From positions 1-39,004 of the IMG/VR virus record IMGVR_UViG_3300036791_000971: a stretch of 39,004 nucleotides of DNA; one strand, written 5' to 3'. The position numbers were made by a program, and so were the translations under genes. Positions 1-39,004 of the stretch are shown in pieces (the first letter of the stretch is position 1; every line of letters starts with the position of its first letter). The notes beneath the pieces were generated by a model. That model saw nothing but the letters and a program-made list of their open reading frames with translations, ran no database searches and was not told the DNA's origin. The DNA comes from a virus.

Positions 1-127
1 GTGGGGCGCCACGTGTGCTCCCGGGCGAGGAGCTCGTAGGTCGCAGCGCCGGGCTTGCCGTCTTTCACGTCGAAGTCGAACACCCCGTGCCCGCCGGACC
101 CGGGCACGAACGCCACGACGATCTGTG
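1..127. repeat. Terminal direct repeat, left copy (circular overlap)
   Basis: These 127 bases are identical to the last 127 bases of the window. The primase reading frame continues unbroken across the join, so this is an overlap of a circular or circularly permuted molecule rather than two biological copies. The length 127 equals a common maximum k-mer of de Bruijn assemblers, which supports an assembly overlap. Confidence 0.95.
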
Positions 128-371
128 CCGTGTCGGGTGTGCCGGCGGGTCGGTGCGGCGGCACCGAGAGCTGCTCAGCGATCAGCGCTTTGTCGTGATG
201 GGCGTCCAGGTGCCCGTGATAGAACGCCGGGCTCTTGCCGATGCCGCCGCTAGGACGGGCCCAGGCCCACGCGATGAGCACGTCGAATCCGGCGTCGATG
301 ATCTCGTGAGCGAGATCGAGTAGATGTTGGTGCAGTGCGTCGGCGGCCTGTGCGGCGCCGAGGTCGGACAT
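1..371 (-). CDS. Prim-pol / RepA-type helicase, N-terminal part (gene crosses circle junction)
   Basis: This is the first part of the gene whose body lies at the right end. From the ATG at 371 it reads MSDLGAAQAADAL and, through the 127-bp overlap, joins the frame ending at 37140 to give about 702 aa. The start is supported by a strong GAGGAGG Shine-Dalgarno just upstream. The segment holds the beginning of the primase-polymerase fold, including the helix AHEIIDAGFDVLIAWAWARP and the strand before the catalytic FDFD pair (D99/D101). A hairpin at 408-437 separates it from the SSB-like gene, so it may have its own expression control. Confidence 0.85.
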   Translation of the reverse strand, partial: MSDLGAAQAADALHQHLLDLAHEIIDAGFDVLIAWAWARPSGGIGKSPAFYHGHLDAHHDKALIAEQLSVPPHRPAGTPDTAQIVVAFVPGSGGHGVFDFDVKDGKPGAATYELLAREHTWRP

Positions 372-407
372 AGCATCCTCCTCTCCGGGTTCACAGCCAG
401 GACAGCA

Positions 408-437
408 ACGGCCCCCCGCCACACCGCGGGGGGCCGT
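408..437 (-). terminator. GC-rich hairpin between SSB-like and primase genes
   Basis: A perfect 12-bp stem (ACGGCCCCCCGC at 408-419 with GCGGGGGGCCGT at 426-437) encloses a 6-base loop. Flanking CAGC/GCTG can extend the stem past one bulged A. It lies between the stop of the SSB-like gene and the primase start, both leftward. No U-tract follows, so it may be a U-less terminator of the actinobacterial kind, an attenuator or a processing site. Confidence 0.6.
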
Positions 438-453
438 GCTGCTGGCGGCGCGG

Positions 454-927
454 CTATTGCTGCTGGGAGAAGAGGTCCAGCGGCACGCTCTCGGCCTTGG
501 GCACCGGCGCTGCGTACTGCGCCGTGTAGAGCTTCGGAGCGTTGAGCCCGCCACGCTGTTCGCCCATGCCGGTCAGCGCCACCGCCAGCCTGCCTCCGAC
601 CTCGAAGTTCTTCGCCCCGGCTTCCTTGCACGCCGACACGATGGCGTCGAGCATGGCTTGGCCCTTGCCGCTGGCGACCTTGAAGTTCGGCCCACGCTTG
701 GCCCACAGGCTCATCGTCTCGCCGCTCTCGACCTCGACGTTGATGATCCACAGGTTCATGGGATCGCCGCTGTCGAAGAACCGCGGCTTGCCGGTCGTGG
801 CATCGGTCTGCTGCTGTTGTTTGAACCCGGTGATCGTGCCACTGATCGTGTCGCCGATCTTCTCGAACTTGGCTGCCGGGGAGTTCCCGCCGCCGAGTTC
901 CTCGATGCTGATGCTGTCGCTGCTCAT
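454..927 (-). CDS. Probable single-stranded DNA-binding protein
   Basis: This 157-aa protein begins MSSDSISIEELGGG. Its beta-rich core (FEKIGDTISGTITGFKQQQQ, then FFDSGDPMNLWIINVEV) resembles the OB-fold SSB-like proteins of actinophages. It would coat single-stranded DNA during replication and recombination. Its start overlaps the stop of the exonuclease gene by 4 bp (ATGA), so the two are translationally coupled. The neighbours (Cas4-like exonuclease, RusA, primase-helicase) support a role in DNA metabolism. The C-terminus (DLFSQQQ) lacks the usual acidic SSB tip, so family assignment rests on overall pattern and context. Confidence 0.6.
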   Translation of the reverse strand: MSSDSISIEELGGGNSPAAKFEKIGDTISGTITGFKQQQQTDATTGKPRFFDSGDPMNLWIINVEVESGETMSLWAKRGPNFKVASGKGQAMLDAIVSACKEAGAKNFEVGGRLAVALTGMGEQRGGLNAPKLYTAQYAAPVPKAESVPLDLFSQQQ

Positions 928-2213
928 GCGCTGTCTCCTGTCTGTTGGTTGTTGTTGGTGGGGAAGAGGCGGAGGACCCGGGCGTCCTCGGTCTGCGGCA
1001 TCTGCGGCTCGGGATCGGGGAACGCCATCTTGTGCCGTCCCTCGACCTGCTCGACGAGGGCCGCGACGACGCCGAACTGCTCCTCGCTCAGCCCGTCACG
1101 CGGCGGTGGCGTGTTGGCGGGCCAGCGGGCAACGAGGTCCATGCGGGCGCGTGGATGCTGCCCGATGGTGTCGATCCGCTTTTGGAGCCAGGCCAGGAGT
1201 TCGACCCACAGCCACGCCTCGGCCTGCTGGAGCGCCTCATACGGCGGCTCAGGCCGGTCAGCCCCGGGAGGCTCTGCCGGGCTCTCCGGGGCTTCTGGCG
1301 GCTGCTGACGGGCATCCAGCGACGCCGCCAACTGCGTTTCGAGCACGCTCAGCGGCTTGAACGGCTGGGACTGCCGCCATCCCCGCGCCCACAGACTCAC
1401 GTCGAACGCCCGCCACCCGGCGTCGAGGTCAACCAGGAACAGGTCGAGCATGCCGCTCCCGGCGTTGAGCCACAGGATCAGGCCCACGTGCTGCTCGACG
1501 GCGGGCATGGGCAAGCGCTGATCCTCGGACCCGTCTGGATCGGCACCCTGCACGTAGACGTGATCGGCCCGGGCATAGGCGGCGAGCTGCACGGCGATGG
1601 GCTGCCAGGAGTAGTCGAGGCTCGCCCCGGTCTTGAGGTCCGCGATCAGCGGCAGGTCGTACCCCGGCACATGGGCAAGCCGGTCGAACGTCCCCGCGAC
1701 CTTGTGCTTGTCGAGGATCACCGTCGTCTCGATGTAGGCCGGGTCGATGGTCACGTGGGCATTGTCGAGACCGGCCTTGTACGCCGCCAGGTCACGCCGC
1801 GTCTCGTCGGTCAGGTGCTCGGGCACCCCGCCGCCGTCGAAGATGGCGCTGATCGAGTGGAGCGCTGATCCGGTCTCACGCCGGTCGTCGGCGCCGCCCG
1901 CGGTTGCGCTCTCGGTCACCAGCGTCTTGCACGCCGCCTTGTGCTCGTCACCCCCGTACCACGGGTCACCGCCGGACTCGGCGAGCAGCGCTTCCCAACG
2001 CGCTCGGAGCGCCCGGCTCTTGATGATGCCGATGGCGGTCATCGCCCCTTTCCAGTTCGCCAGTCCGCCGCCCGTGTCGAGCGACTTCGCCACCGTCGTG
2101 ACCCTCGTGTAGCCCTGCGGCTTGCCTCCGCCCGGTGGCACGACCTTGTAGCGGCCCCACTGATCGCGCCGGGGCTCAGGCCGGGCTAGCTGGTTGAGCG
2201 GGATGGTGGTCAT
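924..2213 (-). CDS. PD-(D/E)XK exonuclease, Cas4/RecB-like
   Basis: This 429-aa protein carries the RecB-family nuclease motifs in order: H119 in GSALH, E162, D177 (GTFDRL), D192-L-K194 in LIADLKTG, and Q209 with Y213 in the QLAAYARA helix. Residues 1-110 include YTRVTTVAKSLD, typical of phage Cas4-like exonucleases. Such enzymes resect DNA ends for recombination or recombination-dependent replication, probably working with the neighbouring SSB-like and RusA proteins. The C-terminal 130 residues are proline-rich and then helical, without a recognised domain. It overlaps the SSB-like gene by 4 bp and the coiled-coil gene by 4 bp. Confidence 0.8.
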   Translation of the reverse strand: MTTIPLNQLARPEPRRDQWGRYKVVPPGGGKPQGYTRVTTVAKSLDTGGGLANWKGAMTAIGIIKSRALRARWEALLAESGGDPWYGGDEHKAACKTLVTESATAGGADDRRETGSALHSISAIFDGGGVPEHLTDETRRDLAAYKAGLDNAHVTIDPAYIETTVILDKHKVAGTFDRLAHVPGYDLPLIADLKTGASLDYSWQPIAVQLAAYARADHVYVQGADPDGSEDQRLPMPAVEQHVGLILWLNAGSGMLDLFLVDLDAGWRAFDVSLWARGWRQSQPFKPLSVLETQLAASLDARQQPPEAPESPAEPPGADRPEPPYEALQQAEAWLWVELLAWLQKRIDTIGQHPRARMDLVARWPANTPPPRDGLSEEQFGVVAALVEQVEGRHKMAFPDPEPQMPQTEDARVLRLFPTNNNQQTGDSA

Positions 2214-2560
2214 GTTGCCTCCTGTTCGATGACGCCACGGATCATTTCTTCGAGCGACGTGGCGCCACGGTCACGTTGCTTGCGGTCGACGCCCATGAGA
2301 ATGTCGGCGAGCGTGTCAAAGCGCTTTTGCACCGCCGCCGTGCTGTCGTCGATGGCACGTCTAAGGTTCTCTTCGTAGCGGTCAAGACCCGCCTTGACGT
2401 AGTTGGCGATCAGCTCGTCCCGGCCCTCGATGATCTCGCGTTTGATCGCTTTGAGGCTGGCTTCCAGCTCGCGCCGTTCGGCCCGCAGATCGGTGAGCGC
2501 CTCGTGCGCTTCACGGATGACACGGCGTAACGCCGCCATCTCGTCGGGCACACTCGTCAT
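2210..2560 (-). CDS. Small coiled-coil protein in the recombination operon
   Basis: This 116-aa protein (MTSVPDEMAALRRVIREAH) is almost entirely charged heptad-like helix (RAERRELEASLKAIKREII), so a coiled coil is likely. I recognise no family. The ATG at 2560 is chosen because GGAGGTCCA sits directly upstream and ATGA overlaps the RusA stop. An in-frame extension upstream has poor protein character. Its place between RusA and the exonuclease suggests a structural or accessory role in DNA recombination. That is inference only. Confidence 0.7.
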   Translation of the reverse strand: MTSVPDEMAALRRVIREAHEALTDLRAERRELEASLKAIKREIIEGRDELIANYVKAGLDRYEENLRRAIDDSTAAVQKRFDTLADILMGVDRKQRDRGATSLEEMIRGVIEQEAT

Positions 2561-3012
2561 TGGACCTCCGTCACTTGGATAAGCACGCCAGGGTTGGCGT
2601 TCGTGTAGCGCTTGGCAGCGATGATCGACACCACCTGTGCATCGTCCCGCCACAGCCCGGCGTCGGTGATCGCATCGCACACGCAGCGCACTAACTTGTC
2701 GAGGTCCGGCATAACAGACGGGTGTGTCGGAGCGCTTGCCTTGACCACGCCCGCATTGCGCCCGGTGCCGTAGTGGGCACCCGGTCGAGGGAGATCGAAG
2801 CCCAGCCGCAGTTCAATCGGGCCGATCATCTGTTCGATCACGGCGTCAGCAACGGCTTGTTGGACCTGACCCCGCCACTGATAGACGCCAGCGGGGTACT
2901 TGACGCCGTACCCCTTGCCGTTGCGGTTCGGGATAACGCGCATCGAGCCCTGCGGGCGGGGCAGACCTCGAACGTCGATGCTGATGCCCGGGGGTGCCGC
3001 CGTAGCGGTCAC
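2557..3012 (-). CDS. rusA: RusA-family Holliday junction resolvase
   Basis: The 151-aa product matches the RusA pattern: an N-terminal strand with PRPQGS, then the catalytic stretch PDLDKLVRCVCDAITDAGL (D103, D105, K106) and WRDDAQVV (D123/D124). RusA dimers cut four-way DNA junctions, here probably clearing recombination or replication intermediates before packaging. It starts with GTG at 3012, overlapping the XRE stop (GTGA), and is followed by the coiled-coil gene with a 4-bp overlap. Length is normal for the family. Confidence 0.88.
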   Translation of the reverse strand: MTATAAPPGISIDVRGLPRPQGSMRVIPNRNGKGYGVKYPAGVYQWRGQVQQAVADAVIEQMIGPIELRLGFDLPRPGAHYGTGRNAGVVKASAPTHPSVMPDLDKLVRCVCDAITDAGLWRDDAQVVSIIAAKRYTNANPGVLIQVTEVQ

Positions 3013-3236
3013 GCGGCGAAGTCGCTGGAGTGGTAGCGGAAGCCCTCTCGGCTCAGAACCTTGGCGAGTTTGGTCCGCATGTCCCAGCGGGGGAAGTGGG
3101 TGCCCCGTTCCCAGCGGCTCACCGCCACGTGGTTCACGCCGATCAGAACTGCCAGCTCTGCCTGCGTCAAGCCCCGGGCCTGGCGGCCCTCACGAATCCT
3201 CTCCCCGACGCTCGCCGTCAAAAATGCAGTAGTCAT
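3009..3236 (-). CDS. XRE-family helix-turn-helix regulator
   Basis: This 75-aa protein has a complete HTH at about residues 11-60 (IREGRQARGLTQAELAVLIG then VNHVAVSRWERGTHFP). It leads the leftward recombination and replication operon, so it probably regulates early genes and may repress itself. It has no C-terminal dimerisation or cleavage domain, unlike CI-type repressors. The ATG lies 6 bases after a -10-like box with no ribosome site, which suggests a leaderless transcript. A palindrome lies about 130 bp upstream. Whether this protein binds it is not known. Confidence 0.85.
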   Translation of the reverse strand: MTTAFLTASVGERIREGRQARGLTQAELAVLIGVNHVAVSRWERGTHFPRWDMRTKLAKVLSREGFRYHSSDFAA

Positions 3237-3242
3237 AGCGCG

Positions 3243-3271
3243 ATCATGGCACCGTCGCTGCTAGTTGGCAA
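3243..3271 (-). promoter_or_regulatory. Putative leaderless promoter of the XRE/early operon
   Basis: Read leftward, TTGCCA (3266-3271; 5 of 6 to the -35 consensus) is 17 bases from CATGAT (3243-3248). The start codon follows 6 bases later. Transcription would therefore begin at or next to the ATG, a common arrangement in actinobacteria. Supported by spacing and sequence only. Confidence 0.5.
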
Positions 3272-3308
3272 GTGACTTTGCAACCGGCAGCGAAACCGGG
3301 GGAGAACC

Positions 3309-3328
3309 TGTGGACAACGCGTGGATAA
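3309..3328 (-). other. Pair of DnaA-box-like sites (candidate replication origin)
   Basis: On the minus strand, TTGTCCACA (3309-3317) matches the actinobacterial DnaA box exactly. TTATCCACG (3320-3328) matches the general TTATCCACA box at 8 of 9 bases. The two start 11 bp apart in the same orientation, on one DNA face. They lie in the 189-bp gap between divergent genes and upstream of the replication operon, a fitting place for an origin. Confidence 0.5.
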
Positions 3329-3368
3329 CCTGTTGACGACCACTGACATACCGCGCCGGCTAGTGACA

Positions 3369-3386
3369 GTGCTAGACGTCTAGCAC
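3369..3386. promoter_or_regulatory. Operator-like palindrome, copy 1
   Basis: A perfect 18-bp palindrome, GTGCTAGACGTCTAGCAC. The 14-bp core GCTAGACGTCTAGC recurs at 28668-28681 and 36031-36044. It sits between the divergent XRE gene and a small rightward ORF, so it could control either. The shared core near three regulator genes points to one regulon. Confidence 0.7.
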
Positions 3387-3425
3387 CCTCCGACCTCGAG
3401 ACGTTCGAGCGGCTAGTCTGACGGC

Positions 3426-3551
3426 ATGAAACGGCTATTGCGAAGATGGCGAGACCATAAGCGGCGCCCCTACGACTGGGCCGTCGAGTGCCCCGAGCTG
3501 CACAAGCCGGACCCCGGGTTCAGGGTTGTGTGGCCCGAGGACGCCGGGTGA
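3426..3551 (+). CDS. Small basic hypothetical protein (41 aa)
   Basis: The ORF encodes MKRLLRRWRDHKRRPYDWAV and ends VVWPEDAG; no family is recognised. There is no ribosome site, but TAGTCT (3414-3419), a TANNNT-type -10 box, ends 6 bases before the ATG, so a leaderless message is possible. It is the only rightward gene-like frame with a normal start between 1 and 28 kb. It diverges from the XRE gene and shares the palindrome-containing gap. Codon use is GC-rich. Its place beside a regulator suggests an early small protein, but it could be spurious. Confidence 0.45.
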   Translation: MKRLLRRWRDHKRRPYDWAVECPELHKPDPGFRVVWPEDAG

Positions 3552-3552
3552 G

Positions 3553-3568
3553 GCCGGTCAGCCCCGGC
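3553..3568. terminator. Short hairpin between convergent genes
   Basis: GCCGG-TCAGCC-CCGGC forms a 5-bp stem between the end of the small rightward ORF and the end of the leftward lysis operon. It contains one of nine copies of the 13-mer CCGGTCAGCCCCG. It may act as a weak two-way terminator. Confidence 0.4.
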
Positions 3569-3912
3569 TAGGGCAGCGTGGGTTCCTCGCCCGCGGCGGG
3601 GAACTCGGCGGTGGCGTCTTGGTCTTGGTCGTAGAGCGGCACGCTCTGCGGTGCCCTCAAGGTGGACTCGGCGGGGTAACGGTTGACGAGCTGCGTGGCC
3701 CCCGGTTCGACGGGCCCCTCACGCGTCGAGCCCATGTACGTCGCCACCGCTCCGACAACCGCGCCCAGCGCCGTCGCCAGCAGCGTCGACTCCGCCTCGC
3801 TGATGTGCCCGGCAGTCCCATGATCGAGTTCGGACAGCGCGAGCACGACCAAAGTGATCGCTGCCCCCAGCGCCAGGATCAAAGCGATGACGGCGCGCCA
3901 TTCGATCTTCAC
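3568..3912 (-). CDS. Holin-like two-TM membrane protein
   Basis: This 114-aa protein has hydrophobic helices at about residues 7-27 and 44-61, a short loop between them and a long hydrophilic, acidic, proline-containing C-terminal tail. That layout, and its place just after the amidase and a second two-TM protein, fits a holin or holin partner that opens the cytoplasmic membrane at lysis. It is the last gene of the leftward late operon and overlaps its upstream neighbour by 4 bp (ATGA). Holins cannot be assigned by sequence alone. Confidence 0.6.
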   Translation of the reverse strand: MKIEWRAVIALILALGAAITLVVLALSELDHGTAGHISEAESTLLATALGAVVGAVATYMGSTREGPVEPGATQLVNRYPAESTLRAPQSVPLYDQDQDATAEFPAAGEEPTLP

Positions 3913-4094
3913 TCTTTCTTCTCTCCGTTGGTCGGCAGTGAGTTGACGAGGATTGCCAGTCCGCCCAGCAGTGCGACAACCGCCAGAATGTCGCTCGACG
4001 TGTCGCGGTTCAGGACGAACACGACAACCGCCAGCGCCATCACCGCCGCACCCAGCAGGATCAGCGTGATCTGCTTACGGATGCGCCACGGCAT
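3909..4094 (-). CDS. Holin-like small membrane protein
   Basis: A 61-aa protein with a basic N-terminus (MPWRIRKQ), TM segments at about residues 9-28 and 36-53, and a charged tail (NGEKKE). Size and topology match class II holins. It follows the amidase gene by 8 bp and precedes another two-TM protein, so the pair may be a holin with an antiholin or co-holin. Which one forms the hole cannot be told from sequence. Confidence 0.65.
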   Translation of the reverse strand: MPWRIRKQITLILLGAAVMALAVVVFVLNRDTSSDILAVVALLGGLAILVNSLPTNGEKKE

Positions 4095-4102
4095 CGGCGG
4101 CG

Positions 4103-4882
4103 CTAGACGCGGTCAGGCTTGCCGTAGAACTGCGCCGACCCGTAGGCGTAGAGATCGCCCGCGTCGGACAGCAGCCAATAGCCGTCATTGTTGGAGGCGG
4201 CGATCCCTACGATGCGCCGGCCCTTTGGCAAATGGCCCGTGTTGGCGCCGCCCTTGAACTGCGCGTCGCCGAACGCGTACACGGCTCCGTCCCGGGTCGT
4301 TGTCCAATAGCCCTTGCCGCCGGGCGTTGAAACGATCATGTTGCCCTCCTCGTCTTGGGGCGGCGGAGCTGCACTCCCACCGCCTGCGATTGCCAGTACC
4401 CGGTCCCAAGGGAACGACGGGCCTGGGTCCCAGTGCCCGCCCCCGGCGGCTCCCAACTCGTTATGCCCACATACGCCAGCGTTGCCGCTCTGCGCCTCGG
4501 CGGCGGAGAGACGACGCAGCGGGATTTTGAAGTGCGCGCACTCCTCAGCGATCCACTTGCCGCAGTTCTCCAGCATGACGGGGTGGGCATCCCACTCCGC
4601 CGGGGACCAGCCCGCAAAGGCACAGAGTTCAGTGGCGACCGAGTACGGGTTGGCGTTGCCCTGCGTCCAGGCTTTGTTCTCCCGCCGCACGTATTCGCCG
4701 ATGGTGCCCGGCGTATCGTCGATGCCGGTGTGGCTCGACACCCCGCTCGACGGGTTGGCGAAAAAGTTGCCGAGAGACTGGAACGTCAGAGCGCCCTCCG
4801 CCGTGTGGACGACGACGAGGCGAACGCCGCCGCCCCGGCTCGAGTAGTTGGGTGACCCGATCCAGACGCGGTTAAGCGCCAC
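4103..4882 (-). CDS. Endolysin: amidase_2 domain with C-terminal wall-binding repeats
   Basis: This 259-aa protein has an N-acetylmuramoyl-L-alanine amidase (amidase_2/PGRP-like) domain at residues 1 to about 165. The predicted zinc ligands are H26 (VVVHTAEG), H140 (CGHNELG) and D152 (HWDPGPSFPW). After a proline linker come two copies of a GYW....dG..YAfGdAqF.G repeat (from about 190 and 233), seen in cell-wall-associated proteins of Acidimicrobiia and some other actinobacteria. It would cut the stem peptide from muramic acid to release virions. No signal peptide is visible, so export depends on the holin-like neighbours. Confidence 0.9.
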   Translation of the reverse strand: MALNRVWIGSPNYSSRGGGVRLVVVHTAEGALTFQSLGNFFANPSSGVSSHTGIDDTPGTIGEYVRRENKAWTQGNANPYSVATELCAFAGWSPAEWDAHPVMLENCGKWIAEECAHFKIPLRRLSAAEAQSGNAGVCGHNELGAAGGGHWDPGPSFPWDRVLAIAGGGSAAPPPQDEEGNMIVSTPGGKGYWTTTRDGAVYAFGDAQFKGGANTGHLPKGRRIVGIAASNNDGYWLLSDAGDLYAYGSAQFYGKPDRV

Positions 4883-5054
4883 CGTTCTCCGGGTCCTTGG
4901 TCTCGCGCTCGGCCTCGGCCCGATTGGGGTCGTCAGGGTCGAGGAACGACCGGCCCTCTTCGTGGGCGTCGGTGGGCTCCTCGGACGGCTCCTCTGCCGG
5001 GCCCGGCTCCGCCTGACCGGCCTGCTCGGCTTGCTCCTGCTGCTCGTCAGTCAT
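4872..5054 (-). CDS. Small acidic disordered protein
   Basis: A 60-aa protein beginning MTDEQQEQAEQAGQAEPG, rich in Glu, Gln, Ala and Pro, probably unstructured. No family is recognised. It overlaps the endolysin start by 11 bp and the upstream acidic gene by 4 bp (ATGA), so it is translated as part of the tail-lysis junction. It may be a chaperone-like or regulatory small protein, but nothing in the sequence fixes this. Confidence 0.6.
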   Translation of the reverse strand: MTDEQQEQAEQAGQAEPGPAEEPSEEPTDAHEEGRSFLDPDDPNRAEAERETKDPENGGA

Positions 5055-5194
5055 TCCTGCTCCTCCTCTGGCTCTTGCTCGTCATACGGGCGCACCTGCG
5101 GGTCGCGCCCTTGGAATGGTCTCACCTTTGGGTCGTCGCCGTCGTAGGGCCGGGGCGGCATCGGCTCCGGCGATGGAGTTTGAGTGTCGGTCAT
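5051..5194 (-). CDS. Small proline-rich acidic protein
   Basis: A 47-aa protein (MTDTQTPSPEPMPPRPYDGD) that repeats the element kVRPf/qVRPY and ends in a Glu run (DEQEPEEEQE). It is likely disordered. The start at 5194 gives an ATGA overlap with the preceding gene, and its end overlaps the next acidic ORF. No function is recognised. Confidence 0.6.
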   Translation of the reverse strand: MTDTQTPSPEPMPPRPYDGDDPKVRPFQGRDPQVRPYDEQEPEEEQE

Positions 5195-5529
5195 GTGATC
5201 GGTGTCCCATCTTCGTTGTAGTAGAGCCCGGCAACCACTCCCCAAAGCTGCTGCACGGACGCCAGAATCTCGGGGTCGAGGATGCGAGCCTGCTCGATGC
5301 CCTCTCCAAGTTCGTCCTCCACCTTGTCGGCGAATCCCGGCGTGGCACAGACCATGTTGTGAAAGGTCAGCGTCACGTCGGGGCGGCTCTTGAGGATGGC
5401 GTCAGCAAGCGCCTTGACCCGAAGATCGCCGCTGTTGATGTAGGTGCTCGCCTGCTCGAACATGCAGGACCGGGTTCGCTGCTGGAACTCAACGTCGGCG
5501 GTGAGTTGGGCCTGGGATTGATAGCTCAT
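5191..5529 (-). CDS. Conserved hypothetical protein at tail-lysis junction
   Basis: This 112-aa protein (MSYQSQAQLTADVEFQQRTR) is mixed alpha-helical, with a single clear GAAAGGAAA ribosome site 5' of the ATG at 5529. The pattern of an early Gln/Arg helix, CMFEQASTY, then a helix ending in CATPGFADKVEDELGEG, resembles small conserved proteins found near the tail and lysis genes of actinophages. I cannot name a function. It overlaps the next gene by 4 bp. Confidence 0.7.
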   Translation of the reverse strand: MSYQSQAQLTADVEFQQRTRSCMFEQASTYINSGDLRVKALADAILKSRPDVTLTFHNMVCATPGFADKVEDELGEGIEQARILDPEILASVQQLWGVVAGLYYNEDGTPIT

Positions 5530-5539
5530 CGGTTTCCTT

Positions 5540-5707
5540 TCAGTCGAGTAGTCGTTCGCCGATGATCTCGGCGTTGGCGACGACCCACTCGTTAGCGGCG
5601 CCGGGGTGGCGATACAACTCGACCATCTCGTCGTTGGTGGCCTCGATGATCTCGTAGGTGATGCTCGTCTGCCCCTCGATGCGGGCAATCTGTCGCACTG
5701 CTTTCAT
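5540..5707 (-). CDS. Small hypothetical protein (55 aa)
   Basis: From ATG 5707 the frame gives MKAVRQIARIEGQTSITYEI, ends AEIIGERLLD, and stops at 5540. It fills the gap between the last tail gene (stop 5709) and the 112-aa gene with only a 1-base gap upstream. It has high third-position GC like its neighbours and looks alpha/beta. No family is recognised. Its compact, operon-consistent placement supports it as real despite the small size. Confidence 0.65.
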   Translation of the reverse strand: MKAVRQIARIEGQTSITYEIIEATNDEMVELYRHPGAANEWVVANAEIIGERLLD

Positions 5708-5708
5708 T

Positions 5709-6119
5709 TCACGCTCCGATCACCATGACGTTGATTCGCACCGCCACGTTCTGCGGAGCGGTGGTGGGATTCACCCGCCAAACGAGACCAACAACCTGAT
5801 TCAACTTGCAGTTGACCGTGAAGATGGTGATGCCCATGCACGACGACGGGGTGATGTCGCCCATCGTGGCGAGCGCCACGTACCCGTAGCTGAACGGTCG
5901 CGGGAGGTTCATCCAGACGCAGGAGAACACGTCCGCCGTGACGACGAACGAGTGGGAGTAGAGGCGCATCCTCGTGCCCGCCGGTGGCGGCCCGCCGACC
6001 GTCCATCCCAAGTTGACCGGGTAGGCATCGTCCTGGGGCGGCGTCGCTGGTGGGCCGGTCGGCCCCATCGGACCCGGGATTCCAGGCGGTCCAGGAGTGG
6101 CCGGTGCGGGGACGTACAT
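5709..6119 (-). CDS. Collagen-linked tail protein, paralog 3
   Basis: The 136-aa product starts with a short collagen-like stretch (GPPGIPGPMGPTGPP). A beta-rich domain of about 100 residues follows, containing PPAGTRMRLYSHSF, YGYVALA and a C-terminal INVMVIGA. The domain shares its pattern (PPAGTRl.L....F, Y.YGYiAfA, ..vn....IGA) with the proteins at 6423-6884 and 6881-7624, so the three are paralogs. They probably form trimeric fibre tips or decorations of the tail. The start overlaps the preceding stop by one base (TGATG). Confidence 0.7.
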   Translation of the reverse strand: MYVPAPATPGPPGIPGPMGPTGPPATPPQDDAYPVNLGWTVGGPPPAGTRMRLYSHSFVVTADVFSCVWMNLPRPFSYGYVALATMGDITPSSCMGITIFTVNCKLNQVVGLVWRVNPTTAPQNVAVRINVMVIGA

Positions 6120-6430
6120 CAGGTGAGGGTCACAGTGAGCGAGTTAGAGGGAGTGAACACATCGAGCGTCACCCATGCTTGATATGTCCCTGGCGCTAAC
6201 GCATTTGCCGCATAAGTACCGACGCACCAGCCGTCATAGACGGTCGTACCGGCAGACGGTGCGAGCCCGTGAACCATGAGTTCGATGGCATCGGTAGCGC
6301 CCCAATCTCCGATAGCCGTGATGTTGCCTCCGTTTGCTGCGTGATATTGCGACACGTCAACCGACGTGAGCACTGGCGGTGTCGAGGGCGGAGGCGTCTC
6401 GTCCCAATACATGAGCGTCATTTCAGGCAC
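6119..6430 (-). CDS. Ig/IPT-like domain tail accessory protein
   Basis: A 103-aa beta-rich protein (TSVDVSQYHAANGGNITAIG, then WVTLDVFTPSNSLTVTLT) that looks like a single Ig-like/IPT-TIG fold. The spacing resembles the N-terminal IPT-like part of the 247-aa neighbour, so it may be that domain on its own gene. It lies between two collagen-linked paralogs and overlaps both frames. It may be a virion surface decoration or fibre subunit. The start may be four codons downstream (MTLMYW). Confidence 0.6.
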   Translation of the reverse strand: MPEMTLMYWDETPPPSTPPVLTSVDVSQYHAANGGNITAIGDWGATDAIELMVHGLAPSAGTTVYDGWCVGTYAANALAPGTYQAWVTLDVFTPSNSLTVTLT

Positions 6431-6884
6431 CGATGCAAAGCCAGTTGACGGTCACGTTCGGGACGCTGATGAGGTTCCCCGGCGTGTTCTTGCTCATCCG
6501 TGCTCGGAGGGTGTTCAGGTCGGCGGGTACTGACCATGCATAGGTCGCTTGAATGTTGTTGCCGTGGTTATCGACCGGGGCGCCGCCCATCGCGAAAGCG
6601 ATGTAGCCGTACTGAAAGCCAGCCGGGGTCATGTTCATTACGGCGCTGGCGTTGGCGTCCGTCCCTGCGAACCAGCGTCCGAACCACAGTTTGAGGCGAG
6701 TGCCTGCGGGTGGCATGGTGCCGATGAGCAAGGTGCCGACCATGATGACCTGCAAAGCATCGGTCGGCATGGGTCCGGGTGGTCCCGGCGGCCCGGTTGG
6801 CCCAGCCGGACCCGGAGCGCCGGGCGCCGTCCTTACCTCTTCGTAGGTCCCGGCCTCGCTCCAATACTTGAGCCGGGACATCAT
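6423..6884 (-). CDS. Collagen-linked tail protein, paralog 2
   Basis: A 153-aa protein: a short head ([17 protein letters not shown]), a collagen-like segment ([17 protein letters not shown]), then a beta domain with PPAGTRLKLWFGRWF, YGYIAFA and a C-terminal NWLCIGA. It is paralogous to the proteins at 5709-6119 and 6881-7624. The collagen segment likely trimerises it. The series suggests tandem duplication of a receptor-binding or decoration domain. It overlaps the upstream gene by 4 bp. Confidence 0.7.
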   Translation of the reverse strand: MMSRLKYWSEAGTYEEVRTAPGAPGPAGPTGPPGPPGPMPTDALQVIMVGTLLIGTMPPAGTRLKLWFGRWFAGTDANASAVMNMTPAGFQYGYIAFAMGGAPVDNHGNNIQATYAWSVPADLNTLRARMSKNTPGNLISVPNVTVNWLCIGA

Positions 6885-7624
6885 GCTCCGATCAGCCAGA
6901 GATCGACGCTGGCGATGTTGTTCGGCAACTCACTGCCCCATACTCGCCACCATTTCAGGCAAAGCGTGTTGATGTTGGAGTAACCGGGTGCGACCGTGCA
7001 GCCGAGGTCGTAGTCGGTGCTCGACCCGCTCGGCCAAGCAATGACGTTCCAAGCATGCTCGAACACGATGCCTTGGCCCGGCAGATTGACGTAGAGCCCA
7101 GCCCCGCCGTCAGTGGTGCCGACGTAGTGGACGACGTAGAGCTTCTTCCGTTTGTTCGCCGGTGGCTGATTGATGCCGATGGGCATGACATCAAGATCGG
7201 TGATGATCGAATCAGCGGGCCATACTCCAGCAACTCCTGCGGGTCCAGGCGGACCCGGTGGTCCCGGTTGCCCGACCGGCCCGTGGAGCTCGGTGTAGGC
7301 AGCACCGTCCCAGAACTTGAGCGGCACCCCTGTCGGTGGGTTCGTGTAGGTGAACTCGGCGGTGCCCATCGTGTCACCGGGTCCGGTCGAGTAGACGCTG
7401 ATGTTGACGAGGGCGCCACCGGGAACGGGAGAAGCGGGCAGCCACATCGTTGCCCATGTGGTGTCGTGCATGACCGTGAACTGCCCGGTGATGAACCCGA
7501 TATTGGGAATGTCAGCTCGGAACGCGCACCCGCCAAAACTGCCGCCACGAATCTCGATGCTGACCGCACTGTCAGCCGGGCCATTGTCGGGCGTGATGCT
7601 GGCGATGGTGCCCCAGACAGTCAC
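6881..7624 (-). CDS. Tail protein: IPT-like domain, collagen linker, paralog-1 domain
   Basis: The 247-aa product has three parts: an N-terminal IPT/TIG-like Ig domain ([20 protein letters not shown]) up to about residue 95, a short collagen-like linker ([16 protein letters not shown]), and a C-terminal beta domain ([15 protein letters not shown], then VDLWLIGA). The C-terminal domain matches two downstream proteins. It probably sits at the tail tip or fibre, binding the host surface. It overlaps the collagen/C1q-like fibre gene by 4 bp and shares its operon. Confidence 0.7.
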
Positions 7625-9051
7625 GAATCAACTTGCAGGAGAAGATGCAGGGACAAGTACGTCCGTTCCGGGGCGCCGACACGCATGCCCATTACTTGAG
7701 CGCAGTTGTGCCACGCCCAGACGTTGAGACGGTCGCCTGCTTGCAACAGAATGTCGTCGCTGCCACTTATCTGATGCTCTGAGGCCCAGTTCACCGCACT
7801 CCACCATCGCCGAGCCCCATTGGCGGCACCGTTCACTCGAACATCGAGCAACATGGCTTGTGCGGGAACTGACGGATTGGCCTGGCCGATCTGCCAGCCG
7901 ACCGATGCGCTCATGTTGTAGACACCTGTTACCGGCACAACAAGTGCAGTGAGCCCGGTCGAGGGATAGTCCGCCTGGGTAACGAAGCCGTTGTGGAGAT
8001 AGTCCGGGCTGAGTTTGATCCCGGTCCACAATGAGGGCGAGACGCCGGTGTCCACGGTTGCTTTCATGCGAGCTATGGCTGGCGGAGCGAGAGGTGCTGC
8101 CGGTGCTGGCGCGCTGGTGTCGACCCACAGAAAGCCCGACGGCGGCACGATGTTCGGAGCGGACGCGTTCGGCGGCGCATCTGCGACCTCGACGTACATG
8201 CCCGCGGTCGCCGGGCCAGCAGGGCCGGCCGCGCCCGGTGCGCCTGCCGTACCCGCGGGTCCAGCCGGACCCGTCGCTCCAGTTGGACCCGTGGGCCCAG
8301 CCGCCCCCGCCGCTCCGGGCGGGCCGGGAACGGTCGAGTCAGCACCGGGAGGCCCAGTCGGGCCAGCAGCGCCAGCGGGACCCGTGGGGCCGGGAACGGT
8401 TGAAGCCGCCCCCGTCGCACCCGTATCGCCCTTGTCACCCTTGGGCCCCGCTGGGCCTGCCGGACCCGGCACCGTCGAGTCGGCACCCGTCGCTCCCGTT
8501 GGGCCGGGCGGCCCGGTCGCTCCTGTCGCTCCAGGCGGCCCAGGAACCGTCGAGGCGGCGCCCTGCGGGCCTTGGGGTCCTGCCGGGCCTGTCGGACCCG
8601 GAACGGTCGACGCGGGCCCCGTAGCGCCCGTCGCGCCGGTGTCACCCGTGTCACCCTTGGGGCCAGCGGGACCCGTGGGGCCGGGAACGGTCGAGTCGGC
8701 ACCCGTGCTGCCGGTGTCGCCCTTGGGGCCAGCGGGACCCGTGGGACCGGGAACCGTTGAGACAGGGCCGGTCGGTCCAGTGGCGCCGGTCGTCCCGGTG
8801 TCGCCCTTGTCGCCCTTGGGCCCAGTGGGACCGGGAACGCCAGGCGGACCAGGAACCGTCGAGTCTGCGCCAGGCGGACCTGCGGGTCCGGGCGGGCCAC
8901 CAGGCTCACCGTCCGCACCGGGCGGACCCGGCGGCCCCTGCGGACCAGGCGGGCCGGTCGTCGAGGTCGTGACGTTCATGGGCGCCGCTGTATCGATGGC
9001 GACGTTCGGCGGTGCGAACTCCTCGGGCGTTACGTCGTGCTCGTCAGCCAT
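7621..9051 (-). CDS. Collagen-like tail fibre with C1q-like C-terminal domain
   Basis: A 476-aa protein with a head of about 35 residues, then roughly 240 residues of Gly-X-Y triplets. These are arranged in near-repeats ([19 protein letters not shown], with ASTVPGP blocks). The C-terminal region of about 160 residues looks like a C1q/TNF jelly roll ([36 protein letters not shown]). Collagen-like phage fibres trimerise through the helix and present the globular head to the host. The repeat DNA also creates a long antisense open frame, which is not a gene. Start ATG 9051 overlaps the preceding gene by 8 bp. Confidence 0.85.
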
Positions 9052-9226
9052 CAGGCGGCTCTGCCTCGGGCGGCGGCGACCATGTCCCGCCGTCGTAGGA
9101 CCAGCCGATCCACGGCATCGGGTCCAGTCCCTCCAACGCGTACCAGCCCATCTCGGCGGCGTACTCGCCATCGTCGCAAATGACCACGTTGATGATGACG
9201 TTGTCCTCGACCTCGGCGTAGTTCAT
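9044..9226 (-). CDS. Small tail fibre-associated protein (assembly-protein-like)
   Basis: This 60-aa protein begins [20 protein letters not shown] and ends in a [16 protein letters not shown] motif. The pattern of an N-terminal strand pair followed by GW.YDGG.w.PP is seen at the start of phage tail-fibre assembly proteins. Here it stands alone between the glycine-rich adhesin and the collagen fibre. It may help fold or attach one of them. It has a good GGAGGGCGGC ribosome site and an ATGA overlap with the adhesin stop. Confidence 0.6.
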
Positions 9227-10098
9227 GCCGCCCTCCACACGAGAATGGCAGCACCAGGAGCGCCATTGCCCCCGTTGCCACCTACACCACCCGGCGCGCC
9301 GCCTCCGCCTCCGCCTCCGCCGCAGCCGTAATCCGTAGCAGTGTCTCCGTTCAAACCGTTCGCCGTCGTGCTCGCAGCGGCAGCACCACCAGCTCCCGGT
9401 CCACCGAGGGTCGAAGCACGACCGCCACCACCGCCGTTCGTCGCGCTCGCCGCGTTGCCTCCACCGCCGCCAGCGTGCAAGTCCCCCATCGCAGGACCTC
9501 CCGGGTATCCATTGACGCCACCTGTCCCCGGCGGAGCAGACCACGAAGCCCCCAGCGCGCCACCTGACCACGGGATACTCGCGTTCGTGGAGGCGCCCGT
9601 GTTCGCACCGGACGGCGCCCCGAGTGAGGAAGTGCCCGCCTGAAATGCCGGGGACTGATACACGACGCCTTTGACATTGACCGACGAACGCCCGGGGCCG
9701 CTCGTTGTCAGGCCGGGGTTGCCGTTGAGTGCTCCGCCCACGCCACCAACCCCGCCCGCTCCAACAGTGACCGGAACGGGGGAGCCGTCCAGCCCTGTGA
9801 ATGTACGTCGCCCGACGCCGCCTGCGAACCCGCCGTTCCCGCCCGCTTGATTCGCCACTCCTCCGGTCGTCAGTGCAGACCCCGCTCCGCCGCCTCCTGC
9901 GCCACCGCCATAGAGCGTTACTTCGAGGATCGTTGCCCACTCCGGGGCGGTCACTGTCTGACTCGTCGTGATGATCTGCGTAAGCACACCGGCAATACCC
10001 GGCGGGCCTTGAGGACCCGGCGGGCCGGGCTGTCCAGTCGTAGACACATCAATGCCGTACTGCGGCGGCAAGATCACGTCGGCGTTGCGATCAGCCAC
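9223..10098 (-). CDS. Glycine-rich tail adhesin with short collagen segment
   Basis: The 291-aa product has an N-terminal collagen-like segment ([13 protein letters not shown]), a short strand region (WATILEVTLYGGGAGGGG) and then long poly-glycine-rich stretches. The C-terminus [13 protein letters not shown] is the usual ending of phage glycine-rich tail proteins. Such domains form packed polyglycine-II sandwiches, as in T-even gp38 adhesins, and carry receptor specificity in their loops. It starts with GTG at 10098, overlapping the upstream gene by 8 bp. It is likely the distal, fast-evolving receptor-binding component. Confidence 0.75.
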   Translation of the reverse strand: MADRNADVILPPQYGIDVSTTGQPGPPGPQGPPGIAGVLTQIITTSQTVTAPEWATILEVTLYGGGAGGGGAGSALTTGGVANQAGGNGGFAGGVGRRTFTGLDGSPVPVTVGAGGVGGVGGALNGNPGLTTSGPGRSSVNVKGVVYQSPAFQAGTSSLGAPSGANTGASTNASIPWSGGALGASWSAPPGTGGVNGYPGGPAMGDLHAGGGGGNAASATNGGGGGRASTLGGPGAGGAAAASTTANGLNGDTATDYGCGGGGGGGGAPGGVGGNGGNGAPGAAILVWRAA

Positions 10099-10465
10099 CG
10101 GGAGTCACAACCTCTCCGACGCCACGCGTGACCTCGGACTTCGCCGTGAGCGTGCCGTACACGAGCGTCGTGATCCGCCCTCCGGCGTCGGTCATGTCGC
10201 AGTCCCACGCTTGTGTCGCTCCGAGTTTCGCTGACTCGGCACCGGGGAGCCAGAGCGTGATGACGTTGACCGAGTGCGCCGGGGTGAACCGGGCGATGAC
10301 GGTCTCGTCGGGCGGGGTCTTGCGGACCTGCGCCGCGATGATGGCGTCGGTCAGGTCGGCCTCGCTGCCGTCGGGGTTCGTCACCGTCAGCGTCATGGTG
10401 AAGTCGTCGCCTTGGTAGAGGTCGAGGTTCACTTGGGCCGGGATGGCTTGAATCGTTGTTGCCAT
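10091..10465 (-). CDS. Baseplate/tail Ig-like protein (BppU-N-like)
   Basis: A 124-aa beta-rich protein. The core NLDLYQGDDFTMTLTVTNPD, DGSEADLTD and AAQVRKTP resembles the N-terminal domain of phage upper-baseplate (BppU) and related minor tail proteins, which dock fibres to the baseplate. The start at ATG 10465 has GAGGTGAGC upstream. It lies between the collar fibre and the glycine-rich adhesin, consistent with an adaptor role. Confidence 0.6.
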   Translation of the reverse strand: MATTIQAIPAQVNLDLYQGDDFTMTLTVTNPDGSEADLTDAIIAAQVRKTPPDETVIARFTPAHSVNVITLWLPGAESAKLGATQAWDCDMTDAGGRITTLVYGTLTAKSEVTRGVGEVVTPGG

Positions 10466-10467
10466 GC

Positions 10468-11511
10468 TCACCTCGCTTTGATGATCCAACGAACGCCGAG
10501 GAACGACGGATCGAACGGTTGCCCGCCACCTGCGGCCTGGACGCTCACACCCGTCCCACTGCCACCGATCCAGATGCCGGTGCCGCTGCCGCCCGTACCG
10601 AACACGGTCGACATGAGCGCCTGCTGCGTCACCGAATAGTTACTCAAGCCTTGCGTCGAGCCGTAGCCGCCGATACTCGACGGGTTCGAGGCGTGCGCGT
10701 GACCGGGGTCCCCGATGCCGTGCCCGTGACCCGGGTCTCCGACGCCGTGCCCGTGCGACGGCATCTGGCTCGTCGTGATGATGCGTGACCCGCCCCGGCT
10801 GCCCGCCTGCGGCGACAGAGTGCCCCCGGCTCCGACGAGGTAGCGGTCCTTGGAATCCGGCACGGCGAACGTGCCCGCTGCCGAGTCGCCGCCGTAGTCG
10901 TTGCCGAGAACGAGGTACAGGTCCGGGTAGTCCGTCGCCTTGTAGTCGGCCTTGCCGTCGCACCACAGGTAGTCGACCGGCAGTGTGCCTCGCCCGGGGA
11001 ACGGGCCCATCATGCCGACCGGGATGCCGCCCGAGACGGGAACGCCACCGGGACGACGGTCGACCACGTCTGCCGCGACGATTGCTGCGGACCCGCCGGG
11101 ACGATTGGCATAGCCCAGCGCCACCGTGCCCGCCGGAGCTGCTGGGATAACGGGGTTCGAGGGAACCTCGGCACCGACCACCTTGTCGAAAATCCAGTCG
11201 TTGTTCACGCCGCCGTCGAGGTCCGTGGCACGCGGCCGGCAGATCACGAGGTCAACGCGGACGAGCCCGGCTGCGGGTGCCAGGCCGAGATCGAGGTTCT
11301 CGACGGCATCGCTCACGCACATGCTCGAGCCGGTGTTGTTGGCAGACGGCACGATGACGATGCCGGGTTCGATGGCGACAACCGTCCCGCCCGCTGCGCT
11401 CAGGCGGCAACCCCGACTCGCTGCCCCCTGCCACACGGCACCGATGAGCTGGCGATCCAGCGAGGCCGGGTAGGTGGCCGCCTGAATCCAGAGCTGCGTG
11501 TGTCGGGTCAT
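10468..11511 (-). CDS. Tail fibre protein with phage tail collar domain
   Basis: A 347-aa protein. Residues 1 to about 160 form a baseplate-binding N-terminal region (LDRQLIGAVWQGAASRGCRL). Then comes a phage tail collar domain (DYLWCDGKADYKATDYPDLY through TFAVPDSKDRYLVGAG). The next segment is rich in HGHG and GDPGHGHG repeats, like the metal-binding His repeats of T4 gp12-type and microcin-collar proteins. It ends FLGVRWIIKAR, the usual collar-protein terminus. It probably forms trimeric fibres at the tail tip. Confidence 0.8.
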   Translation of the reverse strand: MTRHTQLWIQAATYPASLDRQLIGAVWQGAASRGCRLSAAGGTVVAIEPGIVIVPSANNTGSSMCVSDAVENLDLGLAPAAGLVRVDLVICRPRATDLDGGVNNDWIFDKVVGAEVPSNPVIPAAPAGTVALGYANRPGGSAAIVAADVVDRRPGGVPVSGGIPVGMMGPFPGRGTLPVDYLWCDGKADYKATDYPDLYLVLGNDYGGDSAAGTFAVPDSKDRYLVGAGGTLSPQAGSRGGSRIITTSQMPSHGHGVGDPGHGHGIGDPGHAHASNPSSIGGYGSTQGLSNYSVTQQALMSTVFGTGGSGTGIWIGGSGTGVSVQAAGGGQPFDPSFLGVRWIIKAR

Positions 11512-11512
11512 T

Positions 11513-12784
11513 TCATCTCCTTGCCAGAGCGTTCACGTCGCGGACTTGTGCCGTCAAGAGATCACCGAAGTTCACGTCGGGCCGCCCGAGCCCGAGTGAA
11601 ACGTTCTCCTCGCCGTCCGTCGAGTATTCGTAGGTAAAGGCCACGACTTCGACCTCCGTAGCCACATTGAGGCGCCCGGCCCGGATGATGAGCCGCACCA
11701 CATCGCCCATCTCGGGATGGCCCCAGCGATACCAGCCCCAGCGCAGCTCGACCGAGTACGTCGGGAGAAGCACACCGGCTAGCGCCAAATCGCCTGCCGC
11801 TTTTTCGTCGAGTGTGCTCTGGAGTTTCACGTCCGACGCGTTGTCGCCCTGCATCCATAGACCGACCGGCGCCCGAGTCACATCGTTGGCATCGGGGTTC
11901 GAGATTTCGGAGAACAGCGGCGGCGAATCGACCACGTCGGGGTTCGACGAGGCACCGATGGCGCGCACGAAGTTGGCATAGTTGCCGCTGTTGATCGAGC
12001 GAGAAAGAGCGCGCACGCTGCCGCCGTACTCGAGGACGAGGTCGGTGCGCAACGTGCCCTGGTACGGGTAGAAGATGCGGAGCAGGTCATCGCCCTCGGG
12101 CCCATCCGGCGCCACGTCATAGTTGAAGTTACGGCCCTCCGTCTCCATGTTCTGCACGTTGGCGAGGTTGTCGAGCGCTTCGGCAATGTCCTGCGATGCC
12201 TCGTAGTCCCGGTCGCGCAGCACACCCGCCGCAGCCCGGTCAGCCCCGGCAGGGTCCACCAGCGTCGGCACGATTGGCAGGTAGGAACCCGGGTCGAACC
12301 CGGTGACATAGCGCCCGGCGTTTATCAGGTTGGCGGCGATCTCGTCCTGATCGAGCTGCGTGTAGGTGGTCTTTTCCCGCAGCAGTCGCCGGTTCAGCAT
12401 CGCCAGGTAGTCGTGGCACGTGAACTGCACCGTGTCGACCTGCTCGGAGATGGTGTCCTGGCTCTGCGTCACGATCCCCCGCACGACCGCCACGTCCCGG
12501 CCCTGTTGCTCGTCCCAGCGCCACGCCACCACATCGGTCTGGAGCTCGTGAATCAGCCCGGCGGACGGCGACAGGCCATCGAGCGTGAACGTCAACTGCG
12601 CCGGTTTGTTGACTTGCTTTTCGACCCGCAGCGTGCGCGCCCGCACTATCTCGGCGATCAGCGTGTCGTCGAGCGACGTGCCTGCCACGAACGCCCGGTG
12701 ATGCAGCGTGAGCCGCCACAGCCCACGCCCGGGCGCCAGCGGAGCCGGAGTGCCGCCGCCTCGGGTGTGGCTCGTCATGCTCAT
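11513..12784 (-). CDS. Minor tail protein, siphovirus ReqiPepy6 Gp37-like
   Basis: This 423-aa protein has the layout of the Gp37-like/Tal-type baseplate hub: strands around FVAGTSLDDTLIAEIVRART, AQLTFTLDG, then VVRGIVTQSQDT, FTCHDYLAML. The C-terminal part carries a YRWGHPEMGDVVRLI jelly-like segment and ends near VNFGDLLTAQVRD. Such proteins close the tail tube end and attach to the Dit ring. The start at 12784 is set by the ATGA overlap with the Dit-like gene. A copy of the 13-mer CCGGTCAGCCCCG lies inside it at 12236. Confidence 0.75.
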   Translation of the reverse strand: MSMTSHTRGGGTPAPLAPGRGLWRLTLHHRAFVAGTSLDDTLIAEIVRARTLRVEKQVNKPAQLTFTLDGLSPSAGLIHELQTDVVAWRWDEQQGRDVAVVRGIVTQSQDTISEQVDTVQFTCHDYLAMLNRRLLREKTTYTQLDQDEIAANLINAGRYVTGFDPGSYLPIVPTLVDPAGADRAAAGVLRDRDYEASQDIAEALDNLANVQNMETEGRNFNYDVAPDGPEGDDLLRIFYPYQGTLRTDLVLEYGGSVRALSRSINSGNYANFVRAIGASSNPDVVDSPPLFSEISNPDANDVTRAPVGLWMQGDNASDVKLQSTLDEKAAGDLALAGVLLPTYSVELRWGWYRWGHPEMGDVVRLIIRAGRLNVATEVEVVAFTYEYSTDGEENVSLGLGRPDVNFGDLLTAQVRDVNALARR

Positions 12785-13704
12785 GCCAGGAACGCGTCCT
12801 GCCAGCGGGCCTCGACGAGCGTGTGCGGCGACGCGCTGCTGCCGGTCAGTTCGAGCACGTTCGTCCACGGCACCGGGTAGATCAGCGGCCATTGCGTCGC
12901 GTCGAACTCGATCTCGGAGAACACCGACTGCGCCGGGTCGCCGTTGCGGTTCGCCGTGCGGGCTTTGCAGTCCACGTCGACCCACTCGCCCGAACCGATG
13001 ACGAGAGTCGAGCCGAACGCCACCTGGGCCTGGACCGGGGTGCGATCCGGTGCCACACCGCTGAGCCGCACGACCGGCTGCGTAATCGGGCCATAGATGC
13101 GCAGGAGCGGCGAGACGGGGAGGTCGCCTCGGCTGACCGGCGCACCCGGCACGGAGGGACTGCCGACGACCGTGCTGTAATCCCGGTCAACACCGCCATA
13201 GGCCGCGAGGTCGGGCGGTTCGTAGACACGCCCACCCTGATCGTCCTCACCGACCCACGCCGACGAGACACTGATGATCGCGTTGCGAATGAGCGCGTCC
13301 GGTGCCACCCAGCTCAGTTGAAACTCCCGCTTGGACGGCACGCCCATCGGGGCCGACCAGCCGCTCGCTCGCAGCAACAGCATGCGCTCGTCGTAGCTCG
13401 CACTCTGCCGAGTGAAGTGCAGCTCGGGCCGGGCACCCGGGTTCGTGTAGCGACCGAACAGCGAGACGATGTCGTCGAGCGGCAGCGTGCCATCCGGCAC
13501 CGCCGTGATGCTCGCCGTCACCACCCGCCCGCCAAAGTACGCCGTCACGTCGTCGATGCCATGCTGGATCGGCGCGTTGTTCGTAACCTCTCGAATGTCG
13601 GGGTAGCCAAGGTCCAGCTCCGTGCAGACCCATCCCCGCTCCACGTCATCGAGCGGCGTCGACATGCCGTCGAGGACGAGCCATGCTGACCGGGTACTCG
13701 GCAT
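12781..13704 (-). CDS. Distal tail (Dit-like) protein
   Basis: A 307-aa protein immediately after the tape measure gene, where siphoviruses encode the Dit. It has an N-terminal beta region (VCTELDLGYPDIREVTNNAP, ITAVPDGTLPLDDIVSLFG) and a later galectin-like part (LLRIYGPITQPVVRL through VLELTGSS). Dit rings cap the tail tube and anchor fibres. The start overlaps the tape measure stop by one base (TAATG) and the end overlaps the Gp37-like start by 4. Confidence 0.75.
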   Translation of the reverse strand: MPSTRSAWLVLDGMSTPLDDVERGWVCTELDLGYPDIREVTNNAPIQHGIDDVTAYFGGRVVTASITAVPDGTLPLDDIVSLFGRYTNPGARPELHFTRQSASYDERMLLLRASGWSAPMGVPSKREFQLSWVAPDALIRNAIISVSSAWVGEDDQGGRVYEPPDLAAYGGVDRDYSTVVGSPSVPGAPVSRGDLPVSPLLRIYGPITQPVVRLSGVAPDRTPVQAQVAFGSTLVIGSGEWVDVDCKARTANRNGDPAQSVFSEIEFDATQWPLIYPVPWTNVLELTGSSASPHTLVEARWQDAFLA

Positions 13705-16415
13705 TAGATTCGCTGGGTCTGCACGACCCAACTCGCTTTCTTCATAAACGCCTCCACGTCGAGTCCCTCGTTGAACGTGGCGTTCTGGATCACCACGGCG
13801 GGCCCGCCGTACCCCGCCGCCCCGGCACCTGCTGCGGTAGTTCCGCCGGTCAGCCCCGGCACGCTCATTGGAGTCGCAAGCATCTTGCCGAGTGCCATCG
13901 ACACGGCGGGGGTGCCCTTACTGATACCCGCAGCGAGGCTCTCGGCGATGGCGATGCCCGAATAGAGCGGGTAACCGTGCCCGCTGAACGGCCCCTCTTT
14001 CGCTGGCGAGCCGGGGAGCAGAGCCTTGGCCTTGTTGACGACGTTCGACACGGCGTCGGTGACCTTGTGCGCCACTGCCGTGATGCCACCGACCAACGAC
14101 TCGATGATGGCCCGCCCCGCCCCGGCGAGGTCAATGTTGAAGTAGCCCTTGATCTTGCCGCCGAGACCACTGAGCCAGCCCCACAGCCCCGAGATAGCGC
14201 CCTCGGCTGCACCCAGCACGGCACTGAACGCGCTGGAGATCGCTCCAGTCACGGCACCCGCCACATTGGACAGCCCGCTCAGCACTCGACCAGCGATGCC
14301 GCTCACCCAGCCCCAAAAACCGCTGATGCCCGATTCGGCGGCTCCGACGACCCTGCCGAAGAATCCGCTAATCGAGGACCACACGCTCGACCCGATGTTC
14401 GCCCAGCCCGACACGACACGCCCGGCGATGCCGCTCACCCAACCCCAAAACGCGGCGATCCCCGACTCGGCGGCCTGCCACACCGTGCCGAAGAATCCGG
14501 TGATCGAGGACCAGATATCGCCAGCGATGTTCGCCCAACCGCCGATGATCCGCCCCGAAATGCCGGTCACCCATCCCCACAGTGCTGCGATGCCTGCCTC
14601 GGCGGCTTCCCACACCGTCCCGAAAACACCCGAGAAGAAGTTCCAAATGTCGCCGGGCAGCGAAGCCAAGAAGTTGATGATCTTGCCGGGGATGGCTCCG
14701 ACGGTGCTCCATAACGTGTCGAGTGCCCGGGACACGTTCGGGCCGATGGCGCGGAACGGGCTGGTGAGGAGGTCGAACAACAGTTTCGGGATTCCGGCGA
14801 GCGCCCGACCAATGTCCTTGACCATGTCCTTGAGTGCCCGGCCCGCCGCACCCCAGTCGCCGTGCAGAACGTCCCACACGAACTTGAAGCCGTCGATCCA
14901 GAGTTTGAAGATCGGCTCGACGACGTGCCACACGTCGATCATTATTCGGCCCACCTGCGTCCACATTTGCCCGTAACGCTGACGGAACGGCGTGAGTATT
15001 TGGTAGATGCGGCGAGTCCACTGGTCGATGAAGCTGTAAACGTCCCGCCACGCGTCGCCCAGGTGCGGCAGCCAGTCGATTGCTGCACTCAGCCCGTTCG
15101 TCATTTCGATCAGCCCACGGTTGACGCCCTTGAACGTGGCGGTCGAGATGGGTTCGAGCGCCACCTTTGCCTTGTTGCCGAGTTTGCCGAAGCTGCCTTG
15201 CAGAGTGGCGGTCTGTTTGGCGGTGTCCTTGATGGCGTTGTTCGATCCGTTGACGGACTTTGACATTTCGTCGAAGTTGAACTTGCCCGAGCGGATGGCG
15301 TCGACCATCGTCACGGCACCCCGTTTGCCGAACGTCTCGATGGCGAGGTTGAGAGCGTCCGTCGGGTCCTTGGCGTCCTTGATGCCCTTGATGGCGTCTT
15401 TCATGGCGTTCGGAATGTCCACGCCCTGTTTCTTCGCCACATCGCTCGACGCCACGGTCAGCTTGTCTTGGGCTTTCGCCAAACTCGCCGCTGCGTTCTC
15501 CGCCTCTTTCGAGCCGGGCTTGGCTTTCGCCAACGCGCCCTCGTACTTGGCAACTTCCTCGCTCGCCTTTTGCATGGCGGCACTGGACTTGCCCTGCGAC
15601 TTGACGATGTTGGCGGCACCGATCTGCATGCCCATCATCACCTTGCCGGTGTTGAGACCCTCTTTGCTCCACTGGGCAATGGCCGACACGCCATCGTTGA
15701 AGCTGAACCCCATCGTTTTCAGTTGCGGCGTGAACTTGGTTACGTCCCCGGCAAGTTGGGAGAACCCGACACCCGACTTCTGCGAAGCCCGGTACAACGC
15801 GTCCATCGCCGGGCCCGCATCCTTGACCGGGATTTTCCACGCTTCCATCGCGTGCGTGAACGCCTCGACGTTGACCTTGGCGTCGGTCTTGGTGATGCGC
15901 GACAGGGTGAGAATCTGCGTAGAGAGATGCTCTAGTGCCGCCCCACTCGGCCCGGTGTAGCGCTGGATGCCGATGATCGCCTGAGATATCTCGCCGAATG
16001 AGGCCGGTGTGGTTTTGGCGACGTTCTTGAACGCCGTCTTGAGGTTCTCCATCTCTTTGCCGGTGGCACCCGTAGCGCGGGCGATGGTGCGGTACTGCTC
16101 CTCGAAGCTGCCGCCCAACTTGTAGAGGCCGACTCCGATAGCTGCTGCGGCGGCAACCGCGGCCCCGGCTGCGATGCCCCACGGTCCCGCCTTGCTGAGC
16201 ATCCCCGACAGTTGGAGGATTCCGCTCTTGGGCCCGCCGAGCTGGTCGGTGACGCCCTTGCCCATCGCTCCGCCGAGCTTGTCGCCGAGCAGTGCGCCGA
16301 CCGGACCCATCTTCCCGCCGAGCATCGAGCCCAGCGAGGTCAGGCTGCTTTGCAGGTCCTTGGTGTCGGCGCCAATGCCGACGTAGCCCTTGCCTACCTG
16401 GGTGCCCTCAGCCAC
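13704..16415 (-). CDS. Tape measure protein
   Basis: At 903 aa this is the longest gene in the late block. It has an N-terminal helical segment (VGIGADTKDLQSSLTSLG), a hydrophobic stretch at about 78-97 (GIAAGAAVAAAAAIGVGLY), long coiled or helical regions, and a C-terminal area of four to five near-repeats of about 36 residues. These contain WGWVSGIAGR..SGWANI and WSSISGFFG. The protein spans the tail lumen and sets tail length; 903 residues fits a siphovirus tail on the order of 130 nm. It starts with GTG at 16415, overlapping the chaperone gene by 8 bp. One 13-mer copy lies at 13846. Confidence 0.9.
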   Translation of the reverse strand: MAEGTQVGKGYVGIGADTKDLQSSLTSLGSMLGGKMGPVGALLGDKLGGAMGKGVTDQLGGPKSGILQLSGMLSKAGPWGIAAGAAVAAAAAIGVGLYKLGGSFEEQYRTIARATGATGKEMENLKTAFKNVAKTTPASFGEISQAIIGIQRYTGPSGAALEHLSTQILTLSRITKTDAKVNVEAFTHAMEAWKIPVKDAGPAMDALYRASQKSGVGFSQLAGDVTKFTPQLKTMGFSFNDGVSAIAQWSKEGLNTGKVMMGMQIGAANIVKSQGKSSAAMQKASEEVAKYEGALAKAKPGSKEAENAAASLAKAQDKLTVASSDVAKKQGVDIPNAMKDAIKGIKDAKDPTDALNLAIETFGKRGAVTMVDAIRSGKFNFDEMSKSVNGSNNAIKDTAKQTATLQGSFGKLGNKAKVALEPISTATFKGVNRGLIEMTNGLSAAIDWLPHLGDAWRDVYSFIDQWTRRIYQILTPFRQRYGQMWTQVGRIMIDVWHVVEPIFKLWIDGFKFVWDVLHGDWGAAGRALKDMVKDIGRALAGIPKLLFDLLTSPFRAIGPNVSRALDTLWSTVGAIPGKIINFLASLPGDIWNFFSGVFGTVWEAAEAGIAALWGWVTGISGRIIGGWANIAGDIWSSITGFFGTVWQAAESGIAAFWGWVSGIAGRVVSGWANIGSSVWSSISGFFGRVVGAAESGISGFWGWVSGIAGRVLSGLSNVAGAVTGAISSAFSAVLGAAEGAISGLWGWLSGLGGKIKGYFNIDLAGAGRAIIESLVGGITAVAHKVTDAVSNVVNKAKALLPGSPAKEGPFSGHGYPLYSGIAIAESLAAGISKGTPAVSMALGKMLATPMSVPGLTGGTTAAGAGAAGYGGPAVVIQNATFNEGLDVEAFMKKASWVVQTQRI

Positions 16416-16695
16416 GGCGCCCGCTCAAGAATCGTTGCAGCTCCCGCCAGTTCATGCGCGGCCGGCGCTGCTTCTGTTGCCAGGGTCGCTCGACGTTGAG
16501 CTGATCGGGTATCTGCTTCGCCCCGGCGAGAGCGAGCAGGGCACGGTACGAGGCGAAGCTGATCTCGACCAGGCTTGCCAACATCTCGGGCGTGTCCCAG
16601 CCGAGCCGACGCCGCTCCTGCACTTCGGTCAGCAGCGCGTCGAAATAGTCCCGCCCGCCGCCGAGTAGTTCAGCCGGGGCGAGGCCCGTAGCCAT
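16408..16695 (-). CDS. Tail assembly chaperone, second frame (GT-like)
   Basis: A 95-aa helical protein (ELLGGGRDYFDALLTEVQER) in the position of the T frame of lambda-type G/GT chaperones. The frame is open upstream to 16803, in the -1 phase relative to the first chaperone, so a fusion by -1 frameshifting is possible. I find no canonical XXXYYYZ slippery heptamer in the overlap. An ATG at 16695 lies 2 bases after the upstream stop, so independent re-initiation is the alternative. Start and mode of expression are therefore uncertain. It ends in basic residues (FLSGRRG). Confidence 0.65.
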   Translation of the reverse strand: MATGLAPAELLGGGRDYFDALLTEVQERRRLGWDTPEMLASLVEISFASYRALLALAGAKQIPDQLNVERPWQQKQRRPRMNWRELQRFLSGRRG

Positions 16696-16697
16696 TG

Positions 16698-16991
16698 TCA
16701 GGTCGGCGAGGAGGTGACCGGCTCCGCTCCGTTCGGCGCCACCTGCGTAGGGTCCTCTGCCTCCAACTCCCCGAGGTCGCTGGCGACGAACTGCTTGAGC
16801 CACGCCATCATCTCGTCCCGGTCAACGGGCGGGCGGTCGTGAATGTCGTAGAACGCCATCCACCCGCTGTCCTTGGCGGTATCGGGTGTGCGGTGGAACT
16901 CTTCCTCGAACATGACCGCCAGGTACGGCGAACCGACGTGTGCAGTCTCGGTTGTGCCGTCCCGGCGCGTGAGCACCAGGACTTGTGCCAT
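16698..16991 (-). CDS. Tail assembly chaperone, first frame (G-like)
   Basis: A 97-aa acidic protein (YLAVMFEEEFHRTPDTAKDS, WLKQFVASDLGELEAEDP) between the major tail and tape measure genes, the standard place for the G chaperone that keeps the tape measure soluble. It overlaps the major tail stop by one base (TGATG). See the next gene downstream for the question of a frameshifted GT product. Confidence 0.7.
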   Translation of the reverse strand: MAQVLVLTRRDGTTETAHVGSPYLAVMFEEEFHRTPDTAKDSGWMAFYDIHDRPPVDRDEMMAWLKQFVASDLGELEAEDPTQVAPNGAEPVTSSPT

Positions 16992-17572
16992 CAGGCGGCT
17001 TCGGTACTAAAGCCTTGCGCGCCATTGCCTGCTGGCGCCCAGCTCAGCGGGAACACGAACTTGAACGCCGGGCCGCTCGACGCAGCCTGGACCGAGAACG
17101 TGAGCGGCATTTCGGCAACGCCGGACTTCTTCCACGGGATAACGACGTTGTCGGAGAGCAGCACCCGGGGTGCCCAAAACTGCCACGTGTCTCCGCCGTC
17201 CGTGGCGTCGATGAACAGAGCCCGCACGTCGAGCACGGACGCGTCAGCCGGGGTGTAGTCGCCGGTCAACTCGTCGTAGGTGCCGCCGCCGAGGGCGAGC
17301 AGCAGGTTCTCGACGTTGGACTGCATCAGCGTGAACTTCACCGACTTCGGCGCTTCGGTCGTAATCATCCGGAGCGTGTCGAAACTCTGCCAACCTTTCA
17401 ACTCGTCGGTGGTTTTGCCGAACGTGAACTCGACGGCATCCTCGGTGGCGTACCCGTGGTCAGTCCACGGATCGGCCAGAGTGCCGCCCGTCGGCATCAC
17501 CGTGTCCTCGGGCGCCGTGGCGATGTGACCTGTCCCGGCTACGTACAACTCAGAGGCATCCATTCCTGCCAT
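16991..17572 (-). CDS. Major tail (tube) protein
   Basis: A 193-aa beta-rich protein (LYVAGTGHIATAPEDTVMPT, DHGYATEDAVEFTFGKT, then VKFTLMQSNVENLLLALGGG) matching phage tail tube subunits that stack into the hexameric tail. It has a good ribosome site (GGAAAGGAAGTCAG before ATG 17572) and is preceded by a hairpin. Both features fit strong separate expression of an abundant virion protein. Position after the tail terminator gene is standard. Confidence 0.85.
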   Translation of the reverse strand: MAGMDASELYVAGTGHIATAPEDTVMPTGGTLADPWTDHGYATEDAVEFTFGKTTDELKGWQSFDTLRMITTEAPKSVKFTLMQSNVENLLLALGGGTYDELTGDYTPADASVLDVRALFIDATDGGDTWQFWAPRVLLSDNVVIPWKKSGVAEMPLTFSVQAASSGPAFKFVFPLSWAPAGNGAQGFSTEAA

Positions 17573-17586
17573 CTGACTTCCTTTCC

Positions 17587-17605
17587 GACCGGGGACGACC
17601 CGGTC
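17587..17605 (-). terminator. Hairpin upstream of the major tail gene
   Basis: GACCGGG (17587-17593) pairs with CCCGGTC (17599-17605) around a 5-base loop in the 51-bp gap between the tail terminator stop and the major tail start. No U-run follows. It may attenuate read-through or protect a processed major-tail mRNA end. Confidence 0.45.
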
Positions 17606-17623
17606 CCTTGACCCGGGCGGCGA

Positions 17624-18085
17624 CTACCGCTCGGACACTCCATCTTCGATCAGATCAGTGGCGGCTTTCAATGGGTGAATCACTGCCGTCATGGTGAAGC
17701 GATAGCGCGGCCGGTTCGGGGAGAACGCCGGGTCCGCCGAGTTGACGAGCGCCGAGACGAGCGTCGACACGATGGTGCCGTCAGTCCATACGCCGCATAT
17801 CTGCTGCGCGCAGGCGGCCCGGAGCTGCTCCCCGAGACGGCGTGCCTCGGAGCGCCCATCGGCCCACACGTCGACCTGGAGGCTCGGACTGTCGAGCCAG
17901 TACGGGCTGCCGCTGAACATGGGATCGCCGCCGTAGCGGAACACCCGGGCCAGCGGGAACACCCGGTTCTTCGGCACCACCGAATAGATGCGGCCTCCCA
18001 GGTCAGACAGTTCAGGCAAGCCGGTCAGCACGCCGATGATGAGCGCCTCGGCATCAGGCAGCACGACAGGCGGGGCGACGATCAC
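17624..18085 (-). CDS. Tail terminator protein
   Basis: A 153-aa protein with VVLPDAEALIIGVLTGLPEL, then FRYGGD, SLQVDVWADGRSEARRLGEQ and a strand near the C-terminus (RYRFTMTAVIHP). This is the pattern of lambda gpU/gp17-like tail terminators, which cap the tail tube and join it to the head. GTG start at 18085 overlaps the neck gene stop (GTGA). Gene order (connector, stopper, neck, terminator, tube) supports it. Confidence 0.75.
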   Translation of the reverse strand: MIVAPPVVLPDAEALIIGVLTGLPELSDLGGRIYSVVPKNRVFPLARVFRYGGDPMFSGSPYWLDSPSLQVDVWADGRSEARRLGEQLRAACAQQICGVWTDGTIVSTLVSALVNSADPAFSPNRPRYRFTMTAVIHPLKAATDLIEDGVSER

Positions 18086-18414
18086 CCGCCCGGCCCAATC
18101 TCTTCGTAGCGACTGACGTGGCCCCTTACAGCTTCGCCCAGCGTGTGATACGGCGGGGTGTTCATCGCCCCATACTCGACGAAGTGCCAGAACGAGCTGG
18201 TCGAGCCAAGCGCCGCCCCCGGCTGTCCGTCGTCGGTGTCCTTGGCAACGGCGGTCAGGCTGTCCTGATAGCGCCCGGTGTAGACCGGCGCCGACGCGTA
18301 GGCATCGTTCAGAGCCTCCTGGGCCACCCGCTCCATCAGCGAGCGGCACTCGGGCGTGTCGGTCACCTTTACGGCAGCGTCGGGGAAAATGACGATCTCA
18401 GTTACCTGCGCCAT
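18082..18414 (-). CDS. HK97 gp10-like neck/tail-completion protein
   Basis: A 110-aa protein with the family pattern: an N-terminal strand, then the helix ERVAQEALNDAYASAPVYTG-RYQDSL, a loop (DTDDGQPGAALGSTSSFWHF) and VEYGAMNTPPYHTLGEAV. HK97 gp10-like proteins sit at the head-tail junction. It overlaps the stopper by one base (TAATG) and the terminator by 4. Confidence 0.8.
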   Translation of the reverse strand: MAQVTEIVIFPDAAVKVTDTPECRSLMERVAQEALNDAYASAPVYTGRYQDSLTAVAKDTDDGQPGAALGSTSSFWHFVEYGAMNTPPYHTLGEAVRGHVSRYEEIGPGG

Positions 18415-18746
18415 TACTCGGCCCTTTCCAACGTGGCCTCGATGTGATCGCTGCCGCCTCGCGTGCCCCCGGCAAGCCAGGCGTCGCCGCGGAACTGATA
18501 CGTGATGCCGCCGACGATGAGCTCGTCCGGCGACTTGGGCGGCGCGATACCCGGCGGGAGGAACGCCAGCCAGTTCGTGACCGAGAGCTGCCCCGATTCG
18601 CTGATCTCCTGGCGACCCCGCATCTGGACGGCGCACATCACGTCGACCTCGACCCAGCCGTCGCCGGGATCGGGCGAGGTCTCGGGGCCCGGCTGCCAGT
18701 AGCGGATCGTCCCCGGCGTGCGCAGCAGAGTGGCAGCGTTCGTCAC
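18414..18746 (-). CDS. Head-tail stopper protein
   Basis: A 110-aa beta-barrel-like protein (TIRYWQPGPETSPDPGDGWV, RGRQEISESGQLSVTNWLAF, DELIVGGITYQFRGDAW). This is characteristic of SPP1 gp16/HK97-type stoppers that close the portal channel after packaging. It starts with GTG at 18746, giving a GTGA overlap with the adaptor gene; longer in-frame extensions lack protein character. Confidence 0.75.
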   Translation of the reverse strand: MTNAATLLRTPGTIRYWQPGPETSPDPGDGWVEVDVMCAVQMRGRQEISESGQLSVTNWLAFLPPGIAPPKSPDELIVGGITYQFRGDAWLAGGTRGGSDHIEATLERAE

Positions 18747-19192
18747 GCCCCGATCTCCCACATGACCGGGTACTCGAGCAGGCCGCCGAGACCCTCGGCG
18801 GGATGCGGCACATGCAGCTTGATCGACGCCATCGAGGGCGGGCGCCACGGCTTGAGGATGATCTGCCAGCCGCCAGGCAACAGGCCCGACGCCAGCGTCC
18901 AGTCCGTCGTGTATTGGGTGATCGCCAGGCCGACGCGCTCCATGCTGACCGCGCCGGCGCCTCCCTCCGGATCGTTCATCAGGCGCGACGTGACCTGGCA
19001 CGTGACGAGGACGGCGGGCTCGGGGACGGGCACGGTGTCCATCTCACCCGCCAGCCACGGGTACAGCCCCGGTGCCACTGTGGTGACGACCGTGCTGCCG
19101 ACGATGAGCAGGTAGTCGAGCCGGGGTTCCTCATCGGGGCTGACCGGGCTGATTAACAGCTCATAGTCGGCCTTGGTCGCGAGCGGCTCCAT
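18743..19192 (-). CDS. Head-tail connector (adaptor) protein
   Basis: A 149-aa protein. The N-terminal helix and loop (MEPLATKADYELLI, DYLLIVGSTVVTTVAPGLYP) and the later SRLMNDPEGGAGAVSMERVG match actinophage head-to-tail adaptors of the gp6/gp15 type, which bind under the portal. ATG 19192 overlaps the stop of the two-TM protein by one codon position (TGATG). Confidence 0.7.
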   Translation of the reverse strand: MEPLATKADYELLISPVSPDEEPRLDYLLIVGSTVVTTVAPGLYPWLAGEMDTVPVPEPAVLVTCQVTSRLMNDPEGGAGAVSMERVGLAITQYTTDWTLASGLLPGGWQIILKPWRPPSMASIKLHVPHPAEGLGGLLEYPVMWEIGA

Positions 19193-19404
19193 CAGACCAG
19201 GAATATCACCGCCACCGCGAGCACGCACAGTCCGGCAGCGACGACCACCGGATGACCGGGCAGGTCCTCGGGAACAAGGAACTTCACCAGTCGAGCAACG
19301 GGCGTCAGCACCTGGGACAGCACGGCCACGGCGAACAGCGCCGCCGCCACGATGGCGAGGATTTGGACCGTGTTCGGGCTGTAATCGGCGATGACGGCGA
19401 TCAC
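19192..19404 (-). CDS. Two-TM membrane protein inside the head module
   Basis: A 70-aa protein with hydrophobic helices at about residues 13-34 and 51-70 and little else. It lies between the PKD-like capsid accessory and the head-tail adaptor, fused into the operon by GTGA and TGATG overlaps. A membrane protein is unexpected there. It could be a second holin, a superinfection-exclusion protein or a membrane factor for assembly. The sequence does not decide. Confidence 0.6.
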   Translation of the reverse strand: MIAVIADYSPNTVQILAIVAAALFAVAVLSQVLTPVARLVKFLVPEDLPGHPVVVAAGLCVLAVAVIFLV

Positions 19405-19670
19405 GGCGGTGGCGGTGGCGGGATTGCACCGGGCACCGTCACGTCCTCGACTATGCGCTGCCCGGTGGCACCGACGTGTCCGATGACGTGGTACACGCCG
19501 TCGCCCGAGTAACTGTGATCGAGGCCGGACGGGTCCGAGTCGTGGTCCCGGCAGTCACCGAAGCGCCAGGTGATGTTGCTCGGCGCTCCGGTGACCGTGA
19601 ACCGGATAGTCCTGCCACTCGGGTCAGTCGGGTTAACCCCGACCTCGAGTGTGGCGACCGGGACGGGCAT
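19401..19670 (-). CDS. Ig/PKD-like capsid accessory (decoration-like) protein
   Basis: An 89-aa protein: VATLEVGVNPTDPSGRTIRF, then TWRFGDC, GLDHSYSGDGVYHVIGHVGA, a PKD-like Ig fold with W-x-FGD and Y...G.Y.V signatures, then a poly-proline tail. PKD/Ig domains often decorate capsids or tails and bind carbohydrate. Directly downstream of the major capsid gene (TAATG overlap), it is a candidate head decoration protein. Confidence 0.6.
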   Translation of the reverse strand: MPVPVATLEVGVNPTDPSGRTIRFTVTGAPSNITWRFGDCRDHDSDPSGLDHSYSGDGVYHVIGHVGATGQRIVEDVTVPGAIPPPPPP

Positions 19671-20629
19671 TAGGCCCCGTCGCCGTTGCCGTTGCCGCTG
19701 GCGGGTGCAGTGGCGGTGCCGGTGATGAGCCCGGGCGGAATGTGCGCCCACGGCAGCGCGCCGCTCGGCGCCTTTTCCGTGACCGGCTTACCGATCACGC
19801 AACCCAGCCGCATGTGGATACGCATGATGCGCTTGTCCTCTTGGAACGCCGAAACGAGCACCTGCCCGCTGGCATCTGCCAGCACGGCCTCGTCGGAGTA
19901 GTCCACCGTCACGTCCTGGCGGATGCCGATGCGCAGGCAACTCCAGTCGCCCGTGAAGCTGATGGCCTGGGTGGTGTCGAACGCAGCGCCCCGGCTCCAC
20001 GAGATCGGGTAGCCGTAGACGCTCGCGGTCGGAGCGGCACCGGCAATCTCGGGCACGTAAAGCGGCTCGCCCGTTGAGGTCCGGGCACCGCGTAGCATCG
20101 AGCGCACAGTCACGTCGGCGGCATGCCCCGTCGGGTCCAGCCCCGTCGCTTCGACGGTGCCGAGGGCGGCGTTGTAGAGCCCGGCGATGTCGTTCTCGGG
20201 CGCGGCCGGCAGGGCTACCGCAGCGCTGTTGGCGAACACGCCTCCAGCCGGGAAACTCGCCGGGGCACCGACGCCGAAGAACACGGCCTCGTCAATCGCC
20301 TTGGACACGGCCTCGACCATGCGGGGCTGGATCGACGACCACAACGGGAACCCGGCGTCGTCGACATACGCCATCGGCACGTCGATTGTGGCGGCTAGCT
20401 CCTCCGCCTTGAGGACGACCGAGGTCCATGCCATCTGCGTCGTGGGCTTGCGCTCACCGACGCCGATCCATCCGGCAGTCGGCATCGAGCCAAGAACCGG
20501 GATGGCTTGACTCGCGACCGGCATGGGCTGGGTCGAAGCCAGCGTCAGGGCGGCGGACTCGTTGATGACGCCCTCGATGACGGCGGCTTGCACTTCCTGG
20601 GGGATCAGATTTTGGTCGAGCGTTACCAC
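19670..20629 (-). CDS. Major capsid protein, HK97 fold
   Basis: A 319-aa protein with HK97-fold signatures: an N-terminal helix (IPQEVQAAVIEGVINESAA), an E-loop region (GWIGVGERKPTTQMAWTSVV), spine-like helix (MVEAVSKAIDEAVFFGVG), and a P-domain strand ending (VSAFQEDKRIMRIHMRLGCV). It follows a scaffold gene, while no maturation protease is visible. It starts GTG at 20629 with an AGGAGG ribosome site. The Gly-Asn-rich tail (ASGNGNGDGA) is probably exposed or disordered. Confidence 0.88.
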   Translation of the reverse strand: MVTLDQNLIPQEVQAAVIEGVINESAALTLASTQPMPVASQAIPVLGSMPTAGWIGVGERKPTTQMAWTSVVLKAEELAATIDVPMAYVDDAGFPLWSSIQPRMVEAVSKAIDEAVFFGVGAPASFPAGGVFANSAAVALPAAPENDIAGLYNAALGTVEATGLDPTGHAADVTVRSMLRGARTSTGEPLYVPEIAGAAPTASVYGYPISWSRGAAFDTTQAISFTGDWSCLRIGIRQDVTVDYSDEAVLADASGQVLVSAFQEDKRIMRIHMRLGCVIGKPVTEKAPSGALPWAHIPPGLITGTATAPASGNGNGDGA

Positions 20630-20645
20630 TCGCGCCTCCTATGGG

Positions 20646-21233
20646 TCACCGCCGAAACAAGGTGTCCATCGTTTGATCGGGCGTTGACGCCGTGCCAGGC
20701 CGGAGAGAGTGTGCGCCTTGGTCAGCCGAACCGACGCCTGGCGTGCCGTTCTTGAGGTAGGGCTTCTCCTCAAGCAGCTTGCCGACGAGAGCCGGTACGT
20801 CGCCCACGACCTGCCCCGCCGCATCAACCTCGATGGCGTTAGTGAGCAGGGCGACCACCACATCGGGGTCCAATGCTCCTGCTCGCGCCGCTGCGCTGGT
20901 GATGGCGGCACGGACGAGGAGCTCGTTCCGCTGGGTAACGGCCTGGGCGGCTTGGCTCTCGGCATCCTTGGCTTGCGCTTGCGCACGCTCCAACTCGGTC
21001 TGACCCGCCGCCTCGAGTTCGGCCAGCTTCGACTTGATGGCGTCATAGTCGCCAAACTTCGTCGAGGCACGCCGCTTCTCTTCGGCGATGAACGTGTCGA
21101 CCTGTTCCTGCGTGTACGTCTTGTCGGCGCCGGAACCTTGGCCCCCCGGCTCGGGACTTCCGCCGGAACCTTTGTCCCCCGGCTCGGGACTTCCGCCAGA
21201 TTGCCCGCTGGCTCCGGGTCCTGCGTCTGTCAT
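20646..21233 (-). CDS. Capsid scaffolding protein
   Basis: A 195-aa, highly charged helical protein (YTQEQVDTFIAEEKRRASTK, ELERAQAQAKDAESQAAQAV) ahead of the capsid gene, as for GP20-like phage scaffolds that template the procapsid. Residues 12-34 contain two near-identical GGSPEPG.(K/Q)GSG units, seen as a 28-30 bp DNA duplication at about 21135-21195. The start has GAGGAG upstream and an ATGA overlap with the preceding gene. Confidence 0.8.
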   Translation of the reverse strand: MTDAGPGASGQSGGSPEPGDKGSGGSPEPGGQGSGADKTYTQEQVDTFIAEEKRRASTKFGDYDAIKSKLAELEAAGQTELERAQAQAKDAESQAAQAVTQRNELLVRAAITSAAARAGALDPDVVVALLTNAIEVDAAGQVVGDVPALVGKLLEEKPYLKNGTPGVGSADQGAHSLRPGTASTPDQTMDTLFRR

Positions 21234-21415
21234 GTTTCTCCTCTCGTTGCCACGTTGTCAATCAGGTCCAAGAGTGCCGCTGCCAGAACGTCGGACAGGA
21301 ACCGCTCCATGCTGACCTCCCGCAGAGCCGCCATCGCCTCGATCTGCACGAGATAGAGCGCCGGGATATCGACCTCCCAGCGGAACGTGGGCGCCTCACC
21401 GGGTTCACCCGTCAT
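21230..21415 (-). CDS. Small hypothetical protein before scaffold
   Basis: A 61-aa protein (PTFRWEVDIPALYLVQIEAM, then SMERFLSDVLAAALLDLIDN), mostly helical. ATG 21415 overlaps the MuF-like stop (ATGA), and its end overlaps the scaffold start. No family is recognised. The position suggests a head-assembly accessory protein. Confidence 0.6.
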   Translation of the reverse strand: MTGEPGEAPTFRWEVDIPALYLVQIEAMAALREVSMERFLSDVLAAALLDLIDNVATRGET

Positions 21416-22026
21416 GCCTCCGCCGCCACTTCCTCGGCAGAGGCCACTTCGACCGTGCATTGGCAGTTCGGGTGAACCGGCATCAGGTCCTCGGTGTAGT
21501 AGAGCCGGTCAGCGATCTCGTTGCAGAAATCGCAGCTCGACCCGGGATTCGGCACCCGCCAATATCCCTGCACGATGCCCCGGGCGTAGAGATCACTCAT
21601 GGCAAGCCGCTGACTCTGCGCCAGGTCGGTGATGGCCTGCGAGCTGACCTCGTCCTGCATCATCGAGACCAGCTCGTCCTGCGTCAGATCACCGTCGGCC
21701 AAGTGCTTCCATGCCGACTGCATCGGAATCTCCCAGGCTCCCACGATGCCATCGTCGGGGCGGGTGGCGTCGCCAACCACGGCGGACAGGTCAATCTCGG
21801 CGGGAGTGCCGACCTGACGCGTGACCATCGACGAGAGCATCTGCACCAGGACAGTCTGCGCCTGCGTGCTGGTGCCGCCCATGATCTCCGCGAAAGCCGC
21901 GTTCTCGCCAGCCGACCATTCACCAAGAGCGTTCCAGTTCTCGATGGCGAACGTCGACAGCCGCTCTTGGAGTTGAGAAGCCCGGAGCTGGTAGAGCCGG
22001 GCGAGCGACGAAGCGACTCTAGGCAC
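21412..22026 (-). CDS. MuF-like minor head protein
   Basis: A 204-aa protein with a long helical N-terminal part and a C-terminal zinc-site-like element SCDFCNEIADRLYYTEDLMP-VHPNCQCTV. The C-x2-C ... H-P-N-C-x-C pattern ends many phage MuF/SPP1 gp7-type head morphogenesis proteins. These bind the portal and are packaged in the procapsid. It starts with GTG at 22026, overlapping the portal stop by 8 bp. Confidence 0.8.
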   Translation of the reverse strand: MPRVASSLARLYQLRASQLQERLSTFAIENWNALGEWSAGENAAFAEIMGGTSTQAQTVLVQMLSSMVTRQVGTPAEIDLSAVVGDATRPDDGIVGAWEIPMQSAWKHLADGDLTQDELVSMMQDEVSSQAITDLAQSQRLAMSDLYARGIVQGYWRVPNPGSSCDFCNEIADRLYYTEDLMPVHPNCQCTVEVASAEEVAAEA

Positions 22027-23476
22027 CCGTTGGCGGCACGCCAGGCGGTGCCGGTGTGAGCTGCGGCGCCCCGAACAGCAGCGCCTCGTCGGCCCGCTGT
22101 TGGGTCATGCGAGCGATCTGCTGGGGACTGAACCCGGCCCGCTCCCACAACATCTCTGCCGGGACGCCGATCTGAGCGAGCTTCACGAGCGCGTCCGCCG
22201 TCTGAGCCTCCGAGTGCGACTCGGGGTCGGCCCAAATGGTCTCGCACGATGTGTCGTCGGCACGAGGATCGCCCATCATCCTCAGCGCCAGCCGCACCAT
22301 CGCTTCCCAGGACTCCCCGAAAAAGCGCTGCCGCCGCCGGACCTTGGCGACTAGGCCGGTCTCAGCGGCTTTGAGCGCTTCGCCGCTCGGCATGGGCCCA
22401 TGCGGCAGCAGGTAGTAGCTCGGCGTGCGGCTGATCGAGGCGAGCGCCTGAATGTCGGACTCGGCGGCACCGATGTAGTTCTGCAACGTGGCCTCGTCGA
22501 ACTCACCGAACTTGGCGTCGGGGTTCTCGGTCATCCAGAGGCGGTCGACGGCGGCGTTGAACGGTTCCTTGGGCTCGCCGGTCTCGGGGTCGCGGGGAAT
22601 CTCCATGCCGGTGACCCACTTCTGCCGGAACGCTGCGAACTGAGCCGCCAACATGCGGTTGAACACCGTCTCGTTGATCCGGTCCATTATGTCGGTCTGC
22701 CCGCCGCTCAGCTCGCTCCGCCCGCCGGTCAGCAAGCGCGGGTTGTTGGGGAACTGAATCACCGGCACCTGCCCGAACGGGTTGGGCAAAGGCCAGGGCT
22801 CACTCACGGGCTGGCGCGTGACCCAGCCGGACACGCCGCTCGGTGCCACGGCGGAACTGCCGCCCGTCGAGACGAACTTGTAGATGTTCCCGGGCGTGTA
22901 GAGCGTGGCGTGCCAGTAACCCCAGTCGTCCCGCCACCGCTTGAGCGCCATCGAAATGAGATAACGATTCGAGGCCGGCGCGTAACAGATGACCTCGCTC
23001 GGGTGCTCCGGCGTGATCCGCACATCGCCATCGTCGTTGGGCCAAACGATCGCGTACGCGTAACCCCACACCAACGATTCGATGTGGACCTCGTCGGAGT
23101 GGGCGTCGAACGCGTTGTCCTGCCACACGTTTTGCCACACGTCGAGATCACCTTGCTCGTTGCCGGTGAACCGGAAGCCGACCACTCGCAAGCGCTCGTT
23201 GACCGCGTCGACCACCAACTCGGCCCAGTTTGACCGGCTTTCTCGCAAGAGACGCCGGTAAGCAGCTCTCGCCGCCTGCGTCGTCGAGCCATGCGGTAGC
23301 GGGTGCTCGCCGCGGTAGTACGTGTCGAACATCTGCGTCTGCTGATAGCGCTGCGTCAGCACCGTACCGAGGAACTGCACCCACACGAACGGATCGGGCT
23401 GATCCGGCGCTGGCTGATAGACGGCAGTCCCGTCGACGTACTCCGCTGCTGCGGTTCCCGGGGCAACGAGCGTCAC
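22019..23476 (-). CDS. Portal protein, SPP1 gp6-like
   Basis: A 485-aa protein with the portal pattern: DPFVWVQFLGTVLTQRYQQT, YYRGEHPLP, NWAELVVDAVNERLRVVGFR, then the wing and stem region with IMDRINETVFNRMLAAQFAA and the C-terminal ISRTPSYYLLPHGPMPSGEA crown helix. It forms the dodecameric DNA gate at one capsid vertex. It begins GTG at 23476 with a GTGA overlap. Length is usual for this family. Confidence 0.88.
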   Translation of the reverse strand: MTLVAPGTAAAEYVDGTAVYQPAPDQPDPFVWVQFLGTVLTQRYQQTQMFDTYYRGEHPLPHGSTTQAARAAYRRLLRESRSNWAELVVDAVNERLRVVGFRFTGNEQGDLDVWQNVWQDNAFDAHSDEVHIESLVWGYAYAIVWPNDDGDVRITPEHPSEVICYAPASNRYLISMALKRWRDDWGYWHATLYTPGNIYKFVSTGGSSAVAPSGVSGWVTRQPVSEPWPLPNPFGQVPVIQFPNNPRLLTGGRSELSGGQTDIMDRINETVFNRMLAAQFAAFRQKWVTGMEIPRDPETGEPKEPFNAAVDRLWMTENPDAKFGEFDEATLQNYIGAAESDIQALASISRTPSYYLLPHGPMPSGEALKAAETGLVAKVRRRQRFFGESWEAMVRLALRMMGDPRADDTSCETIWADPESHSEAQTADALVKLAQIGVPAEMLWERAGFSPQQIARMTQQRADEALLFGAPQLTPAPPGVPPTGA

Positions 23477-23760
23477 CGGCGCCGTCCACGACTACGCCCG
23501 CCGCTGCGCTGCGATGCGGGAGTGCGGTCGAGCCTGCCGCCGCTACGGGTCGCCGTGACCCGGTTGATTCGCCCTGACGACCCGCTCGTCGAGGAGCGGG
23601 CTCCATAGGACCGGGCCGAGTTGAGGGTGCGCTGGCGCTGGGTCTCGGAGATTCCGGCAGCTCGGGCCTGAGCACGAGTCGGCGCTGGGTAGGCCCGACG
23701 GGACGGGTAGACGAACGCCGAATCGGGCAATCGGTTGCGTTGGGCGGTGGTGAGTGCCAT
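23473..23760 (-). CDS. Small basic protein between TerL and portal
   Basis: A 95-aa, Arg/Ser-rich protein (MALTTAQRNRLPDSAFVYPS-RRAYP, ending in GGRSRGRRR). A short LTTAQRn.LP.saF.yP.rR.YP motif is common in small actinophage head-region proteins and in protein tails cut during head maturation. The function is unclear, and the basic tail could bind DNA. It has an excellent ribosome site (AGGAGG, 7 bases from ATG) and overlaps the portal start. Confidence 0.65.
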   Translation of the reverse strand: MALTTAQRNRLPDSAFVYPSRRAYPAPTRAQARAAGISETQRQRTLNSARSYGARSSTSGSSGRINRVTATRSGGRLDRTPASQRSGGRSRGRRR

Positions 23761-23771
23761 GTCTCGACCTC

Positions 23772-25391
23772 CTAGAAACTCGCCGCCGCATAGTGCTTCG
23801 GCTTGGGTCCAGTGTGCCGCATGGCCCGGTCCAGAGCCATCACGGCGGCCACGATGCCGTCGACTTTCTCGGTCGAGTGAGCCTTGTCGACCTTGACATT
23901 GCCCGCCGGGTCCTGCCGGGTCACCACGTTCGACGCCTGCCAGCGGACAGCCGGGTTGCCGCCGTGATGGAACCACCCAGCCGCGACAAGGCGGAGCAGT
24001 TCCTTGGTCGGAGCTGCCATCGAGCCGAAGCCCTGGCCCATCCCGACCATCGTCAAGCCGCCATCCTCGAGTTCGGTGACGAGCTGAGTGGCGCCCCAGC
24101 GGTCATACGCCACGTCGACGACCTCGAACCGCGTGGCGTCCTCGCCGATTTTGGCCTTGATGCGGGCGTAGTCGATCACGTCGCCCTCGGTCACGTCGAG
24201 GAAGCCTTGCCGGGCCCACACGCTCGCCTGCCCGCCGGTGCGGCGGTCGAAGCCCTCCATCGCGGCACTCGGCACGAACAGCCGCCACACAAGCCGGTGT
24301 GTCTGGTTCTCCTCGGGGAAATCCCAGCAGAGAGCAGCAATGTCCGTTGTCGTTGCGAGGTCGAGGCCGCCGTGGCAGCGGTGCCCCGCCAGCTCGTCCT
24401 CGTTCACGAACCCGGCGGAGCGATCCCACGTCGGCAGGTCAATCGCCCGCCCGATGGCGTTCGTCGGCTGATTCAGGCGGAACTGCCGAAAAGCACGCTC
24501 CTCCTGCGGCATGCGCTGGGCTTTGTGGAACTCGGAGCGCAACACACCGATATCGAGGAAGTCCCCGAGAGCCGGGTTGGTCTTGCGCCAGTTGGCCTCG
24601 CTCGTCCAATCCTCGCCGTCGGCAAGCTGGTAGATCACCACGAGCCGGGTCGGGTTGAGGCTCGGGTCGTGCATGACGCGGATCGACTCCTCACGCTCGA
24701 TGGCGGCGAACCCGTTGGGGTCCGATTCCGCCGTCGTCGCCATCATCAGGATCGGCTGCGCCCGCGTGCCGAAGCCAGTGCGCAGGGCATCGTAGAGCTC
24801 CCGGCTCGGCTGCGTCAGCAACTCGTCGATATAGGCACCGTGCGGGCTGCCACCCAAAGCGCCGGCCGCGTCGCTCGCCGTGACCATGAGGAACGATGCC
24901 GTCTGCGGGTCCGTGAGGCGGCCCCGGGATCGCAGCACGTCGATGCGGCGCCGCAGGTCGGGGTTCAGCTCGACCATGCGGGCCGCCGTGCGGAACACGT
25001 GACCCGCCTGATCCTTGTCGAGCGCCAGCCCGTACAACTCGGCACTCTCCTCACCGTCAGCGACGAGCAGGAACAGGCAGATGCCCGCCAAAATCTCGGT
25101 CTTGCCGTTCTTCCGCGGCACCAGCAGGTACAGCTCCCGGTACTTGCGCAAGTAGCGCTTGCGCTTGCGATCCCACACCACGTCACCAAACAGCGGCGCC
25201 AGGATGCGCTGCTTCTGCCACGGTGCCGGGATGAACGGCTGCCGGGCCCAATCGCCCTTGGTGTGGACGAGCAGCTCGGAGAAGAACGCCACGACGTGAG
25301 AGACCCGCTGCGCGCAGCGATGAGCGCCGCTCTTACGGCACGCCCGCCCGTCGAATGTGAACCCGCACTCGGGCAGGCGAGGCCCCGCCAT
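23772..25391 (-). CDS. terL: Terminase large subunit, HK97-type
   Basis: A 539-aa ATPase-nuclease that packages DNA through the portal. It has a Walker A-like VPRKNGKTE at 91-99, Walker B GAYIDE with D189/E190, and a coupling motif MMATTAESD near 216-224. The C-terminal RNase H-like nuclease has acidic residues at D344 (GGLDLATTTD), D426/D430 and a late KVDGIVAAVMALD. The N-terminus carries spaced cysteines (C9, C18, C26). It is preceded by the P27-type small subunit 7 bp away. The packaging mode cannot be fixed from sequence. Confidence 0.93.
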   Translation of the reverse strand: MAGPRLPECGFTFDGRACRKSGAHRCAQRVSHVVAFFSELLVHTKGDWARQPFIPAPWQKQRILAPLFGDVVWDRKRKRYLRKYRELYLLVPRKNGKTEILAGICLFLLVADGEESAELYGLALDKDQAGHVFRTAARMVELNPDLRRRIDVLRSRGRLTDPQTASFLMVTASDAAGALGGSPHGAYIDELLTQPSRELYDALRTGFGTRAQPILMMATTAESDPNGFAAIEREESIRVMHDPSLNPTRLVVIYQLADGEDWTSEANWRKTNPALGDFLDIGVLRSEFHKAQRMPQEERAFRQFRLNQPTNAIGRAIDLPTWDRSAGFVNEDELAGHRCHGGLDLATTTDIAALCWDFPEENQTHRLVWRLFVPSAAMEGFDRRTGGQASVWARQGFLDVTEGDVIDYARIKAKIGEDATRFEVVDVAYDRWGATQLVTELEDGGLTMVGMGQGFGSMAAPTKELLRLVAAGWFHHGGNPAVRWQASNVVTRQDPAGNVKVDKAHSTEKVDGIVAAVMALDRAMRHTGPKPKHYAAASF

Positions 25392-25398
25392 CCCGGGC

Positions 25399-25872
25399 TC
25401 AGCTCATCAAACGACGGGCGGACGAGTCTGAGTGCTCGTAAGAAGCACCCACCCCCCGACCTATCACCGCAGTCGCCACCGGCGACAAACCCAACTCCGA
25501 CCCCAAGCGCTGCAACAGCCGGGCGTAACGAGCGAACTCGGTGCTAGCCGGGTTGGATACCAGCGAATCACTGCGACCTTTGATAATGGGGCCCATCGCA
25601 TCGACGAGCCGGGCGGCCCGGCGCATGTAGACCACCGACGAGCAGAACGCCTCGAACAGCTCCAGGTAACGGGGCGCCAGCAGTTGCTTGGCCTCCATCT
25701 CGGGCGCCAGCCGCTCCCACACGGCCCGGGCCTCATCGCTGAGATGCGCTGGCGGCGAGCAGTCGCCCAGATCGGCAGTGGGCTCACCCTGTCCGTGGCG
25801 GCGATCCGGGCGCAGGGTGCCGTCGAGGACATGGAGCTGCGTCGGCTTGGGCGGTCGTCCCATTCGCGCCAT
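25399..25872 (-). CDS. terS: Terminase small subunit, P27 family
   Basis: A 157-aa protein with the P27 pattern: GRPPKPTQLHVLDGTLRPDR, a linker, LSDEARAVWERLAPEMEAKQ, FEAFCSSVVYMRRAARLV, IIKG....VSNPAS, then a C-terminal helix LLQRLGSELGLSPVA. It recognises phage DNA ends for TerL. No ribosome site precedes the ATG, but TATTCT (25880-25885) lies 7 bases upstream, so a leaderless start is possible. Confidence 0.88.
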   Translation of the reverse strand: MARMGRPPKPTQLHVLDGTLRPDRRHGQGEPTADLGDCSPPAHLSDEARAVWERLAPEMEAKQLLAPRYLELFEAFCSSVVYMRRAARLVDAMGPIIKGRSDSLVSNPASTEFARYARLLQRLGSELGLSPVATAVIGRGVGASYEHSDSSARRLMS

Positions 25873-25904
25873 CGCCGGGAGAATACCCTGGACACACGGC
25901 CCCC

Positions 25905-26045
25905 GACGATGACGAGCTCGAGATCACCGAATCGAACCCCGACTGCCAGTGCAGCCGGTGCGAAGCGCTCCGCCGGAATCGCCGCCTCGTCGAGCAAGCC
26001 TGGCTAGAGGGACTCGACTACGACCCCAGCGCTATCGGCGTCTGA
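25905..26045 (+). other. Coding-like rightward stretch without a usable start codon
   Basis: In this frame the DNA reads DDELEITESNPDCQCSRCEA-LRRNRRLVEQAWLEGLDYDP-SAIGV then stop, with consistently GC-rich third positions like real genes here. No ATG, GTG or TTG lies in frame just upstream. It occupies the 145-bp gap between TerS and the ABC/GNAT gene, on the opposite strand, overlapping the end of the latter by 28 bp. It may be a decayed gene, one with a sequencing error, or one using a rare start. Confidence 0.4.
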
Positions 26046-27148
26046 ACCGGCAACCCGAACGCCTTGGCCTCGGCCCGGGTCGCTGCCGGGCCCACGTACT
26101 CGAAGCTGACCGTCAGCCGCCGTGACGAGCCGTACTTCACCCGGCCCTCGTGGGCACCTTTCATCGACGGCATGCGGTCGATGTGGAAGTTCGCCGAGTG
26201 GGCCGCCGCGTTGATGAGTGCCGGGGCGGAGGACACGCCACGCCAGCGCCGCCCAGCAGCCTTTTGCAGCGACGCCTCGAACGTGAGCAACGCGATGCCG
26301 ATGCCGATGCCCTGATAGTCCGGCAGAACAACGACACGGGCACCGCGCTGCATGTTCTTGTAGCCGATTTGGGCGAGCGACGAGCAAAACACCGCCGCCT
26401 TGCCGTCGATCAGCCCGACCAAACAGAACGACGACTTAGGAATGTCGTGATCGTTCAGATAATGATGACGCTTGAAGTAACGCCACGTCGCGGCGGTTGT
26501 GCGATAGACCTCAAGGACGATGCGGGGTCGGGGTTGAAGAGACCTCCACGTGAAAAGGTCCGCGCCGGTCTCGTAAATCCAATCCGGCTGGAGCCACGCC
26601 ACAACGTCGTCATGGCACGAAGCGATCACCAACCTGCGCCCGGTCGCTCGCTGCCGCAGATGCTTCGCCACTGCTGCGGCACCGATGCGGGCGACAGTGC
26701 GGTCGACCACCGACGTGAACTCGTCGATGACGATGGGATCGGCGTCGGAGCAGAGCAGCCGGGCCACAGTGGCGCGGAACTGTTCGCCGTTCGAGAGCGT
26801 CTGGAACGGGCGCAGCCAGGACGGCGGCGAGCTGAACCCGACCGAGGACAGCACGCCGGTGACCTCTTGCACTGCCATCCCTGCCGGGAAAGCGTCGAGT
26901 ATCGACGCCTCGGCATCCCACTCCAGCGGCGGCTGTTCGCCGTAAAGCTGGCGCAGGATCGTGCTCTTGCCGGACCCGGACGGGCCGATCAACGCGCCGA
27001 TCTGCCAATCCTTGTCCTCGATGGGCAACTCGGCATGGACCTTGAACGACCGGCGTTCCTCGCGTGCCATGTCGAACTGTCCCTCGACTTGGAGCACCCG
27101 CACCGACCGCTGGATCGGCGACTCGACTAGGAGATCAACGCTCGGCAA
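26018..27148 (-). CDS. ABC-type ATPase fused to GNAT acyltransferase (COG2401-like)
   Basis: A 376-aa fusion. The N-terminal half is an ABC ATPase: Walker A GPSGSGKST (55-63), signature LSNGEQ (118-123), Walker B IVIDE (139-143), and H-loop H179 in IASCHDD. It has no membrane segments. The C-terminal half is GNAT-like, with FKRHHYLND (about 225-233) and the acyl-CoA motif VVVLPDYQGIGIGIALL (272-288). Such fusions are known (COG2401) but poorly understood. The GNAT part recalls Mom-type base-modifying enzymes, so a DNA-modification role is possible. The probable start is TTG at 27148, overlapping ParB-like by 22 bp; ATG 27 codons later is the alternative. Confidence 0.8.
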   Translation of the reverse strand: MPSVDLLVESPIQRSVRVLQVEGQFDMAREERRSFKVHAELPIEDKDWQIGALIGPSGSGKSTILRQLYGEQPPLEWDAEASILDAFPAGMAVQEVTGVLSSVGFSSPPSWLRPFQTLSNGEQFRATVARLLCSDADPIVIDEFTSVVDRTVARIGAAAVAKHLRQRATGRRLVIASCHDDVVAWLQPDWIYETGADLFTWRSLQPRPRIVLEVYRTTAATWRYFKRHHYLNDHDIPKSSFCLVGLIDGKAAVFCSSLAQIGYKNMQRGARVVVLPDYQGIGIGIALLTFEASLQKAAGRRWRGVSSAPALINAAAHSANFHIDRMPSMKGAHEGRVKYGSSRRLTVSFEYVGPAATRAEAKAFGLPVQTPIALGS

Positions 27149-27798
27149 TCGAAGCCCTCTTCGCTGAGCCGTTCGAGGAGCGCCAACTGTGCCGCCTCGT
27201 CGTCGAGCGTGACGATCACGGCCCAGGACGACTCCAAAGTCTGCCGCTCACTCTCGCCCCGATCCCCGGTCGACACACGGGCCCCGTTGCCGCCGGTCGG
27301 GTCGAGCAGTCTCGCCACGTCGGTCAGGTCGAACGAAGTGGCGTCGAACAGCTCTTGGTCCTCGACGCGCACCGACATGAGCCATTCCGCCAGCAGTTCG
27401 GGGTCATCGCTCCCCAACTCGGCAGTGTGGTTGTCCGCTGCCGCAAACGCTTTCGCTGTCACGTCGTCGTCATCGACCCACAGGACGGCGACGTGGCTCC
27501 AGCCCAGCTCCCGGGCCGCCTCGAGCCCGTGGTTCCCGGCGATGACGATGCCGCCCCCGCCTTTAGCGTCCTTGCGCCCGATGAGCGGACGCCGCTGCCC
27601 GAAACGACCCCAGCTCCGACAGAGGGCCGGCACATCGCCGTGGTGCGGGTTGCCCGGCATCGGGCGCAAGGACTCGATGGGCACCGCGAGGTCTCGCAGC
27701 CCCGGCAGGATCGTCGCTGTCATCGCTGTCTCGGCGCCGTCCACGAGGGCGACTGTATCCTGCCCAAACCGGGCGAGTCTCGGGCGGGCGTCCGACAC
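27127..27798 (-). CDS. ParB-like nuclease-domain protein
   Basis: A 223-aa protein with a ParB/Sulfiredoxin-fold core at about residues 38-140: VPIESLRPMPGNPHHGDVPA, RRPLIGRK, then IVIAGNHGLEAARELGWSHV and VDDDDVTAKAFAAADNHTAE. The GNHGLEAA block has His where GxR is usual in partition ParBs, as in many phage versions. ParB-like phage proteins bind or cut DNA or NTPs and are often next to DNA-modifying enzymes; no ParA is present, so plasmid partition is unlikely. It begins with GTG at 27798 or ATG 27723. Confidence 0.75.
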   Translation of the reverse strand: MSDARPRLARFGQDTVALVDGAETAMTATILPGLRDLAVPIESLRPMPGNPHHGDVPALCRSWGRFGQRRPLIGRKDAKGGGGIVIAGNHGLEAARELGWSHVAVLWVDDDDVTAKAFAAADNHTAELGSDDPELLAEWLMSVRVEDQELFDATSFDLTDVARLLDPTGGNGARVSTGDRGESERQTLESSWAVIVTLDDEAAQLALLERLSEEGFDCRALIS

Positions 27799-27827
27799 CC
27801 GCTCCGGAGGCCCGCCCGGCTCAACGC

Positions 27828-28079
27828 TCAGTCTTGGCGAAAGGCGTGTTCATCCCGCTCGACGCGGGCAACTCGGGCGTTGAGGTCTCGCAGCGTGCGG
27901 GACTTGTCCGACGTGAGCGGCGTCACGACGAAGCGCCCATTCGGGTGCCTCAGCTTGACGTGGTTGTTCCCCGTCAGCGACACGACCCAGCCGTCTCGGA
28001 GCAGTTCACGGATTCGGCTCCGCACTGCGGCGTTGCGCACGCCGCGGAGGATGCGTTCAGGATTCATCGTCGCTTTCAT
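27828..28079 (-). CDS. HicA-like small protein
   Basis: An 83-aa protein. Its core IRELLRDGWVVSLTGNNHVK-LRHPNGRFVVTPLTSDK resembles the dsRBD-like HicA toxin fold, with a retained His (NNH) where HicA has its catalytic residue. It shares GWVVSLTGN with the upstream neighbour, so the two are diverged copies. It overlaps that gene's end by 23 bp if the first ATG is used; the next ATG (28067) is possible. It may act as an mRNA interferase or as a nucleic-acid-binding regulator. No antitoxin of standard HicB form is adjacent. Confidence 0.65.
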   Translation of the reverse strand: MKATMNPERILRGVRNAAVRSRIRELLRDGWVVSLTGNNHVKLRHPNGRFVVTPLTSDKSRTLRDLNARVARVERDEHAFRQD

Positions 28080-28359
28080 CCTTTCGCAATGCTGCGTTGA
28101 CGACCCCGTTCACCCACTTGGCAGCGGTGAGCCCGCTGCGTTCTGCGGCGACCTGGATGCGGTCGCGCATGCGATGCGGCATGTAGAGGCTCACCTTGTG
28201 CAAGTGCTCCGGACTCAACTCGGGCGACGGGTGCGTCACGTTGGCAACCCCGCCGTCGGGGTGCGTGAGGCGCGTCACGTTCGGGCGATTGCCTGTCAGT
28301 GAGACGACCCACCCGGCCCGCTCCATGCGTCGCACTAGGTCTCGCGATTGCTTGTCCAT
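28057..28359 (-). CDS. HicA-like domain fused to ribbon-helix-helix domain
   Basis: A 100-aa protein. The N-terminal half (MERAGWVVSLTGN-RPNVTRLTHPDGG) is HicA-like but lacks the catalytic His. The C-terminal half (HKVSLYMPHRMRDRIQVAAE-RSGLTAAKWVNGVVNAAL) is a ribbon-helix-helix DNA-binding domain of the kind used by HicB antitoxins. It has a good ribosome site (AGGAG, 5-6 bases from ATG 28359). It heads the leftward late operon, downstream of a 300-nt leader with an operator palindrome and repeats. It may repress its own promoter and neutralise the next protein. Confidence 0.7.
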   Translation of the reverse strand: MDKQSRDLVRRMERAGWVVSLTGNRPNVTRLTHPDGGVANVTHPSPELSPEHLHKVSLYMPHRMRDRIQVAAERSGLTAAKWVNGVVNAALRKDESDDES

Positions 28360-28427
28360 GTTCACTCCTGACGTGTTCGATGACCTACGAAGCATAGCGC
28401 ACCTAGTCCGCGATTGCTTGGCGGAGC

Positions 28428-28664
28428 AAGCCGGTCAGCCCCGTTTGCACGGCACCGCAGCTCGCCGCCGATCAACCCGAGCAGCCCCGTTTGCAGGTCC
28501 CGCACACCCCGCCCTGGATATCGCACGGGAGTCAACCCGGTCAGGCTCCCGTGGGAATCAACCCGGTCAGCCCCGTCTGCGATTCCGCCCTCTCCCGAGC
28601 GCTCGCCGCCGCACTGCGTGCGCTGGGGCCACTGCGAACCGTTCAAGCCGGTCAGCCCCGTAGG
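28428..28664 (-). repeat. Leader array of five short repeats
   Basis: Five units of the form TCAACCCGGTCAGCCCCGTTTGC (plus-strand view, split here as TCAACCCGGTCAG then CCCCGTTTGC) start near 28428, 28473, 28532, 28558 and 28642. Units 1, 4 and 5 contain the exact 13-mer CCGGTCAGCCCCG. Spacing is uneven (about 27-85 bp), so it is not a CRISPR. No gene is apparent in this stretch. It lies between the palindrome at 28667 and the first late gene, as leader DNA or RNA. Possible roles are stoperator-like sites, antitermination elements or iterons. Confidence 0.7.
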
Positions 28665-28666
28665 GG

Positions 28667-28682
28667 TGCTAGACGTCTAGCA
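28667..28682. promoter_or_regulatory. Operator-like palindrome, copy 2
   Basis: TGCTAGACGTCTAGCA, a perfect 16-bp palindrome sharing the 14-bp core with copies at 3371 and 36031. It lies upstream of the HicA/RHH genes (leftward) and overlaps the -35 of a possible rightward promoter into the structured-RNA region. Confidence 0.7.
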
Positions 28683-28699
28683 GTCCTATGTGATATTAT
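28670..28699 (+). promoter_or_regulatory. Putative rightward promoter overlapping operator
   Basis: TAGACG (28670-28675, inside the palindrome) and TATTAT (28694-28699; 5 of 6 to -10 consensus) are 18 bases apart. The region is unusually AT-rich for this genome. Transcription would start near 28706 and run into the hairpin-rich segment. A repressor on the palindrome would block the -35. Confidence 0.45.
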
Positions 28700-28727
28700 T
28701 CCCTTGAGTTTTGATCTCGCCTTGGAG

Positions 28728-28970
28728 CGCATGAGACCGCATGCGAGCGAGGGCGGAGGATTCGTGAGCCCGGAGCCCGAGAGGGCGGACGCAGAATCCT
28801 CCCCCGTTGAGCCGCCGACGCAGCGCTGAGGGTAGGACTGCCCGAGCCTTGAATGGAGCAAACTGCCGAGACACCCGGCGTGCGGATGACGTGAATCCGT
28901 GCAGCGAGTCCGTGACGTTTCCCCAGAAGTGGGGGTGCGCCCAGTGCCCAGAGGGAACCTTGTAGTTCCC
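28728..28970 (+). ncRNA. Candidate structured RNA, unknown family
   Basis: No convincing gene covers this segment, yet it holds five consecutive stems in the plus-strand RNA. They are CGCATG/CATGCG (28728-28745), a bulged 12-bp stem GGAGGATTC/GAATCCTCC (28751-28805) enclosing GCCC-GAGA-GGGC with a GNRA loop (28775-28786), GUGCGGAU/AUCCGUGC (28880-28902), CCCC/GGGG (28921-28934) and GGGAAC/GUUCCC (28953-28970). A promoter-like sequence lies just upstream. I could not match RNase P, tmRNA or introns by eye. Confidence 0.45.
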
Positions 28971-29135
28971 GTTAGCCAGTCTCTCGCCCGACGTTGTCTA
29001 TACACCGCCGCCGGACCTCGGAAAGTGCTAGTTCAAAAATGGATGCTGAGAGGGTAGACAACCCAATCGCCGCTTAATCGCGGCCCGATTTAGTTCCACG
29101 TCTACTCCCGTTAGTACGTGCGCGCCGTCGTTGAC

Positions 29136-29203
29136 GCTGAACGCTCGCTCCCCGATAGGGGGCCGAACGCTCGATTCCCGCAGGGAAGCCGAACGCTCGA
29201 TTC
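29136..29203. repeat. 26-bp tandem repeat, about 2.6 copies
   Basis: Units begin at 29136, 29162 and 29188 with GCYGAACGCTCGMTTC-like sequence. In the first two units it is followed by small inverted repeats (CCCCGATAGGGG and TTCCCGCAGGGAA). No gene covers the area. It is part of the gene-free region 28360-29528. Possible protein-binding iterons or replication slippage. Confidence 0.7.
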
Positions 29204-29204
29204 T

Positions 29205-29245
29205 GAGCGTAAGTAGGTAGAGCGTAAGTAGGTAGAGCGTAAGTA
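29205..29245. repeat. 15-bp tandem repeat, 2.7 copies
   Basis: GAGCGTAAGTAGGTA repeats exactly at 29205 and 29220, with a partial copy GAGCGTAAGTA at 29235. It directly follows the 26-bp repeat. A similar GTAAGTAAGTAAG run occurs at 37089-37101. No coding role is apparent. Confidence 0.8.
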
Positions 29246-29386
29246 AGCCGATTCGCCGCCGCAAGTAAACGGATGACACCGCGGTCCTTTCCCGCCGTCA
29301 TCCGCCGAAAAACAGAACACGGGAACTAAATCATCGAATCACTCACCTGCACGTGAGCCCGTATGCGCGCCCCAAGTAACACCGCG

Positions 29387-29458
29387 CCGACGCAGTGCAG
29401 ACCCAGTGAGCGATCCGATTCGGCAACATTCGCAAGAGTGCCGCCGAACCGGATCACT
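29387..29458 (+). repeat. Intergenic hairpin element, member 1
   Basis: It begins with CCGACGCAG (29387) and contains a long stem between 29405-29425 and 29439-29458 (AGTG, GATCCG, TTCGGCA pairing with TGCCG, GAA, CGGATC, CACT). It ends with GAACCGGATCACT. Both ends recur in the elements before the AAA+, VWA and 33824 genes, although this stem sequence differs. Here the terminator at 29479 follows at once. Confidence 0.6.
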
Positions 29459-29478
29459 AACACTGATTCGGGTGTCAT

Positions 29479-29509
29479 ACCCCGCTGCCAGATTGACAGC
29501 GGGGTTTTT
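29479..29509 (+). terminator. Rho-independent terminator before the accessory block
   Basis: ACCCCGCTG (29479-29487) pairs with CAGCGGGGT (29497-29505) around a 9-base loop, then TTTTT. It is a textbook intrinsic terminator on the plus strand. It ends 20 bases before the ATG of the first accessory gene, overlapping its leader, so it could isolate the block from upstream transcription or act as an attenuator. Confidence 0.85.
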
Positions 29510-29528
29510 CGTTGAAAGGAAAACGAAC

Positions 29529-30278
29529 ATGGCAACCGCTGCAACCCAGCGAGCAACAAAGCCCAAGCCGCCGAACTACTCGGAGGTCCTGGACGTTATT
29601 CGTTCAGTCACCGCCGAGTCGGATATGTGGCACTTGTCGGACACTGTCCTACGCATCGTCCCCACCGGAATCACGGGGCTGCGTGACATTGTCGATGCGG
29701 CAAGTTCGCAAGGCATTTTGGGAAAGCTGAGCGTCGACACGCTCCGCGCTTACCGCGCCACTGCTGAGCATTGGCCCGCCGATAAGCGTATGGATGGCGT
29801 GTCGTTCAGTGCCCACCGCGAAGCCGAAAGGCTGAACGCTGGACTCACCGCTGAGCGTCAACTACTCACGAACGTCGCGAAAGCGAACGGCGGAAAAATC
29901 ACCGTCGACGCAGTCCGCGCCGCCGTGAGGGCGAAGCAAGGCAAGCAAGCGAGACAGCGCCCGCCCCGTGCAGGCGCTGCACCCGCAGCAGCGCCCGGAC
30001 CCAAGGGCCCGGACGCCGCACTCGCGGACTTGAAAGACGGCGGCAAGCAACTGATTGCCGCCATCGACAAGAACACGAGCAACGCCGACCTCGACAAGCT
30101 GCGCAAAGGTACATCGAACGTTCTCGGACACATTGAGAACTTGAAGATGAAGCGCGCCAACGCGAGGAAGTCGCCCGCCCCAACAGCGTCAGCTCCCAAG
30201 AAGAAAGTCGCCCCGACGCCGAGCAACGGCAACGGAGCGAAAAAGCCCGTTAAGGCGGGCAATCTTCGCGGACTCTAG
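29529..30278 (+). CDS. Basic, Lys/Ala-rich protein heading the CobS/CobT-like cluster
   Basis: A 249-aa protein. Residues 1-130 look globular and helical (PPNYSEVLDVIRSVTAES, TLRAYRATAEHWPADKRMDG, VSFSAHREAERL), possibly a DNA-binding fold. The rest is Lys/Ala/Pro-rich and likely disordered, with a helical segment (LADLKDGGKQLIAAIDKN, LDKLRKGTSN). The ATG at 29529 is chosen for its GAAAGGAAAACGAAC leader, typical of this block; an earlier in-frame ATG overlaps the terminator. It precedes the AAA+ and VWA genes in the same direction and may be a substrate or DNA-binding partner. Confidence 0.7.
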   Translation: MATAATQRATKPKPPNYSEVLDVIRSVTAESDMWHLSDTVLRIVPTGITGLRDIVDAASSQGILGKLSVDTLRAYRATAEHWPADKRMDGVSFSAHREAERLNAGLTAERQLLTNVAKANGGKITVDAVRAAVRAKQGKQARQRPPRAGAAPAAAPGPKGPDAALADLKDGGKQLIAAIDKNTSNADLDKLRKGTSNVLGHIENLKMKRANARKSPAPTASAPKKKVAPTPSNGNGAKKPVKAGNLRGL

Positions 30279-30284
30279 AGCGCT

Positions 30285-30337
30285 CCGACGCAACCCCATC
30301 CCCGTGCGAGCGGGGGTGGGGTTGAACCGGATCACTC
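30285..30337 (+). repeat. Intergenic hairpin element, member 2
   Basis: CCGACGCA, then a 13-bp stem (AACCCCATCCCCG 30292-30304 with CGGGGGTGGGGTT 30311-30323), then GAACCGGATCACTC. The same order and near-identical stem recur at 31320 and 33749. No U-run follows. It lies between the basic-protein stop and the AAA+ gene leader. Confidence 0.75.
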
Positions 30338-30390
30338 CGGACGTGCGAGCACACAACGTGCCCGCCCGTTAATCAGAAAGGAAAGTGAGA

Positions 30391-31314
30391 ATGTCTATTC
30401 CCACTTTTGATATCAGCACCGTTCCCGACCGCGATCGGGAGCGGGTGGCAGGATTGATCCCCAACCCCGCCATCGCCGACGCCTACGTGCATCGGACGAT
30501 TAAAGGTTGGGAAGATTTTGCCATTCTCGACAAGGCGCTAGAAAAGGGCCGCAACGTCATGCTCATGGGTCCCACGGGATCGAGCAAGACAACTGTGTTC
30601 CGAGCCTACGCCGCAGCCCGCGGGTTGCCGTTTGTTGTCGTCGAATCAAACGCCGCAATGGACTACTCCGTAGTCGTCGGACGCACCATGCCCGACGAGG
30701 CCGGCGAAGTCCGCTTCATTGACGGCGATTTCACGCTCGTTGTCCGCTACGGCGGCATCGTGCTCATTGATGAGATCAACATGGCACACCCACGCGTCAC
30801 CGCCGCTCTGCACGGCGTGCTTTCCGTTATGTCACGGATGAGCGTGCCCGAAGCAGGTGAGGTTGTGCATGCGGGCCACGGCGGACACGACCACATCACC
30901 CACGATGACGGACGTGTCGAGTGCGAGGGCGAAGCCCAGCCGATTCTGTTCGGCGCCGCTTACAACCCCCGCTATCAGGGCGTCGTGCGTCTCAACGAAG
31001 CACTCAACAACCGCTTTGCCGACCCAATCGAGTGGGACTACGACCGTGCCGTTGAGGCACAACTTGTGTCGTCGTCCCGCTTGCTCGATATGGCGGCGAA
31101 CGTGCGAGCGCTCGATGAAATCCGCACACCTTGCAGCACGAACATGCTGCAAGAGTTTGAGGAGCACGTCGAGGATTTCGACATGGAAATGGCTGAGTAT
31201 TTCTTCACGATGCACTTCGCGCCAGAAGAGAGGGCGCCGATTGCACGTGCGCTCGAAGCCAACCGTGCCGCCATCGCCCGTGAGCTGAACGCGAGCGTTG
31301 CAGTCACTGCGTGA
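30391..31314 (+). CDS. CobS/MoxR-like AAA+ ATPase
   Basis: A 307-aa AAA+ protein: Walker A GPTGSSKTT (60-68), Walker B GGIVLIDEIN with D127/E128, a sensor-1 Asn in FGAAYNPRYQG, and an arginine-finger region LNEALNNRFADPIEWDYD. It lacks extra domains. This is the MoxR/CobS type that powers VWA partners to remodel or insert metal into targets; the next gene encodes such a partner. ATG 30391 follows AAAGGAAAGTGAGA. CobS-like genes occur in other phages, but the target is unknown. Cobalamin synthesis is not implied. Confidence 0.85.
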   Translation: MSIPTFDISTVPDRDRERVAGLIPNPAIADAYVHRTIKGWEDFAILDKALEKGRNVMLMGPTGSSKTTVFRAYAAARGLPFVVVESNAAMDYSVVVGRTMPDEAGEVRFIDGDFTLVVRYGGIVLIDEINMAHPRVTAALHGVLSVMSRMSVPEAGEVVHAGHGGHDHITHDDGRVECEGEAQPILFGAAYNPRYQGVVRLNEALNNRFADPIEWDYDRAVEAQLVSSSRLLDMAANVRALDEIRTPCSTNMLQEFEEHVEDFDMEMAEYFFTMHFAPEERAPIARALEANRAAIARELNASVAVTA

Positions 31315-31319
31315 GCAGC

Positions 31320-31413
31320 CCGACGCAGCTCCGTCCCCGTCTTAAACACGGGGACGGGGCTGAACCGGATTACTCACAAGTATCCCCGGACGGCGGATCA
31401 ACCGATCCGCCGT
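31320..31413 (+). repeat. Intergenic hairpin element, member 3, plus second hairpin
   Basis: CCGACGCAG, then a 14-bp stem (AGCTCCGTCCCCGT 31327-31340 with ACGGGGACGGGGCT 31348-31361), then GAACCGGATTACTC. A separate 10-bp perfect hairpin follows (ACGGCGGATC 31390-31399 with GATCCGCCGT 31404-31413), just before the ribosome site of the VWA gene. It is nearly identical in plan to members at 30285 and 33749. Confidence 0.75.
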
Positions 31414-31439
31414 TACTCACTGAAAGGAAAGTGAGAAAC

Positions 31440-33293
31440 ATGACACCCATTAACGGTGTGCGTCGTGGGTCCACCCACGTTGACTTAGACGAGTTGACGT
31501 GGGACCCCGCCGACGTGCTGCGGCTAGCCCGTCTCGCTCGCGAGATTCGGCTGACCGATCAAATCCTAACGCCGGACATGGACACAGTATCTGTCGTCGA
31601 GGATGGCCCAGCGCCAGCCTGGACAACGCTTGAGGGCGATCACGTTACGTTCGCCGCCAAAAAGATGCCGCCTCCAAACAGTCCGATCAACGTTGCGATT
31701 TGGCTCGGCACCAACGCTCACGAACTTGGGCATGTTCTGTTCACTCCCCGAACGGGCTCGCGTTTACTCGCCCGCCTGTTCGACGCGGACAGAACGTTTA
31801 TGCCCGGATTGGCGAAGCTGCACAACATCGTTGAGGATCAACGCGAGGAGCGTTTGCTCATCGCCCGATTCGCGCCGTGGCGTGCCTACTTGATAGGCGC
31901 GCTGTCGCACCATCTCGTCGTGGACAGTGAGTCCGCATGGCTTTTGCTTTGCGGACGCACGTGGCTCCCCGATGCGATGCGTGCCGATGCGCGTGCAAAG
32001 TTCGTGACGACCCGCAGCGAGGCAATCGCCGCCAAGGTCGCAACGCTGATAGGAAACTACCAGCGCCTCACGGACCCGGGTGAGAGCGAGCATGACGAAG
32101 CGTTCGCCATCCTTGACGAACTGTGGAACATCTTCTGCGACAAGCTGCCGCAGATTCCCACAGGTTGCACCACCGTCATCAGCGACGGCGACCCCGACAC
32201 GGATTCGCCCGAAGCAAGCGACACGCCACCCGCCGCCGACGAGCAATCGCCGCAAGCGGACAGCGACGCGAGCGAGGGCGACGATGGACAGGGCGAGCCC
32301 GCCGCTGACAAACAGGGTGACTCGGACGGAAACTCCGCCGGAGACGCTGACGCGAAAGCTGACGCGCCGACGAGCGGAGAAAGCCGGACGAACAGCACGC
32401 CGCCGTCAACGTCAACGCCGAGCAACGTCAACGACCCGAAGCAAGTCCGCGAGGACCTGCGGAAAGCCGCCGAGGATGCTCTACGCAATGACAAGGATGC
32501 GCGGCGCGACCTGGACAACGTGTTAGACGCACTGCGGCAATCGTCGCATCGCGACGGAGTCCAGGGCGAGGTCCCGCTTGGCGAGTTCAAAGAGCCGACC
32601 GACGCGGCCCGCAAACTTCATCACGAAGTTGGCGACGCGTTGCTCGACCTGAAAGACGAAACCGAGCCGGGGTGGCAACGGAGAACAGACAGCGGACGTT
32701 TGAACACCCGCCGTTTGCTCACGTCAAACGCCCCGTATGACGAGCTGTTCGACCGATTCCAGCCGGGGGAAATGGATGCCACCGATTTTGAGGTCGCACT
32801 GTTGCTCGACACATCGAGCAGCATGCGCCGCTACGTCGAGGCATTAGCGGAGGCAACGTGGGCCGTTCAGCAAGCATCGGACGACCTCGAAGCCGCCGTG
32901 ACGATCATCACCTGGAACGGTGACGAGCACCGCGTCGTTACAGAGTCGGGGCAACGCCCCGATGGACGCGTGTTCGTCCCTGCCGCTTGGGGAGGAACTG
33001 ATCCCGTCTCAGCATTGAACGAGACGTTCAGACTCCTTGCCGACTCGCAGGCCCGTAACCGCATCATGCTCATTCTCACGGACGGGCAATGGAGCAACGA
33101 GGAGCAAGCCGCCAGAGTGATCGCCGCCATGAACGAAGTGGGAATCACCACTGCGTTCGCGTTCCTCGGAGCCGAAAACCTGTTTGACGGCAACTCGCAC
33201 GGATGCGCCGTGTCGGAGCGGATCGACAGACCCCAGGGTCTCGCGTTGATGTTCCGCCGCATCGCCGCCGAGCGAATCAAGGCCGCTTTCTAA
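31440..33293 (+). CDS. CobT-like VWA protein with HELGH metallopeptidase-like domain
   Basis: A 617-aa protein. The N-terminal domain has H94-E-L-G-H98, a zinc metallopeptidase motif, and HNIVEDQREERLL (128-140), which could give a third acidic ligand; this pair is typical of CobT-like and other MoxR-partner proteins. Residues 245-335 are an acidic, disordered linker. A helical region precedes the C-terminal VWA domain with a complete MIDAS: D457-x-S459-x-S461, T520 (GGTDP) and D548 (LILTDG). Start ATG 31440 has GAAAGGAAAGTGAGAA upstream. It likely works with the AAA+ neighbour. Whether the peptidase site is active is open. Confidence 0.85.
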   Translation: MTPINGVRRGSTHVDLDELTWDPADVLRLARLAREIRLTDQILTPDMDTVSVVEDGPAPAWTTLEGDHVTFAAKKMPPPNSPINVAIWLGTNAHELGHVLFTPRTGSRLLARLFDADRTFMPGLAKLHNIVEDQREERLLIARFAPWRAYLIGALSHHLVVDSESAWLLLCGRTWLPDAMRADARAKFVTTRSEAIAAKVATLIGNYQRLTDPGESEHDEAFAILDELWNIFCDKLPQIPTGCTTVISDGDPDTDSPEASDTPPAADEQSPQADSDASEGDDGQGEPAADKQGDSDGNSAGDADAKADAPTSGESRTNSTPPSTSTPSNVNDPKQVREDLRKAAEDALRNDKDARRDLDNVLDALRQSSHRDGVQGEVPLGEFKEPTDAARKLHHEVGDALLDLKDETEPGWQRRTDSGRLNTRRLLTSNAPYDELFDRFQPGEMDATDFEVALLLDTSSSMRRYVEALAEATWAVQQASDDLEAAVTIITWNGDEHRVVTESGQRPDGRVFVPAAWGGTDPVSALNETFRLLADSQARNRIMLILTDGQWSNEEQAARVIAAMNEVGITTAFAFLGAENLFDGNSHGCAVSERIDRPQGLALMFRRIAAERIKAAF

Positions 33294-33308
33294 GCGACCT
33301 GATCGGAT

Positions 33309-33388
33309 GCACCCCGTTCGCGGGGTGCTCCCCGATCCCGCCGCTTCGAGCAATCGGAGCAGCGGGATCGGGGACGGGAACTCTCCCG
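33309..33388 (+). repeat. Triple hairpin between VWA gene and small genes
   Basis: Three stems in a row: GCACCCCG-TTCG-CGGGGTGC (33309-33328), a 13-bp stem TCCCCGATCCCGC (33329-33341) with GCGGGATCGGGGA (33362-33374), and CGGGA/TCCCG (33375-33388). No U-tract follows and the next ribosome site lies 10-20 bases on. It may protect mRNA ends or slow transcription; the sequence differs from the other intergenic elements. Confidence 0.65.
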
Positions 33389-33412
33389 CCCCGAGTGAGA
33401 AAGGAAAGCAAC

Positions 33413-33592
33413 ATGGCAGACGTAATCGTGGCGCTCCGTTTTGAGCGCGAGACGAAGAACACGTACCGCTACGCCGAGATTGTCGGCCCGGATGAGCAGC
33501 CCGTGATCGGGACGCTCTACGTCCAGAAGTCGGCAATCCCCGCAACGGCACCGCAGGAGCTGACCGTCACGATCAGCGCGGTGGCGTCGTGA
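33413..33592 (+). CDS. Small conserved hypothetical protein (59 aa)
   Basis: MADVIVALRFERETKNTYRY, then IGTLYVQKSAIPATAPQELT, a beta-strand-rich pattern found in small actinobacterial phage and plasmid proteins of unknown role. The ATG follows GAAAGGAAAGCAAC. The last codons overlap the GTG of the next gene by 4 bp. I cannot assign a function. Confidence 0.7.
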   Translation: MADVIVALRFERETKNTYRYAEIVGPDEQPVIGTLYVQKSAIPATAPQELTVTISAVAS

Positions 33593-33738
33593 GCGTGCCG
33601 CCGAAGTGCTGTTACTGCCGAGAGCCCATTCAACCCGTCAACGGGAAATGGATCGGCATTTCCAGCCAGAAGCCCGCTTGCAAGCACGCTCCGAATAAAC
33701 AACACGCCCGTCAGGTCGTGATCGGAGCCGCCAAGTAA
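33589..33738 (+). CDS. Small cysteine-rich zinc-binding-like protein (49 aa)
   Basis: GTG 33589 gives VSVPPKCCYCREPIQPVNGK, later KPACKHAPNKQHARQ, and ends AAK at 33738. CC-x-x-C ... C-x-H suggests a small zinc knuckle or ribbon. The start overlaps the preceding stop (GTGA), so translation is coupled. The family is not recognised. Confidence 0.6.
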   Translation: MSVPPKCCYCREPIQPVNGKWIGISSQKPACKHAPNKQHARQVVIGAAK

Positions 33739-33748
33739 CGAGCGTCGC

Positions 33749-33806
33749 CCGACGCAGCTCCATCCCCGCCGCATGCGGGGGTGGGGCTGAACCGGGAAAT
33801 GCCCGG
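33749..33806 (+). repeat. Intergenic hairpin element, member 4
   Basis: CCGACGCAG, then a 14-bp stem (AGCTCCATCCCCGC 33756-33769 with GCGGGGGTGGGGCT 33775-33788), then GAACCGG continuing into a CCGGG-AAATG-CCCGG hairpin (33792-33806). The stem is almost the same as at 31327. A ribosome site and ATG 33824 follow. Confidence 0.75.
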
Positions 33807-33823
33807 ACAGAAAGGAAGCAACA

Positions 33824-34051
33824 ATGAGCACCCATACCGAATGGATGCACGCCACCAACGGCACGACCGTCTCGGTTCTGCCATGTACCGAAGAGGCGCC
33901 CGATGGGCAGTTCGTCGAGTGCGGCAACGTGGGGCTACTGATCGAGGGCGATGATGCAGTCGTCATCGAGGGCACGCCCGCCGAGCTGCACGCGTTCGCC
34001 GAACGAATCATCGCCGTTCTGCACGATGGCAAACTCGATGAGTTGGTCTGA
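33824..34051 (+). CDS. Small hypothetical protein (75 aa)
   Basis: MSTHTEWMHATNGTTVSVLP, later VGLLIEGDDAVVIEGTPAEL and a helix HAFAERIIAVLHDG. A compact alpha/beta protein, acidic. GAAAGGAAGCAACA precedes the ATG. It has its own hairpin element upstream, so it is a separate module. No family is recognised. Confidence 0.65.
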   Translation: MSTHTEWMHATNGTTVSVLPCTEEAPDGQFVECGNVGLLIEGDDAVVIEGTPAELHAFAERIIAVLHDGKLDELV

Positions 34052-34054
34052 CAC

Positions 34055-34282
34055 ATGACTCTTCCCATCGACAACGCCGACCTCGAAGCGGTCCAGCTTC
34101 GGGAACGGGGCAGGTGGCACGCCGTCATTGAGGACGAGCGAGGCAGAGCCACAAGCATGACCTACTGCGGACTCAACTGGGCAACATTGAAAGCCCACCG
34201 CACGCGGCACGCTTGGGGCGGAGTCCTTGCCGCCGAGCGCTGCCAGAACTGCCGCTCCGTCTTGTTCAACAAGGCACAGTGA
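34055..34282 (+). CDS. Small hypothetical protein with possible zinc site (75 aa)
   Basis: Begins MTLPIDNADLEAVQLRERGR; contains MTYCGL and ends with ERCQNCRSVLFNKAQ. Two Cys pairs could bind zinc. It follows the previous gene by 3 bases and is followed 1-2 bases later by the stem of the strong terminator at 34289, making it the last gene of the rightward block. Confidence 0.6.
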   Translation: MTLPIDNADLEAVQLRERGRWHAVIEDERGRATSMTYCGLNWATLKAHRTRHAWGGVLAAERCQNCRSVLFNKAQ

Positions 34283-34288
34283 TACCCG

Positions 34289-34346
34289 ACGCCCGTCGTC
34301 GTGCTCCCCCAGCCCGGGGGATGCACGGCGGCGGGCGTTTTTTTTT
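34289..34346 (+). terminator. Strong rho-independent terminator of the accessory block
   Basis: A 22-bp stem with one bulge: outer arm 34289-34304 (ACGCCCGTCGTCGTGC) with 34323-34338, inner TCCCCC with GGGGGA, 5-base loop. A run of nine Ts (34338-34346) follows. It is the best intrinsic terminator in the window and ends the rightward cluster. Confidence 0.9.
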
Positions 34347-34867
34347 GGCCTCCAACAACGCGCACAACGCGCAGAACTCCCCGGGCTCGCCACTCGGCGG
34401 CGGGGACCTGAGCTCCCACGCGCCAGAACCCGCCGGCCCAGCGAAAATCCCCGCCAATGCCACGCCAATCACGCTCAATGGAGCGGCGGCGCAAGGCAAA
34501 TGAGTTATGACGGCGGGCGCGAGGGCTGTGTCCGCCGGACCTGGCTACGCCTACCCCCGACCCCCCACCCCCCCTCCCCGTTCTCCCATTCCCGTTCCCC
34601 GGCCCCCCCATTGCCGTCTCCCGGCATCCCATTTACCCCCCCCGGCCCTCCCATTTCACGACCTGCTCAGTGCATGCCCTCTCCTCCGGGCTACCCGGTG
34701 GGCCGGTGGCGGTGCCGCCGGGAACCCAGTGCCCAAACCGGCGGGCCGGGATGACCGAACGGGGCTGACCGGCCTCACCCGTTTGGTGTTGGCGTCGGTG
34801 TCGGCGGACACCGTTGCCCGGGTGCCCGGGTGCCCAGGCCCGGGTGACCCAACCGGGCCTGACCGGC
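34347..34867. other. Gene-poor gap between convergent operons
   Basis: A 521-bp stretch with no convincing gene. It holds a GC-rich segment with one weak rightward frame (to 34503) that lacks a ribosome site and begins in the terminator. Next comes a C-rich tract (34551-34667), then one inverted 13-mer copy (34760) and an imperfect 27-bp direct repeat (34761-34787 and 34856-34882) built around CTGACCGGCCTMACCCGTTT. Possible roles are transcription insulation or a packaging site. Confidence 0.6.
34551..34667 (-). other. G-quadruplex-prone tract (minus strand)
   Basis: The plus strand is almost all C and T, with many runs of 4-8 C. The minus strand, which is the sense strand for any leftward transcript past the HNH gene, thus carries many G-runs separated by 1-6 bases, more than enough for intramolecular G-quadruplexes. 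No comparable tract exists elsewhere in the window. Confidence 0.65.
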
Positions 34868-35233
34868 CTAACCCGTTTGGTCACCGCCGTAGCCGTACAC
34901 GGTGCGCCGTTGCGCCATGCCCGCCTCGAGCCCGGTCTTTGACCGATGGCACCACTGACACAACGACTGGAGATTCGCCATGTCATCAGCGCCGCCGTCC
35001 GAGCGAGGCGCGATGTGGTCGACATGGTTCGCCGGGTTGCCACATCGCACGCACCGATACCCGTCTCGACGCAGGACCCGGGCCCTGATGCGTGGCGATA
35101 TGCCACGTCGTGAGCGATACGTGCTCGTTGCGAACGAGGCCACCGCCGGGCTGTGGGTCGGGCACCGTTCGCCACGTCGCAGCAGAACGGGACAGCCGGG
35201 GAACGGGCAGGACCGGGGCGCCGCAGATGGCAT
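34868..35233 (-). CDS. HNH endonuclease
   Basis: A 121-aa protein. An N-terminal Cys/His cluster (C9, C14, C24, H27) precedes RGISPRIRARVLRRDGYRCV and the HNH core: C61-x2-C64, NHVDHIAPRSDGGADDMANL with H73, and C92-x2-C95-H96. Such phage HNH proteins often support DNA packaging with TerL, or cut DNA as free nucleases. ATG 35233 follows the stop of a 42-aa ORF by 16 bp; an upstream GTG (35290) in frame would overlap that ORF and is less likely. The gene's end lies in a 27-bp repeat. Confidence 0.85.
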   Translation of the reverse strand: MPSAAPRSCPFPGCPVLLRRGERCPTHSPAVASFATSTYRSRRGISPRIRARVLRRDGYRCVRCGNPANHVDHIAPRSDGGADDMANLQSLCQWCHRSKTGLEAGMAQRRTVYGYGGDQTG

Positions 35234-35249
35234 GCGCCTCAGTATGGCG

Positions 35250-35378
35250 CTAATGCCAGCGCCGCCTCCAGGCTTCGTAACGGCGTTCACGCCCTGAGAG
35301 CCAGCACCCGCTGACGTAGGACTCCTCCGCTACGTCATGGTCCAGCCACCCGCACAACAGCCCGAGCAGCCGCCTCAC
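35250..35378 (-). CDS. Small hypothetical protein (42 aa)
   Basis: GTG 35378 overlaps the ASCH stop (GTGA) and gives VRRLLGLLCGWLDHDVAEES, ending RYEAWRRRWH. A basic, aromatic-rich peptide with GGAAAGG upstream. No family is recognised. The overlaps with ASCH and the small gap to HNH make it a credible coupled gene. Confidence 0.5.
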   Translation of the reverse strand: MRRLLGLLCGWLDHDVAEESYVSGCWLSGRERRYEAWRRRWH

Positions 35379-35782
35379 GAACGTGCCGCCTTTCCGAGCG
35401 CTCGCACCGTACGAGGTTCGGGTATCCACAGTCCACGTGATCCCTTGCAGAACACGGGCTTGTTGAAGCGCACCGCGTTCGTCAGCGTCCAGTGCCAGAA
35501 GCCCGCATAGGCCCACTCTGACTCGTGACGTTCGACAATGTCGCTGACTGTCACTGCTCCGATGATTGCTCCGAGCGTCTCGTCGAGCGGTCCATACCCG
35601 CGCAGCTCGTCGCTGTCCACGTGATAGAGCGATTCAAGCGAGGCGCCCGCGTGAATGAGCAAGCGCCTACCTATCGCAGAGGGCGCGATCCAACGACGAT
35701 TCTCAACGTCCTTGTGCCCGTCCACGATGAGGCCCGCCCACGGCTGATGAATCGTCAGCGCTCGCAGACTCGATGGACTCAC
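35375..35782 (-). CDS. ASCH-domain protein
   Basis: A 135-aa protein with the ASCH pattern: ALTIHQPWAGLIVDGHKDVE-NRRW near the N-terminus, LLIHAGASLESLY, then GAIIGAVTVSDIVERHESEW and CKGSRGLWIP. ASCH domains bind RNA or modified nucleosides, and some are amidohydrolases for N4-acetylcytidine; the substrate here is unknown. GTG start at 35782, 10 bp after the RHH gene. It forms part of a short leftward operon with RHH and HNH genes. Confidence 0.85.
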   Translation of the reverse strand: MSPSSLRALTIHQPWAGLIVDGHKDVENRRWIAPSAIGRRLLIHAGASLESLYHVDSDELRGYGPLDETLGAIIGAVTVSDIVERHESEWAYAGFWHWTLTNAVRFNKPVFCKGSRGLWIPEPRTVRALGKAARS

Positions 35783-35792
35783 AACACTGAGT

Positions 35793-35987
35793 TTACTTCG
35801 TCTTTGCGTACAGTTCCAGTGCAGCGATGACCGCGTCCTTGAGCGTCAAGCCCTGCTGCACGGCCTTGACGCGCACCCGGCGGTGCAGTTCAGACGGCAC
35901 CGGCACGTTGATCGCAACGACGTTCTCGTCGTCACGCTCAGCGATACGGGCCGCTCGCTTGCGTTGTGCCACTGTCGTGTTAGCCAT
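35793..35987 (-). CDS. Ribbon-helix-helix regulator
   Basis: A 64-aa protein. A basic head (TVAQRKRAARIAERDDE) is followed by an RHH core: strand NVVAINVPVPSE, helices LHRRVRVKAVQQ and LTLKDAVIAALELYAK. Such proteins bind DNA as dimers at palindromes or repeats. Its promoter carries the palindrome copy 3 in the spacer, so self-repression is a natural model. The ribosome site is weak. It heads the ASCH/HNH operon. Confidence 0.8.
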   Translation of the reverse strand: MANTTVAQRKRAARIAERDDENVVAINVPVPSELHRRVRVKAVQQGLTLKDAVIAALELYAKTK

Positions 35988-36022
35988 GCCGCCGATGATA
36001 GCGCAAAGCACACTGCGTGCGC

Positions 36023-36050
36023 GTCATACTGCTAGACGTCTAGCAGTCAG
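36023..36050 (-). promoter_or_regulatory. Promoter of RHH operon with operator palindrome (copy 3) in the spacer
   Basis: Read leftward, CTGACT (36045-36050) and TATGAC (36023-36028) are 16 bases apart. The spacer is filled by the palindrome core GCTAGACGTCTAGC; the full 20-bp palindrome ACTGCTAGACGTCTAGCAGT spans 36028-36047. The start codon lies about 29 bases after the predicted start site. A bound dimer here would block polymerase. Confidence 0.6.
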
Positions 36051-36123
36051 CCGCCATCCACACCGGCTTGAGCCGTTCGCGTTACCCTGACCTCGAACTC
36101 TCGCCATGAGAGCTGTCACTGAA

Positions 36124-36168
36124 CCGCCGCCGGGTCGGTCTCTCCCTGCGTACTTGACCCGGCGGCGG
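36124..36168 (-). terminator. Long hairpin downstream of Rpf gene
   Basis: A perfect 13-bp stem (CCGCCGCCGGGTC 36124-36136 with GACCCGGCGGCGG 36156-36168) with a 19-base loop, 12 bp beyond the Rpf stop. No U-run follows. It probably ends or stabilises the primase-zinc-Rpf transcript before the next operator. A small CTCTC-GCCAT-GAGAG hairpin lies at 36100-36114. Confidence 0.55.
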
Positions 36169-36180
36169 ACCTACGAGCTC

Positions 36181-36717
36181 TCAGGCGTAGCCGCACATGC
36201 GAGACGTGTTGGGCCAGGCACCCCATCCCTGCATCGCCAGCAGCCGCTCAGCGACCGCCTCCTGCTCAGCGATGCTCGCAGCCGCCGGGTTGCCGACCCC
36301 GCCTGCGCCGGCCCACGAGCTGAGGCTGAACTGCAAACCGCCGTAGTACCCGTTCCCCGTGTCCTCACTCGGGTTACCGCCGCTCTCGTAGCGGGCGATG
36401 CAGGCCCACGGCCCCGACCACCCGTCGGACGCCATCTCGGCGGCGGGAGCCGGAGGTGGCGATGGGGGAGGGGCAGGCGGAGCCGCGGGTACGCCCATTG
36501 TGGTCGTTGTCACGGGCAGCGCCGCTTCTGGCACACTGCTCGTCGTCGTCGTTGTGAGAGGCGATGATGGTTCGGGTGCAGGCCGCCGTTCGGGCACGGG
36601 CGGCGGCCTCGCCTGTTTGAGCCGAGGCGGGTCGTGGCTGTGGTGCGGCAGGCCCGAGCCGAGCGCCAGGAGCCCGGCGAACCCGAGGGCGCTGAACGCC
36701 CTAGCTCCCGGTGGCAT
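36181..36717 (-). CDS. Secreted Rpf-type transglycosylase
   Basis: A 178-aa protein: signal peptide (residues 1 to about 25, [20 protein letters not shown]), a Pro/Thr-rich linker with TTTTT runs (30-90), then a complete resuscitation-promoting-factor domain (about 100-178). Its [11 protein letters not shown] holds catalytic E111, followed by [16 protein letters not shown] and GWGAWPN; C105 and C175 could form the disulfide. Rpf enzymes cut peptidoglycan glycan strands and wake dormant actinobacteria. A free secreted form in an early-type operon, away from lysis and tail genes, suggests action on the wall of infected or neighbouring cells. ATG 36717 overlaps the upstream gene by 17 bp; no strong ribosome site. 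Confidence 0.8.
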
Positions 36718-37036
36718 CGGACGACGGTAACGAGGGTGCGACCACCACGCAACCGTCCTCGAGTAGCTGGCGCTTGGACCGGGGCCACCCGGGCCGCTTG
36801 TGAGCGATGCGTGACAGGTCCGAGACGACTTCGAGGAGCGGCTTCTCGCTGACCGGCACATACGGCGTGCAGACCCGGCAACGGGGCTTGAACGACTTGC
36901 CCCCTCGATAGCTCACGAGCTGGCGCATCCCGCACGCCGGGCACCGGCACACCACGTGCCCGCTGCGATAGCCGGAGCGCTCTGCCCTGGCCCAAAAGGC
37001 GTCTCCGCCGTCGTTTTGTAAAGGCCCAGGTCGCAT
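36701..37036 (-). CDS. Zinc-ribbon protein of unknown function
   Basis: A 111-aa protein with C-x2-C in [10 protein letters not shown] and C-x2-C in PRCRVCTPY, a four-Cys zinc ribbon, followed by a basic helical part ([20 protein letters not shown]). ATG 37036 has GAGG 8 bases upstream. A longer start at 37132 is possible, but the added segment is low in third-position GC and repetitive, unlike coding DNA here. It lies between the primase-helicase and Rpf genes, so a replication or transcription accessory role is possible. Confidence 0.6.
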
Positions 37037-37139
37037 CAGTGGGGCCTCGCGCACGCGAGGACAAAAACCTGGCCCCACTGGCCCCACTGTAAGTAAGTAA
37101 GTGAGGCCATAAGTGTGTCTCCAGGGACCCATTTTGGCC

Positions 37140-39004
37140 TCACTGGACTTCACCTGCGGTTTTGTCCGAGGCGCCGCCATCGGAGGACTCAGATTTGGCC
37201 CCACTGGGAACACCCATTGCGACAAGGGCTTTCTCGACTTCGTCGGGAGTCAGACCGGGCTTGCTCCAGGCAGTGCGGCGGGGGAACCCGTAGGTGCTCA
37301 CCGGCGCTCCGATGGCCTCGCGGGCCCGCTTGAGCGTGCGTTCGGAGTAGTCGCCCGCTGCCGCCGCCTTGATGTCCCGAGAGTCGACGACCGGGTTGGC
37401 GTTGAGGAAGTCGCTCAGCCAGTCCTCGGCTTCCTTTTGCTGGGAGCGGGCCTCCGTGCTGCGCCCGGCGTCGTGGAGGGCGTCGAGGATCGAGCGCTTG
37501 GAGTCACCGAGCCAACGCATCTTGCCGGTGGTGATGGGCAGCCCGTCGTCGGGGTCCTTGCCCGCCACAGCTTCGACGATGTCGAACAGCAGCGTCGGCA
37601 GGTCGGTGCGCCCCAGGTTGTTCTTGGGCTCGCCGAGCAGACGCATGCCCGGCTGTTCGGGGTCGAGCATCGTGAACAGCACGGAGCGGGCCACCGCCGC
37701 AAAGGCCCGTGACGCCATGAGCATCGTGAGCGGGTCGTTCGACGTGCCCTTGTTGACATGGATCAACCCGAGTATCGAGTAATGGCCCCGGTCGGCGGCC
37801 TCGCTCAGCGGTTCGAGCCCCTGCCGTACCTCGGCGTCCCGGTGCGTGTCAAGGGCGGCGTCGAGGCGACTGATGATGGGGTCGAGCAGGACGAGGGCGG
37901 CGTCGATGTTCACGGCGGCCTGATGCAGCCCGCCGATGTCGTAGGGCAGCGTCAACGACGCCGCCTGCCCGTCCGCCGCTGTCACCGTCAGCCGATGGAT
38001 GTGCGTGAGGTCGGCCCCCGCCACGATCAGCCTCGGGGCGATGGTGTGCTCCCACGAATCCTCGTTGGCAGCTATCACGACGCGCCTCGGCTTGCCGTGC
38101 AGCTCGCCTCCGAGCTGGCCCGTGCTGATCTTCGCCGCCAGCGTGTAGGCGAGGATCGACTTGCCGATCCCCTCCCTGCCGCCGAGCAGGGTCAGGGCAC
38201 CGAGCGGGATGCGGTCGTTCCAGAGCCAGCGCACCCGGCGAACTATGACGTTCTCGGTCGATGGCGTGTGGACCTGCCGCCCCGGCGTCGAGCTGCTCGA
38301 GCTGGGGGGTGCGGCCCCGTTCGTGGTGGTGGCCCGCTTGGCGATCTCTTTCCCGGCGATCCAGGTGGCCGCGTCGTCGACCTCGTCGCCCCTCCCCTCC
38401 CCGGCGGTGAGCTGCTCCCAAATGTCCTTGACCTGTGCCATCGCGTGCCGCAGGTCGAGCGCCTCCATGCCAAACGCCCACGAGAGTGCGTAGTGCATGG
38501 CGTCGTGACGTGACCCGGTTTTGGCAGCGGACAGCTCGTGCAGCTTCTCCCCGAACGCCTGCATGGCGGCGAAGCTGGACGTGCCGGGGCTGGCCTCGAT
38601 GAAGCGAACCGTCTCGCCCGGCGTAGCCCGGGGAGCATCGCTGAGGTTCGACGGCGTGAGCAGGGCCGTCATGGACCCCGGCAGCGGCGTCGCCGCCTTG
38701 AAGTCGCCCTCGATCCAGTGCCAACCCGCCCCCACGTGCTCGTTGCCCGGCGCGACCACCCATCCGTTGTCCGAGCGCACGTCAACGCCGGGCCAGGGCG
38801 AGCGGTTCGAGTAGAGGGCGTCGGGCGGCTTGGCGAACAGCACGTTCGCTCCGCCCGAGGGCGAACGCCAGGCCGCGGTGGGGCGCCACGTGTGCTCCCG
38901 GGCGAGGAGCTCGTAGGTCGCAGCGCCGGGCTTGCCGTCTTTCACGTCGAAGTCGAACACCCCGTGCCCGCCGGACCCGGGCACGAACGCCACGACGATC
39001 TGTG
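37140..39004 (-). CDS. Prim-pol domain fused to RepA-type (AAA_25) helicase
   Basis: The main body of a 702-aa gene that begins at 371 across the circle junction. The prim-pol part (to about 200) has D99/D101 in FDFDVKDG, SPSGGANVLF (S131-N135) and GVDVRSDNGWVVAPGNEH. The usual His of the SGG.H motif is Asn, so catalysis may be altered. After a Ser-rich linker (about 305-330) comes a RecA-like helicase: Walker A GGREGIGKS (356-364), Walker B ALVLLDP (D456), and FTMLDPEQPG. It would prime and unwind DNA for phage replication; no DNA polymerase gene is seen. The stop is at 37140. Confidence 0.88.
   Translation of the reverse strand, partial: QIVVAFVPGSGGHGVFDFDVKDGKPGAATYELLAREHTWRPTAAWRSPSGGANVLFAKPPDALYSNRSPWPGVDVRSDNGWVVAPGNEHVGAGWHWIEGDFKAATPLPGSMTALLTPSNLSDAPRATPGETVRFIEASPGTSSFAAMQAFGEKLHELSAAKTGSRHDAMHYALSWAFGMEALDLRHAMAQVKDIWEQLTAGEGRGDEVDDAATWIAGKEIAKRATTTNGAAPPSSSSSTPGRQVHTPSTENVIVRRVRWLWNDRIPLGALTLLGGREGIGKSILAYTLAAKISTGQLGGELHGKPRRVVIAANEDSWEHTIAPRLIVAGADLTHIHRLTVTAADGQAASLTLPYDIGGLHQAAVNIDAALVLLDPIISRLDAALDTHRDAEVRQGLEPLSEAADRGHYSILGLIHVNKGTSNDPLTMLMASRAFAAVARSVLFTMLDPEQPGMRLLGEPKNNLGRTDLPTLLFDIVEAVAGKDPDDGLPITTGKMRWLGDSKRSILDALHDAGRSTEARSQQKEAEDWLSDFLNANPVVDSRDIKAAAAGDYSERTLKRAREAIGAPVSTYGFPRRTAWSKPGLTPDEVEKALVAMGVPSGAKSESSDGGASDKTAGEVQ
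38878..39004. repeat. Terminal direct repeat, right copy (circular overlap)
   Basis: Identical over all 127 bases to positions 1-127. Removing one copy gives a 38,877-bp circle in which the primase-helicase gene is intact. Confidence 0.95.

Follow-up and report, generated by a model that had tools for sequence, protein, structure and literature searches.

DnaA acts as the master trigger for replication in bacteria, and tandem DnaA boxes comparable to those described here are found in the origin of plasmid P1 (oriR) and in other plasmid origins that combine DnaA boxes with iterons. In Escherichia coli, according to the available passages of PMC11317965, DnaA binds preferentially to pairs of boxes 2 or 3 bp apart, gene-regulatory targets included. 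The chromosomal origin of Streptomyces lividans contains 17 DnaA boxes (PMC4285127 and PMC3583192, in the parts accessible), and TTGTCCACA is listed as a high-affinity box for the DnaA proteins of Mycobacterium tuberculosis and Streptomyces coelicolor in the accessible part of PMC4285127. Among phages, T5 has an injection stop signal whose features include DnaA boxes, as given in the excerpts of a 2026 paper (PMC13250531).

The window considered here, i.e. the whole stretch of 39,004 nucleotides that was analysed, belongs to a virus record and is a phage genome that closes into a circle: the sequence of 1-127 recurs exactly at 38878-39004, and the unit is therefore 38877 bp. Its GC content is mostly 60-70%, and its proteins resemble those of actinobacterial phages, with exonuclease matches mainly from Mycobacterium, Streptomyces and Gordonia phages and primase-helicase matches mainly from Microbacterium and Mycobacterium phages (identity below 60% in all cases). 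The window gave no Rfam match at the gathering score and no tRNA. Little or no close DNA relative was found in the phage collection (megablast of 1-25000, blastn of 2900-3900), nor among IMG/VR sequences sought via the XRE regulator, the primase and the exonuclease. Leftward from a divergent intergenic region, the genes follow in the order XRE, RusA, a small gene, exonuclease, phrog_1911 protein and Prim-Pol/AAA_25 primase-helicase. An earlier note on this DNA had proposed that this intergenic region is a replication origin with phased DnaA boxes. Its features and those of the surrounding genes are as follows (G002 is a related contig presented below).

924-2213, minus strand: exonuclease (phrog_466) of the XRE operon, kept in G002
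2557-3012, minus strand: RusA-like Holliday junction resolvase of the XRE operon, with no counterpart in G002
3009-3236, minus strand: XRE regulator (HTH_31/HTH_3), first gene of the leftward early operon
3243-3271, minus strand: sigma-70-like XRE promoter (TTGCCA, 17 nt, CATGAT), by consensus only
3298-3306, minus strand: weaker in-phase unit TTCTCCCCC, 3 mismatches, read from the sequence
3309-3317, minus strand: DnaA box 1, TTGTCCACA, perfect match to the actinobacterial consensus TTRTCCACA
3320-3328, minus strand: DnaA box 2, TTATCCACG, 1 mismatch to TTRTCCACA, 2-bp gap from box 1
3331-3339, minus strand: weaker in-phase unit TCGTCAACA, 2 mismatches
3369-3386, no strand assigned: 18-bp perfect palindrome GTGCTAGACGTCTAGCAC, presumed operator, core repeated at 28666 and 36029
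3426-3551, plus strand: 41-aa ORF on the side of the divergent region opposite to XRE, kept in G002
37140-38993, minus strand: Prim-Pol/AAA_25 primase-helicase, its start lying across the circle junction at about window position 374

The tandem box pair

The two boxes lie at 3309-3317 and 3320-3328, on the minus strand and 11 bp apart from start to start, as the earlier note had described. They are arranged head to tail and are flanked on either side by poorer units that keep the 11-bp phase; the repeat search accordingly recovered, around the boxes, a 22-nt direct repeat in three copies with spacings of 11 and 11. This tandem pair is not a chance occurrence. Loose single boxes are at chance level in the window (12 found, 13.5 expected) and a perfect single box was present in 111 of 1000 simulated genomes; a pair as good at 11 bp occurred in none of 1000 genomes simulated with an order-2 Markov model, and a pair as good at any spacing of 9-22 bp in one of 1000.

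The pair falls within the definition of a double DnaA box (two 9-mers close to TTRTCCACA on the same strand with a gap of 2-3 bp), the gap rule being taken from the available passages of PMC11317965; a 9-mer followed by a 2-bp gap gives 11 bp, the spacing seen here. The better box is identical to the high-affinity box TTGTCCACA. A pattern for such double boxes (TTRTCCACRNGTTRTCCACA, also matched by the window, at 3309) was found in at least 120 IMG/VR stretches, versus 1 for a scrambled pattern of equal composition. Since the pair is real and non-random, its pattern is enriched, its better box is of the high-affinity type and its spacing is the preferred one, it is predicted to be a site that host DnaA probably binds.

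With the E. coli double boxes, as presented in the same passages of PMC11317965, the pair shares tandem 9-mers, a 2-bp gap, the combination of one good and one imperfect box and an intergenic location; it differs from them in lying in phage DNA, in its actinobacterial consensus and in being known from sequence alone. With the oriC of Streptomyces and Mycobacterium it shares the box TTGTCCACA (accessible parts of PMC4285127 and PMC3583192). However, chromosomal origins combine many boxes with an AT-rich unwinding element, whereas the box region has two good boxes and no such element. In contrast to origins of the P1 oriR type, neither a Rep gene nor Rep iterons were recognised next to the boxes, and a search for plasmids similar to the 40-nt box region found none that matched over 80% of the query. 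The stop signal for T5 injection is likewise a phage non-coding region with DnaA boxes, palindromes and repeats; its function is two-step DNA entry (excerpts of PMC13250531), whereas the likeness of the window lies in these sequence features only.

A possibly swapped control region

The boxes are located between the divergent XRE gene (3009-3236, minus strand) and 41-aa ORF (3426-3551, plus strand), so that the divergent setting proposed earlier is borne out; the ORF is supported by its conservation in G002 (54% over 37 aa, E 8e-11). A single sigma-70-like promoter precedes XRE and its -10 element ends 6 nt before the ATG, which makes a leaderless XRE transcript plausible. Of the leaderless promoter suggested earlier, the promoter thus has a counterpart in the sequence, and its leaderless character is plausible by consensus only. 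The operator claimed in the same region corresponds to a real operator-like palindrome (GTGCTAGACGTCTAGCAC) with near copies elsewhere: its 16-bp core TGCTAGACGTCTAGCA is present in three copies (3369-3386, 28666-28683 and 36029-36046; 0 expected), each in a control region, namely the early divergent region, the region before the late operon and that before a ribbon-helix-helix-like gene (35793-36011). The palindrome contains AGACGTCT, which we take to be a MetJ box; the ribbon-helix-helix protein encoded at 35793-36011 is therefore a possible binder and may recognize the palindrome.

A terminase query identified six relatives (70-99% identity), of which only G002, a 33114-bp contig with an 83% identical terminase, covers the box region. 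The conservation test rests on this one relative, in which the primase region is either outside the contig or without a match. G002 has kept the lysin (70%), the 41-aa gene (54%), the exonuclease (56%) and the phrog_1911 gene (49%). XRE and RusA have no match in it, the operator palindrome has no copy, and no box with at most 1 mismatch lies between its lysin and exonuclease genes; the sole loose tandem pair in G002 (2 mismatches in all) is at 13215, under the portal match. The joint absence of the boxes, of XRE and RusA and of the palindrome would be explained if the XRE control module had been exchanged as a whole. The earlier note had named the absence of the boxes from relatives as evidence against an origin, and their absence at the syntenic place of G002 does count against it: a conserved origin is disfavoured, and an acquired control element is likelier than a proven origin. 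The RusA relatives (12 loci) are too distant for a conservation test, and a primase scan of genome contigs gave one locus, from Herbiconiux solani (32% identity), without tandem boxes. A rightward gene pair encoding a MoxR-type AAA ATPase and a VWA-domain protein (window 30385-33293) is about 55% conserved in G002.

Double DnaA boxes in other phages

Locus statistics were drawn from 80 loci kept among the IMG/VR stretches (at least 120) that matched the double-box pattern. The array is outside any selected ORF (at least 60 aa) in 52 of these 80 loci, compared with 22% of 20-mers by chance. Further same-strand boxes are found within 150 bp in 50 of the 80, amounting to 133 boxes versus 6.5 expected from the background of those loci. 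Among the flanking proteins (196 of 282 scanned), Terminase_6C is the commonest family (8); AAA_25 (4), PriCT_2 (3) and HTH_3 (2) are less frequent. These counts indicate that double boxes are a real phage feature and are not confined to replication genes; with HTH_3 in only 2 of the 196 scanned proteins, the link to an XRE regulator is not general. Contamination by host oriC was considered as the source of the matched stretches and set aside: phage genes predominate among the commonest flanking families of the two flank sets (the top 25 of 39 and the top 25 of 40), and no DnaA model appears among them.

Some arrays adjoin replication genes. The primase/polymerase gene of Microbacterium phage Hendrix is immediately preceded by a perfect TTGTCCACA, accompanied at 11 bp by a weak second unit; this phage shares with the window a letter-identical TTGTCCACAGGTTCTCCCC that is intergenic and adjoins the primase. 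Its genome is otherwise unrelated to the window, and the identity over 19 nt does not reach significance on its own (E 0.6). Two IMG/VR loci (L025, L063) carry their double boxes beside genes for an AAA_25 primase/helicase. Other arrays are found elsewhere. In Arthrobacter phages BillyTP (L141) and Seahorse (L144), phased arrays of 11-12 bp lie about 100 bp or less from the right genome end; the sequence of these arrays (positions 49-92 of each locus) differs between the two phages and the 11-12 bp phase is kept. Curtobacterium phage Elener is a further named example. Escherichia phage P483 (L140, NC_028822.1 about 37256-37381) has nine boxes with at most 2 mismatches on one strand. This phage is T7-like, and many of its boxes keep a phase of 11-12 bp; they occupy non-coding DNA that precedes the large terminase gene. 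T7-like replication is not known to depend on DnaA. In one high-GC phage contig, itself among the RusA relatives (L013, 4877-5176), three perfect TTGTCCACA boxes lie between genes together with GGGTGACACC-type repeats, in a layout that resembles an origin.

Closely spaced double DnaA boxes were not found announced as a general phage element in the literature listings and passages covered. They might, though this is doubtful, constitute a widespread and little-noticed cis-element tying early transcription, replication or DNA entry to host DnaA, of which the window would be one instance, borne by a swappable XRE control module. It is this broader excess across phages that merits further work. 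If phages commonly carry the preferred double site, host DnaA would be a general handle on the start of phage genes or genomes.

Readings of the pair and a second candidate region

For the window itself, we tentatively favour a lineage-specific control element that belongs to the XRE-RusA module and would let host DnaA modulate the early promoter. Two boxes placed head to tail with a 2-bp gap would be a fit for a DnaA dimer. They precede the XRE start codon by about 70-90 bp; leaderless transcription of the leftward early/replication operon presumably begins at this codon, and the control region around the pair would hold the palindromic operator as well. The element would have been acquired together with the XRE-RusA module. 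We infer both the binding of DnaA and its effect on transcription from the early promoter; DnaA might possibly also help to open the DNA at the boxes.

The pair is probably not the conserved origin of this phage group, and origin function is less likely than the XRE-linked regulatory role. The boxes at 3.3 kb form a group of two good and two weak units. As an origin, the pair would be opened by host DnaA and the primase-helicase of the adjacent operon would be loaded there. We consider this unlikely, even though the double box adjoins the replication operon, the Prim-Pol/AAA_25 protein announced in the earlier note is indeed present, and the arrays of Hendrix, L025 and L063 are also next to primase genes. 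G002 lacks the boxes at the syntenic place, and in other genomes terminase genes are found beside double boxes more often than replication genes are. The box region has 60% GC (35-45% AT in 40-bp windows), its weakest 60 bp are only within the weakest 2% of genome windows, and no AT-rich or easily melted unwinding element was found next to the boxes, nor any iteron beside them other than the box repeat. No replication initiator was recognised among the proteins scanned, many of which are of unknown family. Cumulative GC skew, proposed earlier as a check, has no extremum at 3.3 kb and gives no origin call. Furthermore, DnaA loading would not be an obvious need, as the phage has its own helicase. 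Thus, of the suggestion that replication starts with host DnaA, the binding of DnaA is favoured by sequence, spacing and enrichment, and the origin is disfavoured by the absence in G002 and the lack of an unwinding element and of a recognised initiator. The alternative of persistence as a circular plasmid is unsupported. The claim that the phage has no integrase is correct, since tyrosine (PF00589) and serine (PF00239) recombinases were absent from the window and detected in control genomes. However, ParA-type AAA_31 has no match in the window, partition genes (ParA with ParB) were not found there and its lone ParB-like gene is in the terminase neighbourhood, so that nothing positive speaks for a plasmid state.

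The 11-bp repeat could also be the site of a phage-encoded regulator, such as XRE or another small DNA-binding protein, and merely look like DnaA boxes. This is made possible by the weaker flanking units, with at least three to four units that keep the 11-bp phase, some of them distant from the DnaA consensus, and by the adjacent XRE gene; it is nevertheless improbable, as the two units in the middle are DnaA boxes, one perfect and one with a single mismatch, separated by the gap that DnaA prefers, and the separate perfect palindrome is a natural operator candidate, which makes the boxes less likely as the XRE operator. A chance resemblance, or a DnaA decoy or relic without role in the phage cycle, would agree with the chance frequency of loose boxes, the imperfect second box and the ability of G002 to do without them, but is very unlikely given the pair's absence from all 1000 simulations and its enrichment in the collection scans.

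In addition to the regulatory element that we prefer at 3.3 kb, the genome contains a rival origin candidate:

28431-28717, no strand assigned: CCGGTCAGCCCCG-type repeat cluster with an easily melted segment

Clusters of the CCGGTCAGCCCCG core, often preceded by TCAAC or TCAAG, are upstream of the ParB-like gene in both the window (28431-28660) and G002 (7714-7989), and the second-weakest 60-bp segment of each sequence adjoins its cluster (28658 and 7579, respectively). This combination resembles iterons with an unwinding element, and the cluster at 28.4-28.7 kb, which is conserved and easier to melt than the box region, is an origin candidate at least as good as the boxes; the weak segment could be a promoter instead. 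The repeat is also dispersed, with 13 loose copies in the window and 17 in G002. The 13-nt CCGGTCAGCCCCG has 9 exact copies in the window and 17 with at most 2 mismatches, versus 4.7 expected, and its 12-nt core has 11 copies in G002 (control 0). Dispersed sites are at 1254, 3554, 12236, 13846, 19135 and 34760 in the window and at 422-1293 in G002. Candidate roles are iterons, genome-wide repressor sites or others. Among the other five terminase relatives, all short fragments, none contains the repeat core and only one (G005) has a ParB-like match (33%). The surrounding region of about 1 kb (window 28396-29405), located between divergent operons, contains few convincing ORFs and has easily melted segments, and tandem repeats of 26 and 15 nt are present at 29139-29245.

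Follow-up and report, generated by a model that had tools for sequence, protein, structure and literature searches.

The stretch of viral DNA analysed here (IMG/VR record IMGVR_UViG_3300036791_000971; 39,004 nt, referred to as the window) belongs to a small phage and carries three neighbouring genes, which code for a basic protein, a MoxR-type AAA+ ATPase and a VWA protein with a putative metallopeptidase site. We propose that their products together form a protein-remodelling machine of three parts, which is driven by ATP and contains a metallopeptidase of its own, a reading to which we assign a probability of about 0.45. To our knowledge, MoxR/VWA machines are widespread, yet those that are understood are few and comprise NorQD, CbbQO, RavA-ViaA and midasin. 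With its peptidase site apparently intact, a phage version would couple such a motor to a cutting step.

The combination of motor and peptidase is not new as a kind, being known, though uncharacterised, from many phages. For jumbo phages of group 2.2, Iyer et al. (2021, PMC7824862) reported a MoxR-vWA pair whose vWA protein has a metallopeptidase domain at its N-terminus. By its description, this pair has a MoxR AAA+ gene beside a metallopeptidase-vWA gene, as in the window, which differs in coming from a phage of only ~39 kb, in the additional basic LmbU-like gene and in its replication-side location. Under the name 'cobST', pairs with the same two-gene order have been reported from many tailed viruses (Liu et al. 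2021, PMC8651126). Gordonia phages GMA6, DalanDe and ScarletRaider and Brevibacterium phage Cantare have such pairs. Their VWA proteins, as far as fetched, also keep HExxH and MIDAS; they are 20-27% identical to that of the window, and the basic gene was not found there. What has apparently not been described so far is a module of three genes that includes one for a basic LmbU-like protein and occurs in one clade of small phages, and the location of the pair next to replication genes in three deep clades.

Organization of the three-gene module

The module had been noticed earlier from the letters alone, and that observation was confirmed as a whole: the three genes are real. The interpretation given in the earlier note held for the type of the pair, the HExxH site and the basic protein, while the name CobS/CobT and the participation of small zinc proteins encoded downstream had to be given up. 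All features described here are on the plus strand. The basic protein (249 aa, 29529..30278) is followed by the AAA+ protein (307 aa, 30391..31314) and the VWA protein (617 aa, 31440..33293). The frame of the latter is open from 31311, and the ATG at 31440, preceded by GAAAGGAAAGTGAG, is the likelier start; the residue numbering of the earlier note (H94/E95) agrees with it. Both intergenic stretches have strong hairpins, at 30291..30324 between the basic and AAA+ genes (flanks CCGACGCA and GAACCGGAT) and at 31326..31362 between the AAA+ and VWA genes; the z values of the two stretches are -4.4 and -8.0, respectively.

We collected 77 viral loci by the AAA+ protein alone and not by the HExxH motif. 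Wherever the contig continues, the VWA gene directly follows the AAA+ gene (77/77), and the absence of a conserved association, which had been named as a result that would speak against the system, was thus not seen. In all 13 close relatives the basic gene precedes the pair and the three genes stay together, while the surrounding genes vary; these relatives form a single clade (support 100/98). Most other phages that have the pair lack the basic protein. A homolog of the CxxC protein encoded downstream (at ~33589) occurs in just one of the 13 relatives. Megablast of the window DNA against phages gave no match.

The basic protein consists of a helical domain (about residues 17-140), a P/A-rich linker, a second helical stretch (160-212) and a disordered basic tail, whose conserved end is a motif of the (D/N)(L/M)R(G/D)L type. 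The earlier suspicion that it may bind DNA is consistent with a distant match to a DNA-binding family, LmbU (NF038070; residues 66-146), which was seen for 9 of the 13 members with E 1.5e-4 at best. Compared to the LmbU regulators of actinomycetes, the protein has the disordered tail with its conserved end in addition. Membership in the LmbU family was rejected, the score of 21.8 bits being far under the curated cut-off of 125 bits. No family above noise was found in PHROGs and Pfam, no fold match in the PDB, and no homolog by tblastn among the phages of the public set.

The AAA+ motor and its VWA partner

The AAA+ protein matches Pfam AAA_5 (3e-18). Its Walker motifs, correctly noted before as intact, are conserved across the family (Walker A, GPTGSSKT, residues 60-67, 30568..30591; Walker B, LIDEIN, with residues 124-128, ...LIDE, at 30760..30774), and so are the sensor and arginine-finger residues. 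The family profile matches NorQ/CbbQ at ~1e-24 and CobS at 4e-10; midasin was also matched. By conserved residues and profile, the protein is a MoxR AAA+ ATPase of the NorQ/CbbQ type. A GRT...DG stretch past the pore region looks, by eye only, like the NorQ insert.

For the VWA partner, 44 proteins were aligned, which are 19-50% identical to that of the window. The MIDAS is complete, as had been claimed, with D457xSxS461 (DTSSS, 32808..32822), T520 and D548 invariant. Directly ahead of the VWA domain lies a predicted finger (residues 388-441, 32601..32762; defined by alignment, model and fold matches), in which G419 and N422 are invariant and most members have SGRLN. The model (mean pLDDT 85) has NorD chains as its five best PDB fold matches (E 7e-10 to 3.5e-8), and since these span 242-269 columns, the alignment exceeds a bare VWA domain; the listed matches of the full-length model are VWA/MIDAS structures. 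With its complete MIDAS and its finger-VWA fold, the protein is a NorD-type partner. The mechanism of the NorQD complex has been solved and the NorD finger described (9QHD, 9QH6; PMC13036017). In NorQ/NorD and CbbQ/CbbO, a MoxR AAA+ protein likewise goes with a finger-VWA partner having the order N-terminal domain, linker, finger and MIDAS.

The N-terminal domain (residues 8-240, 31461..32159) is metallopeptidase-like according to model topology and comparison with DUF2201_N, and it is separated from the finger region by an acidic low-complexity linker of low pLDDT (residues 241-332, 32160..32435). It carries the putative zinc/catalytic motif HELGH (residues 94-98, 31719..31733) and, downstream, NIVEDQREE (residues 129-137, 31824..31850), of which E132 is the proposed third metal ligand. 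H94, E95, H98, N129, E132, D133 and R135 are invariant in the 44 proteins, which agrees with the earlier suggestion that the EDQREE stretch could complete a metal site. Loss of the HELGH residues in homologs, regarded beforehand as evidence against a peptidase role, was not observed: all 77 loci retain HExxH. We estimate from residue frequencies that a protein of 617 residues has one HExxH by chance in ~2% of cases; as the loci were picked by the AAA+ gene and not by the motif, its retention in all of them is far beyond chance. The site is also kept in proteins from a halovirus, a Microcystis phage and an archaeal plasmid. The model places a helix, three strands, the HExxH helix, a further helix and the EDQR helix in this order (pLDDT about 88-97), so that a predicted zincin-like order of elements lies before the NorD-like finger and VWA domain. 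An invariant HExxH with a downstream glutamate in a later helix points to a gluzincin-like zincin.

Three NorD or NorD-like proteins that were compared, in contrast, lack HExxH. An assignment to NorD proper was ruled out by the HExxH in the N-terminal domain and by a gene context other than the nor operon. Cellular DUF2201_N proteins ('putative metallopeptidase' plus VWA-like) have HExxH followed, mostly, by N-x-x-(E/A)-D-x-x-(I/V)-(E/N), but they are cellular rather than from phages and show just weak profile similarity to the phage protein, in which Pfam search gave no match to PF13203 (DUF2201_N). When used as a single query against viral contigs, the VWA protein retrieved nothing, while the AAA+ protein and family alignments succeeded. 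The VWA family found a single MAG contig among cellular genomes, and nearly all genomes sampled from the phylum of that MAG matched the VWA part only, so that a host origin of the protein was not found.

The proposed machine and its alternatives

We infer that the AAA+ protein would form a hexameric ring. As in NorQD, the finger of the VWA protein would lie in the pore of this ring, to which the C-terminal helix of the VWA protein would dock. ATP cycles would twist the VWA domain against the N-terminal domain and so tug the acidic linker, while the MIDAS may hold the client by an acidic residue and the putative zinc site (H94, H98, E132, with E95 as the catalytic residue) could cleave an exposed stretch of it. 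In the triad clade, a probable DNA-bound partner of the machine is the basic LmbU-like protein, which might serve as adaptor to a nucleoprotein target or be the client itself. A more specific version is tentative and rather unlikely: a DNA-site-directed, ATP-powered metalloprotease, in which the basic protein would bind DNA and pass DNA-bound clients via its C-terminal motif to the NorQD-like motor with its peptidase-bearing VWA partner, thereby clearing or remodelling nucleoprotein complexes for phage replication or transcription.

Alternatively, the pair might mature a cofactor or enzyme without proteolysis, in the manner of NorQD or CbbQO: it would open a metalloenzyme or remove an inhibitor, with HExxH just holding or delivering a metal. 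The nearest solved relatives speak for this: NorQD inserts iron and CbbQ reactivates Rubisco. The client would be the adjoining cobalamin-dependent class II RNR in a clade of large phages and a host enzyme in the window phage. Of 80 loci selected by the AAA+ protein, 35 have such an RNR (best PDB match 1l1l) at most 6 kb from the pair, and additional large records carry one elsewhere. However, the loci with an RNR fall essentially into a single clade and thus count as one event, neither the window group nor GMA6 was found to have an RNR, and plain metal holding does not need an invariant catalytic glutamate. As the association is limited to this clade, the RNR was demoted as client for the whole family, and we regard maturation without proteolysis as possible, if unlikely.

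For the jumbo-phage pair, which has the same make-up, Iyer et al. (2021, PMC7824862) drew a parallel to p618/p892 of Acidianus two-tailed virus and proposed a chaperone-peptidase for virion assembly or maturation; ATV ORF892 is among our structural matches (E 9e-7). Such a role is distinctly unlikely here. A DnaB-like helicase is located near the pair in 15 loci, 14 of which also have a primase; another clade has the class II RNR; the triad clade and the window have large replication-type and SSB-like genes in common. These replication-gene neighbourhoods in three deep clades argue against virion assembly, and so do the 25 commonest neighbour families, among which there is no structural-protein family, and the strand of the pair in the window, opposite to the structural genes. 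The proposed remodelling machine most likely acts early, around replication, and not in the virion. As the pair is widely spread in tailed viruses, a general early function is suggested. The literature searched held no usable statement on the timing of cobS/cobT expression in cyanophages.

An early location would also suit host takeover or counter-defence, in which the machine strips or cuts a DNA-bound host complex with the basic protein as guide. The LmbU-like match is consistent with this, as is the position of the module in the window, where it forms an opposite-strand cassette of lower GC within a variable region. PADLOC, however, gave no convincing defence family, and in many phages the pair is not accompanied by the basic protein; we consider this reading improbable.

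The least probable reading, that CobST-like chelatase subunits use host CobN to raise the cobalamin supply (Liu et al. 2021), draws on the naming in public records, on weak CobT_C VWA matches (16/44 members, best 4.6e-4) and on the RNR neighbours in one clade, but it leaves the conserved HExxH site unexplained, CobN was not found in the phage, the window protein is below the curated cut-off for CobT (TIGR01651), which is matched by just 2 of the 44 members (best E 0.014), and the AAA+ profile matches CobS much less well than NorQ/CbbQ. Thus, a cobaltochelatase is not supported here for the phage 'cobST' pair, and 'CobS/CobT' is a misleading name for what was correctly recognised as a MoxR-type AAA+/VWA pair: its AAA+ protein is much nearer to NorQ/CbbQ and its VWA protein fails CobT membership. 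The pair is now mostly labelled as cobalamin biosynthesis; if this label is wrong, many 'auxiliary metabolic gene' calls in phages need correction. The cultured Gordonia phages make the function of the pair testable.

A palindrome regulon with a ribbon-helix-helix (RHH) gene was found alongside. Automated iteration of the RHH family drifted to complementary-strand frames, and only recognisable RHH proteins were kept.

Conservation of the gene pair and its putative metal site

The three plus-strand open frames, coding for a basic protein (29529-30278), a MoxR-type AAA+ protein (30391-31314) and a VWA protein (31440-33293), were found where the earlier note had placed them. The VWA frame opens at 31311, within a strong hairpin; the better start is the ATG at 31440, which is preceded by GAAAGGAAAGTGAG and from which the previously used numbering of H94 and E95 is reproduced. 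All five plus-strand starts examined have the same GAAAGGAA upstream.

With an alignment of the AAA+ family, which is independent of the HExxH motif, 80 viral loci were collected, in three of which the contig stops before the following gene. In all 77 remaining loci the VWA gene directly follows the AAA+ gene and the HExxH motif is kept, once in a split frame. A scan with the VWA alignment, which has the HExxH motif itself as pattern, was left out of this count. According to the earlier note, loss of HELGH in homologs or lack of a conserved association of the two genes would speak against the proposal; as both are kept in 77 of 77 loci, neither objection holds. When the window protein was aligned with 43 others (near copies removed; 19-50% identical to it), H94, E95, H98, N129, E132, D133 and R135 were invariant, and so were MIDAS residues D457, S459, S461, T520 and D548.

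Predicted structure and family assignment

The model of the VWA protein was computed from 44 sequences (mean pLDDT 85, pTM 0.79). Its first domain consists of a helix, three strands, the HExxH helix, a further helix and the EDQR helix. This order of elements is the one expected for a zincin with a glutamate ligand; the glutamate here is a putative metal ligand. After this domain come an acidic linker modelled with low confidence, the predicted finger (388-441) and then the VWA domain. Among PDB structures, the five best matches are all NorD chains from NorQD complexes (E 7e-10 to 3.5e-8), with the midasin MIDAS domain next. Viruses matched over the full length include Cantare and haloviruses, along with many uncultured phages. 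In NorQD, the finger of NorD sits in the NorQ pore and the C-terminus of NorD is docked to the ring; as ATP is turned over, the VWA domain twists relative to the N-terminal domain (PMC13036017).

The designation as CobS/CobT could not be upheld as a family assignment, because the AAA+ profile is nearer to NorQ and CbbQ (about 1e-24, with a stronger match to midasin) than to CobS (4e-10), NCBIfam CobT matches neither the window VWA protein nor anything else in the record and only 2 of 44 VWA relatives marginally, and CobN is absent from the phage. Pfam CobT_C matches weakly in 16 of 44 VWA proteins. For this AAA+/VWA family, the data suggest a peptidase label to be better supported.

Unlike the phage VWA protein, the three NorD or NorD-like proteins compared, of which two come from rhizobial plasmids and the third from Aliiroseovarius, lack HExxH. 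The motif is shared by the halovirus protein, the Microcystis phage "CobT", an archaeal plasmid vWA protein and cellular DUF2201_N proteins, most of which have N-x-x-(E/A)-D-x-x-(I/V)-(E/N) downstream. A comparison with the DUF2201_N profile gave a score of 29 (P 0.0014), against a maximum of 21.9 for 30 column shuffles and no more than 15 for unrelated profiles, and is only suggestive. On a Halomicrobium mukohataei plasmid (5001-7832 of the compared locus), an AAA and HELGH-vWA pair, possibly a cellular relative, adjoins protein kinases and a HEAT-repeat protein.

The third gene and the genomic setting

Each of the 13 close relatives has the basic gene ahead of the pair, and a more distant version is present in L090, another compared locus. 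VWA proteins of this three-gene group form a single clade (support 100/98). For the basic protein, a helical domain is predicted with confidence; there is also a second stretch of helix, and a disordered, basic tail has a conserved end, which reads (D/N)(L/M)R(G/D)L in most members. The LmbU family comprises DNA-binding regulators of actinomycetes; 9 of the 13 proteins match it weakly (best 1.5e-4, far under the cut-off). DNA binding of LmbU is mediated by a helix-turn-helix (PMC6510168). Binding of DNA by the basic protein is considered likely.

Because the 39004-base record carries an identical 127-bp repeat at both termini (1-127 and 38878-39004), probably an assembly overlap, it very probably represents a complete genome of about 38.9 kb that was assembled as a circle. 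The final open frame continues into the first. Structural and packaging genes are on the minus strand, where an ABC-ATPase-like protein with a C-terminal GNAT acetyltransferase part (26018-27148; PHROG 11143, unknown function) adjoins the terminase genes. The three genes belong to a cassette on the plus strand, at about 29-34 kb, whose G+C content is lower (0.60-0.64 compared to mostly 0.65-0.68).

For group 2.2 jumbo phages, which have a MoxR-vWA pair with an N-terminal metallopeptidase, a role in virion assembly has been proposed (PMC7824862). Genes near the pair at 33 further loci mostly encode DNA primase/helicase, DnaB, primase, SSB, DNA polymerase and ribonucleotide reductase, and the 25 commonest neighbour families include no structural one. 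Fifteen loci have a DnaB-like helicase near the pair, and a primase is also present in 14 of them. The surroundings in annotated Gordonia and Brevibacterium phages agree with this, and in halovirus Hardycor1 the pair is placed in a replication/accessory module (PMC7911831). This setting speaks for an early role rather than for one in virion assembly. A link to class II (adenosylcobalamin-type) ribonucleotide reductase was also considered. This enzyme is encoded within 6 kb of the pair in 35 of 80 loci (L092-L148), and a family search found it in further large records, but in none of the small-phage group and not in GMA6. The association is essentially that of one large-phage clade and therefore cannot account for the window phage.

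The system is real and conserved, of a kind already known though uncharacterised, and its three-gene form is new. It would most likely be an ATP-driven remodelling peptidase which acts early. Within the range of our searches, what is new is the occurrence of the three-gene module in small phages, the site's invariance across 77 loci, the match of the predicted finger-VWA part to the NorD type, and the placement on the replication side in three clades.

Palindromes and hairpins

Perfect 16-bp palindromes recur genome-wide in the window and in relatives L009, L014, L016, L019 and L025. The window has three copies of TGCTAGACGTCTAGCA (3370-3385, 28667-28682, 36030-36045); nine copies of TGATAGACGTCTATCA lie in 13 kb of L009, with about four in each of L014, L019 and L025, and L016 has seven copies of TGACATTCGAATGTCA. 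In eight relatives, the AAA-VWA junction holds a copy, or in some a near copy. The core AGACGTCT is identical to the MetJ box. A small ribbon-helix-helix-type protein is encoded at 35793-36011 (-) in the window, 6259-6501 in L009, 6158-6361 in L010 and 3938-4207 in L025. In four phages a copy of the palindrome lies 5-19 bp from the start of its gene, which in most relatives is divergent from the three genes. A PDB sequence search with this protein gave no match; the protein resembles a repressor that regulates itself and a stoperator-like regulon.

The cassette also contains strong intergenic hairpins (30291-30324, 31326-31362, 33329-33374 and 33755-33789; z -4.4 to -8.0), for which no Rfam family was found. 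Three of the four share the flanks CCGACGCA and GAACCGG, while their stems differ by paired base changes. Many intergenic gaps in the relatives likewise fold as hairpins.
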